Assembly: GCA_021776915.1 (NCBI GenBank)
Contig: JAIQZU010000065.1
Coordinates: forward strand, 1 to 43,907
Length of the DNA: 43,907 nucleotides
Direction: 5' to 3'
Origin: Candidatus Scalindua sp.
GTDB taxonomy: Bacteria > Planctomycetota > Brocadiia > Brocadiales > Scalinduaceae
The notes under the pieces: generated by a model
What the model saw: the letters and a program-made list of their open reading frames with translations, nothing else
Told to the model about the DNA's origin: nothing
The model's database searches: none
In this document: in pieces, positions 1-43,907 of the stretch
Layout of the letters: each line of letters begins with the position of its first letter
How positions within the stretch are numbered: position 1 is the stretch's first letter
Position numbers and translations under genes: made by a program

Positions 1-252
1 GAATTGCATATCCACGAATGATTATATCTCACCCCGGCACACTTCCGCTCAGCCTCATTCTCTCCAAATAGAGCCTTGCCCACCTGTCTGCGTGCCTGCC
101 TGAGCAAGAACGCTCGCAGTCAGGCAACCTACAGGCAGACGTACAGGCAGATGCGGTATTTGATGTCGTAGTTTATGTCTTTCTTAAGTCAAGTCGAAGG
201 GATAAAGTCGAGTTCTTTTTTAAAAACAGTCGCTGTCCCTAGTTTCCCGTCC
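1..252. other. Non-coding left edge
   Basis: I find no supportable gene here. The stretch holds a GC-rich palindromic element (93-129, listed separately), which continues into further CAGGCAG-type repeats to about 150. Two short near-repeats, GGGACGGGAAACTAGG and GGGAAATTAGG on the minus strand, lie at about 235-262. Confidence 0.6.
93..129. repeat. GC-rich palindromic element, left copy
   Basis: TGCCTGA at 97-103 is the exact reverse complement of TCAGGCA at 120-126, with a 16-nt loop. The outer parts (TGCCTGCCTGA and AGGCAACC) match the ends of a second element at 9109-9141, while the loops differ. This looks like two members of one small palindromic family, one on each side of the methylase/helicase segment. 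No transposase is visible with either copy. A mobile or REP/MITE-like nature is inference. Confidence 0.55.
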
Positions 253-375
253 CTAATTTCCCACGATTTTGATTTCTTCCGGGGTGAGGTCGTAGAGTTT
301 GTAAATTAATCTATCAATCTGTTTTTCGTGTTTTTGAACTTTTGTTTGATTAACATGGATATTTAAATAATCCTG
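253..375 (-). pseudogene. 3' remnant of a restriction-modification methylase/specificity protein
   Basis: Immediately downstream of the EVE gene's TAG stop (376-378), and in the same frame, the minus strand stays open to a TAG at 253-255. The peptide ends QIDRLIYKLYDLTPEEIKIVGN. From memory this is the characteristic C-terminal tail of Eco57I/TaqI-type methylases and restriction specificity proteins (pattern QIDxLVYxLYGLTxEEIxIV). There is no start codon or body of such a protein, so it is best read as a leftover 3' end after recombination or deletion. The complete methylase next door has a different, longer C-terminus, so this is not a copy of its end. Confidence 0.6.
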
Positions 376-807
376 CTATTTAGTATTATTTTCATCTTGG
401 GAAGTGATTTTGTCAAATTTTAATATCTTTTTATATTCTTCTAGTTTGATAGGTACAACGGAAATCCTCTTTTGTTTAATAATATCTGATGCTTTCAAAA
501 GCGTATCCTCTTTTATATCCTTTAATGTGATGCTTTTTCTAAAGGTTTTTACGGGAACAAAATTTATTGCAAGCCATTCTTCTTTAGTTGTTGTATCCTG
601 ATATGCTTTGCCTTTGACCTTCATAACTCCAAAAACAGATTTACCCATAGCGCTGCTGTACCATAATGCAATATCACTTTTTCGCATTTGTGCAATGTTT
701 TTTTTTGCTGCATGATTGCGGATGCCGTATAGTTTAAAAACACCCGCCATTAACACATCTTCCCATGTACGGGTTTTATATGGTGATCTAACAAGCCAGT
801 AGTTCAT
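376..807 (-). CDS. EVE-domain protein (modified-base reader)
   Basis: A protein of 143 residues opening MNYWLVRSPYKTRTWEDV, the usual start of the EVE family (PUA-like fold; MxYWLxKSEP...W). Other family marks are the KSDIALWYSS segment around residues 43-51 and the FGVMKVKGKAYQD strand around 59-71. EVE domains bind modified bases in DNA or RNA and recur beside restriction and other anti-phage genes. The ATG overlaps the TGA of the upstream methylase (ATGA, 804-807), so translation is probably coupled, placing it as third gene of the helicase-methylase operon. A role in reading the mark laid by the methylase, or a phage hypermodification, is inference. The reading frame runs on after the stop into a restriction-modification remnant. 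Confidence 0.8.
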   Translation of the reverse strand: MNYWLVRSPYKTRTWEDVLMAGVFKLYGIRNHAAKKNIAQMRKSDIALWYSSAMGKSVFGVMKVKGKAYQDTTTKEEWLAINFVPVKTFRKSITLKDIKEDTLLKASDIIKQKRISVVPIKLEEYKKILKFDKITSQDENNTK

Positions 808-3800
808 TTTTTTGCTTCGGTTTCTACTTTTCTTAAATTTTCTCTTTGCGCTTTAGCCAATTTCGGATACCTGCGGGCATACCAGTTTTCTACCTCTTTT
901 ATATCATCTTCGTTTAATTCGTAAGCTACATATACAAGTCTGTCTATTTCTACCTGTTCATTACTGGCGTAATTGTAACGTGGATTTTGTTTCTGTTTCT
1001 CAACTAACTTTCTTACATAATTTGTATCTTTAATTTTTGTTGTAACTAATGGAGATTCTAATAAAGTATCCCCTTCGGACTGTACAGTGTGTATTTGGTA
1101 TACTTTAAAAAGAAATCTAAACAGAGTTGAATTCAAAAGTCCAATAAATTGCTCAGAAATAAAAACTGCATTACTCTTCGAATCAAATGGAGTTTTTGAG
1201 CCGTATCTGAAGGTTGGACTGTAATCTCCCGTTCTAGAATAACTAATTGAAACAGTAAAATATTTTTCTGGATTCCTGATAACTGCGCAAAGGGTTGTCT
1301 TAGAATGAGGTGTAATCTTTTTATTTTCCTTTCTGTCTCTAATTCTTTGAGCTATAGTGTAACTTTTCATTCTATTAATAGCCCACTCGCTCCAGTCAAT
1401 AAAATAATCAGTCGGAACATAATAATTTGGCAACCATCCCTCACCGGCATCACTTGCTCCACCTTTGTCATAGGGAACAATATATCTACCATCAAAATAT
1501 CTTGTACTTTTAGAATTATTTTTTGATATTCCTTTATCAATAACAGATAATCTCAGATCATCATTGTTTCTTATTTTATTCAAATCATCGTCGGTTAACA
1601 AATACTCTTTGTAAGCATCAATACTCCTATAACTTCCTCTTGCATATGGTTTTTTAAACAGATATGCATAATTATCACCTGTTTGTAAACCTGCTTTTAC
1701 ATCTGCAATTTCACTCAGTTTTATCACTGGAATTTCTTTTCCGTTTACTTCAATCAGCCTTGCTCTTACTTGTTTGTCTCCTATTTGCATATCCTTTTTC
1801 TTCGAGGTTTTGTCATTCATAAAGGAAAATAGTTTAGGGCTTGCTACAAAGAATGGTAGATTAGAGTTTGTTTCTATTAAATTTTGCCGATAGGTATAGA
1901 TGGCATACTCTTCACTACTTTCGCTAGCCCAGTTGCTTCTCTGCATTTTTAACACTGGTAGCTTATCACCCTCTTTTTCGATATCTTCAATAATTTCAGC
2001 ATCTGTTGTCTGGTAAAGGAGTTCTAAAAAACGGTCGTGATTATCATGTATGCTTACGGTTGTCAGATCTGCCATCAGACATTGGTGGTTGTCATTATAA
2101 TTTTTTTTTGTCTTTTCTAATCTTTCACCTTCCGGAAATACATTTCTTTCACAAAGTATAATAGCAGTATTTACGGTTGCCTTAAAAGTATCGGGATGAA
2201 CACGAATCATTTTATAAATGTAGTTATCCATAATCTGTTTACGTAATTTGAAATGGCTTTTTATGGTCATAAAAGTATCACTAACTATATAAGCTAATAT
2301 ACCACCACTTTTAAGTGGCGTACTTTTACTACCAGAAGCAAGAAAGCGGGCTATAAAAGCCCCATATGGGTCTTTACTGCCAAGAGAGAGAGTGTTTTTG
2401 ATGTCATCGGATATTTTGTCACCGCCGTAAGGTGGATTACCGATAACAATATTAAAGCCGGCACCCTTAAGTTCAGGAAAAAAAATATCAAGATTGAAGA
2501 ATGGAGCGGAAATATTTGCATGTTTAAACCACTCCATTAAATATTTTTTATTTCTGATTTCTTCGCTTTTGCTATCAGCTATTTTCTTACCTGTTACTTT
2601 TTTTGCAAAATCAGGATATGCCTGATGAAGCGTGTCTATGATTTTATCTAAAAGTTCATCTTTTGCTTTATTCGACAGATTGCTATTTTGATAATACTTC
2701 TCTTTTGCAGGTATAAGTTTCTCTATTGCTAATTGTCCAAACAATTCCATCTGAGGCGAAGCATCTTTCAGAGTATTGGCGCAGATAATCTTTGTTTCAA
2801 GATTCGGAAGCGGAGAAATATGATAATTATGCTCAGCGTCAGAAAGATTAATGTCCTGTTCTATAAGCAGTGAAATAAAGAACCTTAACTTGGAGATCAT
2901 TACCGCCATTGGCTTAATATCAATACTGTAAATACTATTTCTGATAATTCCGATTTTTCGTGCATAATTAAGTTCATGTCGATGCAGGTCTTTTTTTGCC
3001 TGTTCTCTTAGTTCTATCTGCAGACGGTTTAATTGTGCATCTATCCAGAGATTATTATCAGGATCAACAACTTTTAATATTCTTACAAGCTTATGAAGCA
3101 TTCCCATAGGAAAAGCCCCTGAGCCGCAAGCCGGATCTAATACCTTTAATTGATCAACCGCCTGAATAATATTATGCTTAAATTCATTTTTATCATTTTC
3201 TACACGTTCGTAATAAATAAGATTTTTCAGGTTTGTAGCGTCAAAGTTGTTTTTAGCAAAGTAATTATTCAGATGTAAAAGCAACGACTCGTTTACCATA
3301 TATTCTATTACATTTCTCGGAGTATAAAAAGAACCTGATGCTCTTCTGGCTGTCGTTGATATGGTTTCATTTGGATCTATTTCAGCCAAAAGATTTTCAA
3401 ATATCAAACCGAGTAATTCAGGGTCTAGCGCAACCTCTTGTTCAAGAGAGGTGTTTTCATCAACTGTGAACTTATACTGTTCAAATATTTTATTTAAGCC
3501 TTTTGTCTTTCTCACATGTTTATCTACTCGAATTTCTAAATTTTCTGAATAGAAAAGCTCATTGGGTATTGTTATGGAATCGTCATCAATGCAGTCATTG
3601 CAATTATCTTCTTCCAGTTTGTCAAACAAGCCACCATTTAAGAATGGTATCTTTTTAAATTTATCAATGTCAAAGGCAAGTGATTTGGCAAAATAAAACG
3701 ACTGTCTCTCTTCTTGAGGTGTATTTAGAGATGAAAAAAAGATATTTTGAAGTATTGACCTGTAGTAGCCGTTTTGCTTGAAAAACGTATTCCTTTGTGT

Positions 3801-4697
3801 GATATTTTTGAGTAGCTTAAATGCTTTATCAAAATCAATCTCCAACAAATCTCTATCAATTAGTTTCATCTCCTTTAGAAACCAGCAGAAAAGAATTCGG
3901 CTTATTAGCCTTACCGCAAAATGTTTTACGTTCTCTTTATCGTCTTTGTAAAAATCAGGCTTAATAGGTAGTTTGATTTTAGTTAGTGCGCAGTAATACC
4001 AAGCTGAAACTTCCTGGTAAAATTTTTCATTTAATTCCTTGAGGTCTAGTGTCTTCTGCCATGCATTGTGAAGCGCAACAAAGTTTGTTATAGAATGTTT
4101 TAATTTTAATTCAGATAAGCTTAACTCAAAAAGTATCTCAATATGAGCACGGTGCGGCTTTTCAGTTGAAATGTCTTTGATAAGCGTGACTTTTTCGAGC
4201 ACATCTTTCTGCTCATCTCCTTTATGCGGACGGCGGTTGATCACAGATAAGGTGAGTGTCTTACCGTGTTTGAACAATACCATGACCGGCATGGAAAATA
4301 CCTTATTAATTTCACGGGTTATCTGGCTGAGAGCTGTTCTGCTATATTGTTTCTTGCTGAGTTTAATGGCAAAAAAGAGGTAGGATTCATAAATTGTCCG
4401 GTCAACCTGCTTAGTATCAAATAAATCAAGCTGGTTACTTATCTCGTCTCTGGAAAGCTGGAAAAGCAGATCTATGTAATCCCACTGTGGAACAAGCGCT
4501 TTTTCTTTATTAAAGCGGGTATCATTGTCCAGAAAAAACTCTTTGAAATAGGCATAAGACTTCTTTTCAAATGGCTGTTGCCGTTCTGTATTGTATCCGA
4601 GCATCTTGAAGAGAGAGAGGGAGTTGTCGGTCAGATTGCCTTTCTGGAATTTTTCAATCGCAGCTATTATGCTTAGCTTTGTGTCTGCCTGCGCCAT
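804..4697 (-). CDS. Large Eco57I/PglX-like N6-adenine DNA methyltransferase
   Basis: This 1297-residue protein carries amino-methyltransferase motifs. GSFYTPRNV (about 455-463) precedes motif I, LDPACGSGAFPMGM (about 520-533), and the catalytic motif IV is NPPY at about 754-757. The first 450 residues are a helical region without an obvious nuclease motif. The last 400 contain a target-recognition-like segment and end with the EIDRLVYVAYELNEDDI signature typical of such enzymes. The size and motif order resemble PglX (BREX) and DISARM DrmMI methylases. GAGGTG lies just before the ATG, in the 3-nt gap after the helicase gene. It probably methylates host DNA at a specific site so that the partner helicase/nuclease spares it; that partnership is inferred from the operon. 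A single-chain type IIG enzyme is less likely because no PD-(D/E)XK motif was seen. Confidence 0.85.
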   Translation of the reverse strand: MAQADTKLSIIAAIEKFQKGNLTDNSLSLFKMLGYNTERQQPFEKKSYAYFKEFFLDNDTRFNKEKALVPQWDYIDLLFQLSRDEISNQLDLFDTKQVDRTIYESYLFFAIKLSKKQYSRTALSQITREINKVFSMPVMVLFKHGKTLTLSVINRRPHKGDEQKDVLEKVTLIKDISTEKPHRAHIEILFELSLSELKLKHSITNFVALHNAWQKTLDLKELNEKFYQEVSAWYYCALTKIKLPIKPDFYKDDKENVKHFAVRLISRILFCWFLKEMKLIDRDLLEIDFDKAFKLLKNITQRNTFFKQNGYYRSILQNIFFSSLNTPQEERQSFYFAKSLAFDIDKFKKIPFLNGGLFDKLEEDNCNDCIDDDSITIPNELFYSENLEIRVDKHVRKTKGLNKIFEQYKFTVDENTSLEQEVALDPELLGLIFENLLAEIDPNETISTTARRASGSFYTPRNVIEYMVNESLLLHLNNYFAKNNFDATNLKNLIYYERVENDKNEFKHNIIQAVDQLKVLDPACGSGAFPMGMLHKLVRILKVVDPDNNLWIDAQLNRLQIELREQAKKDLHRHELNYARKIGIIRNSIYSIDIKPMAVMISKLRFFISLLIEQDINLSDAEHNYHISPLPNLETKIICANTLKDASPQMELFGQLAIEKLIPAKEKYYQNSNLSNKAKDELLDKIIDTLHQAYPDFAKKVTGKKIADSKSEEIRNKKYLMEWFKHANISAPFFNLDIFFPELKGAGFNIVIGNPPYGGDKISDDIKNTLSLGSKDPYGAFIARFLASGSKSTPLKSGGILAYIVSDTFMTIKSHFKLRKQIMDNYIYKMIRVHPDTFKATVNTAIILCERNVFPEGERLEKTKKNYNDNHQCLMADLTTVSIHDNHDRFLELLYQTTDAEIIEDIEKEGDKLPVLKMQRSNWASESSEEYAIYTYRQNLIETNSNLPFFVASPKLFSFMNDKTSKKKDMQIGDKQVRARLIEVNGKEIPVIKLSEIADVKAGLQTGDNYAYLFKKPYARGSYRSIDAYKEYLLTDDDLNKIRNNDDLRLSVIDKGISKNNSKSTRYFDGRYIVPYDKGGASDAGEGWLPNYYVPTDYFIDWSEWAINRMKSYTIAQRIRDRKENKKITPHSKTTLCAVIRNPEKYFTVSISYSRTGDYSPTFRYGSKTPFDSKSNAVFISEQFIGLLNSTLFRFLFKVYQIHTVQSEGDTLLESPLVTTKIKDTNYVRKLVEKQKQNPRYNYASNEQVEIDRLVYVAYELNEDDIKEVENWYARRYPKLAKAQRENLRKVETEAKK

Positions 4698-4700
4698 GTA

Positions 4701-7700
4701 TCACCTCAATATTAGCCATGTAACCAGTTCAAAGTTATCCATATCATGCAACTGTTTCGCGGATGGTATCAGCAGAGCACCTCTGTCTGATGTAAGCCTA
4801 TGGCTGCTTCTCTTTTTAAATATTCGAATAATTTCCTCGACCACCTTCTTTAACAGTTCTGTATATTCGTCCATATTCTTGCCATTTTGAGTATCTCCAT
4901 TGAAGAGTTCGCACAATTTATCATAAGGGACTTTTTTACCCTGGCACATAAGGCGGTAGATTTCCAGAATTTGTTTGGCATGAGTGTAGTTGTATCTCAC
5001 CGTACCATCGCTACGAATATAAACCAGAAAGTACGGATTGAGAGGATTAACTTCCTCGTTGCCTTCGTTCTCTCCCTTTTGTTTCAGGCAGAATACCACA
5101 CCGGGTTTGATTATATCTTTTTCATTTGCAGTAAACTGATCAGATCCGAACAAACCGGCGTGTTCACCTGATAGGGATGGAACTACCGCATAGAGTCCGA
5201 ATGGAGCATCAGCTAAACGTTTACGGTTACTCTCAATGAAGTTCATGAGTTCTATTCTGAAATCATCCAGAGTAAAGTCGGTAAGAGAGACGGATTCGTC
5301 CATGTCTTCCAGGTCAAGCACCTCATCTTTCAATTTCTTTAATTGTTTACTACGGTACTTTAGATCATCTGTTATAAGTTCTTCGATCTGTTCTACGTTT
5401 AATATGTTGTCCTCGCCGGTTGCCGTAACATCTACCAGAGCCATACGAGCCTCTACCCTTTCTTTGAGATTTATATAATTATCCAGGTCTTTTGTAGGCC
5501 AGAAATTCACCAGTTGAATCGTGGTGTTTATACTGCCCAATCTGTCAATACGCCCGAACCTTTGAATAATCCGTACCGGGTTCCAATGTATATCATAGTT
5601 GACTAGATAATCGCAGTCCTGCAGGTTCTGGCCTTCGCTGATACAGTCAGTGGCAATCAGGATATCAATCTCCGCTGTATTATCTGTTTTGAAAAGTTTC
5701 ATTTGAGCTGCCGATGTCATTCTTGAGCGATTCTTGGATATTGGTGAGAAATTTAGAAGGATACTATCGTAATCTGGTTTACCATAGGTTGTTTGTGTAT
5801 AACTTCCGCAGACAAGAGCGGAGTGCAGGTTCAGTTCATTTTGACACCATTCTTTGATGTTTTCGTATAAATACTTAGCAGTATCTGCAAAGGCGGTAAA
5901 AACAATAACTTTTTTATTGTTATCGTTGAATGGTGATTTTACTTTTTTTGTTATGAGACTCTTTAATTCTGCGAGTTTAGCGTCTCTTTCCGGCGTTACT
6001 GCATTGGCGTTATTGAGCAAATCGACGAGCGCTTCTTTGTCTTTTTTGAGATCAACAAGCCATTTTTGTAGATTAATATCCGCAAGGTCGAATTTAAGTT
6101 TTTTACCGACCTGCCACTGTTCCATGTCCTCGCCATCTTCTTCCAGCTCTTCTTCATCCGGTTCTATGCTTTCCAGTGATTCTTCCTGAGAATCCTTTTG
6201 GGATTCTAGAAAATCATTTATTTTATTTTCGAGTTTTTCAATTTTCTGAATAGTCCTGTCGAGAGATATCTCAAATGACTCGATTGAGCTTTCAAGGCGT
6301 TTGAGATAATTCACTTTCATCATGCCGATAAGGAAGTATTCACGGTCGGTTTGACTAAATGCCAGAACTTCTGTTGATGCCAACTCTTCGTATTTTTTTT
6401 GCTTTTCAGGCTTAACATAAGCCGAAGGATTAAAAACCGACAATTTGTATTCAAGTATTTGCTTATTTATACGGTCGTAGGATGGAAAACGATTTCTCAA
6501 ATCGATCTCTGGATAAACAGAGTGCGGTTTGTTTCTTTCAGGAAATTTTCCAATAGTTTCAATCTTATAAAAGCTTTTAACATGCTTCCTTGAGCGGGCA
6601 ATAGTAAGCTCATCGAGAAGTTTGAAAAAAGAAGAATCTAGTTTCTCCAATAGCTGCTTCATGGTCCGGTTAGGATTTTTTGTTTGATCTGCCCATAGTG
6701 TGAAATGTGTCTGGGCGTTTTTAAGTGTCTGCCCGATGTCTTTTATTTTACAGGATTCAAGGAGTGCATTATCTTCACCTTCGGTAATCAAGGAAATCTG
6801 GTTGCGTAGATCTCGCAGACTGTTATTTACCGGTGTCGCAGAGAGCATGAGGACTTTGGTTTTTACACCGTCTTTAATGACTTTTTCCATCAGCCATTTT
6901 GCACGATTCATTTTTAATGAACCGTCTTCTTTTGTTTTTTCAACTGGATTTCCTCTGAAATGATGAGATTCATCAATAACGACAAGATCGTAAGCGCCCC
7001 AGTTGAAGTTTTCTAAATCGATACCGTTTGCAGCAGAATGGCCTGATACCCGTGCCATATCTGTGTGGTAAAGAACTGTATAATTATACCTGTCCTTCTT
7101 GAATGGATTTAAAACATGATTCTGGCTGGCCTGATATATTGTCCAGTTGCCAGTCAGCTTCTTCGGGCAAACGACAAGGACACGATTATTCAATAATTCA
7201 AAGTATTTTATAACGGCTAAGGCTTCATAAGTCTTGCCCAAACCCACACTGTCGGCGATAATACACCCATTGTGTTTTAGTATTTTATTTATTGCGCCTT
7301 TAACGCCATCTTTCTGAAAATCATAAAGAGTGTCCCATACTTCACTGTCGAAAAAGCCTGTACGTTCATTAAGCAGCCCACCTCTCTTTTGCTCATCCAG
7401 GTAATTCTCAAATATATGATACAGTGTTTTGTAGTAAATAAATTCAGGTTCATTTTCCAGATAAAGCTGTTCAAGGTATTTAAGTACCTGCTCTTTGACG
7501 TCTTCAACAAGTCCGGTCTTATCATTCCAGATAGAGTCGAACCATTCTTTAAGTTCCAGTCTATCGCGATCACTGTCTATAACAAGATTCAACTCGATAT
7601 TCCTGCTGCCACCAAGGCCCAGTCCATTAACTGTAAAATTTGAACTGCCAGCAATCGCTTTCTCTATTCCACTTTCTTGATGAATGTGGTACATCTTTCC

Positions 7701-8063
7701 ATGCAGAAAATTAGGCTTCACCATGGAACGAATATCAGTTTTTGATTTAATCCATTCTGAACATTCTTTTGCAACAGTCTTTTGAGTTAATCGGCTTTCA
7801 AGTGGAATTACAATTTTTTCATCCTCAATCTTAAAATCCCTTACGTTTGTTTTGTCAGGATCCATAGACTTGATGAATGTCGGCTCCCCAAACAGGAATC
7901 TGAGATTATTGATACCATCAAGGTTACTCTTAAGACGATGATACGCATAAATAGTAAAATATGCAGACACTATGGAAATATCAGATTTTTTGGTGATGGC
8001 TTGTTTTAAGAAATCACCAACATTACCGTTTGAATGATTGTCTCGGATTGCGGAATTACTCAT
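4701..8063 (-). CDS. PLD-nuclease domain fused to SNF2-type SF2 helicase
   Basis: A protein of 1120 residues. The N-terminal 200 residues form a phospholipase D-like domain with one HxK motif (H121, K123) followed by the GSSNFTVNG segment (about 139-147), as in PLD-type nucleases. A superfamily 2 helicase follows: motif I DSVGLGKT (about 271-278), motif II DESH (about 364-367), motif III SATPVNN, and motif VI in QRFGRIDRLG. A charged coiled-coil-like insertion (EESLESIEPDEEELEEDGED) lies between the two helicase lobes. It presumably translocates on DNA and cuts through the PLD domain, which would normally need dimerisation because only one HxK is present. It heads the operon with the methylase and EVE genes; AGGAGAG precedes its ATG. 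It resembles DISARM DrmD-like helicases, but no drmA or drmB is in the window. Confidence 0.85.
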   Translation of the reverse strand: MSNSAIRDNHSNGNVGDFLKQAITKKSDISIVSAYFTIYAYHRLKSNLDGINNLRFLFGEPTFIKSMDPDKTNVRDFKIEDEKIVIPLESRLTQKTVAKECSEWIKSKTDIRSMVKPNFLHGKMYHIHQESGIEKAIAGSSNFTVNGLGLGGSRNIELNLVIDSDRDRLELKEWFDSIWNDKTGLVEDVKEQVLKYLEQLYLENEPEFIYYKTLYHIFENYLDEQKRGGLLNERTGFFDSEVWDTLYDFQKDGVKGAINKILKHNGCIIADSVGLGKTYEALAVIKYFELLNNRVLVVCPKKLTGNWTIYQASQNHVLNPFKKDRYNYTVLYHTDMARVSGHSAANGIDLENFNWGAYDLVVIDESHHFRGNPVEKTKEDGSLKMNRAKWLMEKVIKDGVKTKVLMLSATPVNNSLRDLRNQISLITEGEDNALLESCKIKDIGQTLKNAQTHFTLWADQTKNPNRTMKQLLEKLDSSFFKLLDELTIARSRKHVKSFYKIETIGKFPERNKPHSVYPEIDLRNRFPSYDRINKQILEYKLSVFNPSAYVKPEKQKKYEELASTEVLAFSQTDREYFLIGMMKVNYLKRLESSIESFEISLDRTIQKIEKLENKINDFLESQKDSQEESLESIEPDEEELEEDGEDMEQWQVGKKLKFDLADINLQKWLVDLKKDKEALVDLLNNANAVTPERDAKLAELKSLITKKVKSPFNDNNKKVIVFTAFADTAKYLYENIKEWCQNELNLHSALVCGSYTQTTYGKPDYDSILLNFSPISKNRSRMTSAAQMKLFKTDNTAEIDILIATDCISEGQNLQDCDYLVNYDIHWNPVRIIQRFGRIDRLGSINTTIQLVNFWPTKDLDNYINLKERVEARMALVDVTATGEDNILNVEQIEELITDDLKYRSKQLKKLKDEVLDLEDMDESVSLTDFTLDDFRIELMNFIESNRKRLADAPFGLYAVVPSLSGEHAGLFGSDQFTANEKDIIKPGVVFCLKQKGENEGNEEVNPLNPYFLVYIRSDGTVRYNYTHAKQILEIYRLMCQGKKVPYDKLCELFNGDTQNGKNMDEYTELLKKVVEEIIRIFKKRSSHRLTSDRGALLIPSAKQLHDMDNFELVTWLILR

Positions 8064-8127
8064 GTGTTACTCTCTCCTGTTCTTTTGCACAGGTCTCGGT
8101 CGGGTTTATAAATGTATATGAAAACTC

Positions 8128-8147
8128 TTACTCGTATAAACAAGTAA
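8128..8147. promoter_or_regulatory. Candidate operator upstream of the helicase-methylase operon
   Basis: TTACTCGT-ATAA-ACAAGTAA is an inverted repeat of 8-bp arms with a single mismatch. It lies 65-85 nt before the helicase ATG in an AT-rich leader. It could bind a dimeric repressor or controller protein; no regulator gene lies beside it, so its function is unproven. Confidence 0.3.
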
Positions 8148-8241
8148 AACTATCTTTTTGAAGATATTTAAAATGTGGTAAAAGTGGATTGTAGCAAATT
8201 GATGATTGAGTGATTTCTTATTTGGTAATTATATTACAATT

Positions 8242-8484
8242 TTAAGCAACTTCCAAAGAACGAACGTTGAATATTTCATTTTCGGTTAACGGTTCAATTG
8301 CCGATTCAGGCAGAGTTATAACGGCTATTGTGTTTCCGAGTACATCGAATACTTCTAATGAATAACCATCTTCTCCATTTGAGACGGGATGATGATCCAC
8401 AATAGTTGCAACGTCGCCTTTTTTTAATCTTTTTTCGGGAATATCTTTTGTTAGAACTATTTCATTAAATAATTTATATGCCAT
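8242..8484 (-). CDS. DUF4926 domain protein
   Basis: An 80-residue protein beginning MAYKLFNEIVLTKDIPEKRLKKGDVATIVDHH and continuing to EVFDVLGNTIAVITLPESAIEPL, which I recognise as the DUF4926 pattern (a small SH3-like beta protein). AAGGAG sits 7 nt before the ATG. It begins 4 nt after the DUF6883 gene ends, and these two families commonly occur as an adjacent pair. From memory, such pairs are suspected toxin-antitoxin or immunity-like modules, but no activity is established. Its position next to restriction-type genes fits an accessory defence cargo. Confidence 0.7.
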   Translation of the reverse strand: MAYKLFNEIVLTKDIPEKRLKKGDVATIVDHHPVSNGEDGYSLEVFDVLGNTIAVITLPESAIEPLTENEIFNVRSLEVA

Positions 8485-8488
8485 CTTA

Positions 8489-8818
8489 TTACTCCTTTTT
8501 ATCTGGATACATTGTGATAAATTTGCTTATACCTGTTTCTGTTTCTATTATCCAAATTGTACAAACAGAAAGACTTGTTCCATTAGGACCGGTAAGTTTT
8601 CCTTTAATTTCATAAAGCTGACCATATTCCGTTTTTTCCGTCGGCACTACATCAAGAGATAAAATCTGCTTCCTCAAATCATACTCCAAGACTTTCCAAT
8701 TTTCAATAGTATATCCTAGTTTACTAAGCCACCGGGATTTATCATTACGCTTTTTAAATGCTAACAGATAATCGGTTAACTTTGCTGGTACAATTAATGT
8801 GTTTTCGGATAATTTCAT
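8489..8818 (-). CDS. DUF6883 domain protein
   Basis: A protein of 109 residues with the DUF6883 layout: an N-terminal strand and helix (LIVPAKLTDYLLAF), then SRWLSKLGYTIENWKVLEYDLRKQ, and a C-terminal beta region with TVWIIE-like residues (CTIWIIETETGISKFITMYPD). It is the first gene of a two-gene unit with DUF4926. The ribosome site is weak. The function is unknown. Related domains occur as toxin-like modules in several bacterial groups, so a toxin role with DUF4926 as partner is possible but unproven. Confidence 0.65.
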   Translation of the reverse strand: MKLSENTLIVPAKLTDYLLAFKKRNDKSRWLSKLGYTIENWKVLEYDLRKQILSLDVVPTEKTEYGQLYEIKGKLTGPNGTSLSVCTIWIIETETGISKFITMYPDKKE

Positions 8819-8964
8819 ATCGAGAAAACATCAGTAAAAACGAGTGTTTTTTAAACAGCGATTCATACAATTTTGCAGAGAAATAAAACAAACATTATTT
8901 AAGATAACTTTTACTCATCTCAAAATGATTTTCGGCAATAACCCAAAAACAATTTTGCCAGAGT

Positions 8965-9103
8965 AAAGTCCTCGGCGTTTTCCAGTCCGGGGAAAGTCCT
9001 CGGCATTTTCCAGTCCGGGGAAAGTCCTCGGCGTTTTTCAGTCCGGGGAAAGTCCTCGGCGCCTTTTGTCCGGGGAAAGTCCTCGGCGTTTTCCAGTCCG
9101 GGG
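8965..9103. repeat. Five-unit 28-bp tandem repeat array
   Basis: The motif AAAGTCCTCGG begins at 8965, 8993, 9021, 9049 and 9076, giving units of 28, 28, 28, 27 and 28 bp that end in CCGGGG. Within a unit TCCTCGG can pair with CCGGGGA (one G-U), so each unit could fold into a stem with a loop of about 11 nt as RNA. There are no unique spacers, so it is not a CRISPR. The array is much richer in GC than its surroundings and lies between the DUF6883 gene and the PIN toxin pair. Confidence 0.9.
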
Positions 9104-9108
9104 ATAAC

Positions 9109-9141
9109 TGCCCGCCTGAACGACATGTCGGGCAGGCAACC
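9109..9141. repeat. GC-rich palindromic element, right copy
   Basis: TGCCCG (9109-9114) pairs with CGGGCA (9129-9134). The ends TGCCCGCCTGA and AGGCAACC match the ends of the element at 93-129 while the centre differs. It directly follows the 28-bp array and precedes a perfect 12-bp hairpin. Confidence 0.5.
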
Positions 9142-9143
9142 AA

Positions 9144-9176
9144 GATTTGGTTTTTTGAGAAGCCAAAAACCAAATC
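9144..9176. repeat. Perfect 12-bp inverted repeat (hairpin)
   Basis: GATTTGGTTTTT at 9144-9155 and its exact reverse complement at 9165-9176 are separated by a 9-nt loop. AACC and GGTT just outside could extend the stem across a 2-nt bulge. No T-run follows, so it is not a standard terminator. It may be an end of a small mobile element or an RNA hairpin. Confidence 0.7.
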
Positions 9177-9387
9177 GGTTTTAGTATACTGTCCAGATAG
9201 CCTTGGAATGTTAATATGTGTTTTGAGTTATTTAATACAAACGATAACTGGAGTGATTAAATGAAGGACATGATCTCTTTATGGCCAATATGCTCTCAAT
9301 ATCTGATAACCGACATTTAACAACTCATGGATTCGTTGCCAGAAATATTCTCTGTCCGGCAGGGTTTATACTAAAGCAGAGAAAAGC
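9177..9387. other. Non-coding stretch after the hairpin
   Basis: I see no supportable gene or RNA in this interval. A 19-codon plus-strand frame with a CTGGAGTG-like site before its ATG (at about 9261) exists but has no other support. Confidence 0.4.
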
Positions 9388-9591
9388 CTACTTACTTCCG
9401 AATAAATCATCTAAAAACTTGTTTTTATCAAGTTCGGATTGCCACTTTTGATGCCTTTTCACAGATTCAATCCTCTTTTGGGATGGAAACGATAAAAACC
9501 TACTCGTCTCTATTGGCCCTAATTTTTCCATTAAAATATCAACACCTTGTTTCAGCAATTTTTCGTCTTTTATATATTGACCTTGCTTCAC
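9388..9591 (-). CDS. Small partner (putative antitoxin) of the PIN protein
   Basis: I place the start at the GTG at 9591. It has AAAGGAG 8 nt upstream and overlaps the TGA of the PIN gene by 4 nt (GTGA), whereas the longer frame would begin at a TTG at 9612 without a good site. The 67-residue product has a helical segment (LLKQGVDILMEKLGPIETSRFLSF) and a basic-acidic C-terminus (KWQSELDKNKFLDDLFG). The EKLGPxExxRFL pattern resembles small proteins that I recall coded next to PIN-domain genes in cyanobacteria and planctomycetes. An antitoxin role is inferred from coupling to the toxin. The order is reversed relative to most vapBC loci (toxin first). Confidence 0.6.
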   Translation of the reverse strand: MKQGQYIKDEKLLKQGVDILMEKLGPIETSRFLSFPSQKRIESVKRHQKWQSELDKNKFLDDLFGSK

Positions 9592-10034
9592 CTCAAGTTC
9601 TCCTTTGTGCAAAAGTTTACAGGATTAACAGCTTCCATATTAATACCTTTTAATTTGTGGATGTTCTTTAACAATTTATCATCGCAGGTAATAAAGTAAT
9701 CTGCCGATGTTTCAGCAAATGCTACATGTGCTGCATCAGCAATTCCAAAATTTAAGGAATGCAAATCTTCAGTTCTTCTTTTAATTTCATTCAATTGGAA
9801 TGATGGTTTCTTGCCGTATCTGTTTAACAAAACAGTTAATTCTATACGCTCATATATATCTTCTATAGCTTCAATCTCCTCGAAATGTACAGGAGATACA
9901 ATAATCTCAAAAGTTCTATCCTGAATACTTTTTAAAATCAGGTAGTATGCATCAGTTTCAAGACGTATTCGCATCATAGATTGATTATCAAATGGACGGC
10001 ATAAAGTGCAAACGTCTAAGTATATTCTTTTCAT
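9588..10034 (-). CDS. PIN-domain ribonuclease (VapC-like toxin)
   Basis: A protein of 148 residues with the PIN-domain acidic residues in order: D7 in MKRIYLDVCT, E52/E53 in SPVHFEEIE, D100 in FGIADAAHVAFAE, and D118/D119 in FITCDDKLL. Such proteins are Mg-dependent RNases, in VapC toxins usually cutting tRNA or rRNA. It is followed by a small translationally coupled gene likely to encode its antitoxin. The ATG at 10034 has no strong ribosome site. The pair lies at the border between the accessory island and the conserved aminoacyl-tRNA synthetase/ribosomal operon, which fits a horizontally acquired module. Confidence 0.8.
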   Translation of the reverse strand: MKRIYLDVCTLCRPFDNQSMMRIRLETDAYYLILKSIQDRTFEIIVSPVHFEEIEAIEDIYERIELTVLLNRYGKKPSFQLNEIKRRTEDLHSLNFGIADAAHVAFAETSADYFITCDDKLLKNIHKLKGINMEAVNPVNFCTKENLR

Positions 10035-10311
10035 TCTTATGTCATTATGTTGTTTTGGCTAATGACGGCCAGCAACCTCATTTATCGTTTCTGTATAGTG
10101 GTGGATTTTATAGTATATTTGAATTGTTTCAAGTGTATTCTTTTCAATCACATAGCGGTATAGTATCTTTTATGCAAAGCTGTGTCACCTTTATTTGATG
10201 GGATAGAATGCTTAATATCAAAATTGCTCAATTTGTGATTAATATTTACGGGGGGATAAGTAATTAGAGGAATGATGGGTAGTAGAGGATCGCCCTTGAC
10301 GGTATGTACAC

Positions 10312-11082
10312 TCACATCCTGCAGATACCACGCTTCGACTTTTCTACAAAGGCCGATAACTCAGCAGCCGGGCCGGATGGATAGGTTTCTTTAATCTTCT
10401 CCAGTGCCTCGCCGACATTCAGGCCGGAACGAAAAAGCAGTTTGAAGCCTTCCTTAATTTCTTCCTGTTCTTTTGCAGTCAAAGTCGACCTCCTTAATCC
10501 GACAGTGTTCAGGCCAACGATCTTGTTTATCTCTAATGGTTTCAACATGCAGAACGGAGGCACATCTTTCGTAACAGCACAGCCACCACCCAACATAACC
10601 AGACGACCAACATTCACAAATTGATGCAAGACGCAATTTCCGCTAATGACAACCTGATCCCCTATCTCTACAAAACCGGCCAACAAAGCGCCATTCGCCA
10701 CTATAACCCCACGGCCAAGTTTAACATTGTGACCGAAATGCGAGTACGCCATCAGGAAACAATCGTCACCAATCTCCGTCACGGAATCTACCCTGGTTCC
10801 ACGATTGATAGTCACACCTTCGCGAATCTGACAGTTTGCTCCAATAGCAACAAATGATCTCTCTCCTTTGAATCCTACGTCCTGAGGGACGCCGCCCAGA
10901 ACAGCTCCCGCATGAACGTGGCAGCGAGACCCTATTGAAGTGTATGGCATGATATTGACATTTGGGCCAATGACAGATCCATCACCAATATTCACATCTG
11001 CCGCGATGGTTGTAAACTGACCAATTTCAACATCCTTTCCCAGCTCGGCGCCGGGATCAATAATAGCTGTCTTGTGAATCAT
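10312..11082 (-). CDS. lpxA: Acyl-ACP--UDP-N-acetylglucosamine O-acyltransferase
   Basis: First enzyme of lipid A synthesis: it transfers an R-3-hydroxyacyl chain from ACP to UDP-GlcNAc. The 256 residues begin with left-handed beta-helix hexapeptide repeats (IDPGAELGKDVEIGQFTTI and onward). The catalytic region AYSHFGHNVKLG keeps both histidines that correspond to H122 and H125 of the E. coli enzyme. The helical C-terminal part (FKLLFRSGLNVGEALEKI...YP) is of normal length. It begins 9 nt after pheT and is therefore probably the last gene of the thrS-pheT operon, an unusual place for an envelope gene. It implies a Gram-negative outer membrane with lipid A. Confidence 0.95.
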   Translation of the reverse strand: MIHKTAIIDPGAELGKDVEIGQFTTIAADVNIGDGSVIGPNVNIMPYTSIGSRCHVHAGAVLGGVPQDVGFKGERSFVAIGANCQIREGVTINRGTRVDSVTEIGDDCFLMAYSHFGHNVKLGRGVIVANGALLAGFVEIGDQVVISGNCVLHQFVNVGRLVMLGGGCAVTKDVPPFCMLKPLEINKIVGLNTVGLRRSTLTAKEQEEIKEGFKLLFRSGLNVGEALEKIKETYPSGPAAELSAFVEKSKRGICRM

Positions 11083-11091
11083 TTTAGATTC

Positions 11092-13113
11092 TTATGCACG
11101 GAGTTTTATACCAAAGGCATTACTGAGATTTTCAAGGATTTCCTCCTGTAACTTATCTACCTCTTCACTCTTCAAGGTTCTATCATCCGCCCTGAATATC
11201 AATCTGAAGGCTATGCTCTTCTTGCCATTCTCAACCTGTTTACCCCTGTAGACATCAAAGAATTCTATGCCATCGACGTAGTTTATATTAAGTGATTCTA
11301 TGCACCCTTTTATGTCTGCCCATGTAACCGCCTCATCACTTACAACTGCCATGTCTCTCGTCACCATGGGTAATGATGGAATTTTCCGGTAGGAACTTTC
11401 AAGATTTGTGTTATCTATCAGTATATTGTAATCTAACTCTGCCACACACGGTTTGGTCCTGAAATCATAATCATTAATGACTTCTCTACTCAATTCACCA
11501 ACATATCCCAGTAACTTACCGCCCAGTTTGAGCGCTGCAGATTTCCCAGGATTGAACAGGTCAAAATCATAACGCATGGTCTCAAGCTCCTGCACAATAT
11601 TTAGTTGACTGAGGATTGTCCCTATAACACCTTTTAAGGATAGAAATCCTTCCTCACCAAGAATACACAGGCACTCCTTTTCCTCCGGCATCCCATCATC
11701 TTCCTGAGGTAAATATATCTTGGACAATTCATATATATTCGTCTTCTCAACACCATAGTTCTGATTGTGCTTTTTTACACGCAGCAGATTATGCACAAGT
11801 GCTTTTCTCAGAAGATTTTCGTCCTGCCGTATCGGGTTAATAATTTTCAAACTGCTCATTTCTGACCAGATAGCACCGTGCCTTTCATGCAACTCGCCTA
11901 CAATACTGTCCGTAATAACTTCATCAAAACCCAGTCCGGAAATAACAGATTTTGTTTTTTCGGTAACTTTGTCGAATATGTTGTCCTGTGTCAATTTTAC
12001 ACCAATATTACTTTCTGCCTGTATTTTGTCGTATCCGTGAATCCTGGCCACTTCCTCTATCAAGTCTACTTCCCGATATACGTCACCCCTGAAGCTGGGA
12101 ACCTCTACAGTCAGATTGTCTTCCGTTTCTCCCTCCGGCTTTATTTTGAACTGTAAACGTTCCAGGATATCCTTCGCTGTTTTCTTATCTATATGAAGCC
12201 CCAAAAGACTGTCCAACCGGGACATCCTCAAAGCAACACTCACCTTTTTGTATTCAAGATAGTTTCGGTCGATTACACCTTCTACAACATGACCACCAGC
12301 AATATCCAATATCATCTTTGCCGCCCTCCTTGATGCCCAGTCGATACATTCAGGATCCACACGACGTTCAAAGCGATAGGAGGAATCCGAGATGAGACCC
12401 AGTTTTCTCGAAGTTCTTCTGACATTTCTCGGATCAAAGAAGGCGCTTTCCAAAAGAATGTTTTTTGTGGTATCAGAGACTTCTGTGTCCCTCCCGCCCA
12501 TTATGCCAGCAACGGCAACCGGTCTTTGAGCGTCTGCAATTACCAGCATGTCATCCGTAAGCGTACACTTGCTGCCATCTATTGCCTCCATGGTCTCACC
12601 CTTCTTTGCCATTCTGACAATAATCTTCTTCCCACTTAATTTGTCAAAATCAAAGGCGTGTAACGGTTGACCACTCTCCATCAAGACATAATTTGTAATG
12701 TCTACTATGTTATTCACGGGGCGCAATCCGATGCTGCTAATTCTTTTTTGAAGCCATTCGGGTGATGGGGCTATTTTCACATCTTTTATAATTCGTGCCG
12801 TATACCTCTGGCATAATTCATTATCTTCTATTGTAACACCGGTTAAATCATTCACATTTTCAGTTGTTGTCTCATAATCCACACCTGGAATAATAAGCTC
12901 ACTGCGTACAATAGCGGCAACCTCTCTTGCGATACCAATAAAACCCAGACAATCAGGCCTGTTAGAGGTAACCTCAACCTCCAGGCAGAAATCATCATCC
13001 ACAGGATTTATTGTATCAACTACCAGTCCTGCATTCGTCAATTTCTCTGCCAATGCCTCTACGGAGAGATCGTGTTTGCAGTAATCCTTAAGCCAGTTGT
13101 AGCTTATTTTCAT
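11092..13113 (-). CDS. pheT: Phenylalanyl-tRNA synthetase beta subunit (short form)
   Basis: Forms the alpha2-beta2 PheRS with PheS. The 673 residues start MKISYNWLKDYC. They contain the B3/B4 editing core (PLHAFDFDKL, AGIMGGRDTEVSDTTKNILLESAFF), the B5 domain, the catalytic-like core, and the C-terminal ferredoxin-like anticodon-binding domain (SLPMVTRDMAVV to the end). Most bacterial PheT proteins are about 790-800 residues and carry an EMAP/OB tRNA-binding domain of about 110 residues after position 40. Here the sequence passes from GLVVDTINPV straight into FCLEVEVTSNRPDCLG, so that domain is missing cleanly and in frame. It starts 4 nt after pheS ends. Confidence 0.95.
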   Translation of the reverse strand: MKISYNWLKDYCKHDLSVEALAEKLTNAGLVVDTINPVDDDFCLEVEVTSNRPDCLGFIGIAREVAAIVRSELIIPGVDYETTTENVNDLTGVTIEDNELCQRYTARIIKDVKIAPSPEWLQKRISSIGLRPVNNIVDITNYVLMESGQPLHAFDFDKLSGKKIIVRMAKKGETMEAIDGSKCTLTDDMLVIADAQRPVAVAGIMGGRDTEVSDTTKNILLESAFFDPRNVRRTSRKLGLISDSSYRFERRVDPECIDWASRRAAKMILDIAGGHVVEGVIDRNYLEYKKVSVALRMSRLDSLLGLHIDKKTAKDILERLQFKIKPEGETEDNLTVEVPSFRGDVYREVDLIEEVARIHGYDKIQAESNIGVKLTQDNIFDKVTEKTKSVISGLGFDEVITDSIVGELHERHGAIWSEMSSLKIINPIRQDENLLRKALVHNLLRVKKHNQNYGVEKTNIYELSKIYLPQEDDGMPEEKECLCILGEEGFLSLKGVIGTILSQLNIVQELETMRYDFDLFNPGKSAALKLGGKLLGYVGELSREVINDYDFRTKPCVAELDYNILIDNTNLESSYRKIPSLPMVTRDMAVVSDEAVTWADIKGCIESLNINYVDGIEFFDVYRGKQVENGKKSIAFRLIFRADDRTLKSEEVDKLQEEILENLSNAFGIKLRA

Positions 13114-13117
13114 AGTT

Positions 13118-14137
13118 TTAAAATTGTGACAAAAACCTCAGGTCATTTTCAAAGAAAAGCCTGATGTTATCTATTCCATACTTTAGCATGGTAAGCCTCT
13201 CCACACCCAGACCAAATGCAAACCCGGTATACTTCTCCGCATCATAGCCAACAGTCTCAAACACATTAGGATCTACCATTCCTGCACCCAAAACCTCAAC
13301 CCAGCCACTGTGAGAGCACACACTGCATCCTTTCCCCTTGCAGATGGAGCATGAAATATCTATCTCTGCACTGGGTTCGGTAAAGGGAAAGAAAGAAGGG
13401 CGGAATCTCATCTTAATATCCTGCCCGAAGTATGACTGGGCAAACAGGGTTAAAACGTATTTCAGATCGCTGAAGCTCACACCTTCATCCACCATCAAAC
13501 CTTCAATCTGATGAAACATAGAGGCATGTCGGGCATCAACTGTATCCGGCCTGAAAACCTTTCCGGGAGCAATCATCCTTATGGGAGGTTTCTTCTTCTC
13601 CATCACCCTTATCTGTACTGTTGAGGTCTGGCTTCTCAGGAGGCGTTTGTTGCCCAGATAAAATGTATCAAAATCTTCTCTGGACGGATGGTCTGCGGGT
13701 ATGTTCAGGGCATCAAAATTGTAGTATTCGTGTTCTACTTCAGGACCGTATTCTATATCAAAACATAGTTTTCTGAAAATCCCTTTGATTTCATCAATGG
13801 TCTGTGTAATGGGGTGCCTGCGTCCATAATGCATGCATTTCCCTGGTAGTGATAGATCAAATATCTCTTTTGGTTCAGAAGTCCGTTCTTTATTAACAAA
13901 TTTTACTTTTGCCTCTTCTATCCATTTACTGATTTCCTGCTTAAGCTTGTTTGCTGATTTACCGGTTAACGATCGCTGTTCCGGGGGCAAGCCGGGAATC
14001 GCCTTAATTACATCACTAATAATACCGCCCTTTCTTCCGAGATATCTTGTCTTTATCTTTTCAACTTCTTCCAGAGATTCAGCCTTTGCTAAATCTTCTT
14101 TTGCCTGATTTTGTATTTCACTTAATCTTTCTTGCAT
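13118..14137 (-). CDS. pheS: Phenylalanyl-tRNA synthetase alpha subunit
   Basis: Catalytic subunit of PheRS, 339 residues. It has an N-terminal coiled coil (about 1-90), then class II motif 2 (around RTSTVQIRVMEKKKPPIRMIAPGKVFR) and motif 3 (AFGLGVERLTMLKYGIDNIR) near the end. A CxxC...CxxC cluster (CSICKGKGCSVCSHSGW) lies before motif 3, as in many PheS proteins. The 237-nt gap to rplT has no clear T-box, terminator or peptide leader. It contains a 13-bp palindrome AACCG-GAT-CGGTT at 14197-14209. The start ATG has only a distant GAGG. Confidence 0.96.
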   Translation of the reverse strand: MQERLSEIQNQAKEDLAKAESLEEVEKIKTRYLGRKGGIISDVIKAIPGLPPEQRSLTGKSANKLKQEISKWIEEAKVKFVNKERTSEPKEIFDLSLPGKCMHYGRRHPITQTIDEIKGIFRKLCFDIEYGPEVEHEYYNFDALNIPADHPSREDFDTFYLGNKRLLRSQTSTVQIRVMEKKKPPIRMIAPGKVFRPDTVDARHASMFHQIEGLMVDEGVSFSDLKYVLTLFAQSYFGQDIKMRFRPSFFPFTEPSAEIDISCSICKGKGCSVCSHSGWVEVLGAGMVDPNVFETVGYDAEKYTGFAFGLGVERLTMLKYGIDNIRLFFENDLRFLSQF

Positions 14138-14374
14138 AAGAATCTAATCGAAAGAGGATTAATTGCTTGATGAAATTTTGCGGAAAGAGGTACCTGAACC
14201 GGATCGGTTGTTTATTCCTACTCAATCAGAAAGCCTGGAGCAATAAACGTAAGCCTTTCATTGATAATTACGGACAGTTGACGTTCAAGTTGACTCTGGC
14301 TTTATCAAAAACCCGGAATTCATATTGTTTTGTTCTGGTTCAAGTAGAATCAAAAAAATGAAATTGGAAGGAAA

Positions 14375-14728
14375 TTAAATATGCTGTTTTGATAACTCGA
14401 CCAACTCATCAAAAGCTACAGGATCGTTCACAGCGGTTTCCGCTAATATCTTCCTGTCAACTATAACATTGGCCTTTGTCAATCCATTAATGAAACGGCT
14501 ATAATTTATCCCACGCATTTTAGCTGCTGCATTTATGCGTAATATCCAAAGCTTCCTGAAGTCTCTCTTTTTACATTTTCTATCCCTATAAGCAAAAGCC
14601 ATTGCCCTCACATAAGTTTCACTGGCTCTACGATAAAGATTACCTCTGCCTCCCCAATACCCTTTTGTCGCATTTAGAAGTCTTTTCCTTCCTTGTTTCC
14701 TTGCTGAACCTTTTCTTACTCTTGGCAT
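14375..14728 (-). CDS. rplT: 50S ribosomal protein L20
   Basis: A protein of 117 residues with the family start MPRVRKGSARKQGRKRLLNATKGYWGGR and the INAAAKMRGINYSRFINGL core. It binds 23S rRNA early in large-subunit assembly and in several bacteria represses its own operon. It follows rpmI in the conserved infC-rpmI-rplT order; AAAGG lies 8 nt before the ATG. Confidence 0.98.
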   Translation of the reverse strand: MPRVRKGSARKQGRKRLLNATKGYWGGRGNLYRRASETYVRAMAFAYRDRKCKKRDFRKLWILRINAAAKMRGINYSRFINGLTKANVIVDRKILAETAVNDPVAFDELVELSKQHI

Positions 14729-14765
14729 TCTTAAAACCTTTCTTGTGCTTATTTTTAAATTTTAA

Positions 14766-14963
14766 CTATGCTTTCCCTAAAGCACGTAACAGTGTTCTGG
14801 TAAAACCCTTTGACACAAGGGCTGTTCTCTTGAGTCTCCTTTTGCGATCCCCGGTTTTCCCGGACATTAAGTGGCCTGCAAACGCCTTCCTCCTCTTAAT
14901 CTTGCCATTAGATGAAACTTTAACCCTTTTAGCGAGTCCTTTGTTAGTTTTTAATTTTGGCAT
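14766..14963 (-). CDS. rpmI: 50S ribosomal protein L35
   Basis: A protein of 65 residues, MPKLKTNKGLAKRVKVSSNGKIKRRKAF, the standard highly basic L35. AAGGAG is placed 7 nt upstream of the ATG. It lies between infC and rplT as in most bacteria. Confidence 0.97.
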   Translation of the reverse strand: MPKLKTNKGLAKRVKVSSNGKIKRRKAFAGHLMSGKTGDRKRRLKRTALVSKGFTRTLLRALGKA

Positions 14964-14989
14964 TCCAATACTCCTTCTTTCTTTAAATT

Positions 14990-15487
14990 TTACTTTGGTG
15001 TTAAGATTATCCCCATACTTCTTCCTGTAGACTTTGCTTGTGTTTCTACCTTGGCAATATCTTCCAGAGATCTTATAACTTCGTCAAATATTTCTTTAGC
15101 CATATCCTTGTGTGCTCTCTCTCGTCCTCTAAACATCATGTTAATCAGGACTCTATCTTTTCTCTCAAGAAATTTTCTTGCGTTCTTTACCTTTGTCTGA
15201 AGATCATGTGAACCAATTTTTGGCCTGACCCTGATTTCCTTTAACTGAACGGTGCGGCTTTTCTGATGTGATTTTTTGCTCAGTTTGTATTGATGTTTGC
15301 CATAGTCCAGAATGCGGCATACAGGTGGGTCCGTATTTGGTGAGACCTCAACCAGATCCAGGCCTAATTCTATAGCCTTACTGAGTGCATCAAGCTTTTT
15401 CATGACGCCTAATTGCTCTCCACCTTCACCAACAAGCCTTACTGTCTTTGCAAAGATTCGCTCATTAATTCTCTGATATTTCGAGAT
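14990..15487 (-). CDS. infC: Translation initiation factor IF-3 with ATC start codon
   Basis: IF-3 binds the 30S subunit and checks start-codon pairing. From the first ATG (15403) only 137 residues would be made, lacking the conserved N-terminal part. Upstream in frame the sequence encodes the missing family N-terminus, SKYQRINERIFAKTVRLVGEGGEQLGV, back to a TAG at 15503-15505. No ATG, GTG or TTG occurs in this extension. An ATC at 15485-15487 lies 5 nt after GGGGGTG, a good Shine-Dalgarno match, and gives 165 residues, a normal IF-3 length. A later ATT (15467-15469) has no such site. Rare AUU/AUC starts are known for infC and let IF-3 repress its own translation, so the ATC start is probably regulatory. 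The C-terminal domain (IRVRPKIGSHDLQTK, FRGRERAH) is intact. Confidence 0.93.
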   Translation of the reverse strand: MSKYQRINERIFAKTVRLVGEGGEQLGVMKKLDALSKAIELGLDLVEVSPNTDPPVCRILDYGKHQYKLSKKSHQKSRTVQLKEIRVRPKIGSHDLQTKVKNARKFLERKDRVLINMMFRGRERAHKDMAKEIFDEVIRSLEDIAKVETQAKSTGRSMGIILTPK

Positions 15488-15568
15488 CTCTACACCCCCA
15501 TTCTAAAAAGATTTAATTTTCCTTCACGCAAGTATACCAGTTGCCCAGGAAATTGATAAGGAGAAAAA

Positions 15569-17494
15569 CTAAGTTTTATTTTTCGCCTCCCCTTCAATAC
15601 GTACCAGGAATTCTGATAAAGGCAGAGACCCTTCGTCTCCGTTCTTACGACTCCTCACTGATACCGTGTCTTCCTTTATCTCCCTGTCGCCTATGATAAG
15701 AAGATAAGGGATTTTCTCCAGAGTGCCTTCCCTGATCTTAAAGCCGGTCTTCTCATTCCTTAAATCACATTCAGCACGAATACCCATCTCAGCTAATTGA
15801 TCTTTTATCTTATTACTGCAATCATCATGAGCGTCTGTTATTGGAAGCATCCTGACCTGTATCGGCGCCAGCCATAAAGGAAAGTCACCGGCATAGTGTT
15901 CCAGCAAACACCCAAGAAATCTCTCCATGGCGCCAAGTACGGTACGGTGTACCATCACAACCTTATGCTTCTTACCATCAGAGGCGATATAATTAACGTC
16001 AAACCTTTCAGGTAAATTAAAATCCACCTGAATGGTCGGCCCCTGCCAGCCTCTGCCCAGGGCATCCTTGATCTTTATGTCGATTGCCGGTCCGTAGAAC
16101 TTTGCCTCGCCTTCTTCACTCTTATATTCCAGCCCCTTTTGTTCAAGGGCGTTCTTCAGCGCGTCTTCAGCAAGATTCCAATTCTCGTCTTCACCTATAT
16201 ACTTTTCGGATTCTCCCTTCCCCCTGACCGCAAGCTCTATCTCGTATTCATTAAATCCAAAACTCTGGAGCATATATTGCGCCAGATCTATAATACCAAC
16301 TATTTCATCCTTTAGTTGATCCGGCCTGCAGAATACATGTGCATCATCCTGCGTAAAACCACGAACCCTCAAAAGCCCATGCAAAACACCCGACCTCTCA
16401 TACCTATAGACGGTACCAAGCTCTCCCCACCTAAGAGGCAGATCACGATAACTGCGAACCTTTGTTTTATACATAAGAATTGCGAATGGGCAATTCATCG
16501 GCCTTAATATATACTCCTGCCCTTCAACCTCTATAGGGGCATACATACTCTCTTTATAAAAATCCAGATGGCCGCTGGTTTTCCAGAGGTCTATTTTTGC
16601 AATGTGAGGGCTGTAGACTATGTCGTAACCGCGTTTATAATGTTCTTCTCTCCAAAACGTTTCAATAATGTTTCTTATCCTGGCCCCTTTTGGATGCCAG
16701 AAAACAAGACCGGGACCACCTTCTTCATGGAAACTGTAAAGGTCTAATGCTGTACCAACTTTTCTGTGATCACGTTTTTTGGTCTCTTCTAAAAACTTTA
16801 GATGTATCCTTAAATCCTTCTTATTCGTAAATACCGTACCATAAATCCTCTGAAGCATCGGGTTTGTTTCTTTTCCACGCCAGTATGCTCCTGCAACACT
16901 CAACAGCTTAAATGCCGTAATCTTTTTTGTACTGGCAATATGTGGGCCCCTGCACAGGTCAACGAAATCACCCTGCCTGTAAAAAGAAATCGTCTGGTCT
17001 TCCAACCCTTTGATCAGTTCAACTTTATATCTCTGACCTGATTCTTCCATCATTTTTACAGCCGCATCGCCAGTCTCTTCAAATCGGTCAAAGGTCTCAT
17101 CAGACTCTATAATCCTTTTCATCTCTGCCTCAATCTTTTCAAGGTCTTCTTCAGACAGAGTTGTATCCAGATCGAAGTCATAATAGAATCCGTCCTTTAT
17201 AGAAGGGCCAATCCCAAGTTTAGCATTCGGATATAAATTAGTAACTGCCTGAGCCATGACGTGAGAAGTACTATGCCTGAGTATCTCAAGCCCCTCCTCA
17301 GAATCGGCCATCACGAGATCCAGGGTTGTATCCGACTCAATCTGACAATCAAGATCCACAAGCGTACTGTTTACTTTACCGGCAATTGCTGTTGGTCCGT
17401 GATTTTGATCAGCAATATCGCTGGCAACATCCTTAACTGTCACCTTATCTTCATATTTCCTTTCAATGCCACCAGGCAGTGTTATCTTTACCAT
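15569..17494 (-). CDS. thrS: Threonyl-tRNA synthetase
   Basis: Charges tRNA-Thr. I start it at the ATG at 17494 (MVKITLPGGIERKYEDKV), which matches the family N-terminus. A longer frame reaches a TTG at 17572 but adds 26 unrelated residues. The 641-residue product has a TGS domain (1-60), an editing domain with HSTSHVMAQAV, and class II motifs (RPMNCPFAILMYK, RVRGFTQDDAHVF). The C-terminal anticodon domain (APIQVRMLPITDAHDD) follows. It heads the thrS-infC-rpmI-rplT-pheS-pheT(-lpxA) operon and is divergent from prfB. No strong ribosome site and no T-box-like leader were seen. Confidence 0.96.
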   Translation of the reverse strand: MVKITLPGGIERKYEDKVTVKDVASDIADQNHGPTAIAGKVNSTLVDLDCQIESDTTLDLVMADSEEGLEILRHSTSHVMAQAVTNLYPNAKLGIGPSIKDGFYYDFDLDTTLSEEDLEKIEAEMKRIIESDETFDRFEETGDAAVKMMEESGQRYKVELIKGLEDQTISFYRQGDFVDLCRGPHIASTKKITAFKLLSVAGAYWRGKETNPMLQRIYGTVFTNKKDLRIHLKFLEETKKRDHRKVGTALDLYSFHEEGGPGLVFWHPKGARIRNIIETFWREEHYKRGYDIVYSPHIAKIDLWKTSGHLDFYKESMYAPIEVEGQEYILRPMNCPFAILMYKTKVRSYRDLPLRWGELGTVYRYERSGVLHGLLRVRGFTQDDAHVFCRPDQLKDEIVGIIDLAQYMLQSFGFNEYEIELAVRGKGESEKYIGEDENWNLAEDALKNALEQKGLEYKSEEGEAKFYGPAIDIKIKDALGRGWQGPTIQVDFNLPERFDVNYIASDGKKHKVVMVHRTVLGAMERFLGCLLEHYAGDFPLWLAPIQVRMLPITDAHDDCSNKIKDQLAEMGIRAECDLRNEKTGFKIREGTLEKIPYLLIIGDREIKEDTVSVRSRKNGDEGSLPLSEFLVRIEGEAKNKT

Positions 17495-17596
17495 TTTTGC
17501 TAACAATTGATATAATTTCTGACAATAAGGAAAACAGCTATTATTACCTGATTTCCCACGTTTTTTCAACAAATATTTTTTGTTGTTAAAAACAAT

Positions 17597-17625
17597 TTGA
17601 CTTTAATATTTTCATAAACTATAAT
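17597..17625 (+). promoter_or_regulatory. Sigma70-type promoter for prfB
   Basis: TTGACT (17597-17602), a 17-nt spacer, and a perfect TATAAT (17620-17625), placing transcription start near 17632, about 38 nt before the prfB ATG. Confidence 0.75.
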
Positions 17626-17669
17626 TTCGACTCAAATTAAGGAAAACATTTAATAACAAGAGGTTAAAA

Positions 17670-18777
17670 ATGCTTAAAAACATCGAAAAACAACTGAATC
17701 CGCTAAAAAACAGGCTAGTACATTTAAGGGACTCTCTTTGACCTGGCTTCCAAGGAAAAAGAACAGGAAGATATCGAAAGGCAGTTAGAAAGCGCAGATT
17801 TCTGGAATAGTAAGGAAAAGGCACAGTCTACCATACAAAAGCTTAAGACATTAAAAGAACTGACCTTACCTTTTCACGAATTACAAAAAACGCTTAATGA
17901 TATCGTTGATTTATCAGAACTTGCTGATGATGAGGACGAAAGTGATAAGGAATTAGAAACAGAGATTACAAAAGATCTGCAATCATTTAACCAAATGCTG
18001 GAAAAGCTGGAATTCCGCATGATGCTGAATGGTAAAAATGATTGCTGTAACGCATTTCTTAATATACATGCCGGCGCGGGTGGGACAGAATCGTGTGATT
18101 GGGCTTCAATGTTATTAAGAATGTATAGTATGTGGGCAGAAAAGAATAACTATGCCATGGAAACTATCGATCTTTTGCCCGGTGATGAGGCAGGAATAAA
18201 AAGGGTAACTACCCGTATTAAGGGCAGTTTCGCTTATGGTTATTTAAAGTCTGAAATTGGTGTTCACCGCCTGGTTCGCATATCACCATTCGATTCCAAC
18301 AGTAGACGGCACACCTCGTTTGCTGCAGTTGACGTAATTCCTGAGATCGAGGTTGAGATAGACATAGAGATTAACGAAAAAGATTTAAAAGTTGATACTT
18401 ACCGCTCTTCCGGTGCCGGAGGCCAACACGTTAACAAAACATCCTCTGCTGTCAGGATAACGCATATACCAACCGGTATAATAGCGCAGTGCCAGAACGA
18501 CAGGTCTCAACACAAGAATAGAAGCACAGCCTTAAAGATGTTAAAGTCAAAATTGTATCAAATAAAAGAAAAAGAGCTTGAGAAAGAGTTTGCAAATGCA
18601 TATGATGCAAAGGGCGAGATTGCGTGGGGACATCAAATAAGGTCTTATGTTCTTCAGCCTTACACAATGATAAAGGACCTGAGAACAGGAGAGGAAACCC
18701 CTAAAACACAAGCGTTCCTTGATGGTGAAATTGATAGTTTTCTTACAGCATACTTGAAATGGAAAATTGGCAAATAG
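17670..18777 (+). CDS. prfB: Peptide chain release factor 2 (programmed +1 frameshift)
   Basis: RF2 recognises UGA and UAA stops. Translation begins at the ATG at 17670 (AGAGG upstream) and reads 23 codons ending in CTT, followed by an in-frame TGA at 17739-17741. A +1 slip gives GAC CTG GCT and continues to 18777, for a total of about 368 residues. This is the classical RF2 autoregulatory site CTT TGA C. The downstream frame has the GGQ loop in YRSSGAGGQHVNKT and the SPF specificity motif (VRISPFDSNSRRHTSF). If only the downstream ATG at 17995 were used, the N-terminal domain would be lost. glyA follows after 33 nt. Confidence 0.97.
17726..17742 (+). promoter_or_regulatory. RF2 frameshift signal
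   Basis: AAGGGA (17726-17731) acts as the internal Shine-Dalgarno-like stimulator, 4 nt before the slip codon CTT (17736-17738). The poorly terminating TGA C follows (17739-17742). The layout matches E. coli prfB, where the spacing is 3 nt. Low RF2 should raise frameshifting and therefore RF2 synthesis. Confidence 0.93.
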
Positions 18778-18810
18778 AATTTATCGAATACATTTATAGA
18801 TTATAAAATT

Positions 18811-20067
18811 ATGAATACTTTAAAAAACACTGATCCTGAAATATTCGCTGCAATCAGCGACGAACTAAAAAGACAACAAAGTCACATTGAACTTATTGCT
18901 TCAGAGAATTATTGCAGTACCGCCGTAATGCAGGCGCAAGGTTCAGTAATGACTAACAAATACGCAGAAGGTTATCCCGGCAGGCGTTGGTATGCAGGAT
19001 GCGGAAAGGTAGACATAGCTGAAAAACTTGCCATCGAACGGGCAATGGATATCTTCGGGGCAGAACACGCTAATGTCCAGCCACATTCCGGCTCTCAAGC
19101 AAATATGGCAGTCTTGTTTTCATCACTTACTCCCGGAAATAAGATATTGAGTATGGATCTTTCACATGGCGGACACCTTACGCACGGTTTCAAAAAGAAT
19201 TTCTCAGGCCAATTGTACGAGAAGATAACATACGGAGTAAGCGAAGAAACAGGATATATTGATTATGACGAATTAAGGGCGATTGCAAAGAAAACTAATC
19301 CGGATCTGGTAATAGCAGGGGCCAGCGCTTACCCTAGAGAACTTGATTTTGCAAAATTTAAAGAAATTGCAGATGAAGTCGGTGCGCTTTTCCTGGCAGA
19401 CATTGCTCATATAGCAGGCCTTATCGTAGCAGGAGTGCATCAGGACCCTGTGCCCTATGCCGATTTTGTAACTACTTCAACCCATAAAACGCTCAGAGGA
19501 CCGAGAGGCGGATTAATACTCTGCAAGGCCAAATATGCTTCAAAAATAGATCAGTTTATTTTCCCGGGTATCCAGGGCGGACCATTAATGCACGTAATCG
19601 CAGCCAAGGCCGTAGCATTTAAGGAAGCAAAAACCGAAGAATTCAGAAAAACTCAAATCCAAACACTAAAGAATACAAAGAAATTAGCAAATGAGCTGAA
19701 AGACAAAGACTACAAAATAGTCTCCGGAGGGACAGACAACCATCTTTTCCTTATAGACCTTTCAAATAAAAATATCTCAGGGACTGAAGCACAGGAAACT
19801 CTGGAAAAAGCAGGCATTATCCTCAATAGAAATATGATCCCCTTTGATAAAAGAACCGCAAACGACCCGAGTGGAATAAGAATGGGAACTCCTTCAGTAA
19901 CTACACGCGGTATGAAAGAACCTGAAATGTGTCAGATTGCCAACTGGATTGATAGCGCACTCAATGGGCGTGGAGACGACAATAAATTAAGGACAATTAA
20001 AAATGAGGTTGCAAAATTATGTTCCACATATCCAATTTACAATGACAACTCAGCTTTGGTAAGTTAA
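18811..20067 (+). CDS. glyA: Serine hydroxymethyltransferase
   Basis: PLP enzyme converting serine and tetrahydrofolate to glycine and 5,10-methylene-THF in one-carbon metabolism. The 418 residues include IELIASENYCS near the start, the NKYAEGYPGRRWYAGC substrate segment, and the PLP lysine in TTSTHKTLRGPRGG. The C-terminal RMGTPSVTTRG motif is also present. It lies 33 nt after prfB and 78 nt before gpsA on the same strand, so the three may be co-transcribed from the prfB promoter. Confidence 0.97.
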   Translation: MNTLKNTDPEIFAAISDELKRQQSHIELIASENYCSTAVMQAQGSVMTNKYAEGYPGRRWYAGCGKVDIAEKLAIERAMDIFGAEHANVQPHSGSQANMAVLFSSLTPGNKILSMDLSHGGHLTHGFKKNFSGQLYEKITYGVSEETGYIDYDELRAIAKKTNPDLVIAGASAYPRELDFAKFKEIADEVGALFLADIAHIAGLIVAGVHQDPVPYADFVTTSTHKTLRGPRGGLILCKAKYASKIDQFIFPGIQGGPLMHVIAAKAVAFKEAKTEEFRKTQIQTLKNTKKLANELKDKDYKIVSGGTDNHLFLIDLSNKNISGTEAQETLEKAGIILNRNMIPFDKRTANDPSGIRMGTPSVTTRGMKEPEMCQIANWIDSALNGRGDDNKLRTIKNEVAKLCSTYPIYNDNSALVS

Positions 20068-20145
20068 ATCATCAGCTAAAGTTTTTCCTGCCTGAAACTA
20101 ACAACTTATTATTCAACATCTCGACACAGATTAACCAAACTTTCT

Positions 20146-21174
20146 ATGGGCAACAAGGAAATCAAAAAAAAAATATCAGTCCTGGGCACAGGAGGATGGG
20201 GCACGGCACTTTCGATTGTGTTACACAACAAGGGACACAATGTTACTCTCTGGGGATCTACACCTGACTATGTTGAATACTTAAAGAAACACAGAGAAAA
20301 CAAAAAATATCTCAAAGGCATCAAAATTCCATCTGACTTAAAAATAATTTCAGATATTGCAAAAGTACAAATTGAAACCGATCTTATAGTTATCGCCATA
20401 CCGACGCCTTATGTCAGGAAAACCATCAAGCCATTAAAAAATCATTATCTCCCAGGAACACCAATTGTGAGTGTAATAAAAGGCATAGAAAACGAAACAC
20501 TCATGCGCGGCAGTGAAGTACTTAGAGACGTGTTGGGAGAACAGCCTATTGCGCTGCTCCTGGGACCAAGCCATGCAGAAGAAGTAGCAAGAAAATTACC
20601 GACTACAGTTGTAGTTGCATCCAAAGATATTAAACTGGCAAAAGAAATTCAGGATATTTTCATAACAGAGCGGTTTCGAGTTTATACAAATACCGATGTT
20701 ATAGGGGTTGAAATTGGGACGTCAGTTAAAAATGTCATAGCAATTGCGGCAGGAATTTGTGACGGACTCGGCTTTGGAGATAATTCAAAAGCGGCTCTGA
20801 TAACCAGAGGACTGGCAGAAATGATGCGTCTGGGAGTGGCAATGGGCGGCCAAAGAGACACCTTCTCAGGTCTTGCAGGACTCGGAGATTTAATAACCAC
20901 TTGCGTAAGTCCATACGGCAGGAATCGTCTGGTAGGAGAACAAATTGCCAAGGGCAAGAAATTATCCCAAATACTGGAAGAAATGGATCAGGTGGCGGAA
21001 GGAATATTGACTACAAAGTCGGTCTGCAAATTAGCAAATAAATACAACGTTGAAATGCCCATTACAAAAGAAATCTACAATGTACTTTTTGAAGATAAAG
21101 ACCCAATTAAGGCTGTAAATGAACTGATGGTTCGTGAACCAAAATCAGAAATAGAAGACATATATCCGGAATAG
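20146..21174 (+). CDS. gpsA: NAD(P)-dependent glycerol-3-phosphate dehydrogenase
   Basis: Reduces dihydroxyacetone phosphate to sn-glycerol-3-phosphate for phospholipid synthesis. The 342 residues have the Rossmann motif GTGGWGTALSIVL (about 14-26), the LLGPSHAEEVA loop, the catalytic-lysine region TSVKNVIAIAAGICDGLGFGDNSKAALITRGL, and GLAGLGDLITTC. The length is normal. It ends 45 nt before the convergent acidic-protein gene. Confidence 0.96.
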   Translation: MGNKEIKKKISVLGTGGWGTALSIVLHNKGHNVTLWGSTPDYVEYLKKHRENKKYLKGIKIPSDLKIISDIAKVQIETDLIVIAIPTPYVRKTIKPLKNHYLPGTPIVSVIKGIENETLMRGSEVLRDVLGEQPIALLLGPSHAEEVARKLPTTVVVASKDIKLAKEIQDIFITERFRVYTNTDVIGVEIGTSVKNVIAIAAGICDGLGFGDNSKAALITRGLAEMMRLGVAMGGQRDTFSGLAGLGDLITTCVSPYGRNRLVGEQIAKGKKLSQILEEMDQVAEGILTTKSVCKLANKYNVEMPITKEIYNVLFEDKDPIKAVNELMVREPKSEIEDIYPE

Positions 21175-21219
21175 TATTGCCCGGTCATATTATATATTTA
21201 ACAACCCCTTAAAGCAGTA

Positions 21220-22728
21220 TCATCCTTTTTCTGAAGGGGGAGTTCCTAATTCCTCCAGAAATGCCTGTATATCAAAGTCAACGGTTTCTCCGGTAGATTG
21301 CTTTCTCTCTTCTGCCTCTTCACCCTTAGCCGCCTCTAATGCCTTTTCTTTAATATCCTCTGGTGGAGTAATAGTCTCTGTCGGCTTACTTTCTTCCACT
21401 TTCTCTTTTACCTCTTCCTTAGATTCATCAGTAAATGATATGCCAACAGGTTCTTCCTCCAAAAGCTTCTCTATATCAAAATCAACCGATTCTCCTACCG
21501 ATTTCTCTGATACCTTTTCTTCAACATCCCCTGATAAAGCAATTGGTTCAATCGGTTCATTTTCCTCCTCCTTAAACTCATCCTTTTCTTCTGCCTCTTC
21601 CCTGGATCCGTCAGTAAATGATGTACCAACAGGTTCTTCCTCCAAAAGCTTCTCTATATCAAAATCAACCGATTCTCCTAAGTCTCCTTCTGATATATTT
21701 TCCTCAATTTCCCCTGTTGAGGCAATAGTCTCTATCGGTTCTTTTTCATCAACCTTTACATCTTTTTTGACTTCATCCGGTACCTCTAAATCTCGTCCTT
21801 TTTTTTCTTCAGCTTCAGATTTAGACTCATCAGAAAGTAAAACACCAAAAGGGTCTTCATCCATTTGTAAAGAACCGGCCAAATTCTCCACAATATCATT
21901 ATCTTCAACTGGCGCTTCCAAATCTCTTTCTTCCTTCTCCTCGAATTCAACTTCTTCCTCTACTAACTCTTTGGATTCTTCAGAAGATGACACACCAACA
22001 GGTTCTTCTTCCAAAAGCTTCTGTATATCAAAATCAACCGATTCTCCCAGGTCTCCTTCTGATATATTTTTCTCAATTTCCCCTGATGGTACAATTGTAT
22101 CAGTCTGCTCTTTTCCATTTATTTCCTCCGGCACTACAGTATCTTCAGAAGGTACAATATATGCCGGTACTTCTTCCTTACGCAAGAAATCCACCCGTTC
22201 ATCTGCAACCGGATTGTTTGAATTTCTTTGAGTTCTGAGTACTTCGGCGATCCTATCATTAATTTTATTTGATGCCTCTTGAATTTTTACATCAATAATA
22301 TTTTCTATTTTACTTAAAACTTCCTTTTCTACCGCGTCTACTTTTGAAATTAACCCTTCAATTTTTGTAGTAACTTCGTCCATTATGGCTTTTAGATTTG
22401 CCTCAATTTTCTCGTAATTAACAACAGACTGGCCCTCCGTTTCCACTTCTGGCTCAGCGGTACTTTCACCATCTTTACTTTTTTCTTTTTCAATAGACTC
22501 TTCCATACCAAAAAAATCGTCTACAACACCAGGAGCATGTCGTTCTTCACGGCTACTATCATCATATGGATTCACTGTTTGCATATGTTTTCGTTTTACC
22601 CTTTTCCGGGACCCTAAAATCTTATTTAAGAGAATCACAAAAATAATACCAATAAATATTGCAACAATAATAACCAAGCGCAAATTATTCATGAAGTTAA
22701 AATCTTCAACACCTGCAATATGATTCAT
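21220..22728 (-). CDS. Membrane-anchored acidic repeat protein
   Basis: I do not recognise the family. The 502-residue product (490 if ATG 22692 is used) has one N-terminal membrane segment (LRLVIIVAIFIGIIFVILL, about 16-34) followed by a basic stretch (GSRKRVKRKH). A probable coiled coil comes next (about 105-175, KIEGLISKVDAVEKEVLSKIENII), then a very long Glu/Asp-rich tail. The tail holds three copies of a block around GESVDFDIEKLLEEEPVG plus a degenerate C-terminal one (GETVDFDIQAFLEE). The DNA of the copies starts at about 21443, 21626 and 21995 and is nearly identical over 50 bp or more, so the array is young. The basic stretch after the membrane helix suggests a cytoplasmic tail. It could be a scaffold or divisome-like adaptor, or a substrate of the neighbouring kinase; this is guesswork. 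Neither start has a clear ribosome site. Confidence 0.7.
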   Translation of the reverse strand: MNHIAGVEDFNFMNNLRLVIIVAIFIGIIFVILLNKILGSRKRVKRKHMQTVNPYDDSSREERHAPGVVDDFFGMEESIEKEKSKDGESTAEPEVETEGQSVVNYEKIEANLKAIMDEVTTKIEGLISKVDAVEKEVLSKIENIIDVKIQEASNKINDRIAEVLRTQRNSNNPVADERVDFLRKEEVPAYIVPSEDTVVPEEINGKEQTDTIVPSGEIEKNISEGDLGESVDFDIQKLLEEEPVGVSSSEESKELVEEEVEFEEKEERDLEAPVEDNDIVENLAGSLQMDEDPFGVLLSDESKSEAEEKKGRDLEVPDEVKKDVKVDEKEPIETIASTGEIEENISEGDLGESVDFDIEKLLEEEPVGTSFTDGSREEAEEKDEFKEEENEPIEPIALSGDVEEKVSEKSVGESVDFDIEKLLEEEPVGISFTDESKEEVKEKVEESKPTETITPPEDIKEKALEAAKGEEAEERKQSTGETVDFDIQAFLEELGTPPSEKG

Positions 22729-23011
22729 AATTAGTATAATATTTTATGGACTTAAATTTAAACAAATGGTGGCCGTGCCAAGCCTACGCGAACGGCTGGA
22801 CACATAAACCCTATTTATAAAAATATTTCTTTTGTTACTTTTTAAAACGGCCTGGTTTTATGTCTGTTGTTTTACTATCACTTGTTTTGCAATAAGTTAC
22901 ATCTTGCTTAAATTAGTGACTACCGTTGAGGCATCTGATTAGTTACGTTGGAATTGACTATAGTTTTCTGTTTATTTATGCTACTCTTACGTGTTGGAAG
23001 AGTCAATCAAT

Positions 23012-24379
23012 TTATTTAAAGTATGCCTGATACCATCTTTCGAAGAACTCCCTGTTCATTGTACCCTGCCTAATCCTTGAAATAGTTTTGTCAGAAACAA
23101 ATTTGTCTCTAACGCTATTCCCCCAACAGAAAATCAATGCAAATAAATCCTCTACATACCTTTTTCTTTCTGCTACTTTTTCTTTAGAGGGTAAATCTGT
23201 TTTAGCCCAGCCATTTTCTGTATCAAGATATTTACGCAAATTATCATAATCTTTATCAGCTCTTTGTTCTAAAAGACTTTTTACGTTTTCAGGTACGTCA
23301 GATCTAAGATTGTATTTTTGTTTATGCGTTTGCATTCTTTCGTATTCACACAAAAATGCGTCAACGATTTCTATCGGCGTTGCTTTACTATTTGTATCGA
23401 AAGTTTTATCAAGCAAATACTGGATTTTCTCAAACCCTCTCCTTAAGATTGCGTTTTCTACTCCAAATTGATACTCTAACAAAAACTCGTCAACTGATTT
23501 TTGCCTATTTGCAGGATTTGGGTCTAAAGCTTTTCTGACAGCTTTTATTTTATGATCAGATACCTTCTTTTTTCTTACCAACAGTTCTATAGCGCTATCA
23601 ATATAACCTTCATGCCCCAACCCCCCTAATTTCGCATTCTTTAACTCCGCAAAATTGTTTTCCAGTCCTAAATCATCAAACGGTGTTTTGCCTGCAATTA
23701 AATAGAACCCAACGCAGCCCAGAGAATAAATATCACTGCTAACACTATATATTTTCCTATATCCCAGCGTTTCTGGTGCAGAATAGTTTGGTGTTCCATG
23801 AGCCCCTCCGGAAGAAGTACCTTTTCCGAGATCAGCGTCTCCCATTCTCCCCTGTATATTTAATCCCGCACTTCCAAAATCTCCAAGTTTAGCAAGTCCA
23901 CCATAAAACAGATATATGTTCGAGGGCTTTATGTCTCTATGTAAATATCCCTGTCCTTCATTCAAGCCATGAACAGATGACAATCCTTTCGCCACTCTTT
24001 CAATTATAGAATCCATTAAGGCCTCAGGAAAATCTTCCTTATACTTTCTTCTCCTTAATAAAGTAAGATTGTGATCTGCCATTTCTTCAACCAGGACGGG
24101 AACTCCTTCAGGTGTTGTAAGGCAACCATGATATGTTATTATTTCAGAAACTTTCTGCCGCATAAGCATCTCTAAAATTTCTGATTCTCTCATAAACCTT
24201 GCTATAGACGACTTACAAGGTTCTTTTGGTGATTTTAAGGCAACGGTATCCCCTTCTTTAAGACCAAGAAATGGTTTGTTTACTACAGCCGATGCTATAT
24301 CCGCCATAGTCCCACTGGTTTTAACTGAAATGCTGTTGAATTTATCTGAGAAATAATCTTCTAATTCATCAGGTTCCAT
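23012..24379 (-). CDS. Hanks-type serine/threonine protein kinase
   Basis: A soluble kinase of 455 residues. The ATP-lysine is in VALK (K49), the catalytic loop is HRDIKPSN (about 146-153), the metal-binding motif is DFGSAG, and the activation segment ends GTPNYSAPE. DIYSLGCVGFYLIAGKTPF is subdomain IX. The glycine-rich loop is poorly conserved. About 150 C-terminal residues form a helical domain that I cannot assign; there is no membrane helix or PASTA domain. The ATG lies 1 nt after the phosphatase stop with GGGAGG upstream, so the two are translationally linked. They probably form a reversible phosphorylation switch. Confidence 0.9.
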   Translation of the reverse strand: MEPDELEDYFSDKFNSISVKTSGTMADIASAVVNKPFLGLKEGDTVALKSPKEPCKSSIARFMRESEILEMLMRQKVSEIITYHGCLTTPEGVPVLVEEMADHNLTLLRRRKYKEDFPEALMDSIIERVAKGLSSVHGLNEGQGYLHRDIKPSNIYLFYGGLAKLGDFGSAGLNIQGRMGDADLGKGTSSGGAHGTPNYSAPETLGYRKIYSVSSDIYSLGCVGFYLIAGKTPFDDLGLENNFAELKNAKLGGLGHEGYIDSAIELLVRKKKVSDHKIKAVRKALDPNPANRQKSVDEFLLEYQFGVENAILRRGFEKIQYLLDKTFDTNSKATPIEIVDAFLCEYERMQTHKQKYNLRSDVPENVKSLLEQRADKDYDNLRKYLDTENGWAKTDLPSKEKVAERKRYVEDLFALIFCWGNSVRDKFVSDKTISRIRQGTMNREFFERWYQAYFK

Positions 24380-24380
24380 G

Positions 24381-25247
24381 CTAATTAACCTCCCTGGCTT
24401 TCAGCAGAATAAATGTTATATCATCTTTTCCTGCTAATATTTTTTGTGCAGCATTAATAGAAACCCCCTTATATTTTGAATAAAACAGAGGCACTAAAAT
24501 AGGATGGTTTGCTCTATTTACTAACTTGTCAGGAATATCTTCAAATTTTTCTTCAGTTATAATCTCGGCTATTTCTACTCTGGAAACAGGATCTAAAATC
24601 CCATCTGTTGTCAGCAAGAATATGTCATTATCATGTACATTAACTCTATTAGAATGAACTTTAATATGTTCATTTCCAATATATTGTTCTAATCTTGCAT
24701 TTATTGAATGAATCTTAAGCTCTTCTTTACTACATCCATTATGTCCGTTTTTCATTCTGTCATCCTGGGTCAAAAGAGACAAGGAATTTACCCCATGTAG
24801 ATGATTGTTTCCATACGAAAAGGCGTGAGAGTCTCCCACGTTGTGGAGGTAGGCAATGCCATTATGATAAAAAAAGGATACCAATGTTGTTCCAAAATTT
24901 TGTAAATCTTTTGAAAATTCCGCTATCGGATACATTATCTGGGAATTAGTATATTCAATAACAGCTTTAATCCCTTCTTGAATCTTTTCCGGAGGGTAAT
25001 CTTTCTCTTTAAGCCTTTCATACAATTTTGTTAATCTAGAAGCAACTGTCTGTACTGTAATCCTGCTGGCTTCGCTTCCGTTTCCATGCCCTCCCAGCCC
25101 ATCAGCAATAACAAATATATTTCTTTCATTATCTATATATTTATAATCTTCATTTGTTTTTCTACTCTTGTTTATTCCAGATGTGCTTTCCGACAAAGCA
25201 TCGAATTCGATACTTCTCCTTGACCCCGTAGCATTTTTTTCCTGCAT
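24381..25247 (-). CDS. PP2C-family protein phosphatase
   Basis: A protein of 288 residues from the ATG at 25247; the open frame reaches a TTG at 25259. PP2C metal-site motifs are present: KTNEDY near the start, VIADGLGGHGNGSEAS, GTTLVSFFYHNGIAYLHNVGDSHAF, LLTTDGILDPV, and DDITFILLKA at the C-terminus. It removes phosphate from Ser/Thr and is probably the antagonist of the kinase encoded directly after it. PP2C/kinase neighbours commonly act on each other and on shared substrates. Confidence 0.92.
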   Translation of the reverse strand: MQEKNATGSRRSIEFDALSESTSGINKSRKTNEDYKYIDNERNIFVIADGLGGHGNGSEASRITVQTVASRLTKLYERLKEKDYPPEKIQEGIKAVIEYTNSQIMYPIAEFSKDLQNFGTTLVSFFYHNGIAYLHNVGDSHAFSYGNNHLHGVNSLSLLTQDDRMKNGHNGCSKEELKIHSINARLEQYIGNEHIKVHSNRVNVHDNDIFLLTTDGILDPVSRVEIAEIITEEKFEDIPDKLVNRANHPILVPLFYSKYKGVSINAAQKILAGKDDITFILLKAREVN

Positions 25248-25314
25248 TTTCAAGATCAATAGTTATAGGTTGTGGGTGTAGTTAATGTCTTGATATGGGT
25301 ACTTCTCAATAAAT

Positions 25315-25356
25315 CACTACTGCTACATATTGTAGTAGTGTTTATTGTTGGTACAA
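25315..25356 (-). promoter_or_regulatory. Promoter with overlapping palindrome for the phosphatase-kinase operon
   Basis: On the minus strand, TTGTAC (25356-25351), a 16-nt spacer and TACAAT (25334-25329) lie about 75 nt before the phosphatase gene. An imperfect palindrome (CACTAC...GTAGTG, 25315-25340, with a 3-nt bulge) covers the -10 element and the likely start site, so it may be an operator. Confidence 0.45.
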
Positions 25357-25506
25357 TATATACAATTTAATAATGAAAATCAATAGTTATTTCATCAAAT
25401 TTACATTAACGGGTAAACTTAATGAAATATCGCCTGATTTCTATACAGAAATTCCTAAGTTTTTATACAAAGAGCAGTTGAGAGTAAAAGGGATGTGCGA
25501 AAGTTC

Positions 25507-25534
25507 TTGAAGATTGGGAGTTGTTTGCTATAAT
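25507..25534 (+). promoter_or_regulatory. Promoter for tRNA-Pro
   Basis: TTGAAG (25507-25512), a 16-nt spacer and a perfect TATAAT (25529-25534). Predicted start near 25541, about 68 nt before the tRNA. Confidence 0.55.
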
Positions 25535-25608
25535 GAGCAGACATTAATCAGAATCTTTATGCATTTTGATAAAGCTATTCTATCAAACCCCATATAAATC
25601 TTTCTTTT

Positions 25609-25687
25609 CGGGGCGTAGCGCAGCTTGGCTTAGCGCACTTGAATGGGGTTCAAGAGGTCGCTGGTTCGAATCCAGTCGCCCCGACCA
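25609..25687 (+). tRNA. tRNA-Pro (anticodon GGG)
   Basis: The acceptor stem CGGGGCG pairs with CGCCCCG (25609-25615 with 25677-25683), followed by discriminator A and an encoded CCA. The D stem is GCGC/GCGC. The anticodon stem CTTGA/TCAAG has the loop ATGGGGT, giving anticodon GGG. The T arm is GCTGG-TTCGAAT-CCAGT. All arms fold normally. Confidence 0.97.
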
Positions 25688-26007
25688 TTATTTATAAAAG
25701 GGTTAGGACAATTTTTGTGACGTTTCAAACTGTTCTTTTTTTGCCATTGGAGTCAACTTCTAAAGCTTCGACTCCATCTTTCAAACTTTCCGGGCAATGT
25801 TGATATATTATTTAAATTTGGCAAATTTCCATTTAGACCAGTTCATGCGCTTCCCTAATGGTTCCAATAGAAGTCTGCATTAGAGTTTATTATGCTTCTC
25901 AAAAGTTTCTCTCAGGAACTCAAATCCTTTTGAGTGGTTAGATTTCACAAAAATTTGTAACCATTCATAAACATCATCGTCAATCGTATTCAACAACATT
26001 TATTACT
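25688..26007. other. Mostly empty intergenic stretch
   Basis: Between the tRNA and the ftsH promoter there is no convincing gene apart from a 39-codon minus-strand frame (25880-25999, listed separately). A 7-bp inverted repeat TGGAGTC/GACTCCA lies at about 25748-25776; it lacks a T-run. Confidence 0.4.
25880..25999 (-). CDS. Possible 39-residue protein or gene remnant
   Basis: An ATG at 25999 opens a frame of 39 codons to a TAA at 25880. The product has a balanced, protein-like composition (contains VYEWLQIFVKSNHSKGFEFL). A TAA directly precedes the ATG, and no ribosome site is visible. A second short frame (14 codons) begins at an ATG overlapping the stop. I do not recognise a family; it may be a decayed fragment of a larger gene. 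Confidence 0.3.
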   Translation of the reverse strand: MLLNTIDDDVYEWLQIFVKSNHSKGFEFLRETFEKHNKL

Positions 26008-26036
26008 TTGACTTCGTATTAACATTATCATATAAT
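26008..26036 (+). promoter_or_regulatory. Promoter for ftsH
   Basis: TTGACT (26008-26013), a 17-nt spacer and a perfect TATAAT (26031-26036), predicting a start near 26043 and a 65-nt leader. Confidence 0.75.
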
Positions 26037-26107
26037 CTGCCTTCTATTTTTTTATGTAGTCTACACTTATAGACCACATCATAAATACTTATTCCACCAG
26101 CAATTAA

Positions 26108-28021
26108 ATGAAAAAAACAGAGAAAAAATCACCTGGAAAACTATCAAAAAATTTAAAATCCAAGAAGACTGGTTTCTCAATAGGATATCTTCTCCTTTTT
26201 CTTGTGGTTTTATATATTATTCAGATGTTTATGTCACCTAAAGCCGGTGAAATCCCTTATAGCCAATTCAGGACATACTTAAGTGAGGGAAAGATAATTG
26301 ATTGTTCGGTAGGAGAAAAAGTAATCAGGGGTCACTATGAAAGTTCAGCCGAAAAAAACAAACCTGTTGCTTTCGTAACTGTTCCGGTACAGAACCTCGA
26401 ATTGGTTAACGAATTAGAAGCAAAAAACATTAAGTTCAAGGGTGAAGTAGAGAATAACTTTCTCAGGAACATATTAATGTGGTGGATTTTTCCATTTGCG
26501 ATCATCGGCATAGCCTGGTTTTTTATATCAAAGAGAATCGGTGGAATGGGAAGCCCTTTTATGTCATTCGGAAAGGCAAAGATTAAATTATATGCTGAGG
26601 AAGATGCAAAGAAAACTACCTTTGCCGATGTTGCAGGATGCGATGAAGCCAAGGAAGAACTGCAGGAAATAATAGAATTCTTAAAGTACCCACAAAAATT
26701 CCAGAAACTTGGCGGTAAGATTCCAAAAGGCGTTCTGCTCGTAGGACCACCGGGAACGGGAAAAACACTTCTGGCAAAAGCTGTTGCAGGTGAATCAGGA
26801 GTACCTTTCTTCTCAATAAGCGGGTCTGACTTTGTTGAAATGTTTGTTGGAATGGGGGCGGCAAGAGTACGTGATATGTTCGAACAGGCTAAGCAGAAAG
26901 CTCCCTGCATAGTCTTTATTGACGAACTTGACAGTGTAGGAAGACAACGCGGCGCAGGTTTAGGCGGTGGCCATGATGAACGAGAGCAAACACTTAACCA
27001 GCTACTAGCGGAGATGGATGGTTTCTCTTCAAATAGCGGCGTAATTATCATCGCAGCAACAAACAGACCTGACGTTTTAGATTTTGCATTGCTTCGTCCC
27101 GGAAGATTTGACAGGCAAGTAACTGTCGATAGACCTGACTTGATAGGAAGAGAAGCTATCTTAAAGGTCCACGCAAAAGATATTAAAATAGAACCGAATG
27201 GCAATCTTAATACAATAGCAAAACGTACTCCAGGCTTCTCAGGCGCTGACCTGGCAAATGTTATTAATGAGGCGGCATTACTTGCTGCTCGACGTGATAA
27301 AAAATTTGTCGAAATGGAGGAGCTTGAGGAATCAATAGAAAGAGTTATTGCAGGCCCTGAAAGAAAAAGCAGGGTAATAAGTGATGAAGAAAAGAGCATA
27401 GTGGCGTATCACGAATCAGGCCATACACTGGTAGCGGCAATGCTGCCTAATACCGATCCGGTACATAAGGTATCGATTATAGCAAGGGGAGCGGCAGCAC
27501 TTGGCTATACATTACAGCTTCCTACCGAAGACAAATATTTAACCAGAGAATCTGAAATATTAGACACTTTATGCGTCCTTCTTGCCGGCCGTGCTGCTGA
27601 AGAAATAGCCTTTAATGAGTTATCCACCGGTGCACAAAACGACCTTGAAAGAGTAACAAAATTAGCCCGGAATTATGTATGTAAATTCGGAATGAGTAAA
27701 ACGCTTGGCCCGCAAACATTCGGGAGGCAGCAGGGAAATGTCTTTCTTGGGCATGACCTGGTCCAGGAAAAGGAGTTCAGTGAGAAAACGGCAATAGAAA
27801 TTGATTCAGAAGTATCAAAACTAATCAAAGAATCTTACGCCGAAGCCAAGTCGCTGATTGAAGAAAACAGGGACAAGCTGGATCTTCTCGCCAAAAAGCT
27901 TGAGGAAGATGAAGTCCTGGAAGCCGATCAGATCCTTGAACTCCTAAACCTTAAAGAGGAAAAAAGCGAGGAATCTAAAAAGGATAATTTAGTAGCAGAA
28001 AAAGAGACTCACCAATCTTAA
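26108..28021 (+). CDS. ftsH: ATP-dependent zinc metalloprotease FtsH
   Basis: Membrane-anchored AAA+ protease that degrades damaged membrane proteins and regulatory proteins; in E. coli it controls LpxC. The 637 residues have two membrane helices (about 23-42 and 121-140) around a small periplasmic domain, and Walker A GPPGTGKT (213-220). Walker B is VFIDELD (about 269-275), the second region of homology is [21 protein letters not shown], and the zinc motif is HESGH (435-439; HEAGH is usual). The distal Asp lies in [12 protein letters not shown]. The C-terminus is a charged tail. It is transcribed alone. Confidence 0.97.
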
Positions 28022-28042
28022 TGAGTTTCAGCTTCTGGAATC

Positions 28043-28789
28043 TTATAATTTGGCTAACAAGTCTTCCGGAAGTGTAAAATTAGCATAAACATTCTGAACA
28101 TCATCATGATTTTCCAAATTTTCCATTAGAGAAACAATGCTTCTGCCCTTTGCCTCATCCAACTCGATAAAAGAGCTGGGTATCCAACTAATCTCAGCCA
28201 GCTTTATATTAACACCCTCATCTTGCAACACCTTTTTCACATTATTAAAGTCCTTTGCATCACAGTCAATCTGATACATTCCATCTATTGTTTGCAAATC
28301 TTCACATCCTGCATCAAGAACGAGTGTCATCAACTTGTCCTCATCTATCTCGTTAATATTGATACTTATCAATCCTTTCTTCTGAAACATCCATGAAACA
28401 CAACCTGACTCTCCCAGATTCCCTCCAGATCTTTCAAATATTTTTCTTATCTCTGCCGCAGTCCTGTTCTTATTATCAGTTAATATCTCCACCAGTACAG
28501 CGACACCATTAGGTCCATATCCGTCATAAAGACATTCATGAAGTACAGTGTCTCCACTCAATTCTCCTGTACCCTTTAGTATTGCACGTTCGATATTGTC
28601 CTTGGGCATATTCTCAGATTTAGCTTTATCAATAGCATACTGTAATTTTAAATTCATTTCAGGATTGCCACCACCCTGTCTGGCTGCAGAAGTAATGGCT
28701 TTTGCAAGTTTGGAAAATATCTTGCCTCTCTTCACATCTGCAGCGCCCTTTTTATGTTTTATAGTTGACCACTTGGAATGTCCTGACAT
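28043..28789 (-). CDS. yebC: YebC/PmpR family protein
   Basis: A protein of 248 residues starting MSGHSKWSTIKHKKGAADVKRGKIFSKLAKAI, diagnostic of the YebC/TACO1 family, with the YDGYGPNGVAVLVEILTDNKNRTAAEIR motif. Members act as translation-assisting factors at difficult (proline-rich) stretches and some have been described as transcription regulators. It lies downstream of the TPR gene on the same strand and is convergent with ftsH. Confidence 0.95.
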   Translation of the reverse strand: MSGHSKWSTIKHKKGAADVKRGKIFSKLAKAITSAARQGGGNPEMNLKLQYAIDKAKSENMPKDNIERAILKGTGELSGDTVLHECLYDGYGPNGVAVLVEILTDNKNRTAAEIRKIFERSGGNLGESGCVSWMFQKKGLISININEIDEDKLMTLVLDAGCEDLQTIDGMYQIDCDAKDFNNVKKVLQDEGVNIKLAEISWIPSSFIELDEAKGRSIVSLMENLENHDDVQNVYANFTLPEDLLAKL

Positions 28790-28833
28790 TACTTTTTACC
28801 TTACTTTATATACGTAATTACCAAATTCTATTT

Positions 28834-30426
28834 TTATTGAAGGTGTTTACTAACAACTCTTTCTCCTGATCTCAGCCTCTCCACTGAACTTTCCACCATC
28901 TTGAGATATTGAAGCTTTTCCAGTTTATCATGAACCACTTTTCTGACTTTCAACTCACGGGCAGTTTTGTGCTTTAAAAGTGGAGATTCCTCTGCTGCAG
29001 ATTCTTCCCATAACTTTAAGGCAGCCTCCCATTGGCCCTGTGCTCTCTCCCAATAACCGAGAGAATAATATACATCTCCAATGTGTCCCATAATTTCCGG
29101 ATCATCAGCATATTCAGATGCCTTGTTAAGTTTTTGTAATGCTAATGTTATCTTTTCACCGTCATCTTCATCTGCTAATTTATAGTATGCCCAACCCAAA
29201 CTATCAAGATATGCACCGTTTTCAGGTTCTATACTTAAAGCCTTTTCTATCAAATCTAAAGCCTCGTCTAACTGTTCTCCTTTTTCGATAAAAAAGTAAC
29301 CCAGAAAGTTACTTGCCTGATGGTAATCAGGATCTATCTGTAAAACCTTCTCTAATTCATTTACTACATGTTTGTAATCATTCATCTCATAATATATGTT
29401 AGCCAGCATAAAACTAACTTCTTTCAGCGCCTCTTTATCCTCATTTATTACACTCGAGATTGCAGTTCTCAGAGTATAAATCGCCTCCCTGCCTTCACCC
29501 CTCCTCTGGTAGATCTGGCTTAGCATAGTATACTCCCTTAAATTCTTACTTCCTTTGCTTACACTCTCTTTCAATGTTCCAAAGGCATTTTCTCTCTCTA
29601 ACTCCGCATTCTCATATTGTTTTGTCTTTTCATAAATGTTTGACAAATTAATGCGCATAAGCCAGGCATCAGAATCAAATTCAATAAAAGATTCTAATGT
29701 AGCAATCGCATTATCATAATCCTCCAACTCCTCATAACACAAGGCAAGATAAAAAATTATAGGCTCAGAATGTGGACTAAACTCCCTGGCCTTAACAAAC
29801 TCATTTATTGCTTCATTAATTCTTTCTGCTTCAACGTATGCCTGGCCTAGCTTGTAATGGATTTTGACAGGCTCATCTGTCAATTTCAGATCAAGGATCT
29901 TTTTATATACATTTGTTGCGTTTTCTATGTCACCATTTTTCATATAACCATCTGCCAGGCGGTGCAGCATGTCAGACATAAAGACCTTGTCAACTCCATC
30001 CATTACAGAAGAGTTAGCACGTTCGTACTCTGAAATAGCTCCTTTTTCATTACCTTCACTTGCATATATATTTCCAAGTGTATAATGAATGCTGAAATCA
30101 TCAGGTTTTAATTGTGCAATTTTTTCAATATGAAACAAAGCTTTTTCCTTTTTGTTCGACTGGAAGCAGCAAGTAGCTAAATAATTGTGTATTCTTTCCG
30201 CATTTGGATTTGTCTGTAATGTTTTCTCAAGAAACACTATTGCCTCTTCCCAACGATGATCCAACATTAGATAAAATCCCGTACAGAAATTCATATAAGC
30301 CTCTGTATCATTATGCAACAAGAAATTACTTTCACTGTCTTTCCGGGATTCGGCTAAAGTTGTTTCACAATGGAATGCAAAAATGAATACAAAAGACAAT
30401 AAAACTATAGTTTTTGTTTTCGACAT
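28834..30426 (-). CDS. Secreted TPR-repeat protein
   Basis: I start it at the ATG at 30426, which has TGAGG 7 nt upstream; the open frame also has a TTG 12 nt earlier. The 530-residue product has a signal peptide (MSKTKTIVLLSFVFIFAFHCETTLAES) and then about ten tetratricopeptide repeats (for example AERIHNYLATCCFQSNKKEKALFHIEKI and ASNFLGYFFIEKGEQLDEALDLIEKAL). There is no catalytic motif. It is probably a periplasmic or outer-membrane-associated scaffold. It lies in the same orientation as the nusA-hisG genes, after a gap of about 130 nt. Confidence 0.85.
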   Translation of the reverse strand: MSKTKTIVLLSFVFIFAFHCETTLAESRKDSESNFLLHNDTEAYMNFCTGFYLMLDHRWEEAIVFLEKTLQTNPNAERIHNYLATCCFQSNKKEKALFHIEKIAQLKPDDFSIHYTLGNIYASEGNEKGAISEYERANSSVMDGVDKVFMSDMLHRLADGYMKNGDIENATNVYKKILDLKLTDEPVKIHYKLGQAYVEAERINEAINEFVKAREFSPHSEPIIFYLALCYEELEDYDNAIATLESFIEFDSDAWLMRINLSNIYEKTKQYENAELERENAFGTLKESVSKGSKNLREYTMLSQIYQRRGEGREAIYTLRTAISSVINEDKEALKEVSFMLANIYYEMNDYKHVVNELEKVLQIDPDYHQASNFLGYFFIEKGEQLDEALDLIEKALSIEPENGAYLDSLGWAYYKLADEDDGEKITLALQKLNKASEYADDPEIMGHIGDVYYSLGYWERAQGQWEAALKLWEESAAEESPLLKHKTARELKVRKVVHDKLEKLQYLKMVESSVERLRSGERVVSKHLQ

Positions 30427-30558
30427 GCTATGCCTCAATAGGTGTGTTTTTTTCTTATGAAAGACAGGATATAATATTCCTTCACAAGTTTTAGAATTAC
30501 CGATTATTATTTATGTATAGCAGAACTTCTGTAAACAGAACAAGGATTTTGAACATAA

Positions 30559-31431
30559 CTAAAGTATAACCTTATTGAGTGGGTATTCAATTATTCCTTC
30601 TGCACCAATCCGTTTCAGTTCAGGAATTATGTTTCTAACCACTGACTCGTCCAGTATTGTTTCTATAGCATACCCTGCATCTCCTGAAAGCTGGGAGACA
30701 GTAGGAGTTCGCAAAGCAGGTAATTTCTCTAATAAGGCATCCAATCCCTCATTTGAGATATTCATTTTCAGCCCAACCTTGTCACGCGCAATTATGGCGC
30801 CTTGAAACAAGATTGCCAGGTTCTCTATCTTTTGCCTCTTCCATGGGTCTTCCCAGGACTTGTGGTTGGAAATGAAGACAGTAGCAGATTCTGTCACAGT
30901 ATCAATAATACGAAGATTGTTAGCTCTTAAACTACTACCAGTTTCTGTCAACTCTACAATGGCGTCAACAAGGTCTGGTGCTTTAGCCTCTGTAGCACCA
31001 TGCGAGAATTCAACCTCTGCATGAATACCCTTCTCCTCAAGATATCTTTTAGTAACATTAACCAACTCAGTCGATATTCTCTTTCCTTGAAGGTCTTCCA
31101 CTGATTTAATGGAAGAGTCCTCTGGCACAGCAAATACCCAACGAACTTTTGTTAACTGCTGTTTTGCATAGACCAGTTTCTCCACACACCGAACATCAGC
31201 ACCAGCCTCTTCCACCCAGTCCTGCCCTGTAAGGCCAGAATCTATAATCCCTTTCTCAACATAGCGAGCCATGTCCTGCGGACGGATTAACCTTACCGAC
31301 ATCTCATCATCATCAATCGATGGATAGTATGATCTACTGCTTACATAAACCCTGTAGCCCGCATTTTTCATCATGCCAATCGTAGCTTCCTGCAAACTCC
31401 CTTTTGGTAAACCGAAACTCAACTTCTTCAT
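30559..31431 (-). CDS. hisG: ATP phosphoribosyltransferase, long form
   Basis: First step of histidine synthesis: PRPP plus ATP to phosphoribosyl-ATP. The 290 residues are the long form with a C-terminal regulatory ACT-like domain (about 210-290, PTVSQLSGDAGYAIETILDES), so no HisZ is needed and histidine feedback is expected. The PRPP-binding motif lies in DAIVELTETGSSLRANNLRIID. It lies 28 nt after rbfA inside a translation-factor operon with no other his genes in view. Confidence 0.95.
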   Translation of the reverse strand: MKKLSFGLPKGSLQEATIGMMKNAGYRVYVSSRSYYPSIDDDEMSVRLIRPQDMARYVEKGIIDSGLTGQDWVEEAGADVRCVEKLVYAKQQLTKVRWVFAVPEDSSIKSVEDLQGKRISTELVNVTKRYLEEKGIHAEVEFSHGATEAKAPDLVDAIVELTETGSSLRANNLRIIDTVTESATVFISNHKSWEDPWKRQKIENLAILFQGAIIARDKVGLKMNISNEGLDALLEKLPALRTPTVSQLSGDAGYAIETILDESVVRNIIPELKRIGAEGIIEYPLNKVIL

Positions 31432-31459
31432 AATCTCCCTGCCTCTGTTTTCTGCAATT

Positions 31460-31807
31460 TTATTTATCTTCGGTTACTGCTTTCTCTATTAATTGTAAAA
31501 TATGGCTACTCTTCTTCTTTGTCTCATCCAGATAAAAAGTCAAAGACGGCGTGTTTTTCAACTTTAAATTTGAGGCCATTTCCGACTGTATAAACCCCTT
31601 TGCATGTTTCAGGGCATCTAGAGTTTTTTGTTGTGATGGCTCATCACACGGGATGGAAACATACACCTTTGCCATTCTGAGGTCAGGAGAAGGCTCTACT
31701 CTAGTTACTGTTACCAAACTTATCCTGGGATCTTGCAACCGATACAAAATAATCTTGCTGATCTCCTGCGCAATTACACCTTTAACCTTTTCCAATCTTC
31801 TCGTCAT
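31460..31807 (-). CDS. rbfA: Ribosome-binding factor A
   Basis: A KH-fold 30S maturation factor of 115 residues: MTRRLEKVKGVIAQEISKIILYRLQDPRISLVTVTRVEPSPDLRMAKVYVS is the standard N-terminal half, and NTPSLTFYLDETKKKSSHILQLIEK the C-terminal half. It follows the DUF503 gene by 12 nt in the nusA-infB-DUF503-rbfA order found in many bacteria. Confidence 0.95.
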   Translation of the reverse strand: MTRRLEKVKGVIAQEISKIILYRLQDPRISLVTVTRVEPSPDLRMAKVYVSIPCDEPSQQKTLDALKHAKGFIQSEMASNLKLKNTPSLTFYLDETKKKSSHILQLIEKAVTEDK

Positions 31808-31819
31808 GGCCCTGTATAA

Positions 31820-32101
31820 TTAAATCAAGTCCAGTTCGTAATCAACTAGTTCTATCTGTGGAAAGAAACGGAAGGAACTTATAAGTGATGACAACTTACT
31901 ATTAACATATTGTCTGTCTGTCCCAACCATTGCAACACCAATCTTCGAACACTTATGATTATCCTGCTCGTCCGTCTCAGAAACCGAAACATTGAATTTA
32001 TTTCTGACTCTGTCTTTTAAGCTTTTAATTATACGCCGTTTGTCTTTTAAAGAACGCGAACTTCTCATTACTACTTTAATACTTAAAATCCCAACGACCA
32101 T
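31820..32101 (-). CDS. DUF503 (YlxP-like) protein
   Basis: A protein of 93 residues, MVVGILSIKVVMRSSRSLKDKRRIIKSLKDRVRNKFNVSVSETD, typical of the DUF503/YlxP family, which is nearly always encoded between infB and rbfA. The function is not firmly known; the context points to ribosome maturation or initiation. Confidence 0.92.
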   Translation of the reverse strand: MVVGILSIKVVMRSSRSLKDKRRIIKSLKDRVRNKFNVSVSETDEQDNHKCSKIGVAMVGTDRQYVNSKLSSLISSFRFFPQIELVDYELDLI

Positions 32102-32152
32102 GATAATTCTTCTTGTATCTTAACTAATAATTTATCCTGTATGAGTCGTTCC

Positions 32153-34357
32153 TTAATTCAAGGTACGTGCAATATGCTGAATTTCGTACGGCTCTATTAT
32201 ATCTCCAATTTTTATATCATCAAAGCCTGCAATCTTAATACCACATTCATATCCTGCCTTTACTTCTTTTGCATCTTCCTTAACAATTCTTAATGTCGAA
32301 ATTTTGCCATCGTATAAAACTACACTGTCTCGTATCAACCTCACCAGGGAATTGCGCAATATTTTGCCACTCTTCACATAACAGCCGGCAATATTGCCTA
32401 CCTTCGACACCTTAAAGATCTTTCTTACTTCAACACTTCCAAGAGAGTGTTCAACTTTATCAGGGGTCAACATTCCCTCTAAAGCATCTTTTATATCGTT
32501 TGTAGCATCATAAATAACTTTATATAAGCGTACATCTACCCCGCATGCTTCTGCAAGCGACTTTGCTTTATCTTCAGGAACCACATGGAAACCAATGACT
32601 ACTGCGTCAGAAGCATCTGCAAGTAAAATATCAGTCTCTGTAATTCCACCAACACCACTATGCAAGACTCTGGTCCTGACTTCCTTAGTCGATATTTCTT
32701 CCAATGATTTCTTAAGCACTTCTACTGAGCCTTTAAAATCAGCTTTCAAGATTACATTAATCTCTTTAACTTGCCCTTCTTCTATCTTTTTATATAGATT
32801 ATCTAATGTAACATGTTGACGGCCAGACAGAGCTACTTCCCGTATTTTTCTTTCTCGTTTTGAAGCAATATCTCTGGCTTTTTGAATATCCTTAATAACG
32901 TAGAATTTATCGCCTGCCTCCGGACAGGTTGACAACCCTGATATCGCAACCGGCGTTGATGGCCCGACTTCTTTTACCACTTTTCCATGATCATTATATA
33001 TCGCTCTCACTCTGCCAAACGTCTGACCACACAGGACAATATCACCATGTCGCAGGGTACCCTCTCTGACTAAGAGGTTTGCAATAACGCCTCTACCTTC
33101 ATGGACATGTGCCTCCAGAACGATGCCCTTTGCAGGCTTCCCGGAAACAGCCCTTAATTCCAATACCTCCGCTTCCAACAATAATCCATCCAGAAGAGTG
33201 TCGAGTCCTTTTTTAGTAACAACAGAAGTTTCTATCATTTGGACTTTTCCACCCCACTCCTCAGGATTCAAATCCAAAGCCGCTAACTGCTGCTTTACTT
33301 TTAATATGTTTGCTTCAGGTTTATCTACCTTATTTATAGCCACTACAATAGGCACATCAGCCGCACGTGCATGGTTAATAGCTTCTTCTGTTTGCGGCAT
33401 TACTCCATCATCCGCCGCAACTACCAAAACAACCAGGTCTGTAACGTTTGCCCCCCTTGCTCTCATGGCGGTAAAAGCCTCGTGTCCCGGAGTATCCAGA
33501 AAAACAACAGATTTCCCATTTGTTTCCACACGGTAGGCGCCTATGTGTTGCGTAATTCCACCGGATTCTAAAGATGCAATATCCGTCTTTCTAATGCTAT
33601 CGAGCAAAGAAGTCTTTCCATGGTCTACATGGCCAAGAAATGTTACTATAGGAGCCCTTGGCCTTAAATCTTCTGCTCTGTCAGCCGTCTCTTCAAGTGA
33701 AAGCTCTTCTTCCTCTTCTTTTGCCTGTTTCAATTCAATCTCAACACCATACTCAATACCTATCATTTCGATGAGCTCACCATCTAAAGCTTGATTTATT
33801 GTAGCAAAAACATTATGGCCAATCAGCAACTTTGATATTATATCTCCAGCTTTTACACCCAGAGCCGCTGATACATCTTTAACTGAAGCAGGCAATTCTA
33901 TCGCTACCTTTTCTTCTTTTTCCTTCGACAGGACAGGGACTTTTTCTTTAGATACTACTTCTTTGGTGCGTTTTTCAAACCTTCTGGGTCTCTTTTGTTG
34001 CGAAACCTTTGTTACCTCTTTCCATCTCCCCTTGATTAATTCTTCTCTCGCCTTTTGTTTCCAGAGCGGGATTCGTCTCCGTACGGTTGATTCGGCTTCT
34101 TTAGACGCCGCCTTAACAGAATCACCATCTTTTTTTTCAGCGCTTACCTTTTTGGCCTCAGGAGTTGCAGGTTTCTCTTTTACAGCAACATCTTGCTCAG
34201 ATCCATTTACCAGCTTACTACGCAACAGGTCTACCTGTTCATCTGTTAAAGCATTTGCATGGTGTTTAATATTTACAAAACCACACTCCTGACACTTTTC
34301 TATTAGAAAGCTATTTTTGAAACCCAAATTTTTTGCAAGTTGATTTATTCTTACCAT
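32153..34357 (-). CDS. infB: Translation initiation factor IF-2
   Basis: A GTPase that brings initiator tRNA to the 30S subunit. I start it at the ATG at 34357 (MVRINQLAKNLG), the family N-terminus; the frame extends to a GTG at 34384, which would add MPRGSLFFV. GGGGGAG lies 13 nt before the ATG, a long spacing. The 734-residue product has an N-terminal IF2N helix domain, a charged linker, G1 GHVDHGKTS, G3 DTPGHEAF, G4 NKVD, and the C-terminal beta-barrel and initiator-tRNA domains. It follows nusA directly. Confidence 0.96.
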   Translation of the reverse strand: MVRINQLAKNLGFKNSFLIEKCQECGFVNIKHHANALTDEQVDLLRSKLVNGSEQDVAVKEKPATPEAKKVSAEKKDGDSVKAASKEAESTVRRRIPLWKQKAREELIKGRWKEVTKVSQQKRPRRFEKRTKEVVSKEKVPVLSKEKEEKVAIELPASVKDVSAALGVKAGDIISKLLIGHNVFATINQALDGELIEMIGIEYGVEIELKQAKEEEEELSLEETADRAEDLRPRAPIVTFLGHVDHGKTSLLDSIRKTDIASLESGGITQHIGAYRVETNGKSVVFLDTPGHEAFTAMRARGANVTDLVVLVVAADDGVMPQTEEAINHARAADVPIVVAINKVDKPEANILKVKQQLAALDLNPEEWGGKVQMIETSVVTKKGLDTLLDGLLLEAEVLELRAVSGKPAKGIVLEAHVHEGRGVIANLLVREGTLRHGDIVLCGQTFGRVRAIYNDHGKVVKEVGPSTPVAISGLSTCPEAGDKFYVIKDIQKARDIASKRERKIREVALSGRQHVTLDNLYKKIEEGQVKEINVILKADFKGSVEVLKKSLEEISTKEVRTRVLHSGVGGITETDILLADASDAVVIGFHVVPEDKAKSLAEACGVDVRLYKVIYDATNDIKDALEGMLTPDKVEHSLGSVEVRKIFKVSKVGNIAGCYVKSGKILRNSLVRLIRDSVVLYDGKISTLRIVKEDAKEVKAGYECGIKIAGFDDIKIGDIIEPYEIQHIARTLN

Positions 34358-34397
34358 AACAAAAAAAAGACTCCCCCTCGGCACTCTTTACTTATGT

Positions 34398-35477
34398 CTA
34401 TTTTTCTATTTCTTCGCTACCAGCATCTTTATTTGACGTTGTTTCTTCGATCTCTTTATTACCGGCATCTTCATTTAACATTGCCCCCTCGGCTTCCTCC
34501 TCAGTTGTGCCACCGGTCTCCTCACGCTCGCGTTCACGTTCCAACTCTACTTCTGTAATTATATCTATATCCCAACCTGCCAATTTCGACGCAAGTCTTA
34601 CATTCTGCCCTCTTTTACCTATAGCCAATGAAAGCTGATCATCCGGAACTACAACAGTTGCAACATTATTTTCAGGTGATAGCAAAATCCCCGTAACCTC
34701 TGCCGGTTTAAGAGTATTAGGCACAAAAACTTCCAAATCATCATCCCAACGAATAATATCTATCTTCTCTCCATTCAATTCATCTACAATATTCTTAATT
34801 CTTGTTCCTCTTACACCCACACATGCACCTACGCAATCCACGTTTGGATCTTCCGAAAATACGGCAATCTTAGTCCTATAGCCGGCCTCCCTGACCAAGC
34901 CTTTTATTTCAACCACCTTATCAGGTATTTCCGGTACTTCCAGCTCGAAAAGTTGTCTTACAAAACTGGAATGGGTCCTCGAAAGTATGATTTTAACTTT
35001 ATGTCCCACCTTTTTCACTTCTGTAACAACACATCTTAACCTTTCACCTGAACGATGATATTCGTTGCTGATTTGCTCTGACTTTGGAAGATATCCTTCA
35101 GCCTTACCAAGATTTATAATTATAGTTGGTCCTTCAAAGCGTTGGACCATACCACTTACAATTGTGCCTTTTCTGCCTACGTATTCCTCATAAATAACAT
35201 CCCTTTCTGCTTCCTTAATTTTCTGAATTATCACTTGTTTGGCAGTCTGAGCAGTTATTCTTCCCAGATCGGAAAGGTCTATTTCCTGCTCCCCCTGCAT
35301 TGCCGCAATCTCTCCTGTCTCCCTGTCAATTTTAATCGAAATCGGCTCGCTGGTTTTCAGATGTTTTCTCGAAGCAGATTCCAGAGCAGATTCAATACCC
35401 TGGAACACAATGTCTTTGTCTATATCCTTATCCTTATGTAATAGGTCTACTAACCTTAACAAACTCTCTTTGTCCAT
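34398..35477 (-). CDS. nusA: Transcription termination/antitermination factor NusA
   Basis: Binds RNA polymerase and modulates pausing, termination and antitermination. The 359 residues contain an N-terminal polymerase-binding domain (1-125), an S1 domain (about 133-200, GRKGTIVSGMVQRFEGPTIIINLGKAEGYLP), KH1 (VREAGYRTKIAVFSEDPNVDCVGACVGVRGTRIKNI) and KH2 (VVVPDDQLSLAIGKRGQNVRLASKLAGWDI). There are no C-terminal acidic repeats of the E. coli type; instead a Glu-rich tail carries a duplicated DAGNKEIEETTSNKDAGSEEIE. The usual upstream partner rimP is absent. A consensus promoter and a leader terminator precede it, implying attenuation. Confidence 0.96.
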   Translation of the reverse strand: MDKESLLRLVDLLHKDKDIDKDIVFQGIESALESASRKHLKTSEPISIKIDRETGEIAAMQGEQEIDLSDLGRITAQTAKQVIIQKIKEAERDVIYEEYVGRKGTIVSGMVQRFEGPTIIINLGKAEGYLPKSEQISNEYHRSGERLRCVVTEVKKVGHKVKIILSRTHSSFVRQLFELEVPEIPDKVVEIKGLVREAGYRTKIAVFSEDPNVDCVGACVGVRGTRIKNIVDELNGEKIDIIRWDDDLEVFVPNTLKPAEVTGILLSPENNVATVVVPDDQLSLAIGKRGQNVRLASKLAGWDIDIITEVELEREREREETGGTTEEEAEGAMLNEDAGNKEIEETTSNKDAGSEEIEK

Positions 35478-35499
35478 TTAAAATCCTTCTAATGCTCTC

Positions 35500-35529
35500 A
35501 AAAAAAAAAGTGGGCAAACTCCCACTTTT
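35500..35529 (-). terminator. Leader terminator (attenuator) upstream of nusA
   Basis: On the minus strand AAAAGTGGG pairs perfectly with CCCACTTTT across a 6-nt loop (35506-35529) and runs into ten T (35509-35500). This strong intrinsic terminator ends only 22 nt before the nusA ATG and after the promoter at 35731-35758, so it must be read through for expression. From memory it resembles the rimP-leader terminator family that sits before rimP-nusA in other bacteria. Confidence 0.85.
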
Positions 35530-35730
35530 CTGTAACAACCTGAACAGCTCCAATTATCCGAGGACCACTTGCGCCTATTTCAATTAAGATCTCTCATCGA
35601 ACTTTCATTAACCCAAATAACATAAGATAAAGTTATTAAACGTGTTAGGAACTTACTCAAGGCTATACAGTTATTATCAACCTTTTCTAAGGTTTTCAAA
35701 GTAAGCTGCTTCCAATTTCCCTAAAGTGTG

Positions 35731-35758
35731 ATAATAACAAGAAATGCTTTATTGTCAA
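35731..35758 (-). promoter_or_regulatory. Promoter of the nusA-infB operon
   Basis: TTGACA (35758-35753), a 16-nt spacer and TATTAT (35736-35731) on the minus strand. The predicted start near 35724 gives an untranslated leader of about 245 nt to nusA. I see no open frame in that leader that looks like a RimP protein. Confidence 0.75.
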
Positions 35759-35821
35759 GCGCATTTTTGTATACTGGTTTCTCTAAGTAGTTTCTACAAG
35801 GCAATTTATTAAGATAAGTAT

Positions 35822-35849
35822 TTGACATAAACTTTTTTTCTGATAGACT
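35822..35849 (+). promoter_or_regulatory. Promoter for trpG-pyrF
   Basis: TTGACA (35822-35827), a 16-nt spacer and TAGACT (35844-35849) on the plus strand, back to back with the nusA promoter. Predicted start near 35856, about 80 nt before the amidotransferase gene. Confidence 0.55.
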
Positions 35850-35937
35850 AATTTTGATCTTTATTAACATAAAAAATTACAGAAAAACACGTAGCTTTTT
35901 TCATCTCTATAACTAATAAAATCAATACAATCATAAA

Positions 35938-36501
35938 TTGGTATTATTAATAGATAATTATGATTCTTTTACCTACAATCTCGTACAGCAGATAGGAGCT
36001 TTCGGTACAAGCATAGAAGTAGCCCGAAATGATAAGATTACTATTGCGGAGATTGAAAATAAAAAACCAAGCCACATAATTGTTTCACCCGGGCCATGCA
36101 CCCCAAAAGAGGGGGGCATATCTAACTCTGTAATTAAGAACTTTGCAGGAAAAATACCAATCCTAGGTGTTTGCCTGGGGCATCAATGTATTGCATATAC
36201 ATTCGGAGCTGAGATAATACGGGCAAGAAGGATAATGCACGGCAAAACATCTATGATACACCACAATAATAAAACAATATTTAAAGGATTAACTAACCCT
36301 TTTGAAGCTACTCGTTACCATTCTCTTATCATAAAAAAAGAAACTCTGCCGGATTCATTCGAAATAACAGCGTTTGCAGATAAAGACGAAATAATGGGCA
36401 TAAGGCACAAGGAATTCCCTTTAGAAGGAGTGCAGTTCCATCCCGAATCTTTCCTGACGGTGCAAGGTTCGGGGCTAATTAAAAACTTTTTAGACTACTA
36501 A
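35938..36501 (+). CDS. trpG: Anthranilate/aminodeoxychorismate synthase amidotransferase subunit
   Basis: A class I glutamine amidotransferase that supplies ammonia to chorismate-using synthases (tryptophan or folate route). The 187 residues start at a TTG giving MVLLIDNYDSFTYNL, which matches the family start exactly; no ribosome site is evident. The nucleophile is C79 in GVCLGHQC, and the His-Glu pair is in VQFHPESF near the C-terminus. The synthase partner (trpE/pabB) is not in the window, so trpG and pabA cannot be told apart; one protein often serves both. pyrF follows after 30 nt. Confidence 0.9.
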   Translation: MVLLIDNYDSFTYNLVQQIGAFGTSIEVARNDKITIAEIENKKPSHIIVSPGPCTPKEGGISNSVIKNFAGKIPILGVCLGHQCIAYTFGAEIIRARRIMHGKTSMIHHNNKTIFKGLTNPFEATRYHSLIIKKETLPDSFEITAFADKDEIMGIRHKEFPLEGVQFHPESFLTVQGSGLIKNFLDY

Positions 36502-36531
36502 TTCTCTACCTGGATATCGCTTCAGAAATTT

Positions 36532-37487
36532 ATGAAAAGCTTTATAAATCAACTAATAAAAGTCATTGACGAAAAGGATAGTTGTTCTGTTGTGGGATTG
36601 GATCCACAACTGGAATATATGCCTTTAGAAATAAAAAAAGCCGCCTTAAAAAAAAGAGGAGGCAGCCTGAACAGTGCCGCCAGAGCAGTTCTCGACTTCA
36701 ACAAACAGATAATAAATATAATTCACAAACACGTGGGAATCGTGAAACTCCAAATTGCTTTTTACGAAATGCTCGGACCCTGGGGGCTTAGAGCGTATTC
36801 CGACACAGTTAAATACGCTAAAAAAAAAACCTGATAGTCATTGGGGATATAAAAAGGGGAGACGTCCCTCACACCGCAGAAGCCTACGCTAATGCACATC
36901 TCGGCATTCTTAAATCCAACGATTCGAGAGAAACCACTTTTGAAGTAGATGCCGTCACTGTCAACCCTTTCCTGGGGACAGACAGCATCCTGCCTTTCAT
37001 CAAACTGGCCGGAAAAAATGGCAAAGGAGTATTTATCCTTGTCAAAACCTCTAACCCATCATCTAAAGATATCCAGGACAGAAGATGCAACAACAAAACA
37101 ATCTATCAATTAGTTGCAAACCAGGTAAACAAATGGGGAAAAGATTTAATAGATAAAAGTGGTTACAGCCCTATTGGCGCGGTAGTCGCATCAACAAACC
37201 CAAAAATCACTAACAATCTCAGGAGTATTATGCCAAATGCATACTTCCTGGTACCCGGATTTGGTGCGCAGCGTGCCAGCTTAAAAAACATTGAGAGATG
37301 CTTCAACCAGGACGGTTACGGCGCAATAGTAAACTCCTCCAGAGGCATAATCTACGCTTACAACCTTTCACCCTGGAAGGAAAAATATGGAGCCAGGCAA
37401 TGGGAATGTGCAGTTGAGGAAGCGGTTATAAAAATGAATAAAGACCTGAAAGATGTGACTGGAAAAATCAAAGAAAAGAAGTCATAA
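36532..37487 (+). CDS. pyrF: Orotidine 5'-phosphate decarboxylase, split by a -1 frameshift
   Basis: Last step of UMP synthesis. Frame one (36532-36834) gives 100 residues with the type 2 PyrF N-terminus (SVVGLDPQLEYMP, VKLQIAFYEMLGPWG). It stops at TGA just after a run of ten A. Re-reading one A at 36828 enters the second frame, which is open to 37487 without interruption and encodes the rest. That part includes the catalytic DIKRGD, TAEAYA, VTVNPFLGTDS, KTSNPSSKDIQD, PGFGAQ and NSSRGIIYAY. The joined protein is 318 residues, normal for type 2 PyrF. Both halves are well conserved, so this is a programmed or slippage frameshift, a very recent mutation, or a homopolymer sequencing error. The gene is essential for pyrimidine prototrophy unless another copy exists. 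Confidence 0.88.
36820..36829 (+). other. A10 slippery run at the pyrF frameshift
   Basis: Ten consecutive A lie between GCT and CCTGA. Zero frame reads three Lys codons, ACC, TGA; a -1 shift reads AAC CTG ATA and restores PyrF. Runs of nine or more A support both ribosomal -1 slippage (A AAA AAA) and RNA polymerase slippage. A weak stem GGGGA-GACG-TCCCT lies about 25 nt downstream, further than usual for a stimulator. Confidence 0.7.
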
Positions 37488-37497
37488 ACTGGAATAC

Positions 37498-38628
37498 TTA
37501 TAACAAAACCATATTGTCTCGGTGTATTATCTCATCATATGGTTTATAACCAAGAGTTTTCTTTATCAACGAAGAACGAAGCCCTTTTATTTTCTGGACC
37601 TCTCCGGTAGAATAGTTCATAAGGCCCCTGGCTGCCTCCGTGTTCTCATTGACGTTAAGTATTGAAACAATATCACCCTTAATAAAATCACCATCAACCT
37701 TTACTACACCTGACGGCAATAAACTTTTACCCTTCTTAAGCAAGGCATTCAATGCACCATCATCTATATAAATTTTTCCTTTTGGCCTGGCAATAAACCC
37801 TATCCACCGTTTGCGACTTGCAATCTTTTTCTTATTAGGAATAAACAGTGTACCCACATTTTCATAGTTCATTATTTTTGACAAGATATCCGGCTGTCTT
37901 CCATTAGCAATTATCACCGCTTCTCCTGAACCGGTAGCAATGCCGGCAGCCTCAAGCTTGCTCTCCATACCACCAATACCTTCCCTGGTCTTTTGCTTGA
38001 ATGCAAGTTTCCTGATATCATCAGAAATAGTATCCACAACTGATAAAACGCTGCAACTTTTACCGGATGTTGGAGGAGTGGTATATAATCCATCTACAGA
38101 AGACAAGAGTATCAGCAAATCAGCACGTAACAGGTTTGTAACCAGTGCAGACAGAATATCGTTATCCCCAAAAGTTATTTCTTCCACTGATATAGTATCA
38201 TTCTCGTTAATAATTGGAATGGTCTTAAAATTTAATAACGAGTGCAATGTATTACATGTATTTAAATATCGCTGGCGATCTTCAAAATCCTGTCTTGTAA
38301 GAAGTAATTGTGCGGCATGATATCCATGCTTCTTAAAACATTCGTTATAAATCTCTATTAATTTCCCTTGCCCGATTGCGGCTGCAGCCTGGAGTTCAGG
38401 GAGGTTGCCTGGCCTTTTCTGAAATCCTAACGCTCTGATACCCGCCCCAACCGAACCTGAACTTACAACAACTACACTGTAACCGCTGGCACGAAGTTGA
38501 ATAACCTGCTTCGACAATTCCATAATCTGATGCTTATCCAGGAAGCCATCCTCATTTGTGAGTACACGGGTTCCGATCTTAATTACAATCTTATTGACGC
38601 CGGATAATATTTCTTCTCGAATATTCAT
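37498..38628 (-). CDS. proB: Glutamate 5-kinase
   Basis: First step of proline synthesis: ATP-dependent phosphorylation of glutamate. I start it at the ATG at 38628 (MNIREEILSGVNKIVIKIGTRVL); the frame extends 4 codons to a TTG. The 376-residue product has an amino-acid kinase domain (VVVSSGSVGAG, PIINENDTISVEEITFGDNDILSALV, GIGGMESKLEAA) and a C-terminal PUA domain (about 280-360, GKIYIDDGALNALLKKGKSLLPSGVVKVDGDF). proA is not adjacent. It is divergent from the histone gene. Confidence 0.95.
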   Translation of the reverse strand: MNIREEILSGVNKIVIKIGTRVLTNEDGFLDKHQIMELSKQVIQLRASGYSVVVVSSGSVGAGIRALGFQKRPGNLPELQAAAAIGQGKLIEIYNECFKKHGYHAAQLLLTRQDFEDRQRYLNTCNTLHSLLNFKTIPIINENDTISVEEITFGDNDILSALVTNLLRADLLILLSSVDGLYTTPPTSGKSCSVLSVVDTISDDIRKLAFKQKTREGIGGMESKLEAAGIATGSGEAVIIANGRQPDILSKIMNYENVGTLFIPNKKKIASRKRWIGFIARPKGKIYIDDGALNALLKKGKSLLPSGVVKVDGDFIKGDIVSILNVNENTEAARGLMNYSTGEVQKIKGLRSSLIKKTLGYKPYDEIIHRDNMVLL

Positions 38629-38673
38629 AACTTTCAACAAGTTTTCATACCAAATTCTTTGTAAGAAAAGCGC

Positions 38674-38701
38674 TTGACTTCTTTAGCTTTTTTGGTATTA
38701 T
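38674..38701 (+). promoter_or_regulatory. Promoter for the histone-fold gene
   Basis: TTGACT (38674-38679), a 16-nt spacer and TATTAT (38696-38701). Predicted start near 38708, about 35 nt before the ATG, which has AAGGAG at the right spacing. The signals suggest strong expression. Confidence 0.7.
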
Positions 38702-38742
38702 CCCGAAGTATTTTTAACCTATATAGTTTTAAGGAGAGAAAA

Positions 38743-38946
38743 ATGGCAAAGAAAGCAGCAAAGAAAAAGGGTAAAGAAGTACTTGTCGTTGCTAGCAAGG
38801 TTAGAGAATATGTAAAAAGCAAAAAATGTAATACATCCGGAGAATTCATTGGTGAATTAAGCAATACAGTTTACGATGCCATTGATAAAGCAATAAGTAG
38901 AGCACAAGGCAACAACAGAAAAACTATTCAAGCAAAAGACGTATAG
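38743..38946 (+). CDS. Small histone-fold DNA-binding protein with lysine-rich tail
   Basis: I start it at the ATG at 38743, which has AAGGAG 7 nt upstream; the longer open frame to 38674 runs through the promoter. The 67 residues comprise a basic N-terminal tail (MAKKAAKKKGKE) and a single histone-fold-like domain: VLVVASKVREYVKSKKCN (helix 1), GEFIGELSNTVYDAIDKAISRAQ (long central helix) and NNRKTIQAKDV. The RKT followed by a short helix start with Asp is the loop-2 signature of histones. The layout resembles the Bdellovibrio Bd0055-type bacterial histones as I remember them. It probably binds and compacts or bends DNA as a dimer. It is monocistronic with a strong promoter, as expected for an abundant nucleoid protein. 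Confidence 0.82.
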   Translation: MAKKAAKKKGKEVLVVASKVREYVKSKKCNTSGEFIGELSNTVYDAIDKAISRAQGNNRKTIQAKDV

Positions 38947-38956
38947 TTTATAGGGT

Positions 38957-40402
38957 TTACTTTGGATCGGCAGATAATCTTTCCTTAAAAATCTCTGTTA
39001 AAATTTTGGGGTTTGCTTTACCTTTGGTAATTTTCATAGTTTGACCAATCAAGAAGGCTAAAGCGCTTTTTTTCCCTAGGCGGTAATCTTCTGCCGCTTT
39101 AGAGTTCTCTTCTATAACTTTTGTTACAACATCATCAAGTTCACTTACATCGTCCATCTGAGTTAAATCTTTCTCTTTAACTATAGATGTGGCGGTTTTT
39201 CCTGTATTTATCATTTCAATAAAGACGTCTTTAGCGATTGAACTTCCAATTGTTGGTTTGATTTTGATTAATTCGACCAGCATCTCTGGTGAAATAGCAA
39301 AATCCTGCACATTTGTTTTTCGTTCATTTAGTTCCCGAAGTACATCATTAATAATCCAGTTACTTAGCTCTTTCGGAGAATCCTGAGACATTTTTACACA
39401 TTCCTCAAAATAGTCTGCAAGAGGTTTATCTTCCGTCAAGACGCCTGCATCATAGTCAGAAATAGTATATTCATTCACAAACCTCCGATGCCTGTCGACA
39501 GGAAGTTCCGGAATTGTTGCCTGGGTTTCATCGATCCATCCCTGATCAATCCAGACAGGAACTAAATCCGGTTCGGGAAAATACCTGTAGTCATGTGCCT
39601 CTTCTTTTGAACGCATTCGCCTGCTTACAGAGTCAACATCATCCCATAATCTTGTTTCCATTAACACGTCCTCACCCTTATCGAGTAAACTGCCTTGCCT
39701 TGATATTTCGTATGCAATCACTTTTAAGACAGCCTTCATAGAATTAAGATTTTTAATTTCTACCCTGTTGCCAAGAATATTTGAACCCTTTTCACGTAGA
39801 GAGATACTCACCTCAAATCTTAAAGAACCTTCCTGCATCTTACAGTCTGACACACCTATGTAAAGCAATATATTCCTGAGTGTCTGCATATAACTTTCCA
39901 CTTCGTCAACACTTCTCATATCCGGCTGAGTCACTACCTCTAAGAGCGGCACTCCTGCCCTGTTAAAGTCAACTAAACTGTAATTTGCACCTGTTGTTTC
40001 AGGATGAACTAGTTTGCCCGCCTCCTCTTCCAAATGTACATTGTGTATGTCGATTCTTTTCTCTTTTCCCTTTACGACTATATCTACATAGCCGTTATTG
40101 CCAATATTAAAGTAGTTTTGCGAAGTTTGATAGTTTTTAGGTAAATCAGGATAATAATAACTCTTTCTATCAAAGTTAGTAAATTTACTTATCTCGCAAT
40201 GCAAAGCAAGAGCCGCCTTTAATGAATGCTCAAACGCCTTTTTATTCATCACCGGCAGAACTCCCGGCAAACCCAAGCAAATTGGACATGTCTGTGTATT
40301 TGGCTCAGAACCAAACTTAGTACTACATCCACAAAAAAGCTTAGATTTGGTATCTAATTCTGCGTGGGTCTCCAATCCCATCACCACTTCATATTTCATC
40401 AA
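38957..40402 (-). CDS. gatB: Asp/Glu-tRNA amidotransferase subunit B
   Basis: GatB phosphorylates the misacylated Glu-tRNA(Gln) or Asp-tRNA(Asn) and receives ammonia from GatA. The 481 residues start MMKYEVVMGLETHAELDTKSKLFCGCSTKFG with the zinc-site cysteines (C24, C26, and C39/C42 in TCPICLGLPG). KSYYYPDLPKNYQTSQ and the C-terminal YqeY-like tRNA-binding tail are present. It is 9 nt after gatA. Confidence 0.97.
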   Translation of the reverse strand: MMKYEVVMGLETHAELDTKSKLFCGCSTKFGSEPNTQTCPICLGLPGVLPVMNKKAFEHSLKAALALHCEISKFTNFDRKSYYYPDLPKNYQTSQNYFNIGNNGYVDIVVKGKEKRIDIHNVHLEEEAGKLVHPETTGANYSLVDFNRAGVPLLEVVTQPDMRSVDEVESYMQTLRNILLYIGVSDCKMQEGSLRFEVSISLREKGSNILGNRVEIKNLNSMKAVLKVIAYEISRQGSLLDKGEDVLMETRLWDDVDSVSRRMRSKEEAHDYRYFPEPDLVPVWIDQGWIDETQATIPELPVDRHRRFVNEYTISDYDAGVLTEDKPLADYFEECVKMSQDSPKELSNWIINDVLRELNERKTNVQDFAISPEMLVELIKIKPTIGSSIAKDVFIEMINTGKTATSIVKEKDLTQMDDVSELDDVVTKVIEENSKAAEDYRLGKKSALAFLIGQTMKITKGKANPKILTEIFKERLSADPK

Positions 40403-40411
40403 CTAATCCTG

Positions 40412-41878
40412 TCAATTTAGCTCCGGTTTCTTTAAGTGAAAATCAGTTTCATTTTCGAATAACTTTGCCACCTTTAAAATTTTCTCTTCGTCAAAATGTT
40501 TACCTAGAATTTGCATGCCAATGGGTAAGCCAGTATTTGTAAAACCACAAGGAACTGAAATACCCGGTATCCCTACAAGATTAGCGGGAATTGTATAAAT
40601 ATCTGATAAATACATTTGCAGTGGATCGGTAATCTTCTCCCCTATCCTAAAAGCCGGCGTTGGACAAGTAGGGGAAATAATACAATCTACTTTCTTAAAA
40701 GCATCTTCAAAATCATTTTTTATCAGATTTCGCACCTTAGAGGCCTTTAAATAGTATGCCTCATAAAAACCGGCGCTTAACACGTAATTACCAAATAAAA
40801 TTCGCCTTTTAACTTCACTTCCAAAACCTTCAGCACGTACCCTGCTATACATATCAATTATATTGTCTTCACTTAATTGACTTCTATGCCCGTACCGGAC
40901 ACCATCATACCTTGCCAGATTTGAGCTGGCCTCAGCAGTTGCTATAATATAATAAGTGGCAACTGCATATCCACAATGAGGAAGAGACAGATCAACCAAC
41001 TCTGCACCATTTCTTTTATAAATTTCCAGTGCATCCATTACGGCGCTTCCAACCTCTGGATTAAGGCCTTCACCAAAAAACTCCTTTGGAACTCCTATTC
41101 TCAGATTTCCATCAACGCTATCAATATCTGATATGTAATCTGGAACTCCCACAGTAGCGCTTGTTGAGTCAAAACCATCATGACCAGAAACAACTTGCAG
41201 CAGTAATGCCGCATCAGAAACATCTTTCGTAACTGAACCAATCTGATCTAATGAAGATGCAAAAGCAACCAACCCATAACGCGACACCCTTCCATACGTA
41301 GGCTTGCAACCAACATTCCCACAAAACGCTGATGGCTGCCTGACAGAACCACCTGTATCCGACCCCAAAGCCATAAAAGCCATGTCTGCTGTTACTGCTG
41401 CCGCAGCGCCACCACCAGAACCTCCGGGAATACAATCAGTATTCCATGGATTTCGTGTAATATGAAATGCAGAATTTTCATTTGAAGAACCCATTGCAAA
41501 CTCATCCAGATTGGTTTTACCAATTATTATTGCATCTTCCTCTTTAATTCTCTTAACAACAAAAGCATCATAAGGAGGTATAAAGTTTTCCAAAATCTTT
41601 GATCCACAGGTTGTTTTCATTCCTGCTGTACATATATTATCTTTAAAAGCAACAGGAATTCCTGCTAACAAACCAACTTTATCTCCATTGCTCAGCTTTT
41701 TATCAATCTCTTTTGCCTTTAATAAAGCACCATCCTTGTCTAAATAAAGATAAGCCTTAATTAAAGGTTCCATGAGATTTATCCATTCAAAGAGATCTTC
41801 AACTACCTCTTGAGCAGTAATTTCCCTTTTAACTATCTTTTCTTTAATTTGATTTGCACTTAATTCGTGAGATAACAA
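40412..41878 (-). CDS. gatA: Asp/Glu-tRNA amidotransferase subunit A
   Basis: Glutaminase subunit of the amidase-signature family, 488 residues. The catalytic Ser-cisSer-Lys triad lies in VAFKDNICTAG (Lys), MALGSDTGGSVRQPSAF (both Ser), and the GSSNENSAFHITRNPWN...GGSGGGAAAAV core. The frame opens with a TTG at 41878 preceded by GGAG; there is no nearby ATG, so TTG is probably the true start. It implies that Gln-tRNA and/or Asn-tRNA are made indirectly. Confidence 0.97.
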   Translation of the reverse strand: MLSHELSANQIKEKIVKREITAQEVVEDLFEWINLMEPLIKAYLYLDKDGALLKAKEIDKKLSNGDKVGLLAGIPVAFKDNICTAGMKTTCGSKILENFIPPYDAFVVKRIKEEDAIIIGKTNLDEFAMGSSNENSAFHITRNPWNTDCIPGGSGGGAAAAVTADMAFMALGSDTGGSVRQPSAFCGNVGCKPTYGRVSRYGLVAFASSLDQIGSVTKDVSDAALLLQVVSGHDGFDSTSATVGVPDYISDIDSVDGNLRIGVPKEFFGEGLNPEVGSAVMDALEIYKRNGAELVDLSLPHCGYAVATYYIIATAEASSNLARYDGVRYGHRSQLSEDNIIDMYSRVRAEGFGSEVKRRILFGNYVLSAGFYEAYYLKASKVRNLIKNDFEDAFKKVDCIISPTCPTPAFRIGEKITDPLQMYLSDIYTIPANLVGIPGISVPCGFTNTGLPIGMQILGKHFDEEKILKVAKLFENETDFHLKKPELN

Positions 41879-41994
41879 AATAAATACTCCAAAATGTCAC
41901 TATATTCAAATACTCAATGATGGTTCAAAAATGAAATTCTTATCAAGAAGTTTTTTGCAGGAAGAAAATGAGTACGAGCTATAGATCAGAAACT

Positions 41995-42282
41995 TTATTC
42001 TATGACCTTCGGCACCTTAAAGAAACCGTTGGCGCTTGAAGGGGAAAGTTCTAATATTTCCTGGCGTGAAAAAGAAGATTTTAATTCATCTTCTCGAAAA
42101 ACGTTTTTTAGGGATGTAGCGTATGCCATTGGCTGGACATCATCTGTATCCAGTTCATTCAATTTTTCTATATAATCAAGGATATTGGTTAACTGTTTTG
42201 CAAATATATTTTTTTCATCTACCGCAAGCGTAATTCTTGAAAGATTCGCTATATGCTCAATCTCTTTTACGCTAATATCCAT
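41995..42282 (-). CDS. gatC: Asp/Glu-tRNA amidotransferase subunit C
   Basis: A protein of 95 residues, MDISVKEIEHIANLSRITLAVDEKNIFAKQLTNILDYIEKLNELDTDDVQPMAY, the standard GatC that belts GatA to GatB. It lies 40 nt after rpmB and 116 nt before gatA; that gap shows nothing notable. Confidence 0.95.
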   Translation of the reverse strand: MDISVKEIEHIANLSRITLAVDEKNIFAKQLTNILDYIEKLNELDTDDVQPMAYATSLKNVFREDELKSSFSRQEILELSPSSANGFFKVPKVIE

Positions 42283-42322
42283 TTTTGCTCTGACAAAAGA
42301 AAAACCAAGAGTTTACAGTCAT

Positions 42323-42553
42323 TTATACAACTTTAACCACTTTACCGGCATTAATGCACCTTGTACAGATTTTGATTCTTTTGATACTTCCGTTTATATT
42401 TGCCCTTATAGTTTGTATATTTGCCTTAAATTTCCTTTTTGTCTTACCAGTTATCTTGAGCCCGACTCCACCTTTTCTCTTTGGCAAGCCTCTACGTTCA
42501 TATTTATATCCCACAGCCGTTTTCTTACCACATATTTCACAGGTACGCGCCAT
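42323..42553 (-). CDS. rpmB: 50S ribosomal protein L28
   Basis: A protein of 76 residues, MARTCEICGKKTAVGYKYERRGLPKRKGGVGLKITGKTKRKFKANIQ, with both CxxC pairs (CEIC, and CTRC near the C-terminus) of the zinc-binding form. It lies 26 nt after the fur-family gene. Confidence 0.96.
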   Translation of the reverse strand: MARTCEICGKKTAVGYKYERRGLPKRKGGVGLKITGKTKRKFKANIQTIRANINGSIKRIKICTRCINAGKVVKVV

Positions 42554-42579
42554 AACAAATTCCCTCTTTATAAAATTAA

Positions 42580-43011
42580 TTATTCTTCTTCACAGTCTTC
42601 ACAATAACCCATAATTTGAAATCGATGTGATTCCGCCTTAAACTTGTTTTCCAAACATATTTCATCCTGATATTTCTCAATTCTTTCGTCACTAAACTCT
42701 ATAATCTTACCGCATTTAATACAAACAAGATGTTCATGATGTTCATGACCGTAAACATGTTCATAATGCGCATGTTTTTCTCCAAAAATCACCTCTCTAA
42801 GCAAACCGCTCTTTACTAACAATGCAAGGGTCCTGTAAATTGTCGCCTTCGAAACCCTCTTGTTGCTTTTTCTCATATCAACCAGCAACTCTTCTGCTTC
42901 AAAGTGTCCATGACTTTCAAAAACGTGGTTTAGTATAGCCTTCCTTTCTGGTGTAAACTTTAACCCCTTTGATTGAATGTAATCTAGAAACACCTTCTCG
43001 CTTTCATTCAT
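42580..43011 (-). CDS. Fur-family metalloregulator
   Basis: A protein of 143 residues with an N-terminal winged helix (FTPERKAILNHVFESHGHFEAEELLVDMRKSNKRVSKATIYRTLALLVKSGLL). The metal-binding C-terminal domain has HAHYEHVYGHEHHEHLVCIKCGK, then a second CxxC (CEDC) near the end, giving a structural zinc site. The sequence alone does not decide between Fur, PerR and Zur. It is probably a DNA-binding repressor responding to iron, peroxide or zinc. It leads rpmB-gatCAB and lies downstream of the rRNA terminator. I see no clear consensus promoter or Fur box in 43012-43168. Confidence 0.93.
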   Translation of the reverse strand: MNESEKVFLDYIQSKGLKFTPERKAILNHVFESHGHFEAEELLVDMRKSNKRVSKATIYRTLALLVKSGLLREVIFGEKHAHYEHVYGHEHHEHLVCIKCGKIIEFSDERIEKYQDEICLENKFKAESHRFQIMGYCEDCEEE

Positions 43012-43168
43012 ATATCTAACTAATATTTAAAATGACTAAGAAAGGTAGCAGACCTAATTAAATATTTACTTTTAAGATCGTATTATTTACCCACGTAAGC
43101 ATATAATATTCTTTACGGTTACCACATTCATACATTATACAAATTTCACTTATATAATAAATCTTAAT

Positions 43169-43205
43169 TAAAAAAAACCCATCCCAGAACTTCCTGGGAC
43201 GGGTT
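43169..43205 (-). terminator. Intrinsic terminator of the rRNA operon
   Basis: On the minus strand a 12-bp stem (43205-43194 with 43187-43176, one G-U pair), a 6-nt loop and a run of seven T (43175-43169) follow the 5S gene by about 9 nt. Confidence 0.93.
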
Positions 43206-43213
43206 ATTTATAG

Positions 43214-43323
43214 CCCCCAGCAATACCTACTCTCCCATCGCTAGACAGTACCATCGGCGCAGAAACCTTAACTACCGTGTTCGGAATGGGAACGGGTTTT
43301 TTATTTCTACTATAGTCACTGGA
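43214..43323 (-). rRNA. rrf: 5S ribosomal RNA
   Basis: Minus-strand sequence with the conserved 5S core: CCCATTCCGAACACGG, GCGCCGATGGTACTG and GGGAGAGTAGGT. The terminal helix UCCAGUG/UGCUGGG fixes the ends to within a few bases. It lies about 45 nt after the 23S gene. Confidence 0.93.
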
Positions 43324-43369
43324 GAATTTAAGCAATTATTAACAGTATAGCTACAATTAAAATAAGGGT

Positions 43370-43907
<538 letters not shown>

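Follow-up and report, generated by a model that had tools for sequence, protein, structure and literature searches.

What kind of system do three tightly packed genes near one end of a contig of Candidatus Scalindua sp., from an order with anammox bacteria, encode, and which of them form its core? The genes, for a helicase-nuclease (HEL), an adenine methylase (MT) and an EVE-domain protein, are all intact, adjacent and on the minus strand of the window, by which we mean the whole stretch of DNA that was analysed, here an entire contig of 43,907 nt. The original prediction described them as a three-gene defence cassette and a compact restriction-like system, with nuclease and translocase in one protein and a base reader as a third component. 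We computed the operon, its gene order and recurrence, the domain homologies and the recombination boundaries, and find that the compact nuclease-translocase system stands and belongs to neither DISARM nor BREX, while EVE falls away as a constant third component.

Layout and domains of the locus

The close packing that had been reported is borne out by the coordinates, with a 3-nt gap between HEL and MT (4698-4700) and a 4-nt ATGA overlap between the MT stop and the EVE start (804-807). Since the window is the whole contig, only 375 nt are visible past EVE. Scans of the window for promoters and terminators gave results close to shuffled expectation. The features are as follows.

8063-4701, minus strand: HEL, PLD-SNF2 helicase-nuclease, 1120 aa (Pfam PLDc_2, SNF2-rel_dom and Helicase_C, and PADLOC C3a139)
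7527..7814, minus strand: PLD nuclease domain of HEL, residues 84-179 (Pfam PF13091)
7703-7695, minus strand: PLD catalytic H121-G-K123 of HEL (HxK; GSSN is residues 139-142)
6786..7316, minus strand: SNF2 N-terminal helicase lobe of HEL, residues 250-426 (Pfam PF00176)
5535..5930, minus strand: helicase C-terminal lobe of HEL, residues 712-843, with motifs V and VI (Pfam PF00271)
4697-804, minus strand: MT, 1297 aa, an Eco57I adenine methylase fused to DUF4391 at its start and to a recognition half at its end (Pfam Eco57I)
4044..4508, minus strand: N-terminal DUF4391-like domain of MT, residues about 64-218 (PF14335 match, hhalign, AlphaFold2)
2205..3419, minus strand: N6-adenine methylase domain of MT, residues about 427-831 (Pfam N6_Mtase/Eco57I)
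2438-2427, minus strand: NPPY motif of MT, residues 754-757
807..2180, minus strand: C-terminal half of MT, EVE-linked type, presumed to recognise the target (identity to L055-L058)
807-376, minus strand: EVE-domain protein, 143 aa (Pfam EVE)
256-351, minus strand: remnant of another MT's C-terminal tail, downstream of EVE (tblastn against the L081 MT end)

The domain searches that had been proposed for each protein all scored above the Pfam cut-offs: PLDc_2 (38.6 bits, cut-off 27), SNF2-rel_dom (40 bits, cut-off 24.9) and Helicase_C (63.2 bits, cut-off 23.5) in HEL, Eco57I (66.2 bits, cut-off 25.3) in MT, and EVE (82.4 bits, cut-off 23) in the third gene product. HEL carries the predicted H121/K123 pair and a complete set of SF2 motifs (DSVGLGKT, DESH, LSATP, motif V and QRFGRIDR), and over residues 15-1117 of its 1120 it matches the PADLOC profile C3a139 ‘HKD+Snf2’ at 430 bits, a profile without a curated cut-off in that library. 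We found no paper on C3a139 in the open-access literature searched.

The recurring unit is a helicase and a methylase

A retrieval based on MT alignment only returned 80 loci from about 20 phyla. HEL lies upstream of MT on the same strand in 71 of them, often within 25 nt; at the other nine, no more than 3.3 kb from MT, the contig stops or masking sets in. The recurring unit is thus two genes, a PLD-SNF2 HEL and an Eco57I MT with a fused recognition half. A three-gene core is ruled out because no third gene is constant across the class, and EVE, which had been taken for a fixed component, is absent from most relatives. The full trio does recur in other genomes, as had been asked of it, in L057, L185, L204 and L207, and methylase plus EVE in L058 and L211, both at contig ends; nor do the homologues always sit inside a larger known system. 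Between or after the HEL-MT pair we see KilA-N, YhcG/DUF1016 nuclease, Schlafen/AlbA, SMC-like ATPase, Piwi and other variable genes; in some hosts the minimal unit may therefore depend on helper genes. We found neither a description of the HEL-MT class nor an experiment on any of its members in the open-access literature searched, an absence that does not by itself prove novelty.

The nuclease site of HEL follows its partner

The HELs partnered with a fused DUF4391-methylase MT (class B, which includes the window) have a set of sister HELs, 41-44% identical to the window's HEL, from plasmids, archaea and viral contigs. Their plasmid hosts include E. coli, Acinetobacter, Enterococcus and Methanomethylovorans, among others, and their gene order is HEL, then DUF4391, then a type III Mod, with a Res added in most loci. 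In a HEL tree with 63 rows that have an MT and 35 in the type III clade, the partner being visible for 33 of the latter, the two sister clades are fully separated and match partner type (fused DUF4391-methylase versus separate DUF4391, Mod and Res) without exception. The split persists when the PLD domain is omitted from the tree (SH-aLRT 95 and 94). No type III Mod or Res subunit was found in the window's operon, which holds only HEL, MT and EVE, its methylase being of the Eco57I type.

The two clades differ at the PLD site. The H, K and GSSN are invariant in all 63 class-B HELs, whereas HxK is missing from the PLD site in 33/33 type III-linked HELs and GSSN is gone as well. Helicase motifs I and II are invariant and III nearly so across 96 HELs of both classes, and the sequences of motifs I, II, V and VI hardly differ between the two. 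Distant PLD-SNF2 relatives (L048, L052, L204, L208, L209) retain HAK and GSSN, which makes the loss in type III-linked HELs a derived state. An RE_endonuc domain (115-128 bits) was found in all three Res proteins tested from the type III-linked class. On the simplest reading, the PLD domain of HEL would do the cutting in the window's class. The invariance of its PLD residues, together with the finding that no other nuclease is common to class B, agrees with the earlier proposal that nuclease and translocase are one protein.

A DUF4391 domain at the start of MT

The features predicted for MT are confirmed: it is 1297 residues long, with NPPY at residues 754-757. Of 67 long class-B MTs, 66 have this motif and one has NPPW. 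A DUF4391 domain fused into MT, and through it a link to the sister helicases beside type III genes, had gone unremarked. The window's MT alone matches PF14335 at E 7e-5 (23.2 bits, under the curated cut-off of 29.9), and the MT N-termini matched it in all 44 members scanned, with a best E of 6e-8. Comparison of the MT N-terminus with stand-alone DUF4391 by hhalign gave P=2.4e-7, and AlphaFold2 models of the fused and stand-alone forms (mean pLDDT 86 and 94) have an identical order of helices and strands. A PDB fold search with both models returned no significant match. On these comparisons we regard the start of MT as a diverged DUF4391 domain homologous to PF14335. DUF4391 is the sole partner common to both HEL classes, fused to MT in one and a separate gene in the other, and for that reason it is probably a docking adaptor between helicase and methylase. 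In the open-access literature searched, DUF4391 turned up in one paper and nowhere together with a helicase.

We also asked whether MT might be a type IIG enzyme that carries a nuclease itself, and rejected this, as Pfam finds no nuclease at the DUF4391-like N-terminus and the fold search of the PDB gave no significant match there, although a weak fold relation may exist. PDB sequences searched with the whole MT likewise returned no match.

Exchange of the recognition half

The nearest relative of the window is the Scalindua locus L060, whose HEL is 91% identical to the window's. DNA identity between the two is 88% over 4126-8080 and stops at 4126, inside MT. At the protein level, MT residues 1-240 are 77% identical and residues 241-640 are 44% identical; past residue 240 identity falls to 44, 33 and then 21%, the last figure being that of the C-terminal half. 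L060 has no EVE, and its recognition half is unrelated to that of the window. The window's C-terminal half is instead 44-54% identical to those of L055-L058, whose helicases, where visible, are less similar to the window HEL.

Past EVE, the window holds a remnant of another MT C-terminus, a second feature that earlier inspection had missed. It is 63.6% identical over 33 aa to the L081 MT end (E=1.4e-9), and L058 likewise keeps a scrap resembling another MT's C-terminal tail past its EVE (E=3e-5). Such scraps are expected if a methylase half together with EVE replaced an older recognition half. Searches for the recognition domain in viral contigs and for EVE-cassette DNA in plasmids found nothing.

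EVE travels with one recognition type

EVE orthologues directly follow MT in L057, L058, L185, L204, L207 and L211. An intact adjacent EVE is present in 5/8 loci with a window-type recognition half and in 0/49 with others (Fisher P=1.3e-5). In this count the loci are not fully independent, three of the five seeds of the recognition-half profile carried EVE, and those seeds make up three of the five counted EVE loci. L185 and L211, both of which carry EVE, are omitted from the count for masking or truncation. L185, L204, L207 and L211 were found with nothing but the recognition half, L185 in a genome where MT had also retrieved a locus. At L204 the helicase has just 31% identity, and another gene separates it from MT. 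Two loci with the window-type half, L193 (without EVE) and L137 (with an EVE fragment only), have an extra C-terminal domain, which in L193 matches DUF3800 and in L137 looks alike by eye. EVE is part of one recognition cassette and not of the core, and its being tied to that half of MT, not to the effector, speaks for its taking part in the choice of targets. The window's EVE has WYSS in place of its relatives' usual YHS, a difference that weighs against the model favoured below.

A model for the system and its rivals

We infer that the operon acts in defence, and we favour, as the reading with somewhat better than even standing, an ATP-dependent restriction-modification system of two proteins, whose specificity cassette can be exchanged and in this case contains EVE. 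The C-terminal half of MT, going by its family, would recognise a DNA site, at which adenine methylation would mark self. The DUF4391 N-terminus of MT would dock to HEL, as suggested by its being either fused or a separate gene beside the same helicase. Type I, ISP and III enzymes provide the analogy for the hand-over, in which MT would recognise and mark the site and, where the mark is missing, hand the DNA on to HEL. Once loaded at such a site, HEL would translocate by its SNF2 motor and cut with its PLD domain, probably acting as a dimer given the single HxK in each chain. In the weakest step of this scheme, EVE is most likely a reader of a base modification that adjusts how its cassette recognises sites, and through it the complex might ignore or attack DNA according to modification state. 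A broader generalisation, which we hold to be less likely than not, is that DUF4391 is an adaptor that plugs various methylase/recognition modules into one PLD-SNF2 motor-nuclease. In one such module EVE would then serve as a second specificity subunit, and sequence and modification state would jointly determine target choice.

The association of EVE with recognition type bears on two other explanations. The EVE domain of VcaM4I binds 5mC/5hmC DNA, flips these bases and gates a nuclease (PMC7897488), and such a role was proposed by Bell 2020 for EVE beside SNF2-nuclease/methylase/DUF499 operons (PMC7641849). It is conceivable that a similar type IV-like arm dominates here, with EVE sensing modified phage cytosines as in VcaM4I and recruiting HEL to cut, and with MT only protecting the host from background activity. 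If EVE sensed phage modification in general, it would be expected to go with the effector; most loci with the same helicase lack EVE, however, which follows recognition type instead. We judge this account unlikely. The same association could be trivial if EVE were a small passenger gene hitch-hiking with one methylase lineage and playing no part in the system. Decayed or truncated copies in the Brocadiales loci L038, L040 and L047 show that it is readily lost, but these loci have other recognition halves, so that decay occurs where the recognition half differs. Elsewhere EVE is kept at 34-80% identity across phyla, and wherever its junction with MT is visible an overlap or a gap of a few nucleotides indicates translational coupling. 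We therefore hold a passenger role to be improbable.

A slightly poorer prospect still is that the system resembles DISARM and acts independently of sequence, with HEL as a DrmD-type accessory and methylation serving only to exempt self DNA. DrmD is the best NCBIfam relative of HEL, and DISARM loci also combine an SNF2 helicase, an adenine methylase and a PLD nuclease. Yet the match of 156 bits is far under the DrmD cut-off of 610, the assembled genome has no DUF1998/MZB (DrmB) domain, and class-B loci have no constant further gene.

The preferred two-protein restriction-modification reading would give DUF4391, a family of unknown function, a testable role in linking a restriction motor to a methylase. 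The helicase keeps its nuclease site where it is the core's only nuclease and loses it where a type III Res is present, which amounts to a natural experiment. If true, the tie between a modified-base reader and one recognition domain would let restriction systems combine sequence and modification in a new way. New here are the MT-DUF4391 fusion, the partner-dependent conservation of the PLD site and the link between EVE and recognition type.

Comparison with known systems

Membership of DISARM, BREX or the DUF499 systems was rejected on the absence of their marker genes, DUF1998/MZB of DrmB (PF09369), PglZ (PF08665) and the DUF499 ATPase (PF04465), from the assembled genome, which is 95% complete; control genomes were positive for DUF1998/MZB. 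This accords with the original assignment to neither DISARM nor BREX. Models of PglX scored 28-39 bits, with cut-offs of 400-900, and DrmA (a YprA-type helicase) was not found in the operon region. Class 1 DISARM resembles the window in its SNF2 helicase, large adenine methylase and PLD nuclease activity, but in the window PLD is fused to the helicase and the operon has no drmA or drmB.

The closest precedent for EVE is found in archaeal DUF499 operons, where it was noted beside an SNF2-nuclease (PMC7641849). Those operons, of SNF2-nuclease, COG1743 methylase and DUF499, have a stand-alone EVE, as in the window, and both they and the type-2 BREX-related BR systems (DUF499/Hma-like; PMC12839542) share with the window an HKD-SNF2 fusion effector and an N6-methylase. 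The window differs from both in its helicase family (PADLOC HmaA 85 bits, C3a139 430) and in its Eco57I-type methylase with a fused DUF4391. The PADLOC C3a139 helicases that lie beside DUF4391 and type III Mod/Res belong to the same full-length helicase family (41-44%) and share the DUF4391 partner; unlike in the window, DUF4391 is separate, the methylase is a Mod, a Res nuclease-helicase is mostly added and the PLD site is lost.

Type ISP enzymes are single polypeptides and are not known to carry PLD or DUF4391. In these enzymes, as in the system we propose, motor, nuclease, methylase and recognition form a single ATP-dependent machine (LlaBIII; PMC7049714), with all functions on one chain in Type ISP and divided between two in the window.

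Variation and decay of class-B loci

In class-B loci the PLD-SNF2 helicase (HEL) is paired with a fused DUF4391-methylase (MT). At 12 loci the gene after MT encodes one of a set of related SMC-like ATPases, 460-661 aa long, which makes this protein a second candidate accessory.

Loci with the SMC-like ATPase after MT: L066, L067, L093, L095, L097-L100, L112, L122, L130, L132

In two loci a C-terminal DUF3800 domain is fused after the EVE-linked recognition half of MT, identified with Pfam in L193 and judged by eye in L137, the latter retaining an EVE fragment downstream. The class-B methylase of L038 (12834-17426) carries an in-frame insertion between its domains; judged by eye, the inserted segment is similar to a REP-associated transposase domain.

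Stops and frameshifts split class-B loci L106/L047 (Kuenenia) and L039/L134 into several pieces: some anammox lineages are losing the system.

Surroundings of the operon and a second helicase

Two adjacent genes just upstream of HEL possibly form a toxin-immunity-like pair, and five tandem copies of a AAAGTCCTCGGCGTTTTCCAGTCCGGGG-type repeat, spaced by about 28 nt, occupy window positions 8965-9115 upstream of the operon. A further protein in the window appears PIN-like by eye, and had no Pfam match at 0.001.

8242-8818, minus strand: DUF6883 and DUF4926 genes, side by side
9588-10034, minus strand: 148-aa protein, PIN-like by eye

The same genome encodes a second, distant PLD-SNF2 helicase (L052, G000:C42, 1693-5046), in which the PLD catalytic residues HAK/GSSN are present and which adjoins a truncated methylase relative at a contig edge.

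Follow-up and report, generated by a model that had tools for sequence, protein, structure and literature searches.

Face-to-face (FtF) histones are defined by a tetramer interface that combines an arginine and an asparagine near the end of helix alpha2 with an arginine in loop 2 (PMC11390915, PMC12701072). Tetramers of HLp from Leptospira perolatii (PDB 9QT0-9QT2) wrap about 60 bp, and in E. coli the protein protects DNA (PMC12701072). Bacterial FtF histones commonly have tails, most of them positively charged, whereas archaeal FtF histones are generally tail-less (PMC11390915). Dimer histones, such as HBb (Bd0055) of Bdellovibrio (PDB 8CMP, 8FVX), are without the arginine and asparagine of the FtF interface (PMC11390915). 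The kind of protein described here is thus already known, and both the FtF class and its lysine-rich tails have been published before. A literature search for histones in Scalindua or in the nucleoids of anammox bacteria found nothing of relevance. The present analysis places this DNA-wrapping class, for which bacterial structures come only from Leptospira, in the anaerobic ammonium-oxidising bacteria.

The histone gene, its locus and its fold

The window, which is the whole 43,907-nucleotide stretch of Candidatus Scalindua sp. DNA that was analysed, encodes at 38743-38946 a protein of 67 amino acids (MAKKAAKKKGKEVLVVASKVREYVKSKKCNTSGEFIGELSNTVYDAIDKAISRAQGNNRKTIQAKDV) with a pI of about 10. 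The features of the locus are as follows.

37498..38640, minus strand: proB (glutamate 5-kinase), named from sequence; divergent neighbour, kept beside the histone gene in families f1 to f4 of the order
38674..38701, plus strand: sigma-70-type promoter, TTGACT-16-TATTAT with extended -10 TGG, conserved in family relatives
38731..38736, plus strand: Shine-Dalgarno sequence AAGGAG, just 5' of the ATG at 38743
38743..38946, plus strand: gene for a probable FtF-type alpha3 histone, 67 amino acids, stop codon included (ATG 38743, TAG 38946)
38743..38778, plus strand: N-terminal tail MAKKAAKKKGKE, 12 residues with 6 Lys and a net charge of +5, low-confidence in the model
38791..38820, plus strand: predicted helix alpha1 (residues 17-26), in which A17, S18, K19, R21 and K25 align with the HLp DNA contacts A13, S14, K15, K17 and K21
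38839..38910, plus strand: predicted helix alpha2 (residues 33-56), the putative dimer interface, with R53 of the FtF tetramer signature at the helix end
38911..38943, plus strand: N57, loop 2 (R59-K60-T61), D66 and a predicted one-turn alpha3, carrying the RxTxxxxD clamp; N57 and R59 complete the R-x3-N-x-R signature
38957..40402, minus strand: gatB (Asp/Glu-tRNA amidotransferase subunit B), named from sequence; convergent neighbour, kept beside the histone gene in families f1 to f4

The interval given in the initial annotation, 38674-38946, extends from the -35 hexamer to the stop codon: the open frame starts at a TTG at 38674, and the gene start proper is the ATG at 38743. Relatives in the family start at the equivalent site (MAKK..., with the same Shine-Dalgarno region), one of them with GTG. 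TTGACT (38674-38679), a 16-nt spacer and TATTAT (38696-38701) agree with the consensus in 10 of 12 positions, with TGG before the -10 box; a tightened version of this pattern has two matches in the window, where shuffles predict 0.09. An alignment of 15 upstream regions from the family shows CTTGAC in every one of them, together with a strongly conserved -10 box and Shine-Dalgarno sequence, and most of the order's more distant families also have TTGAC followed by a TGnTAnnAT-like box at similar spacing. The near-consensus promoter and AAGGAG noted initially therefore stand, and their conservation marks them as genuine expression signals that have been kept. A pattern scan of the window gave no terminator. 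The gene had also been called single, which is correct for the transcription unit, as proB and gatB flank it on the opposite strand, and incorrect for the genome, which encodes a second histone.

The arrangement proB-histone-gatB is conserved across families f1 to f4 where the flanks are readable; proB was unseen in one record (L021). The closest genes in named records, at 76-91% identity over the matched part, occupy the same locus and come mostly from Candidatus Scalindua, other Brocadiaceae or Planctomycetota MAGs, which makes the Scalindua group of anammox planctomycetes the most likely home of the window's genome. Intact orthologues were present in 15 of the 17 genomes of the window's family. 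One genome with no intact histone gene (G006) is an incomplete assembly in which gatB was also not seen. Another (G008; L027 about 1430-1670 / L120) carries a degraded FtF histone gene at the proB-gatB locus, with an altered Shine-Dalgarno sequence, a deletion in the tail region and an unrecognisable C-terminal part, which reflects either a real loss or a MAG error. The FtF histone is absent from ten genomes of family f5, each 99% or more complete; five of them gave a weaker histone match, and the four matches that were read are all dimer-type. In eight f5 genomes, the retrieved gatB flanks, at most 1.5 kb long, contained neither a histone gene nor proB. Elsewhere in the window, pyrF (orotidine 5'-phosphate decarboxylase by reading, 36532-37487) is split where the frame shifts within ten consecutive A (36820-36829); either the gene is broken or the homopolymer was misread in sequencing.

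The histone fold claimed initially was borne out, as was the RKT motif, which occupies residues 59-61 in loop 2. A sequence search of solved structures returned HLp (9qt0) first, with an E-value of 3.8e-10, and then HBb of Bdellovibrio at about 1e-6; a 40-sequence profile reached 5.9e-25 for HLp and 3.9e-20 for HBb. The AlphaFold2 monomer (pLDDT 84.5, low in the tail) shows histone helices at residues 17-26 and 33-56 and a short helix at 64-66, and its best solved match is HLp, to which it fits at 0.8 A (9qt0; TM 0.80 when normalised to the query and 0.95 to the target length). Foldseek ranked 9qt0 and 9qt1, both HLp, at the top at 0.7-0.8 A, followed by HBb and the archaeal HTkC, and the predicted fold has the shortened alpha2 and one-turn alpha3 of the FtF class. 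While the 40-sequence profile recovered solved histones, curated Pfam and NCBIfam families stayed below threshold. Single-protein scans gave only CENP-S at 18.4 bits, under its cut-off of 28, with the archaeal histone family also sub-threshold, and PF00808 (archaeal/eukaryotic nucleosomal histones) had no match above cut-off in the window's own genome. The solved-structure searches were decisive for the family assignment. A WcaE glycosyltransferase match in the Pfam/NCBIfam scan was likewise sub-threshold and is attributed to chance.

R53, N57 and R59 form the R-x3-N-x-R signature and correspond to R49, N53 and R55 of HLp at a constant offset of +4. Every intact orthologue of the order retains it (L001-L026), and the RxTxxxxD motif is present as R59-K60-T61-IQAK-D66. 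The initial annotation, which compared the protein with short bacterial histones in general, had noted neither this signature nor the FtF class nor the genome's second histone. The histone core evolves under purifying selection, with dN/dS of about 0.07-0.29 where synonymous sites are unsaturated; the value for L015 is meaningless, since its synonymous sites are saturated. The window protein is thus a genuine and conserved bacterial histone, and we consider it highly probable that it is an FtF alpha3 histone that acts as a general, tetrameric DNA-wrapping nucleoid protein.

The lysine-rich tail

Six lysines among residues 1-12 had been counted correctly; at the local lysine frequency, this has a binomial P of 2e-4 per 12-mer, and none of the seven neighbouring proteins checked contains a comparable 12-mer. 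Residues 1-10 have a mean pLDDT of 49 in AlphaFold2, suggesting that the tail is probably disordered. The initial annotation described such tails as uncommon, which applies to the Bdellovibrio-type dimer histones but not to bacterial FtF histones (PMC11390915). In our own count, tail charge was at least +3 in 37 of 56 distinct FtF homologues (median +4), whereas the median for 40 dimer-type histones was -2; the P value of 3e-12 for this comparison overstates the difference, as relatives are non-independent and starts were picked by Shine-Dalgarno score. Of the three dimer-type entries with a high tail charge, one has a start that was doubtfully chosen, and the other two carry long N-termini that are rich in cysteine and ZZ-like. 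Long cysteine-rich N-termini like those of published ZZ histones were observed in the dimer-type histones L077 and L098. A tail with six lysines is thus unusual for an ordinary protein and typical of the known FtF family, as already published.

The protein could be an FtF histone whose lysine-rich start serves translation initiation through A-rich early codons, or results from drift in AT-rich DNA, rather than serving DNA binding or signalling. We consider this unlikely. The tail lysine codons are AAA/AAG, the tails of the family range from 8 to 12 residues, with a reduction to MAKE in another family of the order, and the growth of lysine-rich tails out of AT-rich leaders has been discussed (PMC10919886). 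However, a positive charge of +3 to +5 is held through these length changes in 15 of 15 family orthologues, positive tails that are longer and of different sequence occur across the Phycisphaerae, and the dimer-type histones from the same genomes have acidic starts. The tail bears on whether tails of positive charge arose several times to serve one purpose.

Role among the nucleoid proteins of the genome

The second histone of the window's genome (G000:C27, L111 2796-2996) is dimer-type, begins with MSDSSSEKEILVVASK... and has a slightly acidic start; its gene adjoins a peroxiredoxin-like gene. Its relatives are found in several genomes of the order, some of which are without an FtF histone. 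As the genome also encodes three HU/IHF-family proteins, the FtF histone is one of several nucleoid proteins. Judged by sequence, anammox bacteria have both bacterial histone classes side by side, which is the useful addition made here, and tetramer histones, dimer histones and HU sharing one chromosome offer a natural comparison.

Very probably, the FtF histone forms a four-part core that wraps DNA, as in HLp. Two chains would dimerise via crossed alpha2 helices, and by analogy with HLp, two dimers would join via R53, N57 and R59 into a compact tetramer. This would grip DNA non-specifically along a positive band formed by the ends of alpha1 (A17-S18-K19, R21, K25), loop 1 (T31, G33) and loop 2 (K60, T61), and DNA would be wrapped round it, roughly 60 bp if HLp is a guide. 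The flexible, strongly positive tail might make extra phosphate contacts or reach to neighbouring DNA. The single-gene unit would be transcribed from the conserved promoter, and its product, which may be highly abundant, would serve as a general nucleoid protein alongside HU/IHF and the separate dimer-type histone.

The presence of three HU/IHF proteins and another histone, the viability of a fifth family of the order without any FtF histone, and the degraded copy in one congener are also what would be expected if the protein were not a global chromatin protein and instead bound DNA locally in a minor role or as a regulator. Such a role is distinctly unlikely, as the promoter and Shine-Dalgarno sequence are conserved, the core is under purifying selection, the sequence-independent DNA contacts are common to HLp and the window protein, and the neighbours proB and gatB, both housekeeping genes, share no theme. 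Beyond the role of a general nucleoid protein, one can imagine a two-histone chromatin, in which a tailed wrapping tetramer and an acidic-start dimer serve different DNA or growth states and a reversibly modified tail tunes compaction. We regard this as highly improbable, and lysine modification of the tail is speculation; if true, it would be a separately evolved counterpart of eukaryotic histone tails.

Comparison with described histones

Among described histones, HBb shares with the window protein the histone fold, the short alpha3, the RKT motif, the RD clamp and an SK motif in alpha1. With an alignment E-value of 1e-6, an almost equal fit of the predicted monomer (0.8-1.0 A) and an RKT motif typical of the dimer class, the window protein might be taken for a bacterial-dimer histone that acts only as a dimer, bending or coating DNA. 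This is very unlikely. HBb is without the tetramer-signature R and N, has no lysine tail and forms dimers only, whereas R53 and N57 are present in the window protein; the second histone of the genome, which fits the dimer class, has K and D at these positions. In a maximum-likelihood tree of 101 cores, one branch (support 96/84, recovered in 96% of bootstrap trees) separates 55 rows with the FtF signature from 44 others, placing the window protein and HLp on the FtF side and HBb on the opposite side; the tree spans 57 columns, and the inner order of the FtF side is unresolved. The window tail carries +5 against a dimer-class median of -2, and a separate dimer-type histone is encoded by the same genome. 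Membership of the dimer class was rejected on the signature, the tree branch and the tail charge. A spurious open reading frame is ruled out by the conserved start, dN/dS and the conserved locus.

Archaeal HTkC (Thermococcus kodakarensis, PDB 9F2C) belongs to the FtF class, and the predicted fold lies within 1.2 A of it. A tailed FtF histone was also observed in a MAG record labelled Heimdallarchaeota (L051 328-549), beside htpG- and MoxR-like genes, with an end, GNNRKTIQARDV, nearly identical to that of the window protein; it could reflect gene transfer or misbinning of the contig, or be a tailed FtF histone that truly belongs to Asgard archaea. Closer to hand, FtF histones of Phycisphaerae and other Planctomycetota (among loci L040-L072) have the same signature and MAKK-type lysine tails. 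They are about 45-55% identical to the window protein, often have longer tails (up to 39 residues) and mostly carry R-S-T in loop 2.

HLp has in common with the window protein its length, its fold (0.8 A), the shortened alpha2 and alpha3, the R-x3-N-x-R residues, the RD clamp, an N-terminal tail and nearly all crystallographic DNA contacts. Core identity is about 41%. The HLp contacts A13, S14, K15, K21, T27, G29 and T57 are identical in the window protein, while K17 and T56 are replaced by R21 and K60. Several differences count against the FtF-tetramer reading: the HLp interface residues S52, T61 and F63 are changed to G56, K65 and V67, K54 and R59, two persistent HLp DNA contacts in simulation, are N58 and Q63, and the sequence searched singly falls short of the Pfam histone family. 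The window tail is more lysine-rich than that of HLp, loop 2 reads RKT instead of RTT, and the gene lies between proB and gatB rather than smc and map. Finally, the bacterium of HLp is without other canonical nucleoid proteins, whereas the window genome has three HU/IHF genes and a second histone, and the role of its FtF histone may therefore be narrower than that of HLp.
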